From Branchiostoma floridae (lineage: Eukaryota; Chordata; Leptocardii; Amphioxiformes; Branchiostomatidae): a stretch of 64,000 nucleotides of DNA. The position numbers were made by a program, and so were the translations under genes. Below, piece by piece: positions 1 through 64,000 of the stretch. The stretch spans positions 10,790,175 through 10,854,174 of the forward strand of contig NC_049982.1 in the NCBI RefSeq assembly GCF_000003815.2, written 5' to 3'. The notes below the pieces were generated by a model. It made no database searches, was not told the origin of the DNA, and worked only from the letters and a program-made list of their open reading frames with translations. Within the stretch, counting starts at the first letter, position 1, and each line of letters begins with the position of its first letter.

Positions 1-2359
1 GGGAGAAAAGCGGAGGCAGCTATCTTCCAAAACAATCCATCCCCTAGGTTACTCAGTGGCAGAGAAAACAGCAGAGGGGATAGGAGAGAAACAGAGAATC
101 AATAAAAAAGCCAATCTCCCCACATTAGAGCTGCTTCTGGATGTAGGTCAGCTGCTATTTCCCCCGCCATCCAGTGCACACAAAGTGGCCAATTCAGCTC
201 TTCCATTTGAGGATGGAGCTCAATAACTGTTTACCATTGATTTTTAGACCTCCCTGGGGGCCGTACAATATTGTGATATAGGGTGTACGCTCTGGGCAGA
301 CTGTGATGTAAACAATACATGCAGATTTTTTTGTGCCCACTATTAGCTCTTTGCAAGAGCAATGACTGGCCTTGTCAAGTTACAGGTGAGGTAGTACATT
401 GCAATTGTAATCTGGTAACTTGCATTCGTATTAGACTTGAATGCCATTGTTTACATACTGGTATTTTTAATTTTCAAGGTTATAAACCAAAATCGTCGTA
501 CATTTCTATTTAGCCTAAGATAAGTGAACAGGAGGCAGGGTTGTGTAAACCTGTTCGATCCATATGGCGAAGCAGCGGGGTCACTTTCCGCCGCGGGGAC
601 GGCCTAAAGCAGAATGGAGAGTTGAGTCTTTGTGAACCCATGCAGGATGTAAACAACTTCCTCTGGGCACTGATGTGATGGTTGAAAAAGTGAAACCAGG
701 CATGTTATGCACCATATGGTAGTGAGTGCATAAACTATATCAGCTCCCATGTTGTCACCATCTGGCCAGCATGGAACCACTGTTGTCTTCTCTCCAGTTG
801 TGATCAGGACATGATCATCTGATAGACAGTTCAGCTTTGGTATTAGATACTTTTATCTCATCTGGGTACAGAGATGGCTAGGAATGCAATGGTTTTCATC
901 TTTTATGGCCTGTTAGCAATGAAAGACCTGTTAGTGTACCAAGGAGAGCTATACAGTTGCTGGGTAATTCTTTGACTTGTCTCTAATGCTATGAATTTTT
1001 TTTTCAGTCTGACACTCTTAGAAAAATTCAATATTATTCATTCAAGCAATTTGTCGATGAAGTTTAAGTTGGCTCGTGTAGTTGAACTCTACTGTTTCTA
1101 CTGTCACATTTCTAGTGGTTTATACCAGCCACTTTGTACCTCACCTGGTCACAATAACAATGCACTATTATGAAACAGTAAATTTGCCTCTTGTCTGTCC
1201 TGGAATAATAGATGACCTACTTGTCAGGCATTATCCCCCTGCACACAAACACACACATAACAGATCACCCTTCCCTGCTGCCATTATTTCCCCAGTCCCC
1301 AGGAGGAGCCACCAAATCACATGCTGCCAAATTGAACAAACTACTGCAGATGTGGCTCACATAACCAGTCACCTGTTAGCAATGATGTATGGGGCCTTTT
1401 GATGTCTGAGGACAGGTGGTCTTTTAGCAGGCAATGAAGTGTGACCTATGTGGACTTGGTAGATAAATTTGTAAAGGCCCTGAATGTCCCACTGCTAGTT
1501 GAAAATGCAGAAAGATTGTAACCCCAATGGAACATGTTAAATGGTTTAAACCTTCTCCCTATCCCATCTGGTCTTCTTCAGGTAATTGCGCGTGCTTTAA
1601 CTGTGTGACATTATCGTCAACTACAGTTTTGGGGCAGTGCATGTGGGGAAAATCCCATAACTCATAGTTAAGCACAACATGGCCACTTGTCTTGTGAACC
1701 CTTCATACATGTACATGTTGTATGAAGGCTTAGATCTGCTGCTTTTCGATCTAAGTTAGAACCTGGAATGTTAAGACTGCGCTATATGTCACAAAAATGT
1801 TTAGGTAAAATGTCAGCATGTAGAAAATGGATCATAGTTGCCATCGCAAGAGTTCCACGGCTCAGACCACAGGTGTCTTCTTGTTGCGTTAATTCATGTG
1901 GTCATTCCAGATAAGATGGTTGACTGGTACAAGGACAACAGGTGCAATGTGTGTATTAACTTACATTTGGTGCAAAGAACTTTTGCATCAGTTAGGCCTT
2001 TAGGGGACACACCTGTCTAACTACTAACAATGGAGGACAGGTGCCATATAGACATGTAAATTCATTCATTTATTTTAATTTCAGGTTAAGAGTGAAAAGG
2101 AGATTTTCACTTTGTTGTAGGTTTGCAATGAAAACAATCCTATGGAACCACAGCATATATGCCTGGCACTATGATTTTGCAATGGAGAGGTATGTCTAAA
2201 ACAGCAAAAATAAAGCCACTGCAAAAATGTCCAGATTTACAGTAAGTAAAAGCCTGCCACTGCAGGAAGTCTTGAATGAAGGGGCACATTTTTAAACCTA
2301 TTGTGTGCTGTGACATGATAAACAATATTAATTGTGTACCCTTTCTTGTTCCCTTCCAG
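1..2359. other. Probable intron or upstream region of the CECR2-like gene; no coding exon recognised
   Basis: I see no exon here that can be matched to the N-terminal part of CECR2, and no RNA gene. The short open frames have neither domain similarity nor convincing splice borders. The acceptor at 2358-2359 opens the first recognisable CECR2 exon in mid-protein, so the missing N-terminal exons should lie left of the window. A GC-rich patch near 570-605 is the only compositional change. Confidence 0.5.
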
Positions 2360-5300
2360 ACTTGACAACTTTGAGCTATGGCTGGTGGACATCATGAAGC
2401 ACAGGTGGGAGATGGAGGAGGGACGACCCAACCCACTCCAGAATAAGGAGTTCCAGGACCTGTCCCTGCGCAAAAAGGTGGAGATCATCCACGCACTGTG
2501 TGACTACAGGCTGGATGCAGAGGACGTACAGGACCTGCTCAAGGTATACACTTGATGATACATCTGTGTTACATTTGGAGAAAATGGTCAAAACCATTGA
2601 ACTGATCCAAATGGATTTTTAGAAATAATTGTTCAAACTTCCTTGTAAGAATGATTTTTTTAGTTTTGGCTCATGTTGGACAGAACTAAAGTGGGTGTCT
2701 TCATCTATACTCCTGAACATGTGAATAATGCCTACTATAAAGAGCAATGAAAATTCAGCTAAATATTGTTTTTATGAAATATTTCCAGCTTTCTACTGCT
2801 TATCATTCTTTGGCCAAAGACAAATCATTACAAAACTTTTTTTTCTGCCAACAACGCATTTCATGTATTGATCTTCACAGAGGCAACAATGCAAGAAGTC
2901 AGGGACACTGTCTGCTACTTCAGGACTAGCGCTAGGCTCAGAAGCTAGTTCTAGCGGTGCTAGGAAGTCAGATGCCCCCATGTTTAGAACATGGGATAGA
3001 AGGAAGCAGAAAGGCAGCGCATCTGATGAGAACTTGTATCAGAGGTGGACGTACTTACAGGCCAGGCTAGGGGATGTGCCCAGACTTGTAAGCTAGGATA
3101 AACTTAAGCAAAGGATTTAAGCCAGATATACGCATTTATCCATGTTTGCTTTGATTCAAAGTAGCACCTTGTCTGGCCCTGTTCATGCCATCTAACATAA
3201 ATCATATGAGAAGGAGATGAAATGAAGTAACAGTTTTTTTTATTACTGTAACTAATCTTCCTGTTCAACTTTGTCACATTTCTATGTGATATAGATCAAT
3301 CATGTGTTTTGCTATCTAGCAATGAGCAATAATAGTTAACCTGAAGACTGCTGAAAACCATTTTACCATACATACAACTGATTGTTTTGTACATTTGAGA
3401 TAATAATTTGTTATAATTTCTGCTGTTCATTAACTGTTGAGATTGATTCTGTTACATCCAACAAATTGATATGCCAACAGCTAGCCACCATTTTATTTTT
3501 TTTTAGGCAGACTTTGACCAAGAGTGCACTTGTACAGTGTATAGTGAATTGCACGTCAAAGCTTCAAATCCACAGGAAAATTCCTACTGTCCAAGCAGAG
3601 GTTTTGCTATGGCTGTTTTTTACATCTTTTATACGATTTTATCAGGCTTTCTATTTTGTGCTGTTTTTTTTTTTTTGCAGGAAGACAGAAAGAAAACAGC
3701 ATAAAAATAGAAAGCCCAATAAAAATCTAAAAAATAACGCAAAGAAAACAGTCGGACTGCTTGGAGAGAAGTAAATTCCTACCCTCTTCCCTATAAAACT
3801 ATTGCCAATGGGACCTGCCACATTTCAGACCATTGCAGCTTGGTTGTACCCACACTAGAGGCTCAAGTTCGCAAGCCAGTCCCATTTGCTAGGAAGTTGA
3901 TTTGGGTCCCCCAAATAAAGTAACAACTTAGTGAATAAACTTCTGTTAACCATCAGGTTTTGTGCTGTTGTTTGCAGGGTTTGGAGGCCGATAGCCTAAG
4001 ACTAGAAGCTCTTGGAACAGACAACAATGGGGCATCATACTGGTACTTTTATGGCACACGGCTGTACAAGGAAGACCCAGAGATCATCGCCCAGGATAAG
4101 GCAGACAAGAAAAAACAACAGTAAGTCTTCAAGTAAATACGGTCACCATAAAGTGGAAGAGCTTACTAACAGTTTACCTTCCAGTTTGCTAAAGGTTCTA
4201 CCACATTCAGACATCTTAAAGTTTGATTAATCTATTTTACATATGTATAAATATGATTGTTGTTATAAAATGCTTACCCAGACAGTGATTGCAAGCAATG
4301 CCCCCTATTTACCGATGGTGGTACTGCAGGGTTGATCCTCTTGTTCTGCTTAGCATACCTTTTGTAAGCATGTAATCTGCCATGTGTTTGTATTACTAGT
4401 ACCTTACAATTTTTAACCTTCCCACAATTTCATTTTCATCACAGAGACAAGAAAAAACGTAAGAAGTTAAAAGAAAAGGAGAAAAAGAAGAAACAGAAGG
4501 GGAAAGGGAAAGACAAAACCAAGAACAAAGTCAAGCACAAGAAGAGGAAAAAGGATGATTCCAGGTAAATGTTTGGTCCCTGCAACCTTGCTCTTGGGCA
4601 GTCATTTTGTTAAAAAGATAAAACTGAGATAAGCATTTTTGTCATGAAACTATAAATACAGATTTTCAAATCCTTGATATCTATCCAATTAGCATAGAAT
4701 GGGAGCATTAGAATGAAGCAGAGAACGTTGGTTGCTTGTTCCTGGACAGGATGTTGGAAATGCTGCATTATCTTTTCTTAGAGGTAGAGCGATTTAGTAG
4801 TTTCAGGGAGTAACCTCACTATGAATGATTGTGCTCTTGATAATGTGTATGATCTATTCTCCACTCAGAAAAGGCTTGTATACGGTCCACATTCATCTGT
4901 GAATAGTTTTGACAGATGCACTCATTTCAAAAAGGAGACTGTATAGATCAGAAGATTTGCTCCAGTCATGAACCATGATAAGGGGGAAGTAGAACCCGTC
5001 AGTGTTACGCTGAGAAAGGTAAAAGTCTCCAAAATGCCGGCAAGATAAATCACTGGGTTGTGTACAAAGAACTTAGTTATCCAGTCTACATTCATCTTTC
5101 TTCCCTATTTCCCACGTGTAGTGACTCAGACTCAGAGATGTCTGATCAGGAGGAGCAGTCCAAGAAGAAGAAGAGGAGGAAACACAATCCAACGAAAGAC
5201 TCCGCCTCGGAAGCCAGCTCTGATGGGGAGGATAATGACAGCCACGTTAGTGAAGATGAGAGGGAGTTCAACGAAAGGTCAGAAATGAGACAGTGCTATT

Positions 5301-8300
5301 TTGTGTGACATAATCAGTAGTCCCAATATGATGAAATCTTGACGTGATGTGATGTTGAAATCTTCTATATTACACATCTGCATTTTATAGAAAAAGTAAG
5401 CCCAGAAACTACACATGCTTTAGTATTGCACTGTTACAACTTTGTGAAGTTACTTGCCAGTGAAATGTTACAGATTGCTATACATGCAAAATGTATTGAT
5501 TTTGTAATACTACAGATGGAGTCTAATATGCAGCACAGCAGAAGACTGGTCCGACCTAGCCGAGTCCTTCAAGGGCAGTAGAACCCAGGTGGAACGTCGT
5601 CTGTACAAGACTCTTATGGAAGACTTCGTCCCTGAGATACCAGAGATGATAGCTGCCAAGGTTAGTCCTCGGTTTTATTCTATTGTCTTTCCCAATGCAG
5701 ATGTTGCTGATATGCCAATTTTGTGGCTCAAAAACGCGATCTTACAGATTCTATGATTAGTGTGATTGACAATCACCGTCGTTCTGTTTTAGTTAATGAA
5801 CACGATCAAATGGGAATGTGAACAGGTAGGCCAACCTAACTAAAGATATAAAAGTATTATTGAAATTGTTTGACATTGAAAGTGCCTGATGAAAATTGAC
5901 TACCAATTTTACACAATTTCACATGCATACGTGTATCAGTTTTGCTAACATTCTTGAAAACAAAGTAAAAAACTAAGTCTCCCTGGCTACATTAAATAAC
6001 TCCATTGGCATGCTGTACAGTACCATCTACCTTTGGAACTTGTGATAGACAGACACTAACATTGTTTCTATCTTGTTTTGTTGTTTCATGACCACCAAGG
6101 ACAACATTGACACTATCTATGCTCGCTGGGCCGGCATTGCTGCCGACACCCATGTATGTCTTTGTCTGGTCGGTACCATGGCATGGAATTTTCCCAAGCC
6201 CTACCGGTTAAAAAAAGGCAGTCCAGATAAATGCGAAAAGAAGGTGTAGAAAATTGAATCAGCCCTAAAATTGTAGATAACCAGCACAACAAAATAGATC
6301 AAAGGTTTTGACTGATGAAAAATGATGTGTATTGAAATAATAAGTACTTCAGAATTGTAGCACACACCTTTGCAAAGAATGTTTATTGGAATTTTGATGG
6401 AATACTCAACTGAAGGGTTCTTTTCTAAAGCCCTGAATAGAATTCCATGCCTGATACGGTACTATTTCTCATAATTTTCCATGAATTGTAGACCTAGAAG
6501 TCTATTTGATTTGGGCTGAAGTGACATGTACAGTAATAACGATGTGTGTTTTTGTTTCGTTGTGCAGGAGAAGTTGCAAGATAGGAAGCTTTTGGACCTT
6601 GCACCTAGAAGAGCCTCCGAGAGGATACAGGTCCTGAGGATTAAGCAGGAAGAGGACGTGAGTACATTGAGACTTTGATGTTGTAGTTACTTCATTGAAT
6701 GCACACGCTTAGTGAATCCAACAACCACTACTGGTGCACATTGTTTTGCAGTATTTGTTCATCAGGTTATATACATGAACTTTAGGGTTGTTGATGTTGC
6801 ATATGACTAAGTATTGCATTTTATAGTCATATTGGGTTTGTAGTGACCTGGTGAAGTAGGTTCCCCATTAGTACAAGTCTATCCAAAGTGCTCTCCTATG
6901 AAATACTTTTTATCAGTGCTGATTTCCTAACATCCATGTGTGATTCCTACAGGGATGTGGTGACCTGGTGAACTACATGCACAGAAGTTAAGCTGTTGTA
7001 TTCTGCAGTCTTTCCAAAGTGCATTTCTACAAATGTATGAAGTCCCTTACATCAGTGTTGATTCCCTAACACCCATGTGTGATCCCTACAGGAGAGGCTG
7101 GCTGCCATTGCCCTTGCTGAGGAGCAGGAAAGACAGATGAAGGAAGAAGCTGAGCTTAGGAAAAAGCTGGAAGAAGAGAAGAAGAAAGATCGAGAAAGAC
7201 GGGCCAAGCTGAGGGAAGAGGCCATGGAAAGGGCGCGCGAAGGTGATTATAGGGTTAATGACCCACTTTCCTTCGATGTATACGGTGCCTTAATTCATGG
7301 CTGGTTCCTATAACCACTGAATGAAGCAACCAAATCTGCGTAGCCTTCTGATTAGTCGATGTTGTCTGGCTATATGATGATATGCTGTTGAAAGAGGGCC
7401 ACAAAATTGTGAAAGAAGATATGCCATGAAGAATAGAGTTGGATCAGAGCTACAGCAGTGTTTCAGTCAAGAAAAGGACTTGTATGAACTTGGATATTAT
7501 CTTGAAGACAACAGGCTATACCTGTGGATTTTTCTTGTTTTTTGCTTTATTTAACATCTAACAACATCATTTATTTTAGCCCGTGAGAAGCGAGCGCGGC
7601 TGCGTGAGGAGAAGGCGTGGCTGTTGGCGCAGGGTAAAGAGATCCCGCCTGAGCTGCTGAAGTCTTTTGAGGACTCCCCACAGCCAGCCGACACCCAGGA
7701 CAGCTCTGATGCTGACATGTTTGAGTTGGATGATGACGTGTACATAGCAATGTACAAGGGTAAGGGCTTCTGTGCCACTTTTTTTTTAAATTCCTTGTCA
7801 CTCCAGCAGCACAATCATATCTGGTTGAGACCAACAGACTATTTTGTTTCTCATCTTTCATGTAATTTTTGGTGTCTATTCATTCACTGTGAGTTCAAAA
7901 TGAATAAAATTTAATCTATTATGTTTTGCTTCCCCAGTTTTTGATTCAGTGAAGGCACATGAAGATGCCTGGCCTTTTGCTGAGCCTGTGGACGAGTCTT
8001 ATGCTCCTGGCTACCATGACATCATTGAGGTGAGTATTCCTCAAATGAAACCAACAACAACATTTATTATCCTCAAGGAAAAAAAGGGAAAACTAAGCAT
8101 AGGAATGTAATTTCATCCAGCATATTCTAAAATAGACACTGGCTTTTCATACTTGTGTTGACTTCATATAGTGTTTATCAAGTCTGTTGATTAACTTGAA
8201 ATGTCAAATATCACATGCGCAGTTATTTACTCATTCATCTTTCTGTTCATCCAGCACCCCATGGACCTGTCAACAATAGAGAAGAAACTCAACGACAAGG

Positions 8301-11300
8301 TCTACAACAAGAAAGAGGAGGTAAGGATGCTTTGTGATTTGCTCTTTGTCATTGTTATTACGGTCATTACAGTTGTAGCATTATACACAGTGCAGCCATT
8401 GTATGATTTGTCATGGGAATGACTGAAGATGGAATGTATGTACAAATGTACAAACTGTGTCATCATATTGACAGCAACATTCTGTACATTCACAGTTGGT
8501 CGCTGACTTCCAGCTGATGTTTGACAACTGTCTGGACTACAATGGACCCAACAATGGTAAGTGCAATACAGCCTAGACAAAAGCTTTGAGCCATTCATGT
8601 CAAAACATAGAGAAAAGGATGGTCAAAAACTCACTGCCTTCAAGTTGATAGTGTATTCTTCCATATGCTGGTGTTTTTGCACATTCCCCTCCCGTATACT
8701 TCAGGAGACAAACCTTACCCCTTAAACAAACTTGAATGTTGAATCTTCTTGCATTGCAGAATACACAGAGATGGCACAGAAACTAGAGAGGCTGTTCAAG
8801 AAGAACATGAGGAAAGAGTTTCCTAAAGAAGAGGCAGAGAGTGACGATGAATACCAAGTATGCCCTGATTCCCTACCTACAAGTTGTGTATTGCGTCTTG
8901 TATTTACCACTAACTCTACATCAGGGAAGTACTTGTGATGTTGGCTCATAACTTCAGTGTTGTTTGTTATTCCAAGGAAGAAAGTAACTAAAGTCAAAGT
9001 CAAACTACAAGATTCCATTGAAAGGTCCTTAAAGGCTAACTGTGAAGTAACAAAGTACAAAATGTAATGATAAAGATTGTAAAGATTACACAATGTTCCA
9101 CAGCTGTGTCTTACTATGTGATTCCTTGTTACAGGTTGGAGAAGATGAGATACCTGTCTCAGAGATCAAGAAGAAGAAAAAGAAGCCAGGTGAAAAGGGG
9201 CCATCTGGTCAAGTAGTACTTTATCACAACAGAGACCAGGAGAGTCCACCCCTTGGCACGGAGATGGGCGACTCCTACAACAAAGTGCAGCCTCCGTATC
9301 CCTACATGCCCAACGAAATGCAGATCCACCGAATGGCCAATGGTACTGTAATATCCCAGGCTCCTCCTGGGGGGATGAACTATCCACCAGGCCACCCCAT
9401 GGCTAGACCTGGTAATCCGTACATGCAGCCTAACGGAGGTCCCAGGCCTGGAATGTACCCCCGTCCTGTTCAAGGTTATCCGCCCCAGCACCCAGGGATG
9501 CCCCAGGATGGGCGCAACGCACTCCATGATGCCTTCCTGAGGCACCGTATGGGGAAGGAGGTGGGACAAAGACCACCTGGGCCCTACGACCCCAACAGGC
9601 CCCCAAACCTGCCGTACAGTAATGGTCCCGGCCAAGGCAACCCTATGTACAGAATGCCTCCGAATATGCCTCCCAATGGGTACCCCCAACAACAGGGTGT
9701 TCCACCGTATGCTGCTAATAGCCCTCAAGTTCCACCCAATCAGAGACCACCAAACATGCCGCCTTACAGCGGACAGCAGTGGATGCCCCCGGCCCCGGGG
9801 CAGGGCCACCCCCACCCCCATGACCAACGTAACGCCATGATAACTCAGGGTCAGAGACCGCCTCAGCCTGGTGCGGGGCAGCCCCAGCCAGGATACCCCC
9901 AGATGCAGCAACGGTACCCCCAGATGATTGACTTGAACCAACATTCCAGAGAGTGGGTCAACAGACCGCAGGCCCCGCCTGGGGCACACCACCCAGGCCA
10001 GCCCCCGCAGGGACCACATCAGGTTCCTCCTCAGGGGCCACCACCAGGGGTGCCGCAGGGGCCACATCCATCGGCACCTCAGGGGCCGCCTCCTGGGCTC
10101 CCCCACCCTCAGATGCAGGGGCCACCGCCAATGTCTCAGGGAAACTACATGCAGCAAGAGAGAAGGTATTCTCTGGTGAACCCAGCTGCCTTTGGGCCCC
10201 AGGGGCAACCCATTGTCCCATCCAGCCAGCCTATGGCCCCCTATCCCCCGGCAAACCTGCCTCACAACAGCAATAACACCACACCGTCTGACACAACAGG
10301 AGATCCAAGCTCTAGGCAAACACCGGAGGGTCAGCCAGGTGAGGGCAAAGATGAAGCACAATCAAAATCAGAAGATACTGGCAGTGAAAGCAAAGATAAG
10401 GGTACTCCTGCAGAGGGAGAAGTGTCTATACCAAGGGCTGGAAGTCCCCAAGATAACCAACAGGTCAAGTCTCCATCAGCTGAAAAGCAAGAGGGCAGTG
10501 CTGACAGTAGTGGAGACAAAACAGAGGGACAAGACAGTCAGACATCAGAAACATCAAATATTGGAAATAAAGAAGGAAAGGAGGCAGGGGCTCAGGAGAC
10601 GGACAGAAAAGACAGCCCAGCACCCCCACGGGAAGGATCAGCAACACCGTCAGCACCTTCTGGTGTTCCCACTGCCCACCCAGCTGGAACTCCTCCTCAT
10701 CCCCAGATGCAGGTTCCTGCCAGTGGCTCAGCCATGCCAGGTGTGCAGGCACCACAGATGCCATCACATCCCATGCAGAGATACCAGTTTCCTCCCCACT
10801 CTCAGATCCCGCCACAGTACCGGATGCCGCCAGGCAGCAGTGCCGGACATGTGCCACCGGGAGTGGGAATGCACAGGATGCCCATGCACCACGGCATGCC
10901 CATGAGGCCGCAGATGATGGGTAACCCCCCACACAGGATGGGCTCGTCCCCACACATGATGTCTCCACAAGTGCCTTACCACCACCCCCACATGCCCCAG
11001 GGGCAGTACGGGTCCATGCCACAAGGGCAGGACAGACCAGCCGTTCCCCACCCAGGGGTTAGCCAGGCCCACCCAGGGGTCCCCATGGGGGAGGGCCCGT
11101 CCCCGGCTCAGCCACCCAGGCAGGAGTCCCAGCTGGTGAAGCTGCTGATGAGTCCACGTCTGCCGTCCGCGCCCCGCCACCTCCCCATGGGCCCCTCGCA
11201 ACCCCACATGCCACCCTACGGCTCTCCCGGCCCTTACTATGGCAGACATCCCGAGGCAGGCTTTGCGAACGGCGTACAGAGCCGGTTACCGTTCAACACG

Positions 11301-12192
11301 GCCACCCCCACCCAACCACAGACCGCCTCACCCATACACAGAGTAGCCAACCCAGCAGTGTCTGGGTTTAGCACAGCAATGTCTGCGGCAACCTCCACAT
11401 CCACAGAGGCAACATTAAGCACAGTAGCAGTGTCCAGTTTGATAGATGGGGATGATGATATCGGGTTTGATGACAAACCCAAACCGAAGCCGGTGGAACC
11501 GGCAGCTACAGAGGATGACAGTAGATCGAGCAGCCCAAAAGAAATCCTAGATTTAGACAGCCAACCAAAACCCAAGCCTGCCATATCAGCAGCCCCGCCT
11601 TTCTCATTCCACAGCCAATCGGGGGCCATGCCTCAGCCAATCAACCAATCGCAAGCGTCGCCTCATCTGGTGAACCAGTTACAGCGGGGCATGAATGGAC
11701 AGATGATGGGTGGTTACCCACGTCCAGGCATGCCCATGCAGGGCCTCCCGCCCAACCACCCCATGTACAGGGAGATGTACGCACAGCAGATGTACCAGGA
11801 ACAGCAGATGAAGAGACCCTATGCCCCTCAGGTAAATATTTCTCTGGTCACGCAGTGAACATTTTTAGTGTGTGCTGCCTTGTTCATTGTATCATACTAA
11901 CTGATTTTGTTTATGTCTCTTTTTGGCTAAGTGTCATATTTGGTTGCAATTGGGAAAGATTTGATGTTGCTTGAGCCTTGTAGAAAGTCCTTATGAAATG
12001 CAGATTTCTGCACACACCAACCTTTGTTACTCAGTATCATCATGTCACTTCATTGTTCCACATCTTCACTCTCCCCAGTATCCAGTAGCTACTCAGTTTG
12101 CAGATCCCAAGCTTACCCCTCAGCCAACCACCATGAGCTACCCAGCAGCTAGCTACCAGCAGGTCAGGAATGGTGAACTGCCACCACAGTGA
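2360..12192 (+). CDS. CECR2: CECR2-like bromodomain chromatin-remodelling subunit (5' partial, 14 exons)
   Basis: Exons: 2360-2543, 3978-4120, 4445-4564, 5122-5277, 5516-5660, 6568-6657, 7092-7242, 7580-7759, 7938-8029, 8255-8320, 8496-8556, 8760-8857, 9135-11831, 12079-12192. Phases agree throughout and give about 1431 residues. The order matches CECR2: a WHIM/DDT-side segment ([22 protein letters not shown]), the [10 protein letters not shown] and [14 protein letters not shown] motifs, a Lys-rich stretch, an acidic Ser-rich stretch, [20 protein letters not shown], a charged coiled-coil-like segment and a bromodomain. A very long Pro/Gln/Met-rich tail follows. In vertebrates CECR2 partners the ISWI ATPases SNF2L/SNF2H and its bromodomain reads acetyl-lysine; nuclear action here is inferred from that. 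The N-terminus is outside the window. The donor after 5277 (GTCAGA) is weak. Confidence 0.9.
7938..8857 (+). other. Bromodomain-encoding exons of the CECR2-like gene
   Basis: Four exons (7938-8029, 8255-8320, 8496-8556, 8760-8857) encode one bromodomain. The WPF shelf ([10 protein letters not shown]), the ZA loop ([20 protein letters not shown]) and the acetyl-lysine-binding Asn in LDYNGPNN are all present. Helix C ([17 protein letters not shown]) is followed by the acidic EEAESDDEY, as in CECR2 proteins. Every residue normally needed for acetyl-lysine recognition appears intact, so the domain is predicted to be functional. Confidence 0.9.
9135..11831 (+). other. Giant low-complexity Pro/Gln/Met/His-rich exon of the CECR2-like gene
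   Basis: One 2697-base exon with no stop codon. It starts with a Lys run ([10 protein letters not shown]). It then codes for about 330 residues rich in Pro, Gln, Gly and Met, about 150 residues rich in Ser, Glu and Lys ([14 protein letters not shown]), a second Pro/Met/His-rich block, and an acidic patch ([16 protein letters not shown]). No folded domain is recognisable. The tail is probably disordered, like the C-terminal half of vertebrate CECR2. Long open frames on the opposite strand are by-products of the base composition. Confidence 0.85.
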
Positions 12193-14325
12193 AAGCATGC
12201 TATCTATCAGGTAAGAACTGCTTTCCTATGTTATTTTGTCTGTGGCTTCAATACATGTACATGTATGTTCTTAACTTGAATTCAAAGATTCTAGCACAAT
12301 ATACCTGTTATACAGTCTACATGTGCTAGTATATGGAATATCTTTAGTGTGCATTTTGAATGATAAGGTCTGGCTTGGACAATATGTTGGGAAGGACAAT
12401 CTTTATACTTTACTGTTAAACTTGTAGCCATGTCACTGGTCTTCAGGGAGAGGTACCATAGAGCCCTGGACAGACAGAGTTTGTCAGTCTAGAAACGCTA
12501 CCTTTGAACTAATGTGTTCTATATTGTGCCTATTTTGTACAGGAGACTGAAGCTGATGAAATGTGCCTTAGTTCCAGCTTGGTCTCACTATGCGATCAAC
12601 CACCAACCTCAAGCTACCTCGATCTTACTGGGATGATCTCAAATGTTCAACTTTTTCCAAGTTCCTGTAAAGACAGAAGCTTTGCCTGTCTTTACAAGAA
12701 AGAATTGTAAAGTGGTCCTCATACGGTGTGGAAAGTTTTAAGCAAAGCTTTGCCGGTGCTCTCAAAGCATTGGAGCAACAAACACATTTTCTTTGATGCA
12801 TATCTGAACATTTGAGACCATCCCTTCCAGGATGCCTTCCTCCAGATTTTAATGATATGCAACCAAGAAGTGAAGTTACTTTTTATGACAATATCAACAT
12901 GTGCACAATAGAATGTTACTGTTTTTCATGGTGTTACAAAGTATAAATTAGAAGAAAAATTTAAGGAGATATACTTTTGGAAATACTCAGATGTGGTGAA
13001 TTTTAGCCCCAAACGTGGAAATATTTGTTGTATCTGTGGTGTAGTGGCTGTAGAGTTTGCTTAATTGTGAATTGCAAGTAGCTATGAGAGACAGTTGTAC
13101 TTGTAGTGGCCTTACAGTCAGTAGGGGGAAGATGTGTCAAGATGGGTGAAGGAGAATGCTCAAGTATTTGATAAACACATCTTGAAACAAAGTGTTAATC
13201 AATACATTTCCTGAAGTGAAATACATTTCAATCCTGTGTTTTATCCACAATTCTTTATCTGCTACATTTTGTGCTGTATTTTGCCGTGACGTGTTCTATA
13301 GAAAATTCTGTGTTCCCTTCACCCATCTCGGCCTGACAACTTCTGAACAAACAGTTGCACACATATTCAGGGTATGAAGTCATTCATTTCATAGGTAGCA
13401 TAACTGTCTGGATACATGTGATTGTGAACAGGTTGGGCTAGTCCAATTTTGCTGTGAAAAAAACATCTTGCCATTGCTTCTATTTTGTATGATAGCTTTT
13501 CTCTTTTGTTGTTCAACTAATTGTTATTGGTATTTTGGCAGGTTTGAATAAAATTACATATAGATTGCACTTGGATAGGAGTATGATGTTGCTTGAAGTA
13601 CAACTGTTTGCAGCAAAATTGGACTTTTCCTGGCTGAATGAATTTTTTTGTTGCTGGCTACAATCGTTCTTCACTGTGTGATGAAATATACCCTATTACG
13701 GGGCTGTCAGACTTAATTTATGGAGATACTTGTGTAATCTTCTGGTGTTTTTGCCAATCTCAGCTTTGTACAGTATGCGAAATGTGTATATTTTGAAGTA
13801 TGTTCCTGGAGTATGTGCATTCATATGATTCAGAGTCCTCTTGGATAGAATGCAGCTATGTCATCAGTGATGCCATCTAGCGATTTTACGTGGCATTGTT
13901 AGGTTAGGAGATGAGATAAAGATGGTGGGTGTTCTGTGTGTCATAACTATTTATTTGCATGTACCTAGGATGTGTAGAATAAAGAGAGACACAGTTGTAC
14001 ATTTCTTGATTTTCCTTTTTTTTGTTTTGTTTTCTAACTGCTTTGAAAAGTTGAAGGTAATATAATTCCTGACTTTGGACTCAGGTGATTCAGGACTATG
14101 ACAATGATTTGTATGCAAACAATGTAAGGACGTGATGTGCTTTGTCCTAATGCATTTTCCAGTGTTACGGTACAAAAAGGGATGCATGAGCTCTTATCCT
14201 CTGTCCTTGCTTATGGTCTTTTGTGGTTTCATTATCCCAAAGCCTGTGTTCAACCTTTTTTGTTGTGAGGCACAAATTGTGTACAGTTTTTGTGAAGGTC
14301 AATAAATTCAATTCTATCAAAATGT
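12193..14325 (+). other. 3' UTR of the CECR2-like gene, with a probable 3'-UTR intron
   Basis: After the TGA at 12190-12192 a strong donor (CAG|GTAAGA) lies at 12211, and a plausible acceptor (TTTTGTACAG) ends at 12542. The UTR may therefore be spliced only 18 bases after the stop, too close to trigger nonsense-mediated decay by the usual 50-base rule. AT-rich, non-coding sequence follows. AATAAA-type signals occur near 13547, near 13978 and at 14301-14306. The last is followed by a GT-rich stretch and is my preferred poly(A) site. Confidence 0.6.
14301..14306 (+). terminator. Candidate poly(A) signal of the CECR2-like gene
   Basis: AATAAA followed about 20 bases later by a T/GT-rich downstream element (near 14322-14348). 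It is the last such signal before the convergent lysozyme gene. Earlier AATAAA-like sites near 13547 and 13978 may also be used. Confidence 0.5.
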
Positions 14326-14404
14326 TGTCGTCATGTTCTTTTTCAGTCTTGTAAAATTTATATGCCGAGATGTACTTTGTAGGAACCATACAGATATGCA
14401 CTAC

Positions 14405-14572
14405 ACTCAAACCTGACCAAGAAAAACACTCAAGGGACCATTTTGAAAGTTAGTCACCAAAGACAGGACTCTTGATGCTTGTGTCAATGAGAAAAATTAT
14501 CTAAGGGACGACCAAAAAGTGATCACGTTGGCCAGGTGGTCCTTAGAGGTGGTTACTTGTACAGGTTTAATT
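14405..14572. mobile_element. Degenerate foldback MITE between the convergent genes
   Basis: The ends are imperfect inverted repeats. The left side reads CTCAAACCTGACCAAG and then AAGGGACCA. The right side, read in reverse complement, reads ATTAAACCTGTACAAG and then AAGGACCACC. There is no coding capacity. It lies between the two convergent 3' ends. Confidence 0.4.
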
Positions 14573-14770
14573 GCATGACAATATTCAATTACTTTATGAA
14601 GACTAGCTGTATGAAGTTAGCCCTGGTTAACTAACTCAGATGTCACTCAGGCCACAAGTGGTGCAGAGCTACACATGTAGAACGAGAATTATGCCACCAA
14701 AGCGCATTAGTTTACAAATTGAACAAAGGTAACAAGAAAGTTCCTGTCTTGTAAAAAGAAAATGCACTAG

Positions 14771-17647
14771 CTAATATTCCCCTATCCCATGATGCGGCTC
14801 TGCCATCTCCTTCCCATCTACAGAGTAACATTTCTTGTCCTTGCACACGGGGTAGCCAGGAGGACAGCAGTAGGTGGGACAGCAGTTCGGGTAGCCGTGG
14901 GGACAGCAGGCGTTCCTGCCGGGACAGCACTCCGCATTCGGGTACGGACAGCACAGGTACTCGGGCAGGGTCTTCTCTATGTACTCCACGAAGCGCCAGC
15001 GGTCCATGCAACACGTCTCCTGCTCCTTGCAGCAGGACGAGGAATTGCACTTCCTAGAATGACAAAGAAGTTAGCCATAGGTCCATCCATGCACAAAGTC
15101 TCCGTTGGTAAAGCATGAGTTGGTGGGGAGATATTTGCGTGCGTGTGAGAAAGAATGCTGTTTTCAAGGCGAAGTAGAAAAAGACAGTTTAAGCTGTAGC
15201 CGTTTTCATGATTTGTCAGAAATGGGTGTCTTTGATTAGTTTAGTTTGTAAGGTTCTAAATTGGTTTGTATACGGCATTGAAATATCAAAAAAGACTGAT
15301 GAAAACGTGACATAGTACTTAGGAAGATTCTGAAATTGTAAGGTACACATGTATGTTATCTCAAACGTCTAGCCGTTTCAAAAATCATATCCAGTTGCTG
15401 TAGTAATTGCTATTTGGCGTGTTTGCTTAGTTTCATTGCCGCCTAAGGAAAGTACCTTGTGAAAGGCTGGAAGCAGGTGCTGCCCATCTTGACGTATTTC
15501 ACATCGTCCATACACCTCTTCATGTTGCCGGAGTCGTAGTGCATGCACCACTCCGTCAGGGACAGGTCGTCTGCCGCAGCGTGCCAGTTCCCGATCCCCA
15601 GCCACGCAAGGAACTTACCAAAGTAGCCCTTCACATCTAAAACAACGGTAGGAAACATTTGAAAACAATATTAGGTTCGTGTCAAAGCTATTGGATAACT
15701 CTATTTAGTATGTATCTAGCTTATATAACATCGTAAGTATTTTTGATAAATGTTAACTGTCATTGCTTTGTGAACGGCCACATAAGTAGCCTCCGACAAG
15801 CTGTCATACGGGGTTACGAGTTGGGTAGAATTCGCCAAAAAAAAAAACGGGGAAATTAGTCCACGCTGAGGTTAATGTTCCCAAACCATCTAATACAAAA
15901 CTCCCCTGGCAAATTATTCCCCCTATCAGAGCCAGCGTAGTCAGTCTTGTACGTAGAGACTACCACATGAGAAACTAAGCGGGAATGGACCAGGGAATGT
16001 AGCAACTCCATCATCATCATCATTTTGTCGAGAAAATAGTATTAAAACGTGAACACTTTCAAGTCTGCTACCAACAAAGTTCTTATTCTTGGTGCTAGTT
16101 TTACTGCTATTAAAAGTGCGCACAATAGGCTACTCTTTTACTTGACTAAAAAAAATAGTTATGCGAGTACAGTACTAGTGCTCTGTCCCACCTGCATATC
16201 CCCACAGGTACGACATGTCCACCAGCACGTTCTGCACGTTACAGCTCAGCTCGTCAAACCTGCTGAAGGCCTTGTGTGCGTCCGACACGGCCTGGGATAG
16301 TGCCACCTTGAACAGTCTGTCAACAGAACACACAAGGTGAATCAATTCGAACGGTTGATATTACGGCAGGCCAGAACTTTCAAAGGCTATAGACCTTTTA
16401 CTTTTGGGAGCCTTTTTACTAACGACAAGCGGTCACACAACTCGAAAATCTATCGACTGACGAGTCTGCGATCTCGATGACATTTTCGGAAGTGTGGCAC
16501 CGGCCGGTGTTCTCTCGATCATCGCGCGATTTCTAGGCTAGGGGTTGGCCGATGTTTATAAATCACCGACCTCTGTTTTATATATATAATAGGGTAGACT
16601 TTCAGGCGAAAAATACGTGTGAGCCTCTGTGGATTTAGAATCGGGTGACATTCTTGCGATCAACAAGTGCGGTCGAAGCTCGTCGACAGTGTGACAAGGG
16701 CTTTAAGCATTAATTGCTATAATGATTGTTTTATGGTATTATGCTGACAAATCATGAATTATCATATCGACAGTGGCAAAAACGTTAGGATGAACGAAAA
16801 TACTGCACATTCGCGGTGCTTTATTGTTGTGAGAGAAACTCACTGTGAAATCTGCTGCTCGTTGAGACAGATGACGTCACTGCAATGACAGGCTGATCCG
16901 AAGGCCGTGGCCGGTCCGTCGTACAACTTGGTAAAGTTTACCCCCAGTTTCGCGATCACCTGTGCTCAATTAGAAAAATCAGTTAAAAAGTCCATATTCA
17001 TTCTATGAGATGTATACAAAGCAGTTTTTTTTCAATTTCAGTATCAGCGTGTTGAATTTCAAACGGGGTTTAAATGATACGATTTCAGCAAAACGGCACG
17101 ACCTTTCACCTCACCATCTACTTGGAGACTGGTGTCATTGATGCGGTTGAAAGGGCAACGATGGGTGTATGGTACGGCATCGTCATATCCGCTGTCGCCC
17201 CCCCTCCCCCGAAAAAGAACTTGACAAAAACTCAATCTAAATGCGCAAAAAAAAATTATGGCGTACAACATTGCTTCTGTCTGTGGGACCACAAGAGGAG
17301 TACCTGCACCTGAAACTATTGCATTCGCCAGGCGCGCGTAACACGCAGTTCAGTTTATATTCTTGCGCGACGGAGACTGAATAGACGAGCTTGCAGCTCA
17401 CAGACAAACTTACCTTTTTGGCATCAGCTCTATCCAGGCCGTACCCGAATCCAATTTTCCTGGCTCCCGTTGGGTCTATGTACATGCACTCCTTCTGGCC
17501 CTCGTGGTACTTAATGAGAGGCGCCGGGTCACAGTTCTGTCCTCCTCGGGCGGAAATGCCTGCATCGCCGAAAGGATCTCCTCCGACGGCTTGGTGATTC
17601 AGCCCGAGAAAAACCGCGAATAACTGCACCCAGCAAAGGTTTTCCAT
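14771..17647 (-). CDS. Secreted GH24 (T4/phage-type) lysozyme with C-terminal granulin-like domain
   Basis: Five exons in transcript order: 17647-17414, 16959-16844, 16316-16192, 15636-15456, 15053-14771. All have GT-AG borders and consistent phases, giving 312 residues. Residues 1 to about 23 look like a signal peptide. Residues about 44-215 match T4 lysozyme: KYHEG holds the catalytic Glu (49), DPTGARKIGFGYG follows with Asp58 nine residues on (as Glu11-Asp20), then LNEQQIS-LFKVALSQAV, MSYLWGYAG and GNWHAAADDL. The third T4 active-site residue, Thr26, aligns with Lys. Residues about 221-298 carry 17 Cys, mostly as CC pairs (CCPYPNAECC, ACCPHGYPNCC), as in granulins. The expected role is extracellular peptidoglycan cleavage in defence or digestion. 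An upstream in-frame ATG at 17683 would add 12 residues. I prefer 17647 because a clean signal peptide begins there. Confidence 0.85.
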
Positions 17648-17741
17648 TCTTTTTAAACTATGCACGTACCTACGAACTAACATACAAACGCTTGGTACAC
17701 ACTGGCGAGGTGAAATGGGTCGAACCTTGTGAAACTTTGCC

Positions 17742-17747
17742 TTTATA
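17742..17747 (-). promoter_or_regulatory. Candidate TATA box of the lysozyme gene
   Basis: On the minus strand the sequence reads GGTATAAAGGC about 95 bases upstream of the chosen ATG. A start site 25-30 bases downstream would leave a short 5' UTR of about 70 bases. That suits a compact, inducible secreted-protein gene. Confidence 0.5.
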
Positions 17748-20700
17748 CCTTCAGGTATCTTTCACCATGATCTGGCACCACTGTGCATGTGATAGTCTTA
17801 CTTCCGTCTGCGCCAAGCAAAGTGAGGTAGTGCCAGGATGAGCAGGTCGCCGACCCGCGACAAGAAGCAGATGCTGGAACTCAGATAAACCTCCGTTTCG
17901 TAGGTCTCACAACGGCTCTGGATATAATGCAGAGTGTCTTGACTTTTATCTTTTAAAATTCTATGACAACATGTTGATTCAAAGAAATCTTTTGACAGAG
18001 GCTTTCAAATGCAAAATGATCCAAAATGCTTGAAGATTATTCTTGTGCTTGTAAAATACTATCTCCCGGTCAAGTCTTATGGGTTACATCAATAATCACT
18101 TTTCAGTGTCCTCTCTAAGCTTATATTTTCACTTCTGAAGCGATCGCTGTATATTTCCATACGAGATTTCAAAATCATATTAAGGCAGTGTAGAACTTAA
18201 ACGAAAACACGATAGAATAGATATCACATCACTGGAAAGGGCGGATGTCTGCCAATGATGATTCAATATCCCGCACCGGCCAATTCTGACTGATTCCGTG
18301 ATGCTTATCATGCAGCGTCTCGTCTTCAGGGCAAGTGTTTCACATGTAAAATGTGACTTTTTGCTTTCAATCCGGGGCATTTTATTTTTTTATTTTTCTC
18401 GCAGCCACTTTCTTCAGCAAATCAGAACTTCTGTTCTGGGCAATCACTGCAATATTGATGCAATTCATGATCATATCATGTCAATGATGGAGTGTAATAT
18501 ATTTCTTACAGAATTATGGAATCAATGGGTCGTGACCTGATTAGCGACCAAATTGAATGTATGTTATCATATATCAATTGCTTTTTCTATCTATGGCTTT
18601 TAATAATAATAAGTGATATTAATAAGTTCTATTGCAAATTCATGCCCGTGTTTTAATTATCCCCTCAAATATGCACCCGCTAGTGATGCTCGCAAGAACC
18701 GTAGGCGACCATTTTATAACGCGGTTAGCCAGCTGGTCGTTGACCTCAATGAACGCAGCTAGGTTTCAACACTTGAAGGCTTGCTGACGTCCCTCATGAG
18801 TTCAAGTGTGCGGTTCCGGCTACTACATAGTCGGAACGACAGCCGGCAAGAGGAGTCCATTTTCACGTCGGCACAGGATCTTTTAAAAGCAAACGATTTC
18901 TTCCCATATGAAGAAAACAAAGTAGCTCTTTTGGTCCCCTTGGAGCCTGTCCTGCCACTTCCCAAACAATTTCTGTGCAACTGTATTGACAGGGGTATTA
19001 AAAAGCCTCTCAGCAGGGGGTTCCATGAGAGATCATGAGAACAACATGATTTGAATTGAAGTACGGCTTTTGCGCCCAGGCAATACCAAGTGTACATGTA
19101 TCATACAGATGCAGGAGAGTCCCTCTTTTACATGTGTGTATCCATGATTTCAGATAAATTACTGTTGTCAGCGCTATCATTTCTCCACAAGCATATTGTA
19201 TTAAATGGACTTTCCCTTCTGGGGTTTGAGGCATCTCGGGACGGTACATTTTTGATGGTAGACAGCTTTGTCTGTTGTAACTTATGAGCAGAATGGCAGT
19301 GAGCGCTGCGCCTTGACCACCTTCTGGATATCATGTAAAAGGCGTTTATCAGCTTTCATTGATATCTTGGACCCCTTTCTTCCCTGAATTGCACAATGTT
19401 GGCCATGCCTTTGAGGTTTCAAGTGAGAGATTGGTTCGGACTTGCCTTGGAAGAAAGCGTCATTTAATTTAAGATCAACGGTTCGCCCCTTCAATTTCAT
19501 TTACGCGGAGCAGGAGTTCAGCAAAACTGTTGGACACCACAGAAGCCACGCCCCGAGGTCTGTGCTGACCCGGATTTCTGCTAGGTAGAAAACAACCCAA
19601 CTTGCTGGTTCATCCATCTCCGTGATATCGGCAAACTATTGACTAAAGGTGGATTTTCCAGTCTGCGAGCGAGTTTTGGGACCTTGCGGCTGAAGTTGAG
19701 GTTAGTATGGTCTTTTTTGTCGTGCCTATCGGTGTGATTTTTCGATCTTATCTGCAGGGAGACCTTGATCGCTGGGACCGATTCCAGACCCATGTTGTTT
19801 TGTCAAGGTAGGCAGGAAAAACTAGTACGGCGATGATTTTAGGGCTCGACGCTTGATATTTTTGTTTCATATATGTCTGAAGCTATGGCTTAATTACAAG
19901 CAATGTGATACTTTATGCTGAAAACAAAAATAGATCTATTTTCTGAGTGGGAGGGCAGACGGGTGGTCACCGATGAGGCCTGGTAAATCGTCGTAGAGGC
20001 AGTTTGAGCGGCAACCTTTTTCCAACCTCCTTGGTACGGGAAAGCTCCTTGGTACGGGGTAATTCGTAAACAGCAAAAGAACGGCACTAGGTCTGCTAAA
20101 ATAACATGGCTTGGCGCCAGATATAAATTTACAGCCAAGTGTCAGGAAGGAAAAGAGTGCAAACAGTCACAGGGACCAGTGCCTGTCGTCGTGGACTTGT
20201 GATTATATTTACTTCAATCTACGTTTGCTTGACCAAGGAATTTATTCTAGTTCTAGGCCACATCTATAAATATTCAATATAAAGTTCACCACATGTGGTT
20301 GGGGACCACCCACTAACTATCCGAAAGAAGGTGGATCGAGGGAGCACTGTTGCCTAACCTAACCTAAAACCTAACCTAGTCCCATCCTGTATAAAAGCTC
20401 TGATAATACACGTACTAAGTTTACTCATCATCAGGAACATACATGATTGTATACTACCGGGTATATGAAAAATAGAAACATGCTTTATTTTGTGCACGGA
20501 TATAAAGTCTTAAAATTGTAACATAAAAACTTCTCAAGTTCCTTTATTGTTGATTAATGTTGTTGTCACTGGTAATATGTAGACACAAGCAATTAATTTA
20601 AACAAGAAACCAAGCAAACAGTCAGTCATCTATTAGTATTACATTTTTTCTTCTTTTTGAATCATGTAATAAAGAATCTACAGTTATGGCCAGTTGTATT

Positions 20701-20857
20701 CTCTTGCTGCATTATGGTGTAGAGATCACATTTCCTTATGCTCTGTGACAAGGATATCAGAGTTAAACTTGATGGTCAAAGGATTCGAAAAGATCAAATA
20801 AAAGCCTTGACATAACTTCTCATATCAACTGTATTGACGTTTTTAGGAGGTGACAAA
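17748..20857. other. Intergenic region between the lysozyme and transporter A; no gene recognised
   Basis: The open frames here (for example 18759-19097 minus and 18781-19038 plus) have no recognisable domains and no mutually supporting splice sites. A short CTAACC-like run sits near 20353-20378. An acceptor-like AG just before the transporter A start codon (20846-20847) suggests that a 5' non-coding exon lies somewhere in this region, but I cannot place it. Confidence 0.4.
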
Positions 20858-23800
20858 ATGGCTTCCAAAGCTGAGGAAACCATTCCCATGGAGCCAACAG
20901 CAGCCCCACAGCAACATGTGGTTGTCGTGGAAACCGTTGACACAGATGCCACACCCTGCTGCTGTTGCTGTGACGACGGCTGTGAGGAGGAGAACAAAGA
21001 GCGCGGGAACTGGTCCTGTAACTTCGAGTCCATCCTGGCGAGCATTGGCTACGCCATCGGACCGGGGTACCTGTGGATTATGCCATACCTTATTTACCGG
21101 CATGGAGGTGGGTGATGCCATAGCTGAGTATGTCATAGTGAGGCATAATGGGACCGCTTCTAGATCTCCTCATCTTCATTCAGTTTAACCCTCAAAGTAT
21201 ATGGTAAACATGCATATTTGATGTATTTGAAGGTGCCTGTATGAGTCGGTAAAATTGGCTGCTTTGCTATGAATTTTGTGATTCTGATGAAAGTTCATTG
21301 GTGTGATATAGATACAAACTTAATGTCTTGTACTATCTTCTTTACCTCACCAGGTCTCTTTCTCCTTGCATACTTCTTCTCGCAAATGTTCATTGGTTTC
21401 CCCATTGTCTACCTGGAGATGGCGCTGGGACAGTACACGTCACAGGGACCTATCCGTGCATGGAGAGGGGTGCCCATACTGCAGGGTAAGTCACATGGAC
21501 TAATCCGTGCATGGAGAGGGGTGCCCATACTTCAGGGTAAGTCACATGGACTAATCTATGCATGGAGAGGGGTGTCCGTACTGCAGGGTAAGTCACATGG
21601 ATTAATCTATGCATGGAGAGGGGTGCCCATACTGCAGGGTAAGTCACATGGACTAATCCATGCATGGAGAGGGGTGCCCATACTGCAGGGTAAATCACAT
21701 AGACTAATCCATGCATGGAGAGGGGTGCCCATACTGCAGGGTAAGTCACATGGACTAATCCATGCAAGAAGAGAGGTGCCCATACTGCAGGGTAAGTCAC
21801 ATGGACTAATCTATGCAAGAAGAGAGGTGCCCATACTGCAAGGTAAGTCATGTGGACTAATCCATGCATGGAGAGGGGTGCCCATACTGCAGGGTAAGTC
21901 ACATGGACTAATCTATGCACGAAGAGAGGTGCCCATACTGCAAGGTAAGTCATGTGGACTAATCCATGCATGGAGAGGGGTGCCCATACTGCAAGGTAAG
22001 TCATGTGGACTAATCCATGCAAGAAGAGGGGTGCCCATACTGCAGGGTAAGTCACGTGGACTAATCCATGCATGGAGAGGGGGGGTGCCCATCCGGCAGG
22101 GTAAGTCACATGGACTAATTCATGCATGGAGAGGGGCACCCATACTGCAGGGTAAGTCAGAGGGACATATACGTACATGGAGAGGGGTGGCCATACTGCT
22201 GAAGCCGGGTAACAGAATGATTAGGTGCTAGCCTAGCTAAACCATAGGTCCCTGCTCTTTGAGAGCTGACCAAAGCGAACAAGGCTGGACTCCAGGCTAA
22301 CTAAAACATGTTTGTAGCATCGCTTCTACAGTTCAGGACCAATCAACCCCTGACAAGAGACTTTGTAGTGCATGCTTACCCTTGGGCCTGAGCCATGATT
22401 TTTTTCCACCCATCATCCAGCCATCCCCTCAACATCCAGCACCCTTTTAGGGTTGGTATTGTCATTTGCCAACAAATACCTGGATGCGGTTGGCAGACTT
22501 TTTTCCTTTAGGCTGTTGTCCTACTAGGGTCTGGCTCCCAGGGTAGGCCTTGGGATGGTACATTCAATAAGATTCTACAAGGAGTTATTCCAAGTTTGAC
22601 TTTGGTGGTGCATTTAAATGTTGTTTTATTTCACAGGAATTGGGGTAGGCATGGTTGTGATGTCGGCCATCTTCTGTATCTACCACAACGCCCTGCTGGC
22701 AGAGATGCTGTACTACATGTTCTATGTTCCTGGGGACCTGAGCAGCACGGCATCATGTGACAACTACTGGAACACTGACCGCTGCAGTGAGTTTCATTTG
22801 TTTGACTGAATGCTAATTCACAGCCTTTAGTTATAATGTCTAAGTAATTAGCAAGAGCTGTCTTAATTGCCTATCCAAACTTTGATTAGTAAAAAGTGCA
22901 AGCTCAATTGGATCATATGTTTTGCTGGATCCATTTGTAAACCACATTGATTTCAAGGAAGCCTATTCTCCTGCCAGTTGATTTTAAATTGCAATTGAAA
23001 TTGGTGTATGATTGTGGCAAGATAATTATAGATTGCACATTGGGAAGGCCACATGGCCCATTGAAAAGCATATGCCTGATGTGCATACATTGTATGCCTT
23101 GACTCTGACTGTTTGCCAATTTTGAGCCTCCTCTCCTCTGAGGTATAAAGCTCTGTACAATATTTAGCAGGTTGGCTGGTGCAAAGAGGGTCCCTTTTTT
23201 TCCAGTACCATCCCATTGCCCCCGGCCCCTCTCCCAGTGCACCAGCCCTATCCTGCTGAATATTGTACAATCCCTTATCATGGGTTATTACTCAAATTGA
23301 CCTGGTAATGTTATGCTCTGTTACAGTGAGTGGATGTCGTCAAGAGGTTGTGGAATATGATTATGATGGTGGTTATGAACCGTACAACTACACACGTCTG
23401 ATTTGCGGTGGTCTGGAGGCACCAGCAATGGAGTACAGGCAGTAAGTATAAAAGTACCCAAACTCTGTTCTGCCTACTTTGTTTTGGTGACACTCTGAAT
23501 ACTTGTTTCCGTAGAGTCAATTCTTAACATGGCTAATTGTTTTAACAGTCACATCCTAGAGGAGTTAGAATTAAACAAGAATTGAACATTGAAATATTTG
23601 ATCTACATTCGCATTTGTTACTTTTTTACTAGTAACATTGACTATCATAATTCCACCGGGTGTCGCCACCTCAAAAAAACATTAGTAAAGAGGTCTTCCC
23701 ATGATTGTCTTGAACATAGAATGTTAAATATCTTAAATATAATACAATTCAGATATTTAGGTGTTGAAGACAATCTTGAGAAGGCCTCTAAAACAACGTT

Positions 23801-26800
23801 TTTTTGAGGTGGCGGTATAATGGCACCTGGTGGAATTATGCGAATGTATGTTATGTGATATGATTGGTTTATTTTGATTGTGGAAAATTCCTGAAAGCCA
23901 TTCTCTGGTGGCTGTTTTTCTAGTTTAACTTAATGCTCTTCACAGCTGGCTGGTGAGATTTCAACATTGAAATATTTCATCCATATCATATTTGACTTGT
24001 GATATTAATCTTTACAGATTGTATGTGCTCCAGCTGAGCACAGGCATTGATGACATGGGAGCTGTGCGAGGCCCCCTAGCGGGATGTCTCTTCCTTGCAT
24101 GGCTCATGGTGGTGCTTGGTCTCAGCTTTGGAGTCAAGTCTCTGGGAAAGGTTGTGTTACTTGTTTAGTTATTCTTAAGTTAATTTCCGGGTCCTCTATA
24201 GGGGAAGGAAATATACTGTTATTCTTGATTTGTTGATGGTAACTTAGACTTTCATGGTCTTTATTCAACCACTAACATTTCGTAATCATTGTATTATTGC
24301 AATTATATGATCACTTAACATATTTGGGGGGCCAAAGAATTTTTTATTCACACGCTTGCATCAGTTTGGGGCTTCCCAGAGGATGTCATTCATATAATCA
24401 ATTTGAAATCAACATGGCTATATCGCTCCCCAAAAGAAGAGCACTGGGTCATGTTACAACTTTGTAGCTGAAAGGAACACATCTTTATTCCCTGATACTC
24501 CAGGTGGCCTACGTGACGACTCTTGTCCCCATGTTGTTCACCTTCATCCTGTTCCTCCGTGCCGTGACTCTGCCTGGAGCGGCTAATGGGATTGCTTACC
24601 TGCTGTGGCCTGGCAACCTGGCATCGGTAAACTGTCATCACCAAACATTTACTGATGCACACACAAACCTGAACAAGTGGCCACTCTGTAACACTTAAGG
24701 ACTACTGTAGGCTATTGTGACCACCTATTGATGGTTCCTTTGATGCAGGCATTTTGAATCTTGTCTATATGGTGACCACCTTTCCACATAGACCAGGTTT
24801 TATTGGTCCCCTAAGTTGCCTTCTTAGTCGCCTTTGACTGTAAAGAGGATTGGTTTAAGTGATACAACTATTTCTATCAGTGATGTAACGCATGTGAGTA
24901 ATAAGTACATTTAACATTAACATGCATTGGCATAATACCGGTCATAAGCCTTATACCGGTCGATTAAAAATAGTGGAACTTAAAGAGATCTACACATGCA
25001 ACAATAGTTATTTCTGAGGTATGCACACTTCAGACATCTAGGTGTCCGTATACATCATTTACAAAGCATCGATAACAATGCATTCGAAGACAACAAGGCC
25101 AAAAGTTTTCAGGTCATTTTCGGGGCAGGTGAGCTCGTCGTGGGACAAACACACTGTCACGTTCATCGCCAGATTTGTAGATAATAATCACATGTGCTCA
25201 CGGCACAAGACGAGCATGATTCAACAGCAATCTTGAATTTCTTTTGGTGACCTACAACTCGTGTAAAAGTGTGAGGAACCGTTGCATTATCGCCCGGATC
25301 TACGGCTGAATGGGTCAAATTGAACGTACGCCGCCATTTTCCCGCCATTTTTAATGCTACGGCCAGCAGTAAAGTTTTACGTCATAGCGGTTGTGACGGA
25401 CCAAAATTAAATGAAAATTCTTGTCAGTATACGCCCATTTTCTCATGACTTTTTTATGCTCATGCAGATTTTTGTTTTGTGCAACTACTAACAGGAAAGA
25501 AAGGAACAACAGAGGATGAATAAAGGTACATAGCGGCAGTTAATTGTGCCGTGTTTCGTTCGACCGGTATAGTGCACCCCCTTCCAACCACGCGCCCGTT
25601 CTCCGTGCAATTCCGCGGTGTGTTCCAATTACCATATTATGTTTTTAGCAGGACCAGAGAGACAAAATAATTTACACAGAAGAAGTGGCAAAGGTAAGCT
25701 GTAACAGCAACATGTAACTGGAGAAAATGATGCGTTGATCATTTGCCAAATTAGCATTGCTTGAGAAATTGCAGTAAACCGACCGGTATTATGCCAATGG
25801 ATGTTACCATTTGATGTAATAAACAACATGCAAGGAGCATATACTAAACTTTATTGTAGTTATTGTCAGATCTTTAATTGTTAGGTTTAAAAAGAAAGGA
25901 GGCCACTATAGTTTGCTTGCAGAAGAGTCCAAATTCTAGAGCATATTTTGACAGAACAAAATCTAGAAATATAAGAAGAGAATCATAAGTTTCATTCAGC
26001 AAAATGTTAGCTCATGTAAATATTGTATGTGGTTTTGGATAGAGAACTTTGTCATATAGAAATAAAGATAATTTTGACATGGTGATTAGTATGCATAATT
26101 GTGGCAATTTGTCTATTTACAGAGCGACTATTACTTCACTATGATAACTGCCATTGTTCACCGATTGAGTGTGGGTCATGGAGGTTACACAACGCTGGCG
26201 TCCCACAACCGTTTCCACAACAATGTCCTCAGGTAAGGGCCATTCAGGCACAATCGCAGGTCAAGTAGTGGAAGTGATCTCAATATCTTAAGTTCAGCTC
26301 ACTGATGAGCTACTGTTCCAATGGTCATGACAGAGAAGGCACATTATTTACAGGTTAATTGTACGAGGGGCGTGCAATAAGTAATGGTCCTGACCCACTT
26401 CCAGTTGTCTGATCTAAATGAAATTTTGTATGTGTAATAATTCATATCTCTATGGGTTATGTTGCAAAAGACAGCTCTGAACTAATTGTGGTTTCTGATT
26501 TACTGGTGTTTGAACTTAGTCAGGTGCGAAATGGACCAGGTGTGAAATGGAACCAGTTGAGTGTCGCGCAGTGATCCGGTTTTTGTATTTGAAAGGACGC
26601 ACACCAAAGAAGACTTTTGATGAAATAAATGAAACTTATGGTGATGATGCCCCATCATATGTCCTTGTAAAACGCTGGCATCCTGAATTCAAACGTGGCT
26701 GGAAGTCTGTGGAAACAGCTCCCAGACCTGGTCGTCCCTCTTGTGCCATTGATGAGGCATCAGTTGGAGGACCAACCTGGGGTGTCCTACAAAATCGGTG

Positions 26801-29800
26801 TCCAGAGCTGCATCAAACGATGGGAGAAATGCATAACTCTGGGTGATTCCTATGAAGAGAAAGACTAATAACTGTGCCAAGTTTCATTAATCTCCTGCTA
26901 TGGGAAATGGGTCAGGACCATTACTAATTGCACGCCCCTCGTACCATGGAAATTTCCCCATGTTCTTTTTGACAAGTATAATGAACAGACGACCATGGCT
27001 TAACGTTCTGTCCTAAAGATTGCAGCCCTTTCCAGTTAGCAGACATGTTGTGTGAGTGACAGCTGGGATCCTTGGTCTAGAGGCAGGGTTACTTAAATAA
27101 TTGGATTATGATTGCCACAGTGGCAACAAAGTTGATGTTAAGTTTTCTGACCTACTGAACTGGCAGAGGGATAGTTCTCAAGGATGTCATGTTTGTTGTC
27201 ATTCTTGTTATTTGCACGGATGGAACATTGTATCTTATCTCAGTCTTTTCCTCCCTCAGGGATGCAGTTCTTGTCATCCTCATTGATTTCCTGATGGTGG
27301 TGGTTTGTGCAATCATGATTTTTGGCTTCCTGGGTTTCCTTGCTCATCAGATGGGCACGGATATTTCTGAAGTGGCTGCTTCAGGTACACAGATTTGCTA
27401 AATGTTATTAGAATTTCTTGCACTATCTTTGGCACAAATTGCCCACCACATGCCACGTCTTTTAGCATGCCAAGTCTTTTAGTAACACTTAAAAACTGGT
27501 GTGTTACGCCGAACGGCGGCTATATAGATACAGATACAGAAAAATGGTATTAGGCACATTAACACATTGAACTTATGACTTGTGTAATCCAAGTTTTCAT
27601 TCACTGTATGACTGAAATAATGGATTTAAACATGTTTGGCTTCTTATCCTACAGGGCCTCACCTCGTCTTTGTTGCCATGGTAACGGTATTTTCCCACCT
27701 CCCGGCGGGGTCGTCCTGGGCTGCTCTGTTCTTCCTGACTTTGGTCCTTCTGACATACGGATCTCAGGTCAGCAGTAAGAGATTATAAGATGTGTGGTGT
27801 TAAGCTGGGGTGTGGTAGGCAAGGCTCAAGGTATTACAGTCTCCCAGTGACCAGTGGCTTGGCTTGGAGTAACAGGATGGGTGCTTTGGGGAAATTTTAG
27901 TTATGTCCACATCACATCGCCAACATTCAGCAGAAGTCTTTGCAAATGTCATGCCATGATAGCACTGGACAGTTCAGGCTCAGTAGTACTTTGGGACAGT
28001 TTGAATGTCTTTTTTGGCACAAAGGTGAAAAATTAATTTCAAGGTATGGGTAGGGACTTCAGAGCATTGGGAAATGGACAATGATACATGTATTTGTATA
28101 TATCTGCTTGGATGTAGAGAAGTGCCTTATTTTTCAATGTTGGGTCATTAGCTAGGCTTCCATTGATTATTTCATTTTTTATGTTTGCTGGTATTCAGGC
28201 AACCCATCATTTTATTTACCCTTAGCTTGTTCTGGTTGAGACTGTCATCACTTCACTGATGGACCTGATCCCGAAGGGCCTGATGAAGAACCTGCCAGGC
28301 CGGGAGTCCGGGCTGCGGAGTAAGAGGATGATGCTGCACGGTGTGATGACTGTGGCTGTCTGTTTCCTGTTCTTCCTGCTGGGTCTGCCGTATGTTACAC
28401 AGGTGACAACTCTACTTGATACTTATGTAGTAGGCAAATCTTTCTTTCTCAGGTCTTCTTGCAAAGCATTGTTAGCCATTTTAAATCTTAATCATTTGTA
28501 GCCTGGCTGCCAACATAGAGCGTAATCAGTGCTTGCTACTTAAGACGGCCTGGTCGAAGTTAGCAACTGCCTTTCAGAATTTAGCATACAGCGTTTTCAT
28601 GCCAGTCCCCCATCTGCAGGGCACCTCTGATGCTTAAAGCATGGACATGCAGAGATGGTTTCAGTAAAGTACCTTACAGTGAAGTCATTTAGTTACAATT
28701 TTATAATCCCTTAGTCCCTTGCGAATTTTCTGTTAATGCTTTGCTTTCTGATCCTAAGTGCTTGTGATGTAAGCTTCAGTTTACCTATTGATTGTACAAC
28801 TTAACTTGCTTACTTCAGGGAGGTGTCTACCTTCTGACTGTTGTGGACTCATTCAATGCCGTGATTCAACCCTACATCTTCATCTTGCTGGAGTGTGTGG
28901 CACTCGCCTACCTCTACTGTGAGTAAATGTGATAGGATGAGCGGACATCCTGTGTAATTGTATGTGAGGCACCCCCACACCTGGGATGGTTTATTCCATG
29001 ATACCACGTGACTAGATGTGATGCGATGACTTTTACTCCGCACGTTTTTCCCCACACTCCCATCCCAGGGTTTTCTTGTATGCATATGAAACGGTAAGCA
29101 TTAAACTCACAACCGCCACCCCAGGGCTTCTGTCTTCTATGCTCCAGTCTCAGTAGTCAGTAACGAACTAGACAATTATCTTACATATGTCAGGGTAGAG
29201 TTTGTAGTCTGGAGACTTGTGCCGGTATAGATCCCCATCAGTGTCTGTGAATTTATAATTTAAAGATTTCCTTTTAAGACCACTTTAGATGAATGGATTG
29301 TCTAATTTAGGATTTATAACGGGGAGACCATGCTATCACATTCCCAGCATCCCTAGCAGAGTATCGCTACAGTTATCGCTATGGGCCACTCTTCATCTTT
29401 ATGTTGATAACATCAGACCCTACGAACCTGATTTTAAAAAAAAAGAGTATCAAATTTCTGCTGAGACAGACTCCGATCAGGCTTTCTACTGGTAAAAATC
29501 AAAGATTCTGCAACTTCTCAACCCTGACAAATATATTTCTTAAATTGGCACACAATATGTTTGGTACACAATAGTCAGAACCAATATTACTGTTGAAACA
29601 TTGACCTATGTCTGCATCAGCCCCGAGTTGTAGCCGCTGCTGCCCTGCGCTGAACCGCTGGATGTCGGACCTGAGCCACATGCTGCAGCACGTCTGCTGT
29701 TTCTGCTGTGCCACCATCGTGAACGGGATGACAGCAGTAGCCTGGGTGTACTACATCCCCATGGTCATGCTGGTCAGTTGTAGATCTATTGTAGGGCTGG

Positions 29801-30753
29801 AGATAAACATCTTGCTAGGTGTTGTTGGTTCTCTGTAATCTCTCAGTGGAAATGACTAGAAACCTCACTTCCTGTGGATATTTATATAAAAGATGCCACT
29901 CACCAAGAAGGCTGTTCTGAAAACAGTGTGAAAGAGGGGCATGCAGTAATGATAAAACCTCTTTCATAGAACCATTTCTGTGCAAAGCTACTGAGCCTCT
30001 TAATTGTATGTGTCTGACAGTATTGAAGATAAGCAATGAACAAAACAAGTCATTGTGGCCTGGCATTTTTCTGCAGCAGTGTTGATTGAAATGTGGAGTA
30101 TCAGTTCAATTTGTTATAGAATATTTTAGGCAACTTCACTAGTAGTAGTGCTATATTAAGCCACCAGGAGCCAATTGAGTAACACTGTTTTGACCTGTGA
30201 GGGACTTAATTTGAGTCTAAAAAGCTCCAACAAACTCATAATCAAATGGAAGCTAAATAGTGGGATGTCAGGACAAGCATTTAAGACCCTATACACCTAT
30301 AGAGTGATGCAAGTCATCAAACTATGATATGTGTTAAATTCAGAGTGATAGATTTCATGTTCCCTGTTGAATGTTACATTAATACAAATGCTAAAATGTT
30401 TTATTCATCCCCCAGGCCCAGGTTATAACGAAACCCTTGATGTGGTGGCCGAACAGTCTGTCATACCAATCCTACTATTTTCCAACATGGTCCATCATAC
30501 TGGGATACTTCATCATGAGCATCAGTCTGATCATGGTACCCCTGGGCACCCTCACCAACATCATCATTGCACTGGTAAGGCACACAGACTTTCAAATTGG
30601 TGACAATACAAGCATCAATGCATGTGTGTTTTTGAGTGAGTGTGTGCATGTGTGTGTGTGTGTGAATATTCAATACTATGTGTGTATATATGCGTGACTT
30701 CAGTGTGTGTGTTTGTGTACATGCAATGTACACAGTATCAAATCATGTGTACA

Positions 30754-30789
<36 letters not shown>

Positions 30790-31079
30790 CACGCACGTGT
30801 GTTGTGTGTGTACATATGTGTGCTTTCATTTGTGCATATTTGTTTGTTTTGAGTTAACATGTGTATGCATGTATGGCCATGCAACCATCAAAAGGGAGGT
30901 AAAGGTATTGTGGATTCTTGCATTATCACCTAACCATAATTCCCAAATCTTCACAGGTGAGAGGCAAGCCGAGCGAAATCGTCCAGCCCCCAGCAGACTG
31001 GGGTCCTTACCTCAGCAAACACAGGAGGGGCGGGGCTAGGGGACAGCCTGGACAACCTGTGGATGACACAAGGATGTAA
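20858..31079 (+). CDS. Divergent SLC6 (neurotransmitter:sodium symporter family) transporter, copy A
   Basis: Exons: 20858-21107, 21354-21485, 22637-22786, 23327-23441, 24018-24150, 24504-24626, 26123-26232, 27260-27384, 27655-27767, 28226-28402, 28819-28918, 29621-29772, 30416-30574, 30957-31079. Phases agree and give 653 residues, normal for SLC6. Family marks: [13 protein letters not shown] (TM1), [15 protein letters not shown] (TM2), the EL2 pair SC-x-x-YWNTDRC with a glycosylation site [13 protein letters not shown] (TM6 end), [14 protein letters not shown] (TM8), LECVAL-YLY (TM10) and [10 protein letters not shown] (C tail). Asn and Arg of the usual GNVWRFPY are Tyr and Ile; TM6 has Arg where Thr/Ser binds Na1; TM8 has Gly for Asp. 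Substrate unknown. It has one EL2 intron (22787-23326) that B and C lack. Exon 13 could start at 30422 instead. Confidence 0.87.
21436..22210 (+). repeat. 51-bp minisatellite made of exon end plus 5' splice site, 14 in-phase donors (copy A)
   Basis: The unit is 34 bases of exon 2 end (ending CTGCAGG) plus 17 bases of intron start (GTAAGTCACATGGACTA). Donor GTs fall at 21486, 21537, 21588, 21639, 21690, 21741, 21792, 21843, 21894, 21945, 21996, 22047, 22101 and 22152. All steps are 51 except one of 54. Thirteen donors are GTAAGT and one is GTAAAT; a decayed 15th is at 22209. The frame stays open through every unit, coding [17 protein letters not shown]-like 17-mers, and the first stop is at 22229. 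Two unit subtypes (CATGGAGAGGGG and CAAGAAGAGAGG) alternate. Confidence 0.95.
23646..23840. mobile_element. Foldback MITE, family 1, in the copy A intron before exon 5
   Basis: Nearly the whole 195 bases form one inverted repeat. The ends are CATAATTCCACC and GGTGGAATTATG. Inside come GCCACCTC and GAGGTGGC, then GAGGTCTTCCCATGATTGTC facing GACAATCTTGAGAAGGCCTC. There is no coding capacity. A relative lies at 36949-37148 in copy B, in the reverse orientation. Confidence 0.85.
24918..25806. mobile_element. TIR element of about 890 bp (non-autonomous) in the copy A intron before exon 7
   Basis: The left end reads CATTGGCATAATACCGGTC (24924 on). The right end reads GACCGGTATTATGCCAATG (25781-25799). 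A few further bases of inverted symmetry lie outside (AACAT and ATGTT). A second inner inverted pair (TATACCGGTCGA near 24952 and TCGACCGGTATA near 25560) lies inside. No transposase is visible. The target duplication is not clear. Confidence 0.6.
26362..26943 (+). mobile_element. Internally deleted Tc1/mariner element in the copy A intron before exon 8
   Basis: It is flanked by TA on both sides. The inverted ends are long: CGAGGGGCGTGCAATAAG on the left matches the reverse complement of the right end, and both continue into GTAATGGTCCTGACCCA. Inside, an open frame from 26547 starts like a mariner transposase (helix-turn-helix region with [12 protein letters not shown] and DDAPSY-LVKRW, then GRPS). 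It then jumps to a short C-terminal-like piece near SCIKRWEKC, so the DDD catalytic core is missing. Confidence 0.85.
26547..26846 (+). pseudogene. Truncated mariner transposase fragment
   Basis: This 99-residue open frame carries only the N-terminal DNA-binding part of a mariner transposase. The central catalytic domain has been deleted. The C-terminal motif survives only in a different reading frame. It cannot encode an active enzyme and is a relic inside a transporter intron. Confidence 0.75.
30633..30830. repeat. TG-rich microsatellite in the last intron of copy A
   Basis: Interrupted (TG)n with a pure run near 30752-30778, then a CG-rich purine-pyrimidine step (GCGCGCGTGCACGCACGTGT). 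Such alternating sequence can adopt Z-DNA. It lies between exons 13 and 14. Confidence 0.85.
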
Positions 31080-32610
31080 GGAGCTGGATGGACAACCTGT
31101 GGAGAGTCTTGGATGTAAGGTGCTGACAAGGCAGCACTAGGTAGCCAATCAAAGGATGGTGTCATACCTGATCGGATGTAAAAGTTAGTAGAGCAGAAAG
31201 AGGACGAATTGTACCACACTGTTTTTCACGCAAGATAACTTTTTTCTGCTCTTATACTCGTATATCTGCTTAGGCCAGATCTAGCTAATCATGTATACAG
31301 TGTATACTGACCATACATTGTTAGTATTAAAACTTGTAATTAGTATTAGTATTAATTGAACTTTTAGACTGTTCATTTTATGATGCTGATAGGAAAAATC
31401 ATTTTGGGGTCAACCTAGCAGACTTACAAACATTGTAAACACAAGTACATGTGTAAGTCTTGCAATCATTGACTGTCGCTCGAGTTCAAGCATTTAAGGT
31501 TGGTGTCAGATCAGCCGATGCCTCAGGTCAGATGTTTTGGGGTGATGATGTATTATGCAGCTGGAAAGGTCATTGTGCAGGGAAGGGTGGGTGGTGAGTG
31601 AGGAAGGAGCAGCTTTTTATGTTGCGGTCACTTGCAATGTGTCTGACGTTGTGTCTCCTTGTGGGCTGTGCCTTGGGTAATGGTGTGCCTTTACACAGTG
31701 TGGTCCTCGGTAAAAGAGTCCCAGTTGGCATCGCCAATGTTGCAATGAAGGAGCGTTTATAGCCCTCAATTGGTTGTGAAAGCAATGTTTGGGAAAACAT
31801 CAGGATCATGTGTGGGATCTGTCTTGCAATACCAAGGTGACAAAGAAAAGAAAGTTAAAAGTCATTGATTGGAATTTTTGCTTATATCACAATCATCTGT
31901 ATGACCAAAGTATTTATCAAGTGCCTCACACATGTTGTTTCTATCCTGTTAACAGGTATAACAGAATGTCCTCTCAGTTCAGAGAATGATGGCTATTTTA
32001 AGAAGGGTATGTTCACCTATTACAATGTCCACACAAGCACGTTGAAGACCTGTGCAGGTTTAGAAAGGAAGTGACCTACCTCATCAGTTCAAAGAGGGCA
32101 TATAGAATAGACATGCCAAGAAATGAAATTGTTTATTCTTTTTAAAAAAAGCTATTTTGACGGAAAATTTTAAAATTTGTCACTTTTTCTATTTTTTTTT
32201 AAATTGTTGTCCAAAACAGAAGTAAGGTGAATATGTATAAAATATATTTTCATATTTAAAGATCTTAAAAGATCTAACAAGTTCATAAAAGCTTTACAAT
32301 TTTACCAAAACCATTCAAGTTGCATTTATTTCAACATATGTAACATATGAGTTGAATTTCTTGTATGTGATACCTTTTTTATCTACATTGAATAGCTTTG
32401 TAATGACTGATGAATTTTCTACTACTTTTAACTCAGCTAATGAATTTGATGTTTCCACATGAGTACAGCACTGCCTAACACTAGTTTACCTAATACATAA
32501 CGTTATATTACCTATGTCAAATGTTGAGTTTTATATTCTTCATCATGTTTAGTACTAGTAATACAGAGTTGCACTAAATAAAGGCAGCAGCATGAGTCTT
32601 GTAGCTTGTG
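31080..32610 (+). other. Probable 3' UTR of transporter copy A
   Basis: AT-rich sequence without a recognisable gene runs from the TAA at 31077-31079 to an AATAAA at 32577-32582. A T/G-rich stretch follows that signal. Short open frames here have no domain similarity. Confidence 0.5.
32577..32582 (+). terminator. Candidate poly(A) signal of transporter copy A
   Basis: AATAAA is followed about 15-30 bases later by a GT-rich stretch (GTCTTGTAGCTTGTG). It is the first strong signal combination after the copy A stop codon. It implies a 3' UTR of about 1.5 kb. Confidence 0.45.
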
Positions 32611-35167
32611 ATTCATTATTTACCAAGGATAACCTTAATGTTTTTACAGGAAGGGTCTGATATTCCAACATAGCGTTAAATGCAAGTTCAGTTGTTTTTA
32701 TCTGGTTTTGTTATATGCAAAGAACTGGGTACTCAAAAATTGGGATAGTCCTTCAGATTGCATGAACACACTAATTTTAGCATGTGAAAATTTCAAGATT
32801 ATCAAGCGTCGGGATGCTTGTCGGGACGCGTCTTCACGCACGCAGAAGTTTGTCGGGGACACCAGCTGAGCTAGCTGTCGGGCGACTACTTCGGACCTTT
32901 CGGGAGAAATGTTGCCGACATCTGGACAGCGACATCTACATTTCCATCTAGACACTGAAAAAAAAGCTATCGGCTCGCAGATATCGGGAAAAAATATGTC
33001 TAACTTGTGCCTTAAGCCGAAATGCCGAACGCAGAGAAAGTTTTTCAGGAAGTTATCGTGCTACCGCGCTTCTACGCGCTCCCAAATCCGTTGGATTCCA
33101 TACGATCTCGTACTGGAGCCTGCGTACGGTGGCGGTAAGATTGCCCGCGTTTTTGCACATAGACTGTAAAGCACTTGCTTTAGAGTTAATTTTATAATAT
33201 AACAGAATGAATAGTTTGAAAATGTCTGGAAGCTAAAAGCAAGGAGGGAAGATTTTTGTACGATCAGTATTTTTATCGGTAACGTTATGTTGAACTAATC
33301 GAGGTTAAATCCTGTCTCCCCGCATATATGCCGGCCAGTGAAGTGTGTGCTTCAAGTCAACACGTTCTGTTTTCTATAACCTGGGCCAGGGGGCGGTAGA
33401 AGGTAGTCAAGTGGAACGGCTAACATATTACCCTGGCCAGGTGAATGGTTTTCTACTGCATACAAACATTGATAGAAATACTGCCTTAATAAGCAAAGAG
33501 TTTGTCCCGTTTATCGATGATTGAAGAAATGGACATGGGTGTAGTTGGTCACCTGTGCGCTTGTGTTGAGATGCAATCACACCTGGTGTAAACGGGCACG
33601 CCCAGGCAAACTGTCAACAAACCACGGTTCGTCAATGCAGGTCGACTGAGGTCATGACCAGCCGTAGTTCCTGACTGGGAGTGACTGGGAATACTCTGCC
33701 GTTCGGATCTGTCGGTGAACCTTAAGACTGACTGATTGGTTTTGGTGACAGGGAAGATCAAAGGTGAGGTGAAAGTGTCTCTACGTCGTAAAACCATCAT
33801 TTCACGATATAGCAAATGAGCAGAAAGAATGCGAAGGTTGTCCAACAACGGAAACGTAGTAAGGCATGATGCAGTGTTAATGTTACCATGAGACTTCTCA
33901 CGTACTCAACGTTTCAATCTTTGCCTTTAGTTCTGTCTGGAGCGTGCCGTTATTAGACTCGTTATCACATTATATGAAATAGCCAAATGCTCAGTTTGTA
34001 TAGGCATCTAGCAGTCAAAGAAAAGCTAACGCACTTTTTACTTCAAAAGACTAACGGTTGAGGGTTGTATGGTAGTCTTGTGTATTGGGTTGTTGACTCA
34101 GAGCCTTGAGGTATAGGGTCCATCCTTGACAGGTCCCGATGTTGTGCGCTTGGAAGACATTTTCACCTATTCCTCACTCGACTCGGGTGAAAATGAGTAC
34201 CTATAGCTTCGGCTACGGACGCCCCTGGGATAGGACGTTTAGATGCTAGGTCAGCTAGGTGTTTAAGGAGAGCCACATCTCGAGCACACTATAAAACCCA
34301 CCACATATATCGAAAATAGTTGGGGTCCTTCCCGGTGTGAGTGATTCAACTAGATCTATCCAGATGTGGAGATTGACTCTAGCTCTTCAGTACACACCTG
34401 GTGTGTTACGCCATGTATGATGCAAGTACGCAATAGAAACAAACACTGAACAAATATACTACAATGTTGAATCTTTCATGGTTCGTCGAAAGAAACCTGA
34501 ACCTGTGACGCTAGGTCCGGATCCGCCATTTTGAAAACTCTTGCGTCGATAGTTTAGAAAGGTATAATTCACATGGCTTCCGGTACTTATTTGTACGAAT
34601 TGACTGGAGCCATGTTTTTCGCAACTGTAATGAATGTCATCCGTAAGATCGTAGGACATGGATTTGTCAGATCTAGTCAAACTAAGGAGGTTTTAACGTA
34701 CCTACTTGATCAAACCAAACAAACTTGAAACTTGATATGCTTCCTCAAATGAACAATACAGGTGTGACCTGTTGGGCGTATCGATGACCTTGGCCTCGTG
34801 TTTGGGACCCCGTTTTAGTCCCAGTTCCTCATTTCGTTAACCCGCACTCTCTCTTATCCAGTTGGTAGATTACAATTGTTTTTTCTAGATCGACAACGTC
34901 ATTCATAAACTATTCTTTGTTGTGCCAGTGGGCTGTATACATCTACGTTTTTATTCATGTGATTGCCTTAAAGCTTAGACAACGCAGCCATCCTTAACAG
35001 AGCTAGATCTTGGTAAAAGTGCAAATGATGCGGCATCGCAACCGCTCGCGTTTTCAGCCAATCCAAGCACACTTCATTCTTTACAACTCGAAACAGTTGA
35101 TCAGTTCTTTTCTATTCCCGATGTGTGATCCTCATAGTGAACGTCTGTTGTAACTACAGAAGACAAA
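32611..35167. other. Intergenic region between transporters A and B, including the probable 5' leader of B
   Basis: No protein gene is seen. 32710-32795 resembles 43175-43255 behind copy B, so both lie in a duplicated 3' flank. 33340-33775 resembles two blocks upstream of copy C (49311-49735 and 50648-51056). Each block ends in a donor-like site (GATCAAAG|GTGAGG at 33764 here). An acceptor-like ACAG ends at 35158, ten bases before the copy B ATG. A non-coding leader exon ending at 33763 is therefore plausible but unproven. Confidence 0.45.
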
Positions 35168-38100
35168 ATGGCGTCCCGACCTGGAGCAGAGATGCCTTCT
35201 GTCGCACCTAAATACACCGTCCCCCCAGCTCAAGTGGTTGTCATGGCAACGGACAACACAGAAACCACGCCCTGCTGTTGTTGCTGTGACGACGGCTGTG
35301 AAGAGGAGAACGAGGAGCGCGGGAACTGGTCCTGTAACTTTGAGTCCATCCTGGCGAGCATCAGCTACGCTATCGGGCCGGGGTATCTGTGGGTGATGCC
35401 CTACGTGATTTCCGGAAATGGAGGGGGTACGTATGGGTATTATATACATGGATGAGACATATTCAATCATTGTTAAGTATTCTTCCTGTGTGTTCATTAA
35501 AGGTTAGCCATCCAGGCATTCAGGTACGCCCTAAAGCAATACTGAAGCAAACAGATATGAGGCAGCATCCACTACCGTTCAGTGTCACTTACGAAAGGTG
35601 GTGGATGCTACCTGAAATGTACCGTTTCCAAAATCACATCTTGTTGCTTCATTGACTGCTTTTTGACTACTCTTATTCTTCCAGTATTTTTGGTAATAAA
35701 AGCTATCTGGGATTCTCAAGATTAGAAACACATGCTGCCACAATATGGCTACTGTAATAAAGATACATTCTGTCTAACGATACACCCCTGCCACCCGACC
35801 GACCGAGTATCAGTGACAGACAGAATCCTTCCTCTACTAAAGACTATATCTAATTTTCCTTGCACGCGGGAAACCATTGTAATTAGCTAAAACGTGTCTA
35901 CCTCACATCACCAGGTGCATTCCTGGCCACGTACCTGGTCTTGCAGATGTTCATCAGCTTCCCCATTGTCTACCTGGAGATGGCGCTGGGACAGTACACG
36001 TCACAGGGACCTATCCGTGCATGGAGAGGGGTGCCCTTACTGCAGGGTAAGTCACATAGACTAATCTATGCATGTAGAGGGGTGCCCATACTGCAGGGTA
36101 AGTCACATGGACTAATCTATGCATGGAGAGGGGTGCCCACACTGCAGGGTAAGTCACATAGACTAATCTATGCATGTAGAGGGGTGCCCATACTGCAGGG
36201 TAAGTCACATGGACTAATCTATGCATGGAGAGGAGTGCCCATACTGCAAGGTAAGTCACGTGGACTAATCCATGCACAGAGGCGGCGGCACCAAATTTCG
36301 TTTGGGGGGGGGGCGAACTTTTACTGACAGCATGTTGCGACACCAGTAGCGCCGTGGTCGCTACCCGTCGCGAGGAGAGGGGTGCCCATACTGCAGGGTA
36401 AGTCACATGGATTAATCTATGCGTGGAGAGGGCTGCCCATACTGCAGGGTAAGTAACAGGGACATAAACGTGCATGGAGAGGTGTACTCATTATAATACT
36501 GCAGGGTAAGTCACACACCACACTAAACCACTTTAACCGCCCGAAACCAGTGTTTCTTTTCTTTTTTTACAATGGCATAACTGTAGTTCTGATTTCCAAA
36601 GCGCAAAGGGTAGTATTTGTGTGTCATCGTAACTGTAACCTCTGGCAAAAAGATGTCGGTTACTTAAGAGTTTAGAGTCTTTAATAACCTTACAGGCATC
36701 GGTGTTGGAATGGTTGTGATGTCGGCCATCTTGTGTATCTACTACAACAGCCTGGTGGCGCAGATACTGTACTATCTGTTCTACGTCACTGGGGATTTAG
36801 ACAGAGCAACATCATGTACCAACATGTGGAACACTGCTGGATGCATCAACTCGAGTTCCTCTGCAGCAAGCGAGTACTTGAAGTAAGCAAAAGCTATGAT
36901 TGCTACAACGAATTGTTATATGTGTACTTCAAATCTAATATACATTTGCATAATTCCACCAGGTGCCGTTATACCGCCACCTCAAGAAACGTTGTTATAG
37001 AGGCCTTCTCAAGATTGTCTTCAACACGTAAATATCTGAATTGTATGACATTTAGGATATTTAACATTCGGTGTTCAAGACAATCCTGGGAAGACCTCTA
37101 TACTAACTTTTTTTAGGTGGCGGTATTATGGCACCTGGTGGAATTATGGAATTATGATAGTCGATGTTAGCTAATTGATATGAGCTTAATTAGTTTGCTT
37201 AAGTATCTGATTATACGGGAGGAGGACATAGTTAAAAAGTAAATGATTTTACCTTTACCCAATTTCTCTTCCATTTTGACATTTTTTTTCGTTCCACCAG
37301 TAATTATGTCCTCCAGCTGAGTAACGGCATCGACAACATGGGAGCTGTGCGAGGCCCCCTGGCGGGATTTCTCATCCTTGCATGGCTACTGGTAGCAGTC
37401 GCTCTCAGCTTTGGAGCCAAGTCTCTGGGGAAGGTTGTAATATATTTCAATAGTTACAATAATCAGCGGTTTCTGTTGCCATCAAAGCAATATAAGTCAT
37501 TCTGTTTTCAACTCTGTTGTTGTTGTCTCTATATCCGCTTGGTTCGTCGGATAATGGTCACATGTGCTACTCACTAAAATACACTTGAATTGTCTAAGTA
37601 TATTGCACAATTAGATATTTCTTATAACAGTAAATGTTACCATATAGTACAGGGGACATTTGGCAACAAACTGAAAATGTGCCTGATCCGTCCCTACTTT
37701 TGCAATCATTATTACATGTCTGGTGTTTCCCCGTACCTACCTTACCTACCTAGTCCCTTGACCTACAGGTCGTTGGGGGGACAAGGTGGACATGAAGATA
37801 GAGAGTTGCCTCCAGGTTCGTCTCTCCCTAGCCAGGGTTAATCTCTCCTGTAGGCTGAGGGCTACCTTGTATCATGTTGATATTATATGCCAGTTGAAAC
37901 GAGCAAAATATTTCAACAGCAAAACGTCTCTTGCACTCCTCAGGTTGCGTACGTGACAACTCTCGTTCCCATCGTCCTGATTGTCGTCATGCTCGTCCGT
38001 GCCGTGAGTTTGCCGGGAGCTTCTGACGGGCTTTTTTACTTGTTGGCGGTTGGTGTAGGGGTGAGTTGTGATTCACGGATCATAGTAGAACATACGATTC

Positions 38101-41100
38101 GTGAGATAATCACAAAGTCTTCTCCCAGAATAAAGGATCTGGAAGCGTGAGTTGTGATTCGCGGATCATAGTAGAACATAAAAGTCTTGAGATGATCACA
38201 AAGTCTTCTAGAATATGATAATGGAACTAAGTAGCGTTCTCGAGCTTATCATGACATAAAGTATGAAGATTGTATTTTTTGATGTGGCGAATAGTAATCG
38301 TAATCAGCAAGAGAAATCGTATTTTTCAGTGACCCGGTATCAAAAGTAAAGCTAAAGAAAAATGGAAACTTTTGGGATGTGTTCGATTAATTTTTAACGT
38401 AAGTAGCGGCATAAAGTATGCTTAATATCATGGTGAATTTTAAAGAAAAGCTTTAGTGCAATTACTAATTAAGTTGCGAAGTTAAGATTCCGTCTCTTTG
38501 TCAGAATACTGAACGCCTCTACCCAACGATGATAAGTAACATTGTTTTCCGACTGACCCTGGGTTATGGTGGCTACACGACACTGGCTTCTTACAACCGG
38601 TTCCACAACAACGTTCTCAGGTAAGTCTAACACGATAAAGAAGAAGATTGAATGACATACCAATCAAGTAAAATCTAACGCATGTTAAACAAATCATCGT
38701 ACGTGTATTCCAACGGGGTTTCATCACAATAAAAATACGTTATAATATAATAGTTATAATAGTCGTTGGACCAGTGTGAAAAGCTGGCCTTGGATGAAAA
38801 CTATGCGCAGAAAATTTAACATCCTTTTCCTGATCAGTCAAGTTTTATCATTAACACTTTAGATTTGTGATCAACTTATGCAATCCAGACTGGCAATGGT
38901 CTAGCGACTCAAGCCGTGTATTTTGGATGTCTATAAAACTACTGCTGTATGTTTTGTGATCTGTACCCACCGTCCAGGGATGCCATATTGGTGGTTTTCA
39001 TTGACTTCCTGGTGATGCTGTTCTGTGCACTAACGACCTTTGCGTTCGTCGGATACCTGGCGTATGTGCGTAACCTGCCGATTGGTGACGTGGCAGGTAC
39101 GAAAATCGATATCACTCTTGCACTGGAAAAAGTTTGGAATATTCACTTTCTTGTTGTATGTACATGTGTTAAACGGTTTAATGGTTAAAAAGTGCGTATG
39201 TGGTAAGCACCTTAGCCAGGACTCAAGAAGAAGTTGAACATGTACATATTGGTATACATTAGTCATTGTAGAGGGTAAGATATCACATTCTTATATCACT
39301 GTAATGGTACTTCTGTTTCATCCCCATGGCTTGTATTTAGCTTGTAAAAGGGGCTCAAATGTGTCACTGATTCATTCATCAACAGACAGTCCGCTGATTT
39401 GAGAGTTTACGGCTGCTAACAGTACGTCGCATGTACGTATCTGCAAGTTATAATTAGGTGTTGACTGTAATCTCATCGCATTCATTTCCAATGCATTTCT
39501 CAAGTTACCCATTTGTATTTGATGTATTCCAGCTGCAGGAACTACCTTCGCGTTTGTCTCCATGGTGGACGTGTTCTCCAGTCTCCCATCAGGGGCAGGC
39601 TGGGCCGGCCTGTTCTTCTTCACACTCTTCCTGATGGCTTTAGGTTCTCAGGTCGGTGTTGATTCATTTTCAGGCTACATATACAGGAATACAGTCATTA
39701 GCCTTGATGTCAGAATCATTATTCCAGGCATCTAGATCGTATCTGTATCGCGCCAGTTTTGAACACCGATCTCTTGATAGTTACCATCAGTGGGCGATAT
39801 CGATGCGGCCATTCGTCCAGAGTACATGATTCACCAGAGTGCAGAGAACGAGAAAACAGCAAATAGCTGGTCTTCAGTATATCGATGCCTCTACATTTAA
39901 TTGGTTTGTTGGTCATTTCATTTGCGCCTGTTTAGAAAATTCTAGCTAATACTCTTTCTTATTCTAAGATTGTTCTGGTTGAGACTGTCATCACTTCACT
40001 GATGGACCTGATCCCGAAGGGACTGATGAAGAACTTGCCAGGCCGGGAGTCCGGGCTGCTGAGTAAGAGGACGATGCTGCACGGTGTGATGACTGTGGCT
40101 GTCTGTTTCCTGTTCTTCATGCTGGGACTGCCGTATGTCACACAGGTGACTGGCGCTTTAGATATGATATGTTGAACCTAAATACATATTCTAGCAGGGG
40201 ATATTCCTCGCTGTGCTGTGCACAAATATCTAAATACATCAATGGATACATAGTATCACATATTTTAGAACTAGTTATGGAATTGATACGTGAAATTATC
40301 GCACTTGTATCTACTTGTTTGCTTGTCGCTGTATTTTTGTTCGGTGTCAATTAAGATTGCATGAGGCCTGTTCATTTTGGCGAGGCTATATTTTAGACAG
40401 GAATGAGGATTGTAAGAACTAAGAACTTTATTTATTTAGTTTTATTTACTTCTCAACACACAAACAAGCTGAACCCTGGCCGTTGAACAATCTGTCACTG
40501 TAGGGTGGTAATTACCTGTTGACCGTAGTGGACTCTTACAATAGCATCATCCAGCCTTTCATCTTCATCCTCCTGGAGTGTGTGGCGCTCTCCCTTCTCT
40601 ACTGTAAGTACTCAAACCCCAATGTTGGTTATACAATTATAGGAAATGGGTATCAAAGCACAGAATACCATGTGGATTAATATAGCCTCATGTTGATGTG
40701 CTATGGAGTTTCTTTTTATTACCTTCTCATGAGTTGTTTATATAGTTCCGTGTTTACGATAGTAAATTTGGACTGTTATTGTTTAGGTAGTAGTATTGTC
40801 TAGTATTGTGTAGAAGTAGAAGTTAGCTTGTATATGTTGTCCATATAGCTTTAGTTGCTATACTAGATCTGTGGTTGCTTGGGGGAAATCTTGGTCAAAA
40901 AATCTGATTTTTTTGTTAATACGAGTCAGAATGGAGCCCACTATTTGTCCCATCGATGGGAAATATCTAGATCATATGCTCATTTTTGCCGGTGCGTACC
41001 ACCGGCTTTGAATCGACAGAAGCGGTTGGTTCAACCGTTCGTTTGGATGCATGGATGGATGCATGGATGCATGGATCGGTCAATTTAGAAAACCCTTCTA

Positions 41101-42664
41101 TTCGCCTGATTGTGTAATCGAGTCAGCGTGGCCGAGTGGTCTAAGATACAGTACTTCATATAGCAGTTTGCTTCTGCAGTCGTGGATCGTGGGTTCGAAC
41201 ACCGCTTGCTACATTTTTTTTCTTTGTTGGACAAAACTCATGTACTGATTTTTTAATAGAAGAAAGACCAATTCAGTAATTAGATGTTTAAAAACTCTTT
41301 TTTCGTGTGATTTTGTTTAACATCCAGGCATTTTCCAAAATACGCACCGGCCAGCTTTTTTCAGAAGCTTTCTTGTTACCCTTCTCCCATCCAGGTACCA
41401 GCTGTAGCCGCTGCTGCCCTGCACTGAACCGCTGGATGTCGGACCTGAGCCACATGCTGCAGCACGTCTGCTGTTTCTGCTGTGCCACCATCGTGAACGG
41501 GATGACAGCAGTAGCCTGGGTGTACTACATCCCCATCGTCATGCTGGTCAGCCACTACTATAACATTGCGATAACATAACCATCGTCTCCACACTTACAA
41601 CATCAGAAATTGAGCTACACATACCTAACTATACAACTACAGCTGGACACCGACCATTTGCACACAATCTACAATCTACTGCACTCAACTAACTGCCAGC
41701 CAATATACGACAGGTTCAAATACGAAATACGCCTCCTCTGACCTCTAGCAATATCTGACATCGATTTGATATGCGGTTGTCTAAGACTGTCCTAACTCTA
41801 AGAACCAGAGAAAGAAAGTTTTCAACATGAAATATACACAACTGTTTTTCAGGTGCATCTGATGTACGTTGGCATTGCTGGTTTGTGGCCACATCAACTG
41901 TGGTATGGATCATATGTATTCCCCAGTGGGTCTCACGTGCTCGGAAACTTCATCGCGAGCGTCAGTCTGGTCATGATTCCCCTGGTGACCGTCATCAACG
42001 TCATCATTGCATTCGTGAGTCCGTATTTTCGTGTTGAGAAGGAATGAATTGTATCCACCAAATAAAGCAGATTATTCTACAGGAGAAACATATTCCAACA
42101 AGTACATGCAGTGATGCACTTTTTAGTTTTCAGTTGACGTGGAAACTCATAACCATGATTACCAGATTAAAATTCCTCAGGATCGAAGTTATTAGATCTG
42201 GTGAGCAGGCTACGAGTGTCCACGTCAACTGTCAAAATTTACAGATGTCTGTCAATTCTGGCTAAAAGCATCATGTGCAGTGTCTTTAAACTAGTGTCTA
42301 CCAGACTCCAGGTCGCTGGTGGAACAAATAGAGGAGTAAGCCGGCCAAAGAAGTACATTCGGCTAGGGAACAGTTTGATGTAATAACTTATCATGTTTTT
42401 TCAAAAGATCTTACGTGTGAAATTTGCGTGCAGTTACACTGGAATAATTGTACAACTTTACTACAGGTAAGAGGCCAGCCTAGGACCATCCTCAGCCCCA
42501 CTGACTGGGGTCCTTACCTCAACAAGCACAGGAGGGTTGCTACCGTGGATACACAACCACTCCAACCCGTACAACCACCCCAACCCATACAACCACTCCA
42601 GCCCGTACAACCACAGGGACAACCATGGCCGCAGGGGCCGATAGTGGACGACACCAGGATGTGA
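35168..42664 (+). CDS. Divergent SLC6 transporter, copy B
   Basis: Exons: 35168-35426, 35915-36046, 36696-36882, 37301-37433, 37944-38060, 38505-38620, 38978-39096, 39533-39651, 39969-40145, 40504-40603, 41395-41546, 41853-42014, 42467-42664. All phases agree and give 656 residues with no internal stop. The order of motifs is as in copy A: a [11 protein letters not shown] cluster in the cytosolic N terminus, [13 protein letters not shown] (TM1), [13 protein letters not shown] (TM2), an EL2 disulphide pair and NSS glycosylation site, [19 protein letters not shown] (TM6), [11 protein letters not shown] and HVCCFCC before TM11, and a Pro/Gln-rich tail ending PIVDDTRM. The twelve introns match introns of A; only the EL2 intron of A is missing. 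The same Na1 and gate residues are lost as in A. Substrate unknown. Confidence 0.87.
35559..35614 (+). other. Strong intronic hairpin in intron 1 of copy B
   Basis: AGGCAGCATCCACTACC pairs with GGTGGTGGATGCTACCT over 17 positions, with one C-A mismatch and one G-T pair, around a loop of about 20 bases. The same hairpin is unchanged in copy C at 52551-52604. It may be a MITE remnant or a structured RNA, for example a microRNA-like hairpin. Nothing else supports a specific role. Confidence 0.5.
35997..36510 (+). repeat. 51-bp exon-end/splice-donor minisatellite of copy B
   Basis: Donor GTs at 36047, 36098, 36149, 36200 and 36251 are spaced exactly 51 bases and share one open frame. A foreign-looking stretch (36281-36372, with a G10 run) then interrupts the array and brings a stop ending at 36327. 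Further units have donors at 36398, 36449 and 36506. The steps across the interruption (147) and to the last unit (57) are still multiples of three. Confidence 0.92.
36949..37148. mobile_element. Foldback MITE, family 1, in the copy B intron before exon 4
   Basis: A 200-base inverted repeat with ends CATAATTCCACCAGGTGCC and GGCACCTGGTGGAATTATG. Its arms pair through most of the element. It sits in the same intron as the copy A element at 23646-23840, but its sequence matches that element in reverse complement. Confidence 0.85.
38061..38210 (+). repeat. 86-bp tandem duplication that repeats the intron 5 splice donor of copy B
   Basis: The sequence starting with GTGAGTTGTGATTC at 38061 recurs at 38147, and both copies run on through AAGTCTTCT. 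Both copies carry a GTGAGT donor. The period of 86 is not a multiple of three. Reading through to the second donor meets a stop at the TGA inside that donor, so only the first fits the protein. Confidence 0.8.
41043..41080. repeat. GGATGCAT-type microsatellite
   Basis: Interrupted repeats of TGGATGCA and TGGA, about 38 bases, in an intron of copy B just upstream of the tRNA-like sequence. Confidence 0.7.
41122..41211 (+). tRNA. Class II tRNA-like sequence (Leu/Ser type), probably a pseudogene
   Basis: GTCAGCGTGGCCGAGTGGTC matches the start and A box of tRNA-Leu. GGTTCGAAC is a perfect B box, and a T8 run (Pol III terminator) follows at 41213-41220. The acceptor and T stems pair poorly and no clean anticodon arm is visible. 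It is more likely a decayed tRNA gene or a SINE head than an active tRNA. It lies inside an intron of copy B. Confidence 0.4.
42132..42234. mobile_element. Foldback MITE in the last intron of copy B (shared with copy C)
   Basis: The ends CAGTTGACGTGGAAACTCAT and GAGTGTCCACGTCAACTG are inverted copies around a core of about 60 bases. The matching element in copy C spans about 61501-61616, so the insertion probably predates the B/C duplication. Confidence 0.65.
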
Positions 42665-43575
42665 CCTCGTCATGAATTACACAAATGTTATGGTCTGAGA
42701 GAGGGTCACAGTTGGGGTGTCAGTTTCGCAACGCAGGTTTCCTCAGACAATGATAAAACACTGGCCAGGATCATGAAAGTACAAGAAAATGTTTCAATTT
42801 ACCTGTAACGTTGACCTCATGGTTCAGCAATAGCTGTACCATGTCGGACGGTCATAACCACTATGACGATGAGAGTAGCTACATGAATAGTATGGTGACG
42901 TATCACCCGAAACAACTGTAACATAGATACCGTTAGTATAAACGCTACTTGTAATTGTGATACGAAGTTACACCATGTATCTGTAGTAAGTAGCATCAGG
43001 AGGATAGAGAGAAAAAGTATGTCTTTACCAGCTATGTATATAGCATCAGTTAGGCTAAATTCATCATATTTGTTTTTTTTATCCCATTTGAAGGCTATAT
43101 ATATATACATGTAGTATGTTCCCATATTATAGAATATCATTGATTCTTACTGCTGTGACGTTCATGGTTATTGCAGCAAGGAACTGAGTGCTCAAAAGTG
43201 GGACAACCCTTCATATTGTACGAGCACGCTACATTTAGGGTGTGAAAATCATAACCAAGGTTGGGATTATTTAGTGCGTGCAGACAGCCAAATGTGTATA
43301 GCCCATGGGGAGAAACACCAGGTCTTCTAAAACAATGCATGGTCTGTAACTTTTCCTCCGCATGATAAACGCCGTGAGAGCATACTTATCGTACGCTAGG
43401 ATCTTTCTCTTTATAATTATAGTGCCCTAACTAGATAACATGTCGGAAAAATTGCCATAAATCGACAAAAGTATACAAATGAATTATAGTAAAGGCACTA
43501 TGTTTGTCCCACCGCTTGCTTGTTGTGGTTGAACAAAACAATGTTTTGTGGTCAATTCCACCAACACTGAGCGGC
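42665..43575. other. 3' flank of transporter copy B
   Basis: No gene is recognised. The first 120 bases resemble the 3' flank of copy C (about 62240-62360). 43175-43255 resembles 32710-32795 behind copy A. No clear poly(A) signal could be chosen. Confidence 0.4.
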
Positions 43576-43802
43576 ATGTGAAATTCACATGACAAATGCT
43601 TTATTGCGCAACGATCGTACACGGTACAATGTATGGCAAAAAAAAAGAAGAAGAAACAAACTTATCATCCTTATTACTAAAACAAGTATCAACCTTATTA
43701 CTTATGCAGATTATGAATATAGAATAAAATAATTGGCATCCTAATTTCTAGAACAATAAGAGCTAGCCTAAATCATTGATATTGTATTACAATCGAGTGG
43801 GG

Positions 43803-44987
43803 CTAATTATGAGTTTCGGCATTTTTTCTTATGACAAAGCAGTCTTTTATATATTTGCCTATTTTAGCATTGTGGGAGTTATTACATCTGAATATATAAT
43901 CAAATCTGTCTGTATCATTGAGTCTCTTAAAATCTGTTGTATTTGATTCGAGGAATGTGAATAACTCATTACGTGAAACATTGTACCTACTGCACATCAT
44001 GACAAAGTGAAATTCATCTTCAATTTGCTTTGGACAGAATGGGCAAAACCTTTGGTCAGGCGCTACATTATGATACCTGCCTGTTTCTATGTTCAATTTA
44101 TGACTGCTGATTCTTAACTGGGTTATCGCTTTACGAATTTCAAAGTTATATATATCATAAAGGTATGTCTCTTGTTCATAACACTTTTTCGATTTGTTAA
44201 GAAAAGACAGTTTTGAATTGCTTTTTATGCGAGCAAACCACTCCTGTATAAATGTATCTTGTAGACGGTAGCGAAGTTGGTCGGCAATGTAATCTAGTTT
44301 ATACAACTCAGGTTTCACCCATATATGTCCAAAGCCATGGTAATTGAGAATGTCTTTAACATGATTAATCCAGTCATGATCACCAGTAAATACAGTATTG
44401 TATGCATCGCGAAGCAGAGAGTCCTCATGTAAGTTTACCAAACGGTGCCAGTATTTAATGAGCTGAATTTTAGCAGATATCATAATAGGAAAAGTTCCTA
44501 ATTCTCCTCGCACGCCGTCATTAGATGATTTGGAGTGGATTCCAAGTAGAAATTTTTGAAAGCGTATATCAATTATGTCAAATTCCGGTATGACTGTTGG
44601 GAGGCGTGTGTTATCAATAGAAAAGTCATCCTTTTCTGGATTAAGTCCAGACGCATATTTCAGAAACATGTCTTTATCTGAACTTCTTTCAAAATTAATG
44701 ACATAGGTATGAGTCAGATCAGTACAAGTGCTCTTTCGAATAAAAACTGGAATGCTATCCTCAATCTGAACTTTCTTCAACATAAGGGAGAAAATATACT
44801 TTGAAGAAGACATAGGGATGTTTTTTGAAACATTAAGTTTCAGTGTTTTGGAGGCATGGTCAAAGCATGTTAACTCAGATCCATACAAAAGGATAGGTTT
44901 AACAAATTTGTCAAAAAGGCTTTTACCTAACTTTATTGAAATATTTTCCGATGTTAAAAGTGATTTTAATTTGAATATAGCTCTCAT
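43803..44987 (-). pseudogene. LINE C-terminal fragment (thumb/connection and zinc-finger-like region)
   Basis: A 394-codon frame begins with the region that normally follows the reverse-transcriptase domain (KPILLYGSELTC). It ends in a Cys/His motif (FCPFCPKQIEDEFHFVMMC) typical of LINE C termini. It belongs to the same element as the frame at 45233-46702, which lies in another reading frame upstream in the transcript. Confidence 0.8.
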
Positions 44988-45232
44988 AGCTTTGGTTTTT
45001 AGAAACTTTCTGGCCGTTTAAAGTTACCTGAGGACGTAAGAGGTATACCAAGGTAGGTGTAACTGTCTGTAACGTCTATTACATTATTATAAATATAAAA
45101 TTCTTTTGACATCTTCTTTGTAGCACCTTTAGAGAAAATAATAATTTTTGTTTTAGACACATTGACAGAAAGTTTCCAAGTATTACAATATGTTTCCAGA
45201 GTATTGATGCACTGTTGGAGTCCATGCTTAGA

Positions 45233-46702
45233 TTATGAAATCAAAGCAAGATCGTCTGCCCAAGACAAACAATTGATGGATTTAGAAGTTAAATTAGCGG
45301 CATCACATTTGTCACGATCAAAGCATTGCGGCAAGTCATTAATAAATAGGTTGAATAACATGGGACTAAGGTTACAACCTTGTCTTACACCACATGTGGA
45401 AACAAAGGAATCGGATAAGCCATTCTCTACTCTAACTGCGTAATTAACATTTGAATACATAGATCTCAATACATTGAAAAAGTTCCCATTGATGCCATAA
45501 TCTAATAATTTATAGAATAACCCATCGCGCCATACACTATCAAAAGCCTTTTTCATGTCAACAAAACAAACAAACAATTTACCTTTCTTTTTGCGTGTAT
45601 ATTTATCAATAAGGGATTTTAGAATAAAAGCGTTGTCGGCGGTTCGGCACTTCTTTCTAAAGCCAAATTGTGTGTTGGCTAATAGATTATTGTTTTCTAC
45701 AAAGTTTTGTAACCTAGTATTTAATAAAAGTGTAAACAATTTTGACAGACAACTGGAGAGAGCTATTCCTCTGTAATTATCAACGTTGGACTTATCACCA
45801 GATTTAAAGATTGGAGTAAGAATGCTAGTGTTCCAATTAGGCGGAAATGTGCCTTCAGTAAGGATAGTGTTGAAAAGATTAACCAATGACAGGCAAAACT
45901 GCTTAGAATTTGATCCATGTTTAAGCATGTTGTTTGAAATAGAATCTATGCCACAGGCTTTTCCAGTTTTTAATTGTTTTATACCAACTAATATCTCTTT
46001 TGCTGTAAAGGGAACGTCTAGCAAAGTGGATGAATTTTTATTAGGCTGTTCTAACCGTTCTAACCGTTCATTGATTATAGTTTCGAAATCTGTGTTGAAG
46101 TGTTTGTTCTTTGTTAGGTCATTCAATCCTTTGAAATGTTCTGTCCATTCATTATTGTTGATATTAGGGTCTGTAGAATTTTTTTTTGTTTTCCCGTTAA
46201 CTTCGTTGTCGAGAAAGTTTAATAGAGACCAAAATTCTTTTGGATTCTTTTCATTCATATGCTCTAATTTGGACAAAATATCAGCCTTATATTTACGTTT
46301 ACGTTGTTTGATAATTCTTTTGTATTCTTTTAGAGTTGAGAAATATTTGATCCTAATTTCCTGAATCCATGGTTTTCTTTTTAGTTCTAGCGAAAGTCTT
46401 TTCAGTCGTTGGCGCAATGACCAGCAACATTGATCAAACCAAACATTATTCTTTTTTACTTGTGTAGATTTCTTAACTCGTTTTCTATGTCTCACTTTTA
46501 GGGCCTTTTTTGAAATATCTAATAGAATGCATGACAGCAATGTTTTAACATTATTATCATTATTCCATGGTTTGGATGTGCGAAAAGATGGGTGCAGGGG
46601 AAGCAGGGTTCTACAAACCATCCCAAAAATACAAACCTCGAACCGCCATAGGTAAATAGCAAAAGAAGGTCTAGATGAATTGAATCTTCTCGAGAAACCC
46701 AA
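45233..46702 (-). pseudogene. LINE reverse transcriptase fragment, interrupted
   Basis: The 489-codon frame contains reverse-transcriptase blocks: GKACGIDSISNNML, PIFKSGDKSNVDNYRGIAL, QFGFRKKCRTADNAF, FVDMKKAFDSVWRDGL, GVRQGCNLSPMLFNLFINDL and the catalytic WADDLALIS. A stop codon follows the catalytic block directly. Homologous sequence goes on after it, and a frame change near 45015 separates it from the C-terminal part. The copy is therefore dead. Confidence 0.85.
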
Positions 46703-46743
46703 CGTTGGGAAAGGCTGTGGAAACTAGAGCTTGTCGGCCCTGA

Positions 46744-47635
46744 TGCCTAGGTTACACATAGCCGACTTCGGCTCCCGAACACTAGCCGACTCTTAGCCGA
46801 CCCAAGTCGGCAGAAGTTCGGGAGTAGTCTGACCAGTTTAGGCCACGCCTATTTTTTTAGCGCCGAACATGTCCCGAACATCTCCCGACCAGTAAATGAC
46901 TTACTCTCAACTGTGTCCTGAATGCTGTCCAACCTATTCCCTACCATGCCGACCTCTAGCCGCAGACTGCCGAATCACTAATGATTGATTCCCACCCGAT
47001 TGCCGACCCTCTCTCGACTTGAAATAGACATAATCAGCGATTTTCAAAAGAGTGCTCATTTTCGTTTTTAATCAAGATTATCCTTTCCTCTATTTTGTAA
47101 ACATCACCAAGAGATCAAATTTGGATCACAGATAGCTCCAATACGGTATTTATGGTTCTTTTTGTTTTTGGCTGGATGTCGGTCGTGTGAAGTTCGGGAG
47201 TGATTCGTCTACGTCCTGGCAATAACCTTTTTGCTTGGGAATGAGTTAGCAGCGATTTTTCTACGGTCTTGGGGTGAATCATTGGTTAGTTGGAAACAAG
47301 CTGGGAGTAAGTCAGCAGTGTTTATGGCGTGTTTAAGATTTAATTTGACTGCTGACTTACTCCCGAACACCAACCGAACACTAGCCGACCGTGCCGAACA
47401 CCAGCCGAACACCAACCGACCCATTCCAGACCTGCCGTTCAGAGGCGAATGTTTTGAACATTTCAAGACATTCGGATGGAGCAGCCGAACACCAGCCGAC
47501 TCAGCCGAACACCAGCAGAACGCCAGCCGATTCAGCCGAACACCAGCCGACTACAGCCGACTAGCTCCCGAATCACTCCTAAACCATAGTCGGGAGAGAG
47601 TCGGGAGCCAAATTCGGCTATGTGTAACCTAGGCA
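46744..47635. mobile_element. Non-autonomous TIR transposon, copy 1 (892 bp)
   Basis: The terminal inverted repeats start TGCCTAGGTTACACATAGCC and match over about 33 of 35 bases. They are flanked by a 3-bp duplication TGA (46741-46743 and 47636-47638). Subterminal regions repeat GTCGGGAG and GCCGAACACCAGCCGACTC units. There is no transposase. The 3-bp TNA target duplication recalls PIF/Harbinger, which prefers TWA, but I cannot assign the family firmly. Confidence 0.85.
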
Positions 47636-50600
47636 TGATCGACAGTAACCGGGCATTGAACCAAGGAGTGGAAACTTCCATTCCGTCACAACTGCTAACG
47701 CAGTTCAATGGTTTAATGAGGCGAGTGATATTAATCAGCAGAGCATAGTTTTTAATCGCTACTTCACTATCACAACGTACTGACCTATGTGTAGTGAATA
47801 AAGACTGACCTTTACATAATCAACGCATACAAGAAATTGGGACACCATTTTTTCATATAATGTATAAATAGTTTTGACACTGCACATTAACGTTATGAAC
47901 CCTGTATGTTCGTCACTAGACTACGGTGCTAACTTACTACAATATTATTCTATCAGCGCAAATCGGATATTTAATTTGATTGGTAGAATCTTTTGTAATC
48001 TTGTCATTGACATTGTGTCGTGCTAGCTTTTTGACTTGAGCTAAGACTTAAGTTGTCGGACATAAGTCTGCACTTGACTTGTAAAACACATGTTGAAACT
48101 CCGAACTTATTTCCAAGACAAATGAGATGTAAGATTTAGATCAGTTAGCCGCTGTGACAGAACCACCCAACAATGAACAAAGCTGTGGATACCCGCAAGC
48201 GCTATACCTGCAGTGAATGGGTCTAACGAAGTGTGCAATGTCGACCTATCAGACGAACACCGTACGTTAATTAGTCAGTGAACCCATATCAAAAATATGT
48301 GACATCAACTGGTTTACTTGTCATAATTCCTCCACATTGCGGCATAATGAGGGTTGACGGTACATGCCATGTATACAACAAATACGATCCTAAGAGCAAA
48401 GGAGTTCGAAGTGTTTTATCCGCCCGTGCTTCGCGGGCTTTCAAATGTACATGTAACATCGTCATAACATCTAGAATGGGGCCCGGGGTTTAATTCGATT
48501 CCATAGCTCCTGAATTACATTCGCCAGCTGCATTACCTCAATATTTGGGTAGCACATATAACGTTACTCTTGCGAAAGACATAATATCGTCAGTTTGTGC
48601 AAAAGATTTAATGAACTGTAACATATACTTCAAGGTATCGTGCGTTAATCCAGAGTTTAGGTACATATGTACGTCATCAGGTTATCACCACTGGGTTCGT
48701 TGCCCGGACGACAAGAGGGGTTGGGCAGATCGTCACAACTTTGGGCCATTTTTAGATCATTGTACATCATGATCTCATTCCTTCACAAAGAAGGTTGAAA
48801 AAGAGCCAAACCGATGATACATTTCTCAGAGCTACGGTAATAAAGCAGCCGCTGCAAACAGCTTTTGCATCGCCAAGTTCACACTTAGGACTTCCGCAGA
48901 CGACCTGATTAGGAATCGGCGAAATAACTACCATATCACATCGCCAGAAGTTGGTCGACTGAGGACAAGCGTCAAATTGTCAGCGAGTAAAGGTATGCTG
49001 GACTGATTTTTTCTTATGACATTTCAAGAAAATTTCAACATAATAATTATATTACTCTAAAATAATTTCATTTTAATCACGACAAGCACATTGATGTTTC
49101 ACGTCACAAAAGCTGCCGTCTGATCTGTTGACAGCCGGACGTTTGGAAACAATACAGAATATAAAGCCCGACAAAAAAGCATAAAACACGTCCAAAAACG
49201 GAGCCGAACCTCAGCTTGTAGGATTTTTTCCGGATTGTTAAACTACTTGAGACTAAATCCTGCCGAATCGCACATTTTCCAAGTAGTTTTAACTCACTAA
49301 AAAAAGTGCTTCAAGTCAACACGTTTTGTTTTCTATCGCCTTGGGATAGGGATAGGGAGAGGTAGAGGGTAGTCAAGTGGAACGTCTGGGCTAGCATAAT
49401 CAACGGTCATGGACCTTGCCAGGTGAATGTTTTCAATTACCTACAAATATACGTAAGAAATACTGCATTAGTAAGCAAATAATCAACTGGTACATGTACC
49501 CGTTTATCGATGTACTTATGAGTAGTTGGCCACCTGTACTTTGAAGATTAAATCAAACCTAGTCCTGGTGTAAGCGGGCACGCCCAGACAAACTGTCAAC
49601 AAACCAGGTTAGGAGGTCATGATCAGCCATAGTTGGTGCCTGTGAGTGACTGGGAATACGCTGCCGTTCGGATCCATCTTCAGGCTTATTTGTTTTTGTT
49701 TTTGGTGACCGTGAAGATCATAGGTGAGGGGAAATGCATACACTAAATACGATCCCTAGAGCATTTCGCAAAGGAGTTATCTGCCCATGTATCGTGGGCT
49801 TTCATATAGGAGTATAGGAGTTTAATTCGAGTCCATAGCTCCTGAATCACTTTCGCCAGCTGCATTACCTCAATATTTGGGTACCACGTTACTCGAGCGA
49901 AAGACATAAATATTGTCAGTTTTTTCAAAAGGTTTGATGAAAGATAACTTATATACTTCAACGTATCGCAACGTTAATCCAGAGTTCAGGTACACAGTTA
50001 CGTCATCAGGTTATCACCACTGGGTTCGTTGCCCGGACGACAAGAGGGGTTGGGCAGATCGTCACAGCTTTGGGCCATTTTTAGATCATTATACATCGTG
50101 ATCTCATTCCTTCACAAAGAAGACTGAAAAAGAGCCAAACCGACGATACATTTCTCATAGGAACGGTAATAAAGCGACAAGCAGCCGCTACAAACAGCTT
50201 TTGCCTCACCAAGTTCATGCTCAGTACTTCCGCAGAGGACCTGATAGAATAATCGTCGAAATAACTATTATATTACATCGCCAGAAGTCGGTCGACTGAG
50301 GACTAGCGTCATACGACCAGCGAGTAAAGGTATGCTGGAATGATATTTTGTTATGACATTTCAAGAAAATTTCGACGAAACAATTATATTATTCTAAAAT
50401 AATTTCATTTTAATCACGACAAGCACATTGATGTTTCACGTCACAAAAGCTGCCGTCTGATCTGTTGACAGCCGGACGTTTGGAAACAATACAGAATATA
50501 AAGCCCGACAAAAAAGCATAAAACACGTCCAAAAACGGAGCCGAACCTCAGCTTGTAGGATATTTTTTCCGGACTGTTAAACTACTTAAGACTAAATCCT

Positions 50601-52150
50601 GCCGAATCGCACATTTGCCAAGTAGTTTTAACTCACTTAACAGCGAGTGCTTCAAGTCAACACGTTTTGTTTTCTATCGCCTTGGGGTAGGGAGAGGTAG
50701 AGGGTAGTCAAGTGGAACGTCTGGGCTAGCATCATCAACGGTCATTGACCTTGTCAGGTGAATGTTTTTCTATTACGTACAATGGGAATAATGTCTTAGT
50801 GAGCGAATAATTAACTCGTTCATGTTCCCGTTTACCGATGAATGAATAAATGAATTTATGAGTAGTTGGCCACCTGTACTTTGAAGATTAAATCAAACCT
50901 AGTCCTGGTGTAAGCGGGCACGCCCAGGCAAACTGTCAACAAACCAGGTTCGGAGGTCATGATCAGTGACTGGGAATACGCGGCCATTCGGATCCATCTT
51001 CAGGCTGATTTGTTTTTGTTTTTGGTGACCGTGAAGATCATAGGTGAGGGGAAAGTGAGGATCTGCTCTCCAGGGTAAGGAGGCACATGGTCAGGTTGTC
51101 CGGCCACAACGCCCTTATTTCCCCCTGATTGTCCAATCTCAAGAATGGTATTAAAACACGATTGAAATGGCGAAGTTTGTCCCTTATAGTCTAACTAGAG
51201 GGGAACATGAGAGATAACCAAGCCTGGGAAAATAGGGACTGGAGGTTTAGTCCTCCGGTTTAAGCAGCATTATTTTTTGCCGAATCTTTACTTTTCTCGC
51301 CTTCGCGCATTAGGCTTGGGGTCTCCAGTGGATGTCATCTATAAAGTGTGGCATAATCTTGCATTTGGCTCATGGTGCCCGACAGGTTAAAAAGGTTTTC
51401 CCCGTACTGTTTTTTATACCAGCAGAATTAGTATGATGTTTTAATTTCCGGCGCTGTAATGCATGTCATCAATACTGAGATAGAACATGGCAGGGTCCTT
51501 CGGTTATTAAACTTGTTCGTATTTCACAGAATCAAACCATGGAGGTTATGACATCTTTGGTCAAAGCAAACAACATACTTCTTCTTAAATCATCCATATA
51601 TAGTACATGTGTGACTTAGCGGCCGTATTGCCTCGTATTAGGGGCGTACCCCATTTTAGACGTCCCAGTTAGTTATAAGTTTCATTATAAGTCACAATGT
51701 CTTTAATTTAGTTGGTAGATTATAGTTTTTGTGCTAGCTTGACAATATGCATTTGTAAACTATTCTTTTGTTGTGACATGTACTTAACCCAGTAGGTCGT
51801 ATATCTACAATCAAGTACTTCATTCATGTCGTTTATGGTTAGATACCAAACGCAGTTAGCCTCATCAGAGCTAAAGCATGATATTTTCGCATTAAGTAGC
51901 TTGGTAAAAGTGCAACGGCACGGATCCGCTACGGTTCACGATTTAATTGTGTTGGGTTCTCCCTCGATCGAAGTGTGTTGGGTTCTTAAGCGTTCAGAAA
52001 TCTGTCAGCTAAGACTTTCTCCTAAGGATGACCTCTTAGCATTTTGCAGCAACTATCTCTACCCCACTCGTGGCAATTGATCAGTCCTGTTCTAATCATG
52101 ATTCCCAATGGTGTGATCCTCAAACTTTTGACGTAATTACAGAAGACAAG
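47636..52150. other. Region upstream of transporter C; no protein gene recognised
   Basis: Short open frames occur, but none has a recognisable domain. The stretch is dominated by a tandem duplication (48380-51056), whose distal half resembles the region upstream of copy B. An acceptor-like TTACAG ends at 52141, ten bases before the copy C ATG, as in copy B. A spliced non-coding leader is likely but unproven. Confidence 0.45.
48380..51056. repeat. Tandem duplication of about 1.3 kb upstream of copy C
   Basis: Unit 1 (about 48380-49735) and unit 2 (about 49745-51056) align along their length, from AAATACGATCC to GATCATAG|GTGAGGGGAAA. Some stretches (49080-49240 against 50410-50570) are almost identical. 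The last 430 bases of each unit also resemble 33340-33775 upstream of copy B. Each unit ends in a donor-like GTGAGG (GT at 49724 and 51044). Confidence 0.85.
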
Positions 52151-55100
52151 ATGGCATCCCCACCTCGAACAGAGACGAGTTCCTCTGCCGTACCAACACG
52201 CACCGTCCCATCCCACGTGGTTGTCATGGCAACGGACAACAAAGAAACCACGCCCTGCTGTTGTTGCTGTGACGATGGTTGTGAAGAGGAGAACGAGGAG
52301 CGCGGGAACTGGTCCTGTAACTTCGAGTCCATCCTGGCGAGCATCAGCTACGCTATCGGACCGGCATATCTGTGGGCGATGCCCTACGTGATTTCCAGAA
52401 ATGGAGGAGGTACGTATGGGTATTATATACATGGATGAGACATATTCAATCATTGTTAAGTATTCTTCCTGTGTGTTCATGAAGGTTATGCATCCAGGTA
52501 ATCAGATACGCCCAAAAGCAATACTCAAGCAATGCTGCCAAATGGATATGAGGCAGCATCCACTACCGTTCAGTGTCACTTACGAAAGGTGGTGGATGCT
52601 ACCTGAAATGTACCGTTTCCAAAATCACATCTTGATGCTTCATTGATGGCTTTTTGACTACTCTATTCTTCCAGTATTTTTGGTGATAAAAGCTATCTGG
52701 GATTCTCAAGATTAGAAACACATGCTGCCACAATATGGCTACTGTAATAACGACGATACATTCTGTCTAACGATACACCCCTGCCAGCCGACCAACCGAG
52801 TATCAGTGACAGACAGAATCCTTCCTCTACTAAAGACTATATTTCATTTTCCTTGCACGCGGGAAACCATTGTAACTAGCTGAAACGTGTCTACCTCACA
52901 TCACCAGGTGCATTGGCCACGTACCTGGTCTTGCAGATGTTCATCAGCTTCCCCATTGTCTACCTGGAGATGGCGCTGGGACAGTACACGTCACAGGGAC
53001 CTATCCGTGCATGGAGAGGGGTGCCCATACTGCAGGGTAAGTCACATGGACTAATCCATGCATGGAGAGGGGTGTCTGTACGGCAGGGTAAGTCACCTAG
53101 ACTAATCCGTGCATGGAGAGGGGCGCCCATACTGCAGGGTAAGTCACATGGACTAATCTATGCATGGAGAGGGGTGCCCATAATGCAGGGCTGTGACTTA
53201 TGGTAATGCCTAGGTTACACATAGCCGACTTTGGCTCCCGAACATTAGCCGACTCTTAGTCGGCAGTAGTTCGGGAGTAGTCTGACCATTTTAGGCCACG
53301 CCTATTTTTTAGCGACGAACATGTCCCGAACATCTCCCGACCAGTAAATGACTTACCCTCGACTGTGTCCCCAATGCTGTCAAACCTATTCCCTACCATG
53401 CCGACCTCTAGCCGCAGACTGTCGAATCACTTCTGACTGATCCCCAACCCATTGCTGACCCTCTCTCGACTTGAAATAGACGATTTTCAAAAGAGTGGTC
53501 ATTTTCGTTTTTAATCAAGATTATCCTTTCTTCTATTTTGTAAACATCACCAAGAGATCAATTTTGGATCACAGATAGCTCCAATGCGGTATCTATGGTT
53601 CTTTTTGTTTTCGACTGGATGTCGGTCGTGTGAAGTTCGGGGGTGATTCGTCCTGGCAATAGTATTTTTGCTTGGGAATGAGTTAGCAGAGATTTGTCTA
53701 TGGTCTTGGGGTGAATCAATGGTAAGTTTCGGACCGTCCATGATGACAAAACTTATCCGTTTCAGCCGGCCTAACCGATAGTAACTGATAGAACAGTTTC
53801 ATTTTTTGCATCATGAACGGGGCCTAAGTCAGTAGTTGTTTATGGCGTGGTTAAGATTTAAGCTGACTGCTGACGTACACCAACCGAAGACTAGCCTACC
53901 GTGCCCAACACCAGCCGACCACCAACCGACCCATTCCAGAGTTGCCGTTCAGAGCCGAATGTTTTGAACATTTCAAAACATTCTGATGGAGCAGCCGAAC
54001 ACCAGCCGACTCAGCCGAACGCCAGCCGAACGCCAGCCGACTCAGACGAACGCCAGCCGACTCAGCCGAACGCCAACCGACTACAGCCGACTAGCTCCCG
54101 AATCACTCCTAAACCATAGTCGGGAGAGAGTCGGGAGCCAAATTCGGCTATGTGTAACCTAGGCATAAGTCACAGTGACTGATTCATCCATGGAGAAGGG
54201 TGCCCATGCTGAAGGGTAAGTCACATGGACTCATCCATGTATGCTCGGATAGGAGTACTGTACCCATACTGTAATGTAAGTCACAGAGACTACCTATGTA
54301 TGGAGTATGATTATCTATGTATGGAGAGGGGTGCCCATACTGCAGGGTAAGTCGCAGAGACCAAACCGTGCAACCGTGTGCATCACCAATCAAACCACGG
54401 TGTTTCCCTCTACAACGCCATGCTTGATCTACAAAGCGCATTTCTTTAAGAGATGAATTTGTGTGACATTGTAACTGTAACCTCTGGCAACAAGATGTCG
54501 GTTTTTTGAAATGCAAGTTATAACCTTGCAGGCATCGGCGTAGGAATGGTTGTGATGTCGGCCATCGTCTGTATCTATTACAACAGCCTGGTGGCGCAGA
54601 TACTGTACTACCTGTTCTACGTCACCGGGGATTTAAACAGAGCAACGTCATGTGCCAACGTGTGGAACACTCCTGGGTGCGCCAACTCGACCTCCCGTCC
54701 TTTTGCAGCCGAGGAGTACCGTCAGTAAGTATACATTCAGCTATTATGCGTAGTACTAATCATGTAAGCTAAATTTCTGTGCGTATTTGAATCTGCGATA
54801 GGGAAAAAAATATATCAAATTTGTAATTTTACCTAACTTACCTAACTTACCTTATCCACCAGTAATTATGTCCTCCAACTGAGTGACGGCATCGGCAACT
54901 TGGGGGCTGTGCGAGGCCCCCTGGCGGGATTTCTGATCCTTGCATGGCTGCTGGTGGCAGTCGCTCTCAGCTTCGGAGCCAAGTCTCTGGGGAAGGTAAT
55001 ATACATTGCAATATTAACCGTTACCAGCAGTGTATTTTTCCAACAAAACAATTAGCAAATCATTTAAAGACAAGGAAAACAAGTGACCGTAGGTAACAAA

Positions 55101-58100
55101 CTTTGTGACGTAATCATGGTCTGTCAGTTGTGTTGTTTTCAGTGGTGTGTGACATTGTGTTTATTATTTATCAACAACCATACTGTTACATTCCTCAGAT
55201 AAACCAACAACCATTGGCCCGCGGCATCAGATGTTGCCATAAACTTACCATAAATTTTATACAATTATGATACTCAAAGTTGAACAAAATGTGTCAGAAA
55301 TAACAGAAATATTATTAATAATATATATAAAACTAATAATAATAACGATAATAATAACTAGTTGTTGGGTTCTACTGGTTGAATCAGGAGGGAACTGGGG
55401 TCAAAGGTGAGGCTACGTTTCTTTCATAGAGCGAGCTTTTCTCGGAGAACGAGCCGAACAACCCCGTTTTCTTTGAATGGTTATAAACCAGACCCAAGTG
55501 ACTTTCTGGTGGAGAACTGAGCAGAATTTTTAAGATTGAAATATGGGTAAGTACTTTTTTCATACCTTTATTCCGTTATTTCAACATGCTTTCCAATGAG
55601 CAGCTCTAACACCGATGTGTGCCCTATAAACAGCGACAGCTGTGAACAGCTGACAACACGACGCATGCACAAAACACGCAACTCAGGCAACATCTGCTTG
55701 ACAGTATCCAATTACCGTAAGGCCTAGATAACACAGACTTGAACTAATACACCGAAAGACCCACATTTTGTAGGGGTGATTTCTGAAATTTCTACATCGA
55801 TTATAACAACAGCTTCGGCCAAAAGAAAGGTACGTGCATCATTTCACGCCGGTGTACAGGCGACGTGCCAAACCACATACGAATGCGGCAAACGGAACAT
55901 AGAGATATAGGTGCGAACGCTGACCGAAAAAACAATTCACAATACTTTGTCGACGGAGGTTACCCTCCAGTCACAAAGTAATTATCTAAGTATATTTTGC
56001 AATAAGATGTTTTTATGACAGTACTAGTAAGCATGGCACATGACAGTAAACGTTGATAAATCCTTCAGGGGACTTTTGGTAATACACAGTTCCTTATTTT
56101 AATGATAAATCATTAAAATGTATTTATTGTTTCCCGTTATTATGTTGTATGCCCCCTTGCACTCCTCAGGTTGCGTACGTGACAACTCTCGTTCCCACCG
56201 TCCTGATTGTCGTCATGTTCGTCCGTGCCGTGAGTTTGCCGGGAGCTTCGAACGGGATTCGTCGCTTTTTCGCGGCTCCCCGAGTAGGAGTGAATAATGT
56301 AATTCAGTGTACATGTAAAATACATAAATATCGCAATAATCACCCTCTCCTCTCCCAAAAGATGGGTAGTATTTCCCTCGTTTTTCCGATATAAAGTTAC
56401 ATATTCCAAGTTGAAAAATGGTGATTTATTCAAATCAGCCAAATAGACAGGTAAAAACGTTTTTCAGTGACTTAAGTCAGTGGGAAACTTGCCTTGATTA
56501 ATTTTGTACCAGAGTAGGGTCTAAAGTAGCCATTCTGGCATGTTGTTAGAAAAAGAAGTGCAATCAACAATTGATGATTGCGAAATTTAGATTCTAAAGT
56601 TGCGTCTCTTTGTCAGATGAATCAACGCCTTTATCCAACGATGATAAGTAACATTGTTTTCCGACTGAGCCTGGGTTATGGTGGCTACACGACACTGGCT
56701 TCTTACAACCGGTTCCACAACAACGTTCTCAGGTAAGTCTTGTGCAAGAGCACATATGATAAAGAATGTAATTGAGAATGACTTGCAAATCAACTAAAAT
56801 CCTGTAGATTCGCGCCTTAGATAAGTCATTCCACACGTATTCCGACATTGTTTCATCACTAGAAAATCCTACGTTACATACCAGTGTCTCTATATCTGGT
56901 GCCATTGAATATGAATCATGGTATTAGCCGTCACAACGGTCTACTTGGTCGTTAGACCATCGTGAAAACGTGAAAATGTATGCCTGAAAAAGTTTTGACA
57001 TCCATTTTCTGGTCAGCTAAGTTTCAATATTATATTCTGACTATAATGGTAATTTCTTGCTCATGAAATGGGACTTTAAATTTGAGACCACATCATGCAA
57101 TTCAGGCTGGCCACGGTCTTGCTATGTAATTTGGATGTCTACTTAGCTACTGTTCATTTTTTTATCATATGTTGTGATCTGTACCCACCGTCCAGGGATG
57201 CCATATTGGTTGTTTTCATCGACTTCCTGGTGATGCTGTTCTGTGTGCTAACGACCTTTGCATTCAACGGATACCTGTTGTATGAACGCAACAGTGTAGT
57301 GATAAGTACGGAAATTGGCTGTCATTATTTGTCTGGACAATCTTGGCATATTTACTTTCTTGTTGTACACAGCTATGGGGAAAAGTGTGTACGTGTTGAA
57401 CAGGGTCATTGCACACGCTAGAATTCCCCTCTTGGCCAACTTAAGAACCTGTTACTTATATACATTAGTCGTTGTATATGTAGTATGATATCATATTCTT
57501 ATATCACTAGAATTGTACTTCTGCTTTATCACGATAACCTGTGCGTATCGTGTAAGAACACAAGCGTGTAATAAAGGTCGTTAATTAATTCATTAACAGA
57601 TCATCCGCAGATTTTTACGACTACTGACACTCCTCCGTACGTATTTGACTGCAATCGTCTATTCAAAACGCAATCGCATTCATTTCCAATCCATTTTCTG
57701 ACTGGTTAGAATTGATTTATTCTAGGGCCAGGATTTGACTTCGCGTTCGTCTCCATGGTGGAAGTGTTCTCCAGTCTCCCATCAGGGGCAGGCTGGGCTG
57801 GCCTGTTCTTCTTCACACTCTTCCTGATGGCTTTAGGTTCTCAGGTGCGTGTCTTTTTGGCAACGCCTCAAAGGCTAACCTGAATATATTCAACGCGTTC
57901 CATTGCAAAGAATTCTAGGTATTCCTCTGGTATTTCTGCTATGTTCGCGCATGCATGTAAACAACATAACTCGAGAAGCTGTGGGTTGATGCTTATGCTA
58001 TTTGATAAGCCGGGCAAAGAAGGACAAGTTCGATAATGGACCTCTAAGTGTTTTTATGGTTCTGCAGCGTGTAATAATTACTATTCCAGAGTTTATATCA

Positions 58101-61100
58101 CATCCTTACATGGTGTCCATCAGTTGACGATACTTATACCATATGACATTGCGCGCTAGCGACAATCGTCGAGAACACGCGATCTTTACAATGTAGATAG
58201 CTTAAGTGATGCTTCATGAAGTTAGATGTTGATTTTTCAAATTGTAATCTAATTTGCATAAATAATAAGGACATTCCATAAGCCTATTCTGTTCAATGAT
58301 AGAATTATTCCATCATGTTACATTTGTAACTGAGAAAGACAAGAACTTTGAAGGATAAATATCATGCAAATAAAGACATAACTTTCATCATCAATGAGAA
58401 AATGCTGTGAACCGCATTCTTTCTTACGATACATTGTGACGTCTCTTATTTGGGTGGAGAAGATGATCAACTAATATATATATATAACTTATACAAACGA
58501 GGACTTAACTTGCATAATAAGTCAGTTGGAATGGATAAATCATTTGGCGAAGGTATGGTTCGTGGAACTCTAATTTGTATATTAAACGTAACGGTTTGCC
58601 TGTGGTGGGTTATGCCATTGCAGAATCCTAGCTAATACTCTTTCCTATGTCTAGATTGTTTTGGTGGAAACCGTCGTTACTTCCCTGACTGACCTGATCC
58701 CGAAGGGACTGATGAAGAACCTGCCAGGCCGGGAGTCCGGGCTGCTGAGTAAGAGGATGCTGCTGCACGGTGTGATGACTGTGGCTGTCTGTTTCCTGTT
58801 CTTCCTGCTGGGACTGCCGTATGTTACACAGGTGACTGGCGCTTTAGATATGGTTTTGCCATCCTTCAGATAAATTCAACGACCCATACCTTCACCAATG
58901 GTTTAAACCTTTATAACTGATGTAATATGTGTGTTTCTCTTTTAAGAGGATTTGAAGTTAACATAATTTAAAAATTATGCAATTATGGTCGTTATTTACA
59001 TAAATTATTGGTTGGAGATGGTAACTACTCAAAACACAAACAAACTAGACGCTGACAGTTGAAATACTAAAAATGTATTACAGGGAGGAAGTCACCTGTT
59101 ATCCTTAGTGGACATTTACAATAGCATCATCCAACCTTACATCTTCATCCTCCTGGAGTGTGTGGCGCTCTCCCTTCTCTACGGTAAGTACTCAGACAAA
59201 TTCCAATGTTTGCTCTCACATAGCAGGTTCCGGCCTGGCAGGTTCTGTCATAGGGAAGGGGCATCAAATGACAGAATCACATATGGATTGATATCCGTCT
59301 CATATCGATGCACCAGATTTGATTTGATTTATAATCACAATCACGGTTTGAGTTATAATCACAATTTGCGATTGTTATTGTTGTAGGTTGTCTAGATTCT
59401 GTACATAATAGGTATATTAGATCCGATTGCTCAGAGTAAAACTAGATCATCAATTACAACTCAAGGAATGTCCAATCATGATTTCTTTTAATATTCAATT
59501 TTAGGCACAAATGAAGCGTACTTTATCAAAATCCAGCAGATCCTGCGAAAGCATCCACTGATTTTCTCTCCCTCTCACCCAGGTGCCAGTTGTAGCCGCT
59601 GCTGCCCTGCGCTGAACCGCTGGATGTCTGACCTGAGCCACATGCTGCAGCACGTCTGCTGTTTCTGCTGTGCCACCATCGTGAACGGGATGGCAGCAGC
59701 GGCCTGCGTGTACTACATCCCCATCCTCATGCTGGTCAGTCACTACGTATTTACATATTCAACAGCATAAACAACACAAGACAGACCCGACTAAGCTACA
59801 TATACCTTAGCCTCTACCAGGCTCCCAAGGTCGCTGGAAAAATAGTAGAACTTGGCCAAATAGACTGAAAACACACCAGAGGAGGTGGTTGGCCGAGGAA
59901 TACAGTTTGCGACATGGTGTGTTTTCAGTCTTTTTGGCCAATTTCCACTCATATAATTTCTCCAGTGACCTTGGGAGCCTGGTAGAGGCTACACATACCT
60001 AACTATACAACTACAGCTGCACGCCGAACACTTGCATACACAGGTACAATCTACTTCACTCAACAAAACGACTATGTGCAATAACCCCCTGACCTCTAAC
60101 GATATCTGACACCGATTGTCTAAGACTGCCCATAACTCTAAGAACCAAAGAAAGAAAGTTTTCGACATAATAGGTCACATGTTTGATGACCATATCCTCG
60201 ATCCCTGGAAAATGTGTTTCAGGTGTATCTGATATATGTTGGCATTGCCCCATATTGGTGGCCACAACAGTTGTACGGATCAGTGTTCCCCAGTGGGTCT
60301 CACGTGCTGGGAAACTTCATCGCGAGCGCCAGTCTGGTCATGATCCCCCTGGTGACCGTCATCAACGTCATCATTGCATTCGTGAGTCCGTATTTTTGTG
60401 TTGAGAAGGAATGAATTGTATCCTCAACCAAAAAATGTGTGGCAATTAAAACTATTGCCATGGCGACGGTTTTATTGTTTATAAGTATTAATGATTGTTA
60501 TTGTAGGTGTGTTGTATTTGTGTTCACCTAGCCGTATGTATGAAGATGATCATCTCTTCTACCTAGATAACAATATGTTCAAAGTATGAAAGTCTTAGCC
60601 AAAAAAACTATTGTAGCATTTTCTCAAAAACTACGTAAATGAGACCCTGATTTGCCCTTCTTATGTCTGTATGTTCAATTTAACGTACGTGTTGCTGCCA
60701 AATGTCGGAAGAATGGAATTTCGTTATAACACTGTGATAACAATTTCTCATTAATTATATAAATTAGGTAACAATTTGCATAATTGATGTCTATCGATAT
60801 TTATCCCTTTTCTAGTTACATATGTCATGTTTATTTGTCCTAGTAGTAATGAAATACTGTGGCTTAATAAACTGTGCTCGTTGATTATGCAAATTAGCTC
60901 GGGGTCTGCATTAATAGCCCTTATTTATGGAGGGCATCTCCGAAGTTATCTACATATAAAAAATTGCGATGATCAGTCAACCCCTTCCCGAGTTATTCCC
61001 TTCCAAAAGTATGGTGCAATTGCGCACACGCGGAAGAATTGCTGTAGAATTTCGGGAATTTTGGCCAATTGGATATATACTTAACAGTAAGCATAATATT

Positions 61101-62219
61101 TCTATCTTTTTGAATTACATATGGTATATTTTGGAGCATTTTAACATGAAATGCAGTGTATTTATAAACTATCCTCATTAATTATGCAAATTAGCCCCTG
61201 ATTTGCATGATTAGCATTTACATTTATGTTATCATGTTAGGCATCTCTGAAGCTATTTATATTCTAAATATTATGATGATTCGTCAACTCATTCCCGAGT
61301 TATTCCCCTCTAAAGGGATGATGCAACTACGCAGCCGTGGAAAAATTCCTGACATGCCTGCGGGATTTTGGGAATTTTTGTCAAACGGTCACACACTATA
61401 TTATTAGGCGAAGCTCCTGAGGCGTCGCCAAAAAAGGACTTTATTCTATGAACAGAGGAAACACATTCTAACAAGTACATGTTGTTATGCACTTTTGGCG
61501 TTTCGAGTTGACTTGGAAACTCATAGTTTAGTCATGAATTCATGATCACCAGATTAAAATTCCCCTAGGTGGAAGTTAGAGCTGTTGAACAGGCTATGGG
61601 TTTCCACGCCAACTGTTTGTATGATTATTTGTTCCTATATCTACACCTGTACAAAGAAGCGAGAAGATGTCGACCATCCTGTTAGCTTAGTACCTTCAAT
61701 TAGTTAAATTGTATCTTGTTGTCCCTGCATATGTCTGTTATGTCTGTTATCAGTGACCTGTACCTAGCCCGTCGAGGCATGAATGTACAATAAAGGTCTT
61801 TCATTTCATTTCATTATCCAAATTTATACATGTCTGTCGATTCTGACTGAAAACATCACGGTATCTCCGAGAGACACAATTTAATTTACTAACTAATTAG
61901 GTTTCTTTGGAAGCTCGTACGTGTGTACTTAACGCGCAAAGTTACAATGTTACAATGAAATATTTGCACACCTTTACAGGTAAGAGGCCAGCCCAGGAGC
62001 ATCCTCAGCCCCCCTGATGACTGGGGTCCTTACCTCAACAAGCACAGGAGGGGTGCTACCGTGGATACACAACCGACACTCCAACCCGTACAACAACAGG
62101 GGCAGCCACGGCCACAGGGGCAGCCACGGCCACAGGGGCAGCCACGGCCACAGGGGCTGAGCCACGGCCACAGGGGCAGCCACGGCCACAGGGGCAGCCA
62201 CGGCCACAGGGGCCGATAG
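52151..62219 (+). CDS. Divergent SLC6 transporter, copy C
   Basis: Exons: 52151-52409, 52908-53036, 54532-54724, 54863-54995, 56170-56289, 56617-56732, 57196-57305, 57726-57844, 58655-58831, 59084-59183, 59583-59734, 60223-60381, 61980-62219. All phases agree and give 668 residues. It shares the polycysteine N terminus, NST glycosylation site in EL2, TM6 FRLSLGYGGY, the Cys-rich loop before TM11 and all introns with copy B. TM1 is more altered (YAIGPAYLWAMPY). After TM5 the sequence turns to NGIRRFFAAPRVG, unlike A and B. The last exon holds an 18-bp minisatellite. A 2-base gain there shifts the frame, so the tail ends in Gly/Ser/His/Arg repeats at TAG 62217-62219 and not at PIVDDTR-like sequence. 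Intron 2 holds a TIR transposon. Substrate unknown. Confidence 0.86.
52551..52604 (+). other. Strong intronic hairpin in intron 1 of copy C
   Basis: It is identical in both arms and loop to the hairpin at 35559-35614 in copy B. The 17-position stem has one mismatch and one G-T pair. Much of the surrounding intron is also very similar between B and C. Confidence 0.5.
52987..53190 (+). repeat. 51-bp exon-end/splice-donor minisatellite of copy C, left part
   Basis: Donor GTs at 53037, 53088 and 53139 are spaced exactly 51 bases and lie in one open frame. The fourth unit reads ATGCAGGG and then loses its donor at 53191, where flanking sequence and a TIR transposon intervene. Confidence 0.9.
53207..54165. 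mobile_element. Non-autonomous TIR transposon, copy 2 (959 bp), inside the copy C splice-donor minisatellite
   Basis: Same family and ends as 46744-47635, with a TAA target duplication (53204-53206 and 54166-54168). On its right side TAAGTCACAG continues the interrupted donor, so the element landed inside a GTAAGT site. It is longer than copy 1 mainly because of a nested 95-base insert. Confidence 0.88.
53730..53825. mobile_element. Small MITE nested in the TIR transposon
   Basis: About 95 bases absent from the sister copy at 46744-47635. The ends GGACCGTCCATGATGAC and GCATCATGAACGGGGCC form an imperfect inverted pair. There is no coding capacity. Confidence 0.55.
54176..54356 (+). repeat. 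Decayed right part of the copy C splice-donor minisatellite
   Basis: Degenerate 51-bp-type units with donor-like GTAAG at 54216, 54276 and 54347. The steps (60 and 71) are irregular and units are damaged, unlike the clean left part. Confidence 0.75.
55305..55365. repeat. AT-rich TAA/ATA microsatellite
   Basis: Runs of ATTAATAAT, ATATATA and AATAATAATAA, about 60 bases, in the intron between the fourth and fifth exons of copy C. Confidence 0.7.
59808..59991. mobile_element. hAT-like foldback MITE in an intron of copy C
   Basis: The inverted ends are TAGCCTCTACCAGGCTCCCA and TGGGAGCCTGGTAGAGGCTA. The flanks ATATACCT (left) and ACATACCT (right) look like an 8-bp target duplication with one change. 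Copy B has the empty site at the matching place (near 41610-41625). A piece of a related element lies at about 42290-42345 in copy B. Confidence 0.7.
60425..61440. repeat. Insertion of about 1 kb of degenerate repeats in the last intron of copy C
   Basis: Copy B lacks this block: the two introns align before it and again after it. Two units start near 60884 and 61181 (period about 297) with ATTATGCAAATTAGC, and both contain GGCATCTC, CCGAGTTATTCCC and GGGAATTTT. A third partial unit starts near 60749. It ends with GGCGAAGCTCCTGAGGCGTC. Confidence 0.6.
61617..61817 (+). mobile_element. 3' tail of a LINE or SINE inserted in the last intron of copy C
   Basis: About 200 bases ending in GTACAATAAAGGTC and TTTCATTTCATTTCATT, a typical 3' end of a non-LTR element with a short microsatellite tail. 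The matching position in copy B (42231-42237) is uninterrupted, which defines both borders. Confidence 0.65.
62102..62214 (+). repeat. 18-bp coding minisatellite in the last exon of copy C
   Basis: Six units of GGGGCAGCCACGGCCACA. The first three read as GQPRPQ. The fourth carries CTGAGCC in place of CAGCC, a gain of two bases, so later units read as Gly/Ser/His/Arg repeats and the protein stops at 62217-62219. Without that shift the frame would run to TAA at 62237-62239. Confidence 0.9.
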
Positions 62220-63100
62220 TGGACGACACCAGGGTGTAATGTCATCATGAATCACACAATTGTTATGGTCTAAGATAAAGTCGCAGTTGATGTGTCCGTT
62301 TCGCAAGTTTCCTCGGACAAAGATAAAAACTCTGACTAGGATCTTAAAGGTATAAGTTCGTTTGACTCTATTTGTCTCTGCCTTGCAGAAGTGGCGATTA
62401 TATATAGGCACATTATATTCATTTACCACTAGCTTGTGACTTTCAAGGGTAATTGTTTGGAGAATTTTTAGAATCTTATTATAGACAGTCTTTGATTAAA
62501 AGCTTAGCTTATAGCCTAGAACTTGAAATACCTTTTTCTGTTCAAAAATATTAAGGTATGGTTTGTGAAAATATGGACAGGTGCTGTTAAAGGAGAAAGT
62601 GTGCTATTACATATAAGTATTTTGGGGATTTGAATTCTAATTATTTGCGCTGTAGATTATCCCTAGCCAATAAGTTCAATGGATCTTCTATTGTGTATAG
62701 GTATCATGCATTTAGCTTGAAGGTCTTTTAAACGTACATGTACATACAAATAGAAAAGTACAAAATATAAAGAATTGGTACATAACAACAGTTAAACGCT
62801 GACTACAATACTTATTGATGTACAGAAGATGTCTTAACTCCATAAGCATCAATTATATCCTGATATCAAGGGAATATGCTACTTCAAACTTTTTCCCTAA
62901 AGAATGTTATTAGATATTCTGGAAAGAAGCAAAGGCAAGTGACATTGTGCTGCATGGAACTACACAACGTGCCAAGCCTCTCTTCACAAAATAGTATTGC
63001 ATCCCTCACTTAATAATAAACCATAGCCCCGTTGCGATATAGGAACCACATATCCCGGCATTTGAAAACCAGTAACGATACTTTCCGGCTCCGACGGGTA
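62220..63100. other. 3' flank of transporter copy C; no gene recognised
   Basis: 62240-62360 resembles the 3' flank of copy B. The rest is AT-rich with no domain-bearing open frame. Confidence 0.4.
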
Positions 63101-63106
63101 TGGATA

Positions 63107-63298
63107 AGGTCTACATTTCCAAACCGTGGCCCAGTCGGGCAGCTTTGGGGAACAAAAAGTATGATATAAAAGACACCAACCTACACAAGACGTTAAGAGA
63201 ATAATCATGGGCATTTGAGTCTATTTTTACCTCTACATGTCTATTTTTCGTTTCCACAAACAGCCCGGCCGGGCCCCTGTTTGGACGGTGACGATAGC
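63107..63298. mobile_element. CG-rich foldback MITE, left member of a pair
   Basis: The left arm has CATTTCCAAACCGTGGCCCA and CGGGCAGCTTTGGGGAA. The right arm has TTCGTTTCCACAAACAGCCC followed by GGCCGGGCCCCTGTTTGG, roughly its inverse. The core is AT-rich and non-coding. Confidence 0.55.
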
Positions 63299-63299
63299 T

Positions 63300-63506
63300 T
63301 AGGCTTAGGTCACATTTCCAAACCGGGCCCCGGCCGGGATGTTTGCGGAAACGAAAAGTAAAAGTGTTTACCAAGGAATATACACAAATTGTGCCAATGA
63401 CTAATATTGTTTACGTTTTGTGTGTTTTCTTGCCTTTTATATCACATTTTTCAATTCCGAAAGCTACCCGGCCGGGCCCCGGGTTAGGAATTGTGACCCA
63501 GGCCTT
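63300..63506. mobile_element. CG-rich foldback MITE, right member of a pair
   Basis: The left arm has AGGTCACATTTCCAAACCGG, then GCCCCGGCCGGGATGTTTGC. The right arm has CAATTCCGAAAGCTACCCGG, then CCGGGCCCCGGGTTAGGAAT and GTGACCC. The arms pair with a few mismatches. It is adjacent to a relative at 63107-63298. Confidence 0.6.
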
Positions 63507-64000
63507 ATACAGGGACCTCTAAATGGTCGACACAGAGACCGAATCTCAACACGTAGAATAAATCAGGTAGTTGTGCGGTCTTTGTTCCGGTCATCCAGTA
63601 TGGTCTAGAATTTCAGTAGATCTGTCATCTTTCAAGCAGGGCCTGTTTTGTTTTTACACGGAGAGGAGTGTGTTTCGTGTACCGGCTTTGTACAGGGCAA
63701 GCATGTGGCGTAAAGCGCTGACGAGAGGCGCCGAAAAAAGAGCATTGCCAATGGTGTAAGGCGGAACGTGTTCGGGGTGGAACGGGGGATAGGGTTAAGT
63801 GGTAAGGCGAGGGGCACCTTGTAAGCTTTGTTGTTTACAAGTGTCCGCGTATCACCTACTAGAATATTATGATTGATATGACATTTTAGAGGCACAATAC
63901 ATCTTATTCTCCACAAGAAGAGAACAACCGTTCACCAAAGTACAAAGTCTATTTTGAAAGGCAGCGTAGCTTGCAACGATTGGCTCCCATGATTACAGTG
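63507..64000. other. Right edge; no feature recognised
   Basis: Three short overlapping open frames are present, but none shows domain similarity or convincing splice sites. Confidence 0.3.

What the first reader, a model, noticed from the sequence alone, without database searches (positions are those of the whole stretch)
21436..22210. A 5' splice site has become a coding minisatellite: 14 in-phase donors
The unit contains exon end, donor and intron start, and is repeated every 51 bases (one step 54). All donors leave the same phase, and the array has no stop. Using donor n would add (n-1) x 17 residues to the cytoplasmic TM2-TM3 loop of a transporter. This could be a tunable loop-length system, a splicing decoy array, or a neutral expansion. 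The one length change in the array is a multiple of three, which fits selection for frame but does not prove it.
Basis: partly seen in the sequence, partly recalled or inferred. Interest (0 to 1): 0.92.

Follow-up and report, generated by a model that had tools for sequence, protein, structure and literature searches.

The report
Repeated splice donor in amphioxus transporter
In a lancelet transporter gene the end of one exon, with its splice signal, has been copied 14 times in a row; comparison with sister genes suggests that only the first signal matters and that these repeats help the sister genes overwrite one another's DNA.

Summary
In detail: window 21439-22199 holds a 51-bp array (one step 54) with 14 in-phase GT donors and no stop. 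The tunable-loop reading is not supported. The genome matches Branchiostoma floridae by gene coordinates, and exon-intron-boundary minisatellites, "mirages", are described in amphioxus. The array recurs at the same boundary in tandem paralogues B and C and in gene D on another contig. D's usual period is 50: its sites run through all phases and only site 1 of 11 leaves an open frame. Donor 1 is the conserved SLC6 intron position. Intronic units show no significant synonymous excess. Nine further exon-anchored donor arrays were identified in this genome; 2 of 9 periods are divisible by 3. Unexpected: in exon 2 the last 29 codons show 0 of 22 synonymous differences between A and B or C, while codons upstream are near saturation, and units of A and B are as alike between genes as within, although flanking introns do not align. 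This suggests gene conversion anchored on the array. Use of the donors in RNA is untested.

The parts
20858..21107 (+). Gene A (SLC6, GlyT2-like), proposed exon 1
   Evidence: Open frame with a G|GT junction; spliced protein matches SNF PF00209 from profile position 1
21354..21485 (+). Gene A exon 2, ending at donor 1 (phase 1)
   Evidence: AG|GT start and G|GTAAGT end; gap-free SLC6 alignment across the exon 2-3 junction
21439..22199 (+). Mirage array A: 51-bp unit, 14 GT donors, one 54-bp step
21486..21491 (+). Donor 1 (GTAAGT), the proposed working donor
   Evidence: Conserved SLC6 intron position in 12 of 12 array-less SLC6 exons examined; Pfam continuity
21398..21485 (+). Exon 2 tail (88 nt), identical to C and with one mismatch to B: inferred gene-conversion tract
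22637..22785 (+). Gene A exon 3 (TM3)
   Evidence: acag|GA acceptor; SNF match continues
35915..36046 (+). Gene B exon 2
36000..36511 (+). Mirage array B: 8 donors, 51-bp unit, steps of 147 and 57 included; in-frame stop between donors 5 and 6
36696..36881 (+). Gene B exon 3
52908..53036 (+). Gene C exon 2
52990..53190 (+). Mirage array C: 3 intact donors, then a fourth unit without GT
53206..54166 (.). Insertion that splits array C, with 72-nt inverted arms at its ends (78% complementary)
54167..54352 (+). Decayed remainder of array C after the insertion (3 donors, steps 60 and 71)
54532..54724 (+). Gene C exon 3

Best explanation
This is an amphioxus "mirage": a minisatellite built by tandem duplication of the last 47 bases of exon 2 together with the first bases of the donor. 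Shown: the array lies at one boundary in four paralogous SLC6 genes; nearly every internal unit keeps a donor; only the first unit is conserved as an exon; period and frame are not kept in D. Inferred: splicing uses donor 1, the conserved SLC6 intron position, and everything downstream is ordinary intron. Copy number changes by unequal exchange or slippage; within A, units 8-9 and 10-11 look like a duplicated pair. The in-phase property of A follows from a 51-bp founder unit and is not selected. Also inferred: the array and adjoining exon tail serve as homology for ectopic gene conversion between the tandem paralogues, which keeps units of A and B alike and has overwritten the last 88 nt of exon 2.
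For: Same array at the same boundary in A, B, C and D. Frames open through exon 3: A 14 of 14, B 5 of 8, C 3 of 3, D 1 of 11. Donor 1 gives one continuous SNF match (102.9 bits); donor 2 splits it into two stretches (93.7 bits). The three solved-structure alignments printed run without a gap across the junction. 12 of 12 array-less SLC6 exons examined end there with an ordinary GT donor and 0 of 12 has a tandem array over the exon end. Exon units differ by 0-6% among the four genes, intronic units by 10-18% between genes. No coding constraint detected among 20 intronic units. Prior papers describe such arrays; PMC3087553 says that Adh3 data and globin RT-PCR suggest regular splicing. Conversion: 0 of 22 synonymous differences A-B and A-C next to the array; upstream 8.0 of 8.2 for A-B, or 0.79 (A-B) and 0.73 (A-C) over the first 13 codons in the gapped count; exon 1 0.45 and 0.53; exon 3 0.38-0.53; chance of 0 of 22 at 0.45 is 2e-6. 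A-B unit distance is 0.097 against 0.096 within A, while the last 200 bases of introns 1 and 2 of A and B do not align.
Against: No RNA evidence was available for these genes. All donors in A are near-identical, so sequence alone does not say why donor 1 should win; in classic duplicated-donor experiments (recalled, not looked up) the donor nearest the acceptor is often used. The core GGTAAGT is slightly poor in variants in A-C (1 against about 3.7, P=0.06). All length changes in A and B are multiples of 3. Two of five array-less control pairs (L044-L051, L050-L052) also have their lowest synonymous divergence at the exon end, though those pairs are young throughout, so some nucleotide constraint on the exon tail is possible. 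A chimeric assembly could mimic the tract.
Confidence: 0.8

Rival explanations
1. Tunable loop: alternative use of donors 1-14 in A adds (n-1) x 17 residues (one more beyond the 54-base step) to the TM2-TM3 cytoplasmic loop.
For: 14 of 14 frames open in A, 5 of 8 in B, 3 of 3 in C; donors strong throughout.
Against: D keeps 11 sites (10 still GT) with usual period 50 and 1 of 11 open; B and C arrays are interrupted; no significant synonymous excess; the insert splits the SNF match; other exon-anchored arrays ignore frame (2 of 9 periods divisible by 3).
Confidence: 0.05
2. Splicing decoy or regulator: downstream donors bind U1 and slow or modulate splicing at donor 1, or protect the transcript from premature polyadenylation.
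For: Many intact donors persist in four genes; slight lack of core variants in A-C (P=0.06).
Against: In D donor positions vary as freely as the rest (4 variants against 3.1 expected, P=0.83, six equal-length units); 12 of 12 other SLC6 genes examined do without.
Confidence: 0.12
3. Nucleotide-level constraint rather than conversion: the exon 2 tail is an exonic splicing enhancer, so its synonymous sites are conserved in all paralogues.
For: D, on another contig, also has low tail divergence (4.0 of 21.7); two of five control pairs are lowest at the tail.
Against: The step from 0.00 to 0.98 between neighbouring blocks in A-B is too sharp for a gradient of constraint; the array-less pair L043-L048 is flat at 0.62, 0.55, 0.57; intronic units of A and B are as similar between as within genes.
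Confidence: 0.2
4. RNA structure: the repeated unit folds the array so that downstream donors are hidden.
For: Array A folds better than 20 plain shuffles, z -4.84.
Against: Against tandem arrays of shuffled units z is -1.43 for the A-C unit, -0.71 for the exon unit and -0.15 for the D unit: the excess comes mostly from repetition itself.
Confidence: 0.03

Closest known systems
Amphioxus mirage minisatellites (Adh3, globins BflGb6 and BflGb9, TnC, PGBD5)
   Different: Donor side with 14 donors, against 6 and 3 acceptor-side units in the two BflGb6 haplotypes and one duplicate in BflGb9; shared by four paralogues; linked here to a synonymous cliff in the neighbouring exon. RNA and polymorphism not tested here.
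SLC6 (sodium:neurotransmitter symporter, PF00209) genes
   Same: A and D were matched to SNF, B and C by identity to A; nearest solved relatives are 'Transporter' 9km2 and GlyT2 9wbr; intron at the same place in 12 of 12 other members examined
   Different: 0 of those 12 has an array at that boundary
Gene conversion among tandem duplicates; minisatellite recombination hotspots (both recalled)
   Same: Sharp block of synonymous identity, repeat units concerted between genes
   Different: The block adjoins an exon-spanning array; hotspot activity not measured

Membership tests
Amphioxus mirage minisatellite | Tandem duplication of an exon-intron boundary | tested here: met
   Exon homology runs from +5 to +51 of the intronic unit; TRF
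Amphioxus mirage minisatellite | Splice signals retained in many units | tested here: met
   14 of 14 sites in A are GT, 13 of them GTAAGT
Amphioxus mirage minisatellite | Found in amphioxus | tested here: met
   SNF hits at C7:214065, C12:2986572-2991942 and C12:3087282-3111381 lie 3-34 kb from published B. floridae GlyT positions Chr 7:197986, Chr 12:2983693 and Chr 12:3077852
Amphioxus mirage minisatellite | Does not disturb regular splicing | not testable with these tools
   No RNA data held
Amphioxus mirage minisatellite | Length instability | tested here: inconclusive
   Copy number differs between paralogues (14, 8, 3+3, 11); one assembly only
Selected coding minisatellite / tunable loop | Frame kept in all family members | tested here: not met
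   D: 1 of 11 open; B: 5 of 8 open
Selected coding minisatellite / tunable loop | Excess of synonymous change among units | tested here: not met
   10 of 27 against 8.2 expected, P=0.24
SLC6 transporter | SNF domain | tested here: met
   A exons 1-3: 2.5e-29; D exons 2-3: 1.4e-21

The most novel reading that the evidence does not exclude
Mirage arrays are not passive: they act as anchors or hotspots for gene conversion that rewrite the neighbouring exon end across paralogues. They may also arise by a donor-coupled process, because the duplicated unit typically ends inside or just after the donor hexamer (exon homology resumes at intron base +3 to +8 in 8 of 11 independent arrays).
Probability: 0.25. 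Interest if true: 0.68.

Novelty: new member of a known kind. Interest (0 to 1): 0.42.

Why it matters
It gives a natural test of how a spliceosome chooses among up to 14 near-identical donors in one transcript, with four paralogues that differ in frame and copy number as built-in controls. If the conversion reading holds, exon-intron-boundary minisatellites would be a route by which repeats keep parts of duplicated proteins identical.

Tried and rejected
Branch-point or recursive-splicing idea: internal A-C units carry ACTAAT, but the D consensus unit lacks it (CCTATC), so it is not a shared element; rejected.

RNA fold: z -4.84 against plain shuffles fell to -1.43 or less against tandem-shuffled controls.

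Donor conservation: weak in A-C, absent in D.

Genome-wide counts of triple donors: AGGTAAGT x3 138 matches against 75 for the reversed pattern; AGGTGAGT x3 1324 against 39. Only the first places are listed, and many listed rows belong by eye to a dispersed 51-bp repeat, so these counts do not measure mirage frequency.

Survey: I picked arrays by eye from the listed places, so they are no random sample. 24 loci were read (10, 8, 6). Nine got a gene: GOST_TM, folate carrier, PDS5, PITP, THOC7, FSIP1, Kelch, dynein AAA_7 (PDB hits weak, best E 0.005), and L063, dynein by PDB only (2e-6; no Pfam hit at 0.1). The two dynein arrays lie 7.8 kb apart on C1 and are probably one gene, so nine arrays in perhaps eight genes. 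L055 is part of the Kelch array and L066 resembles the THOC7 unit. L062 looked like a UDP-glycosyltransferase by eye but had no Pfam or PDB hit. L059, L060, L061, L064, L065, L067, L068, L069, L071, L074, L075, L077 (12) gave no accepted gene; of these only L071 (one hit below cut-off) and L075 (none) were searched.

Searches used wrong exon ends; one search is the corrected run.

Rows dropped: one search listed 13 D sites; the last two (TTAAGC, GTTACT) were not counted. One search used 20 intronic units (unit 1s, B6, B8, all D and the decayed C units left out; the extra GGG of A13 left out for column counts). One search used 6 equal-length D units for the donor test and left B6, B8, D6, D10, D11 out of the distances. 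One search used 10 of the 12 control SLC6 exons (L045, L047 left out) and printed only the 5 pairs with at least 27 of 42 identical residues; its blocks are ungapped, so its A-C figure upstream (7.7 of 8.2) is shifted by C's missing codon, and one search gives the gapped value 0.73. The SNF search scored 82 of 320 candidates and did not list A-D, so the 12 controls are a part of the family.

Full report
Observation. The window holds a 51-bp tandem array at 21439-22199. It carries 14 GT donors; 12 of 13 steps are 51 bases and one is 54, so all leave the same phase. The coding frame has no stop between donors 1 and 14, and splicing any of the 14 donors to exon 3 leaves an open frame. One minus-strand frame is open over the same stretch as well. 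The intronic unit is homologous to the exon from base +5 to +51. It is therefore 47 bases of exon tail plus GTAA, and with a period of 51 nearly all its codons are inherited from the exon. The missing stops are thus weak evidence for coding.

Where it is. G000 is a 513-Mb assembly. SLC6 hits in it lie 3-34 kb from the B. floridae GlyT, GlyT2.1 and GlyT2.2 positions printed in Table 1 of PMC8699752 (outline and passages seen), so the organism is very likely Branchiostoma floridae. Gene A is an SLC6 member: exons 1-3 match SNF at 2.5e-29, and the best solved relatives are entries named 'Transporter' (9km2) and GlyT2 (9wbr). That paper lists three amphioxus glycine transporters, on Chr 7 and Chr 12 in B. 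floridae; A-D lie on C4 and C10 and are therefore other SLC6 genes.

Paralogues. The same array lies at the same boundary in B (8 donors) and C (3 donors, then an insertion with inverted arms at 53206-53277 and 54095-54166, then 3 decayed donors). A fourth copy, D, lies at C10:144055-144676. Six of D's 10 steps are 50, the others 49, 51, 53 and 65, so its sites fall in all three phases (steps 50, 50, 49, 50, 53, 50, 50, 50, 51, 65). Frames open through exon 3: A 14 of 14, B 5 of 8, C 3 of 3, D 1 of 11 (D was read from exon 2 on). In D only donor 1 works for the protein, yet 10 of its 11 sites are still GT.

Which donor. With donor 1 the protein gives a single SNF match of 102.9 bits over profile positions 1-131; with donor 2 the match falls to 93.7 bits in two stretches, the better one ending at profile position 82. 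In the three solved-structure alignments printed, the junction QG|IG is gap-free. Twelve of 12 other SLC6 exons inspected end at this place with an ordinary GT donor, and 0 of 12 has a tandem array overlapping the exon end. The first unit is conserved among A-D (0-6% different) while intronic units differ by 10-18% between genes. All this singles out donor 1. RNA is needed to prove it.

Frame and donor selection. Among 20 intronic units of A-C there are 27 distinct variants, 10 of them synonymous in the coding frame against 8.2 expected (P=0.24), with no significant lack of new stops. The donor core has 1 variant against about 3.7 expected (P=0.06); in D the donor 9-mer has 4 against 3.1 expected (P=0.83).

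Known kind. [quoted passage not shown] PMC3902484 (passage) adds TnC and PGBD5. The Adh3 paper itself is not held.

Same kind elsewhere in this genome. From triple-donor patterns I chose and read 24 loci. Nine have an upstream exon identified by Pfam or PDB that ends at the first donor: GOST_TM (period 59), folate carrier (61 and 64), PDS5 (55), dynein heavy chain (36), dynein AAA_7 (43), PITP (32), THOC7 (37, first step 31), FSIP1 (61) and Kelch (51). The two dynein arrays are 7.8 kb apart and probably in one gene. Two of 9 periods are divisible by 3, where chance gives 3 of 9. In 8 of 11 independent arrays (SLC6 counted once, the unidentified L062 included) exon homology resumes at intron base +3 to +8; the exceptions are PDS5 (+48), L062 (+19) and FSIP1 (+26). 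If seams were spread evenly, about 16% would lie that close (P=4e-5 for 8 of 11, and 0.02 if all 12 unidentified arrays are counted as misses, with an assumed even spread). Arrays without a recognised exon may differ, so this is only suggestive.

Gene conversion. Exons 2+3 of A and B are 80% identical, and the last 200 bases of introns 1 and 2 of A and B do not align. Yet intronic units of A and B are as similar between genes (distance 0.097) as within A (0.096). In exon 2, A and C are identical over the last 88 bases and A and B differ once; the next 32 bases hold 12 mismatches in both comparisons. At synonymous sites the last 29 codons show 0 of 22 differences in A-B and A-C. Upstream of that, A-B shows 8.0 of 8.2 over 13 codons; the gapped count over the first 13 codons of the exon gives 0.79 for A-B and 0.73 for A-C. 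Exon 1 shows 0.45 and 0.53, exon 3 0.38-0.53. Zero of 22 at a rate of 0.45 has probability 2e-6. The array-less pair L043-L048 is flat (0.62, 0.55, 0.57), and L044-L049 and L049-L051 are highest at the exon end; two other young control pairs are lowest there, so some constraint may add to the effect. D shows 4.0 of 21.7 against A, B and C. The simplest account is ectopic conversion between the tandem genes, with array and exon tail as the homologous stretch. The direction, and whether the array raises the rate, are inferred.

Verdict. The feature is real and striking, but it is a member of a described amphioxus class, and its in-frame perfection in copy A is not a general or selected property. 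I saw no description of a link between mirages and a conversion tract in the adjoining exon, or of seams lying at the donor hexamer, in the listings of four searches of the held library and the passages read; the library lacks most subscription papers.

Noticed in passing
G000, many places, e.g. C1:29239918, C2:19739373, C2:29656162: A dispersed 51-bp tandem repeat (AGGTGAGTAACGTGTATTTCCTTTGATTACAGACCAGGTAAGACACCGTAC and variants) holds donor-like and acceptor-like motifs in each unit and makes up many of the listed triple-donor matches; perhaps carried by a mobile element.
   Followed up: no
window 45233-46723 (-) and 43803-45017 (-): A reverse-transcriptase frame (RVT_1, 3.3e-28) between genes B and C, with a second long frame downstream without Pfam match at 0.001; LINE-like by look.
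   Followed up: partly
window 9051-11858 (+): A 935-residue open frame rich in proline and glutamine without Pfam match at 0.001.
   Followed up: partly
window 47363-47562 and 53992-54092: Related CAGCCGAACACCAGCCGACT-type short tandem repeats at two places, the second inside the insertion that splits array C.
   Followed up: no
window 36276-36374: About 98 bases of unrelated GC-rich sequence interrupt array B and bring the in-frame stop.
   Followed up: no
L078 and L055 (G000:C2:10582300-10584800): A Kelch gene carries a donor array of more than 20 units of 51 bp, open in the coding frame over the 81 codons printed: a second case for testing donor choice.
   Followed up: partly
L063 and L076 (G000:C1:221400-230100): Two donor arrays with different units (36 and 43 bp) 7.8 kb apart on C1, both after dynein heavy chain exons: probably two mirages in one gene.
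   Followed up: partly
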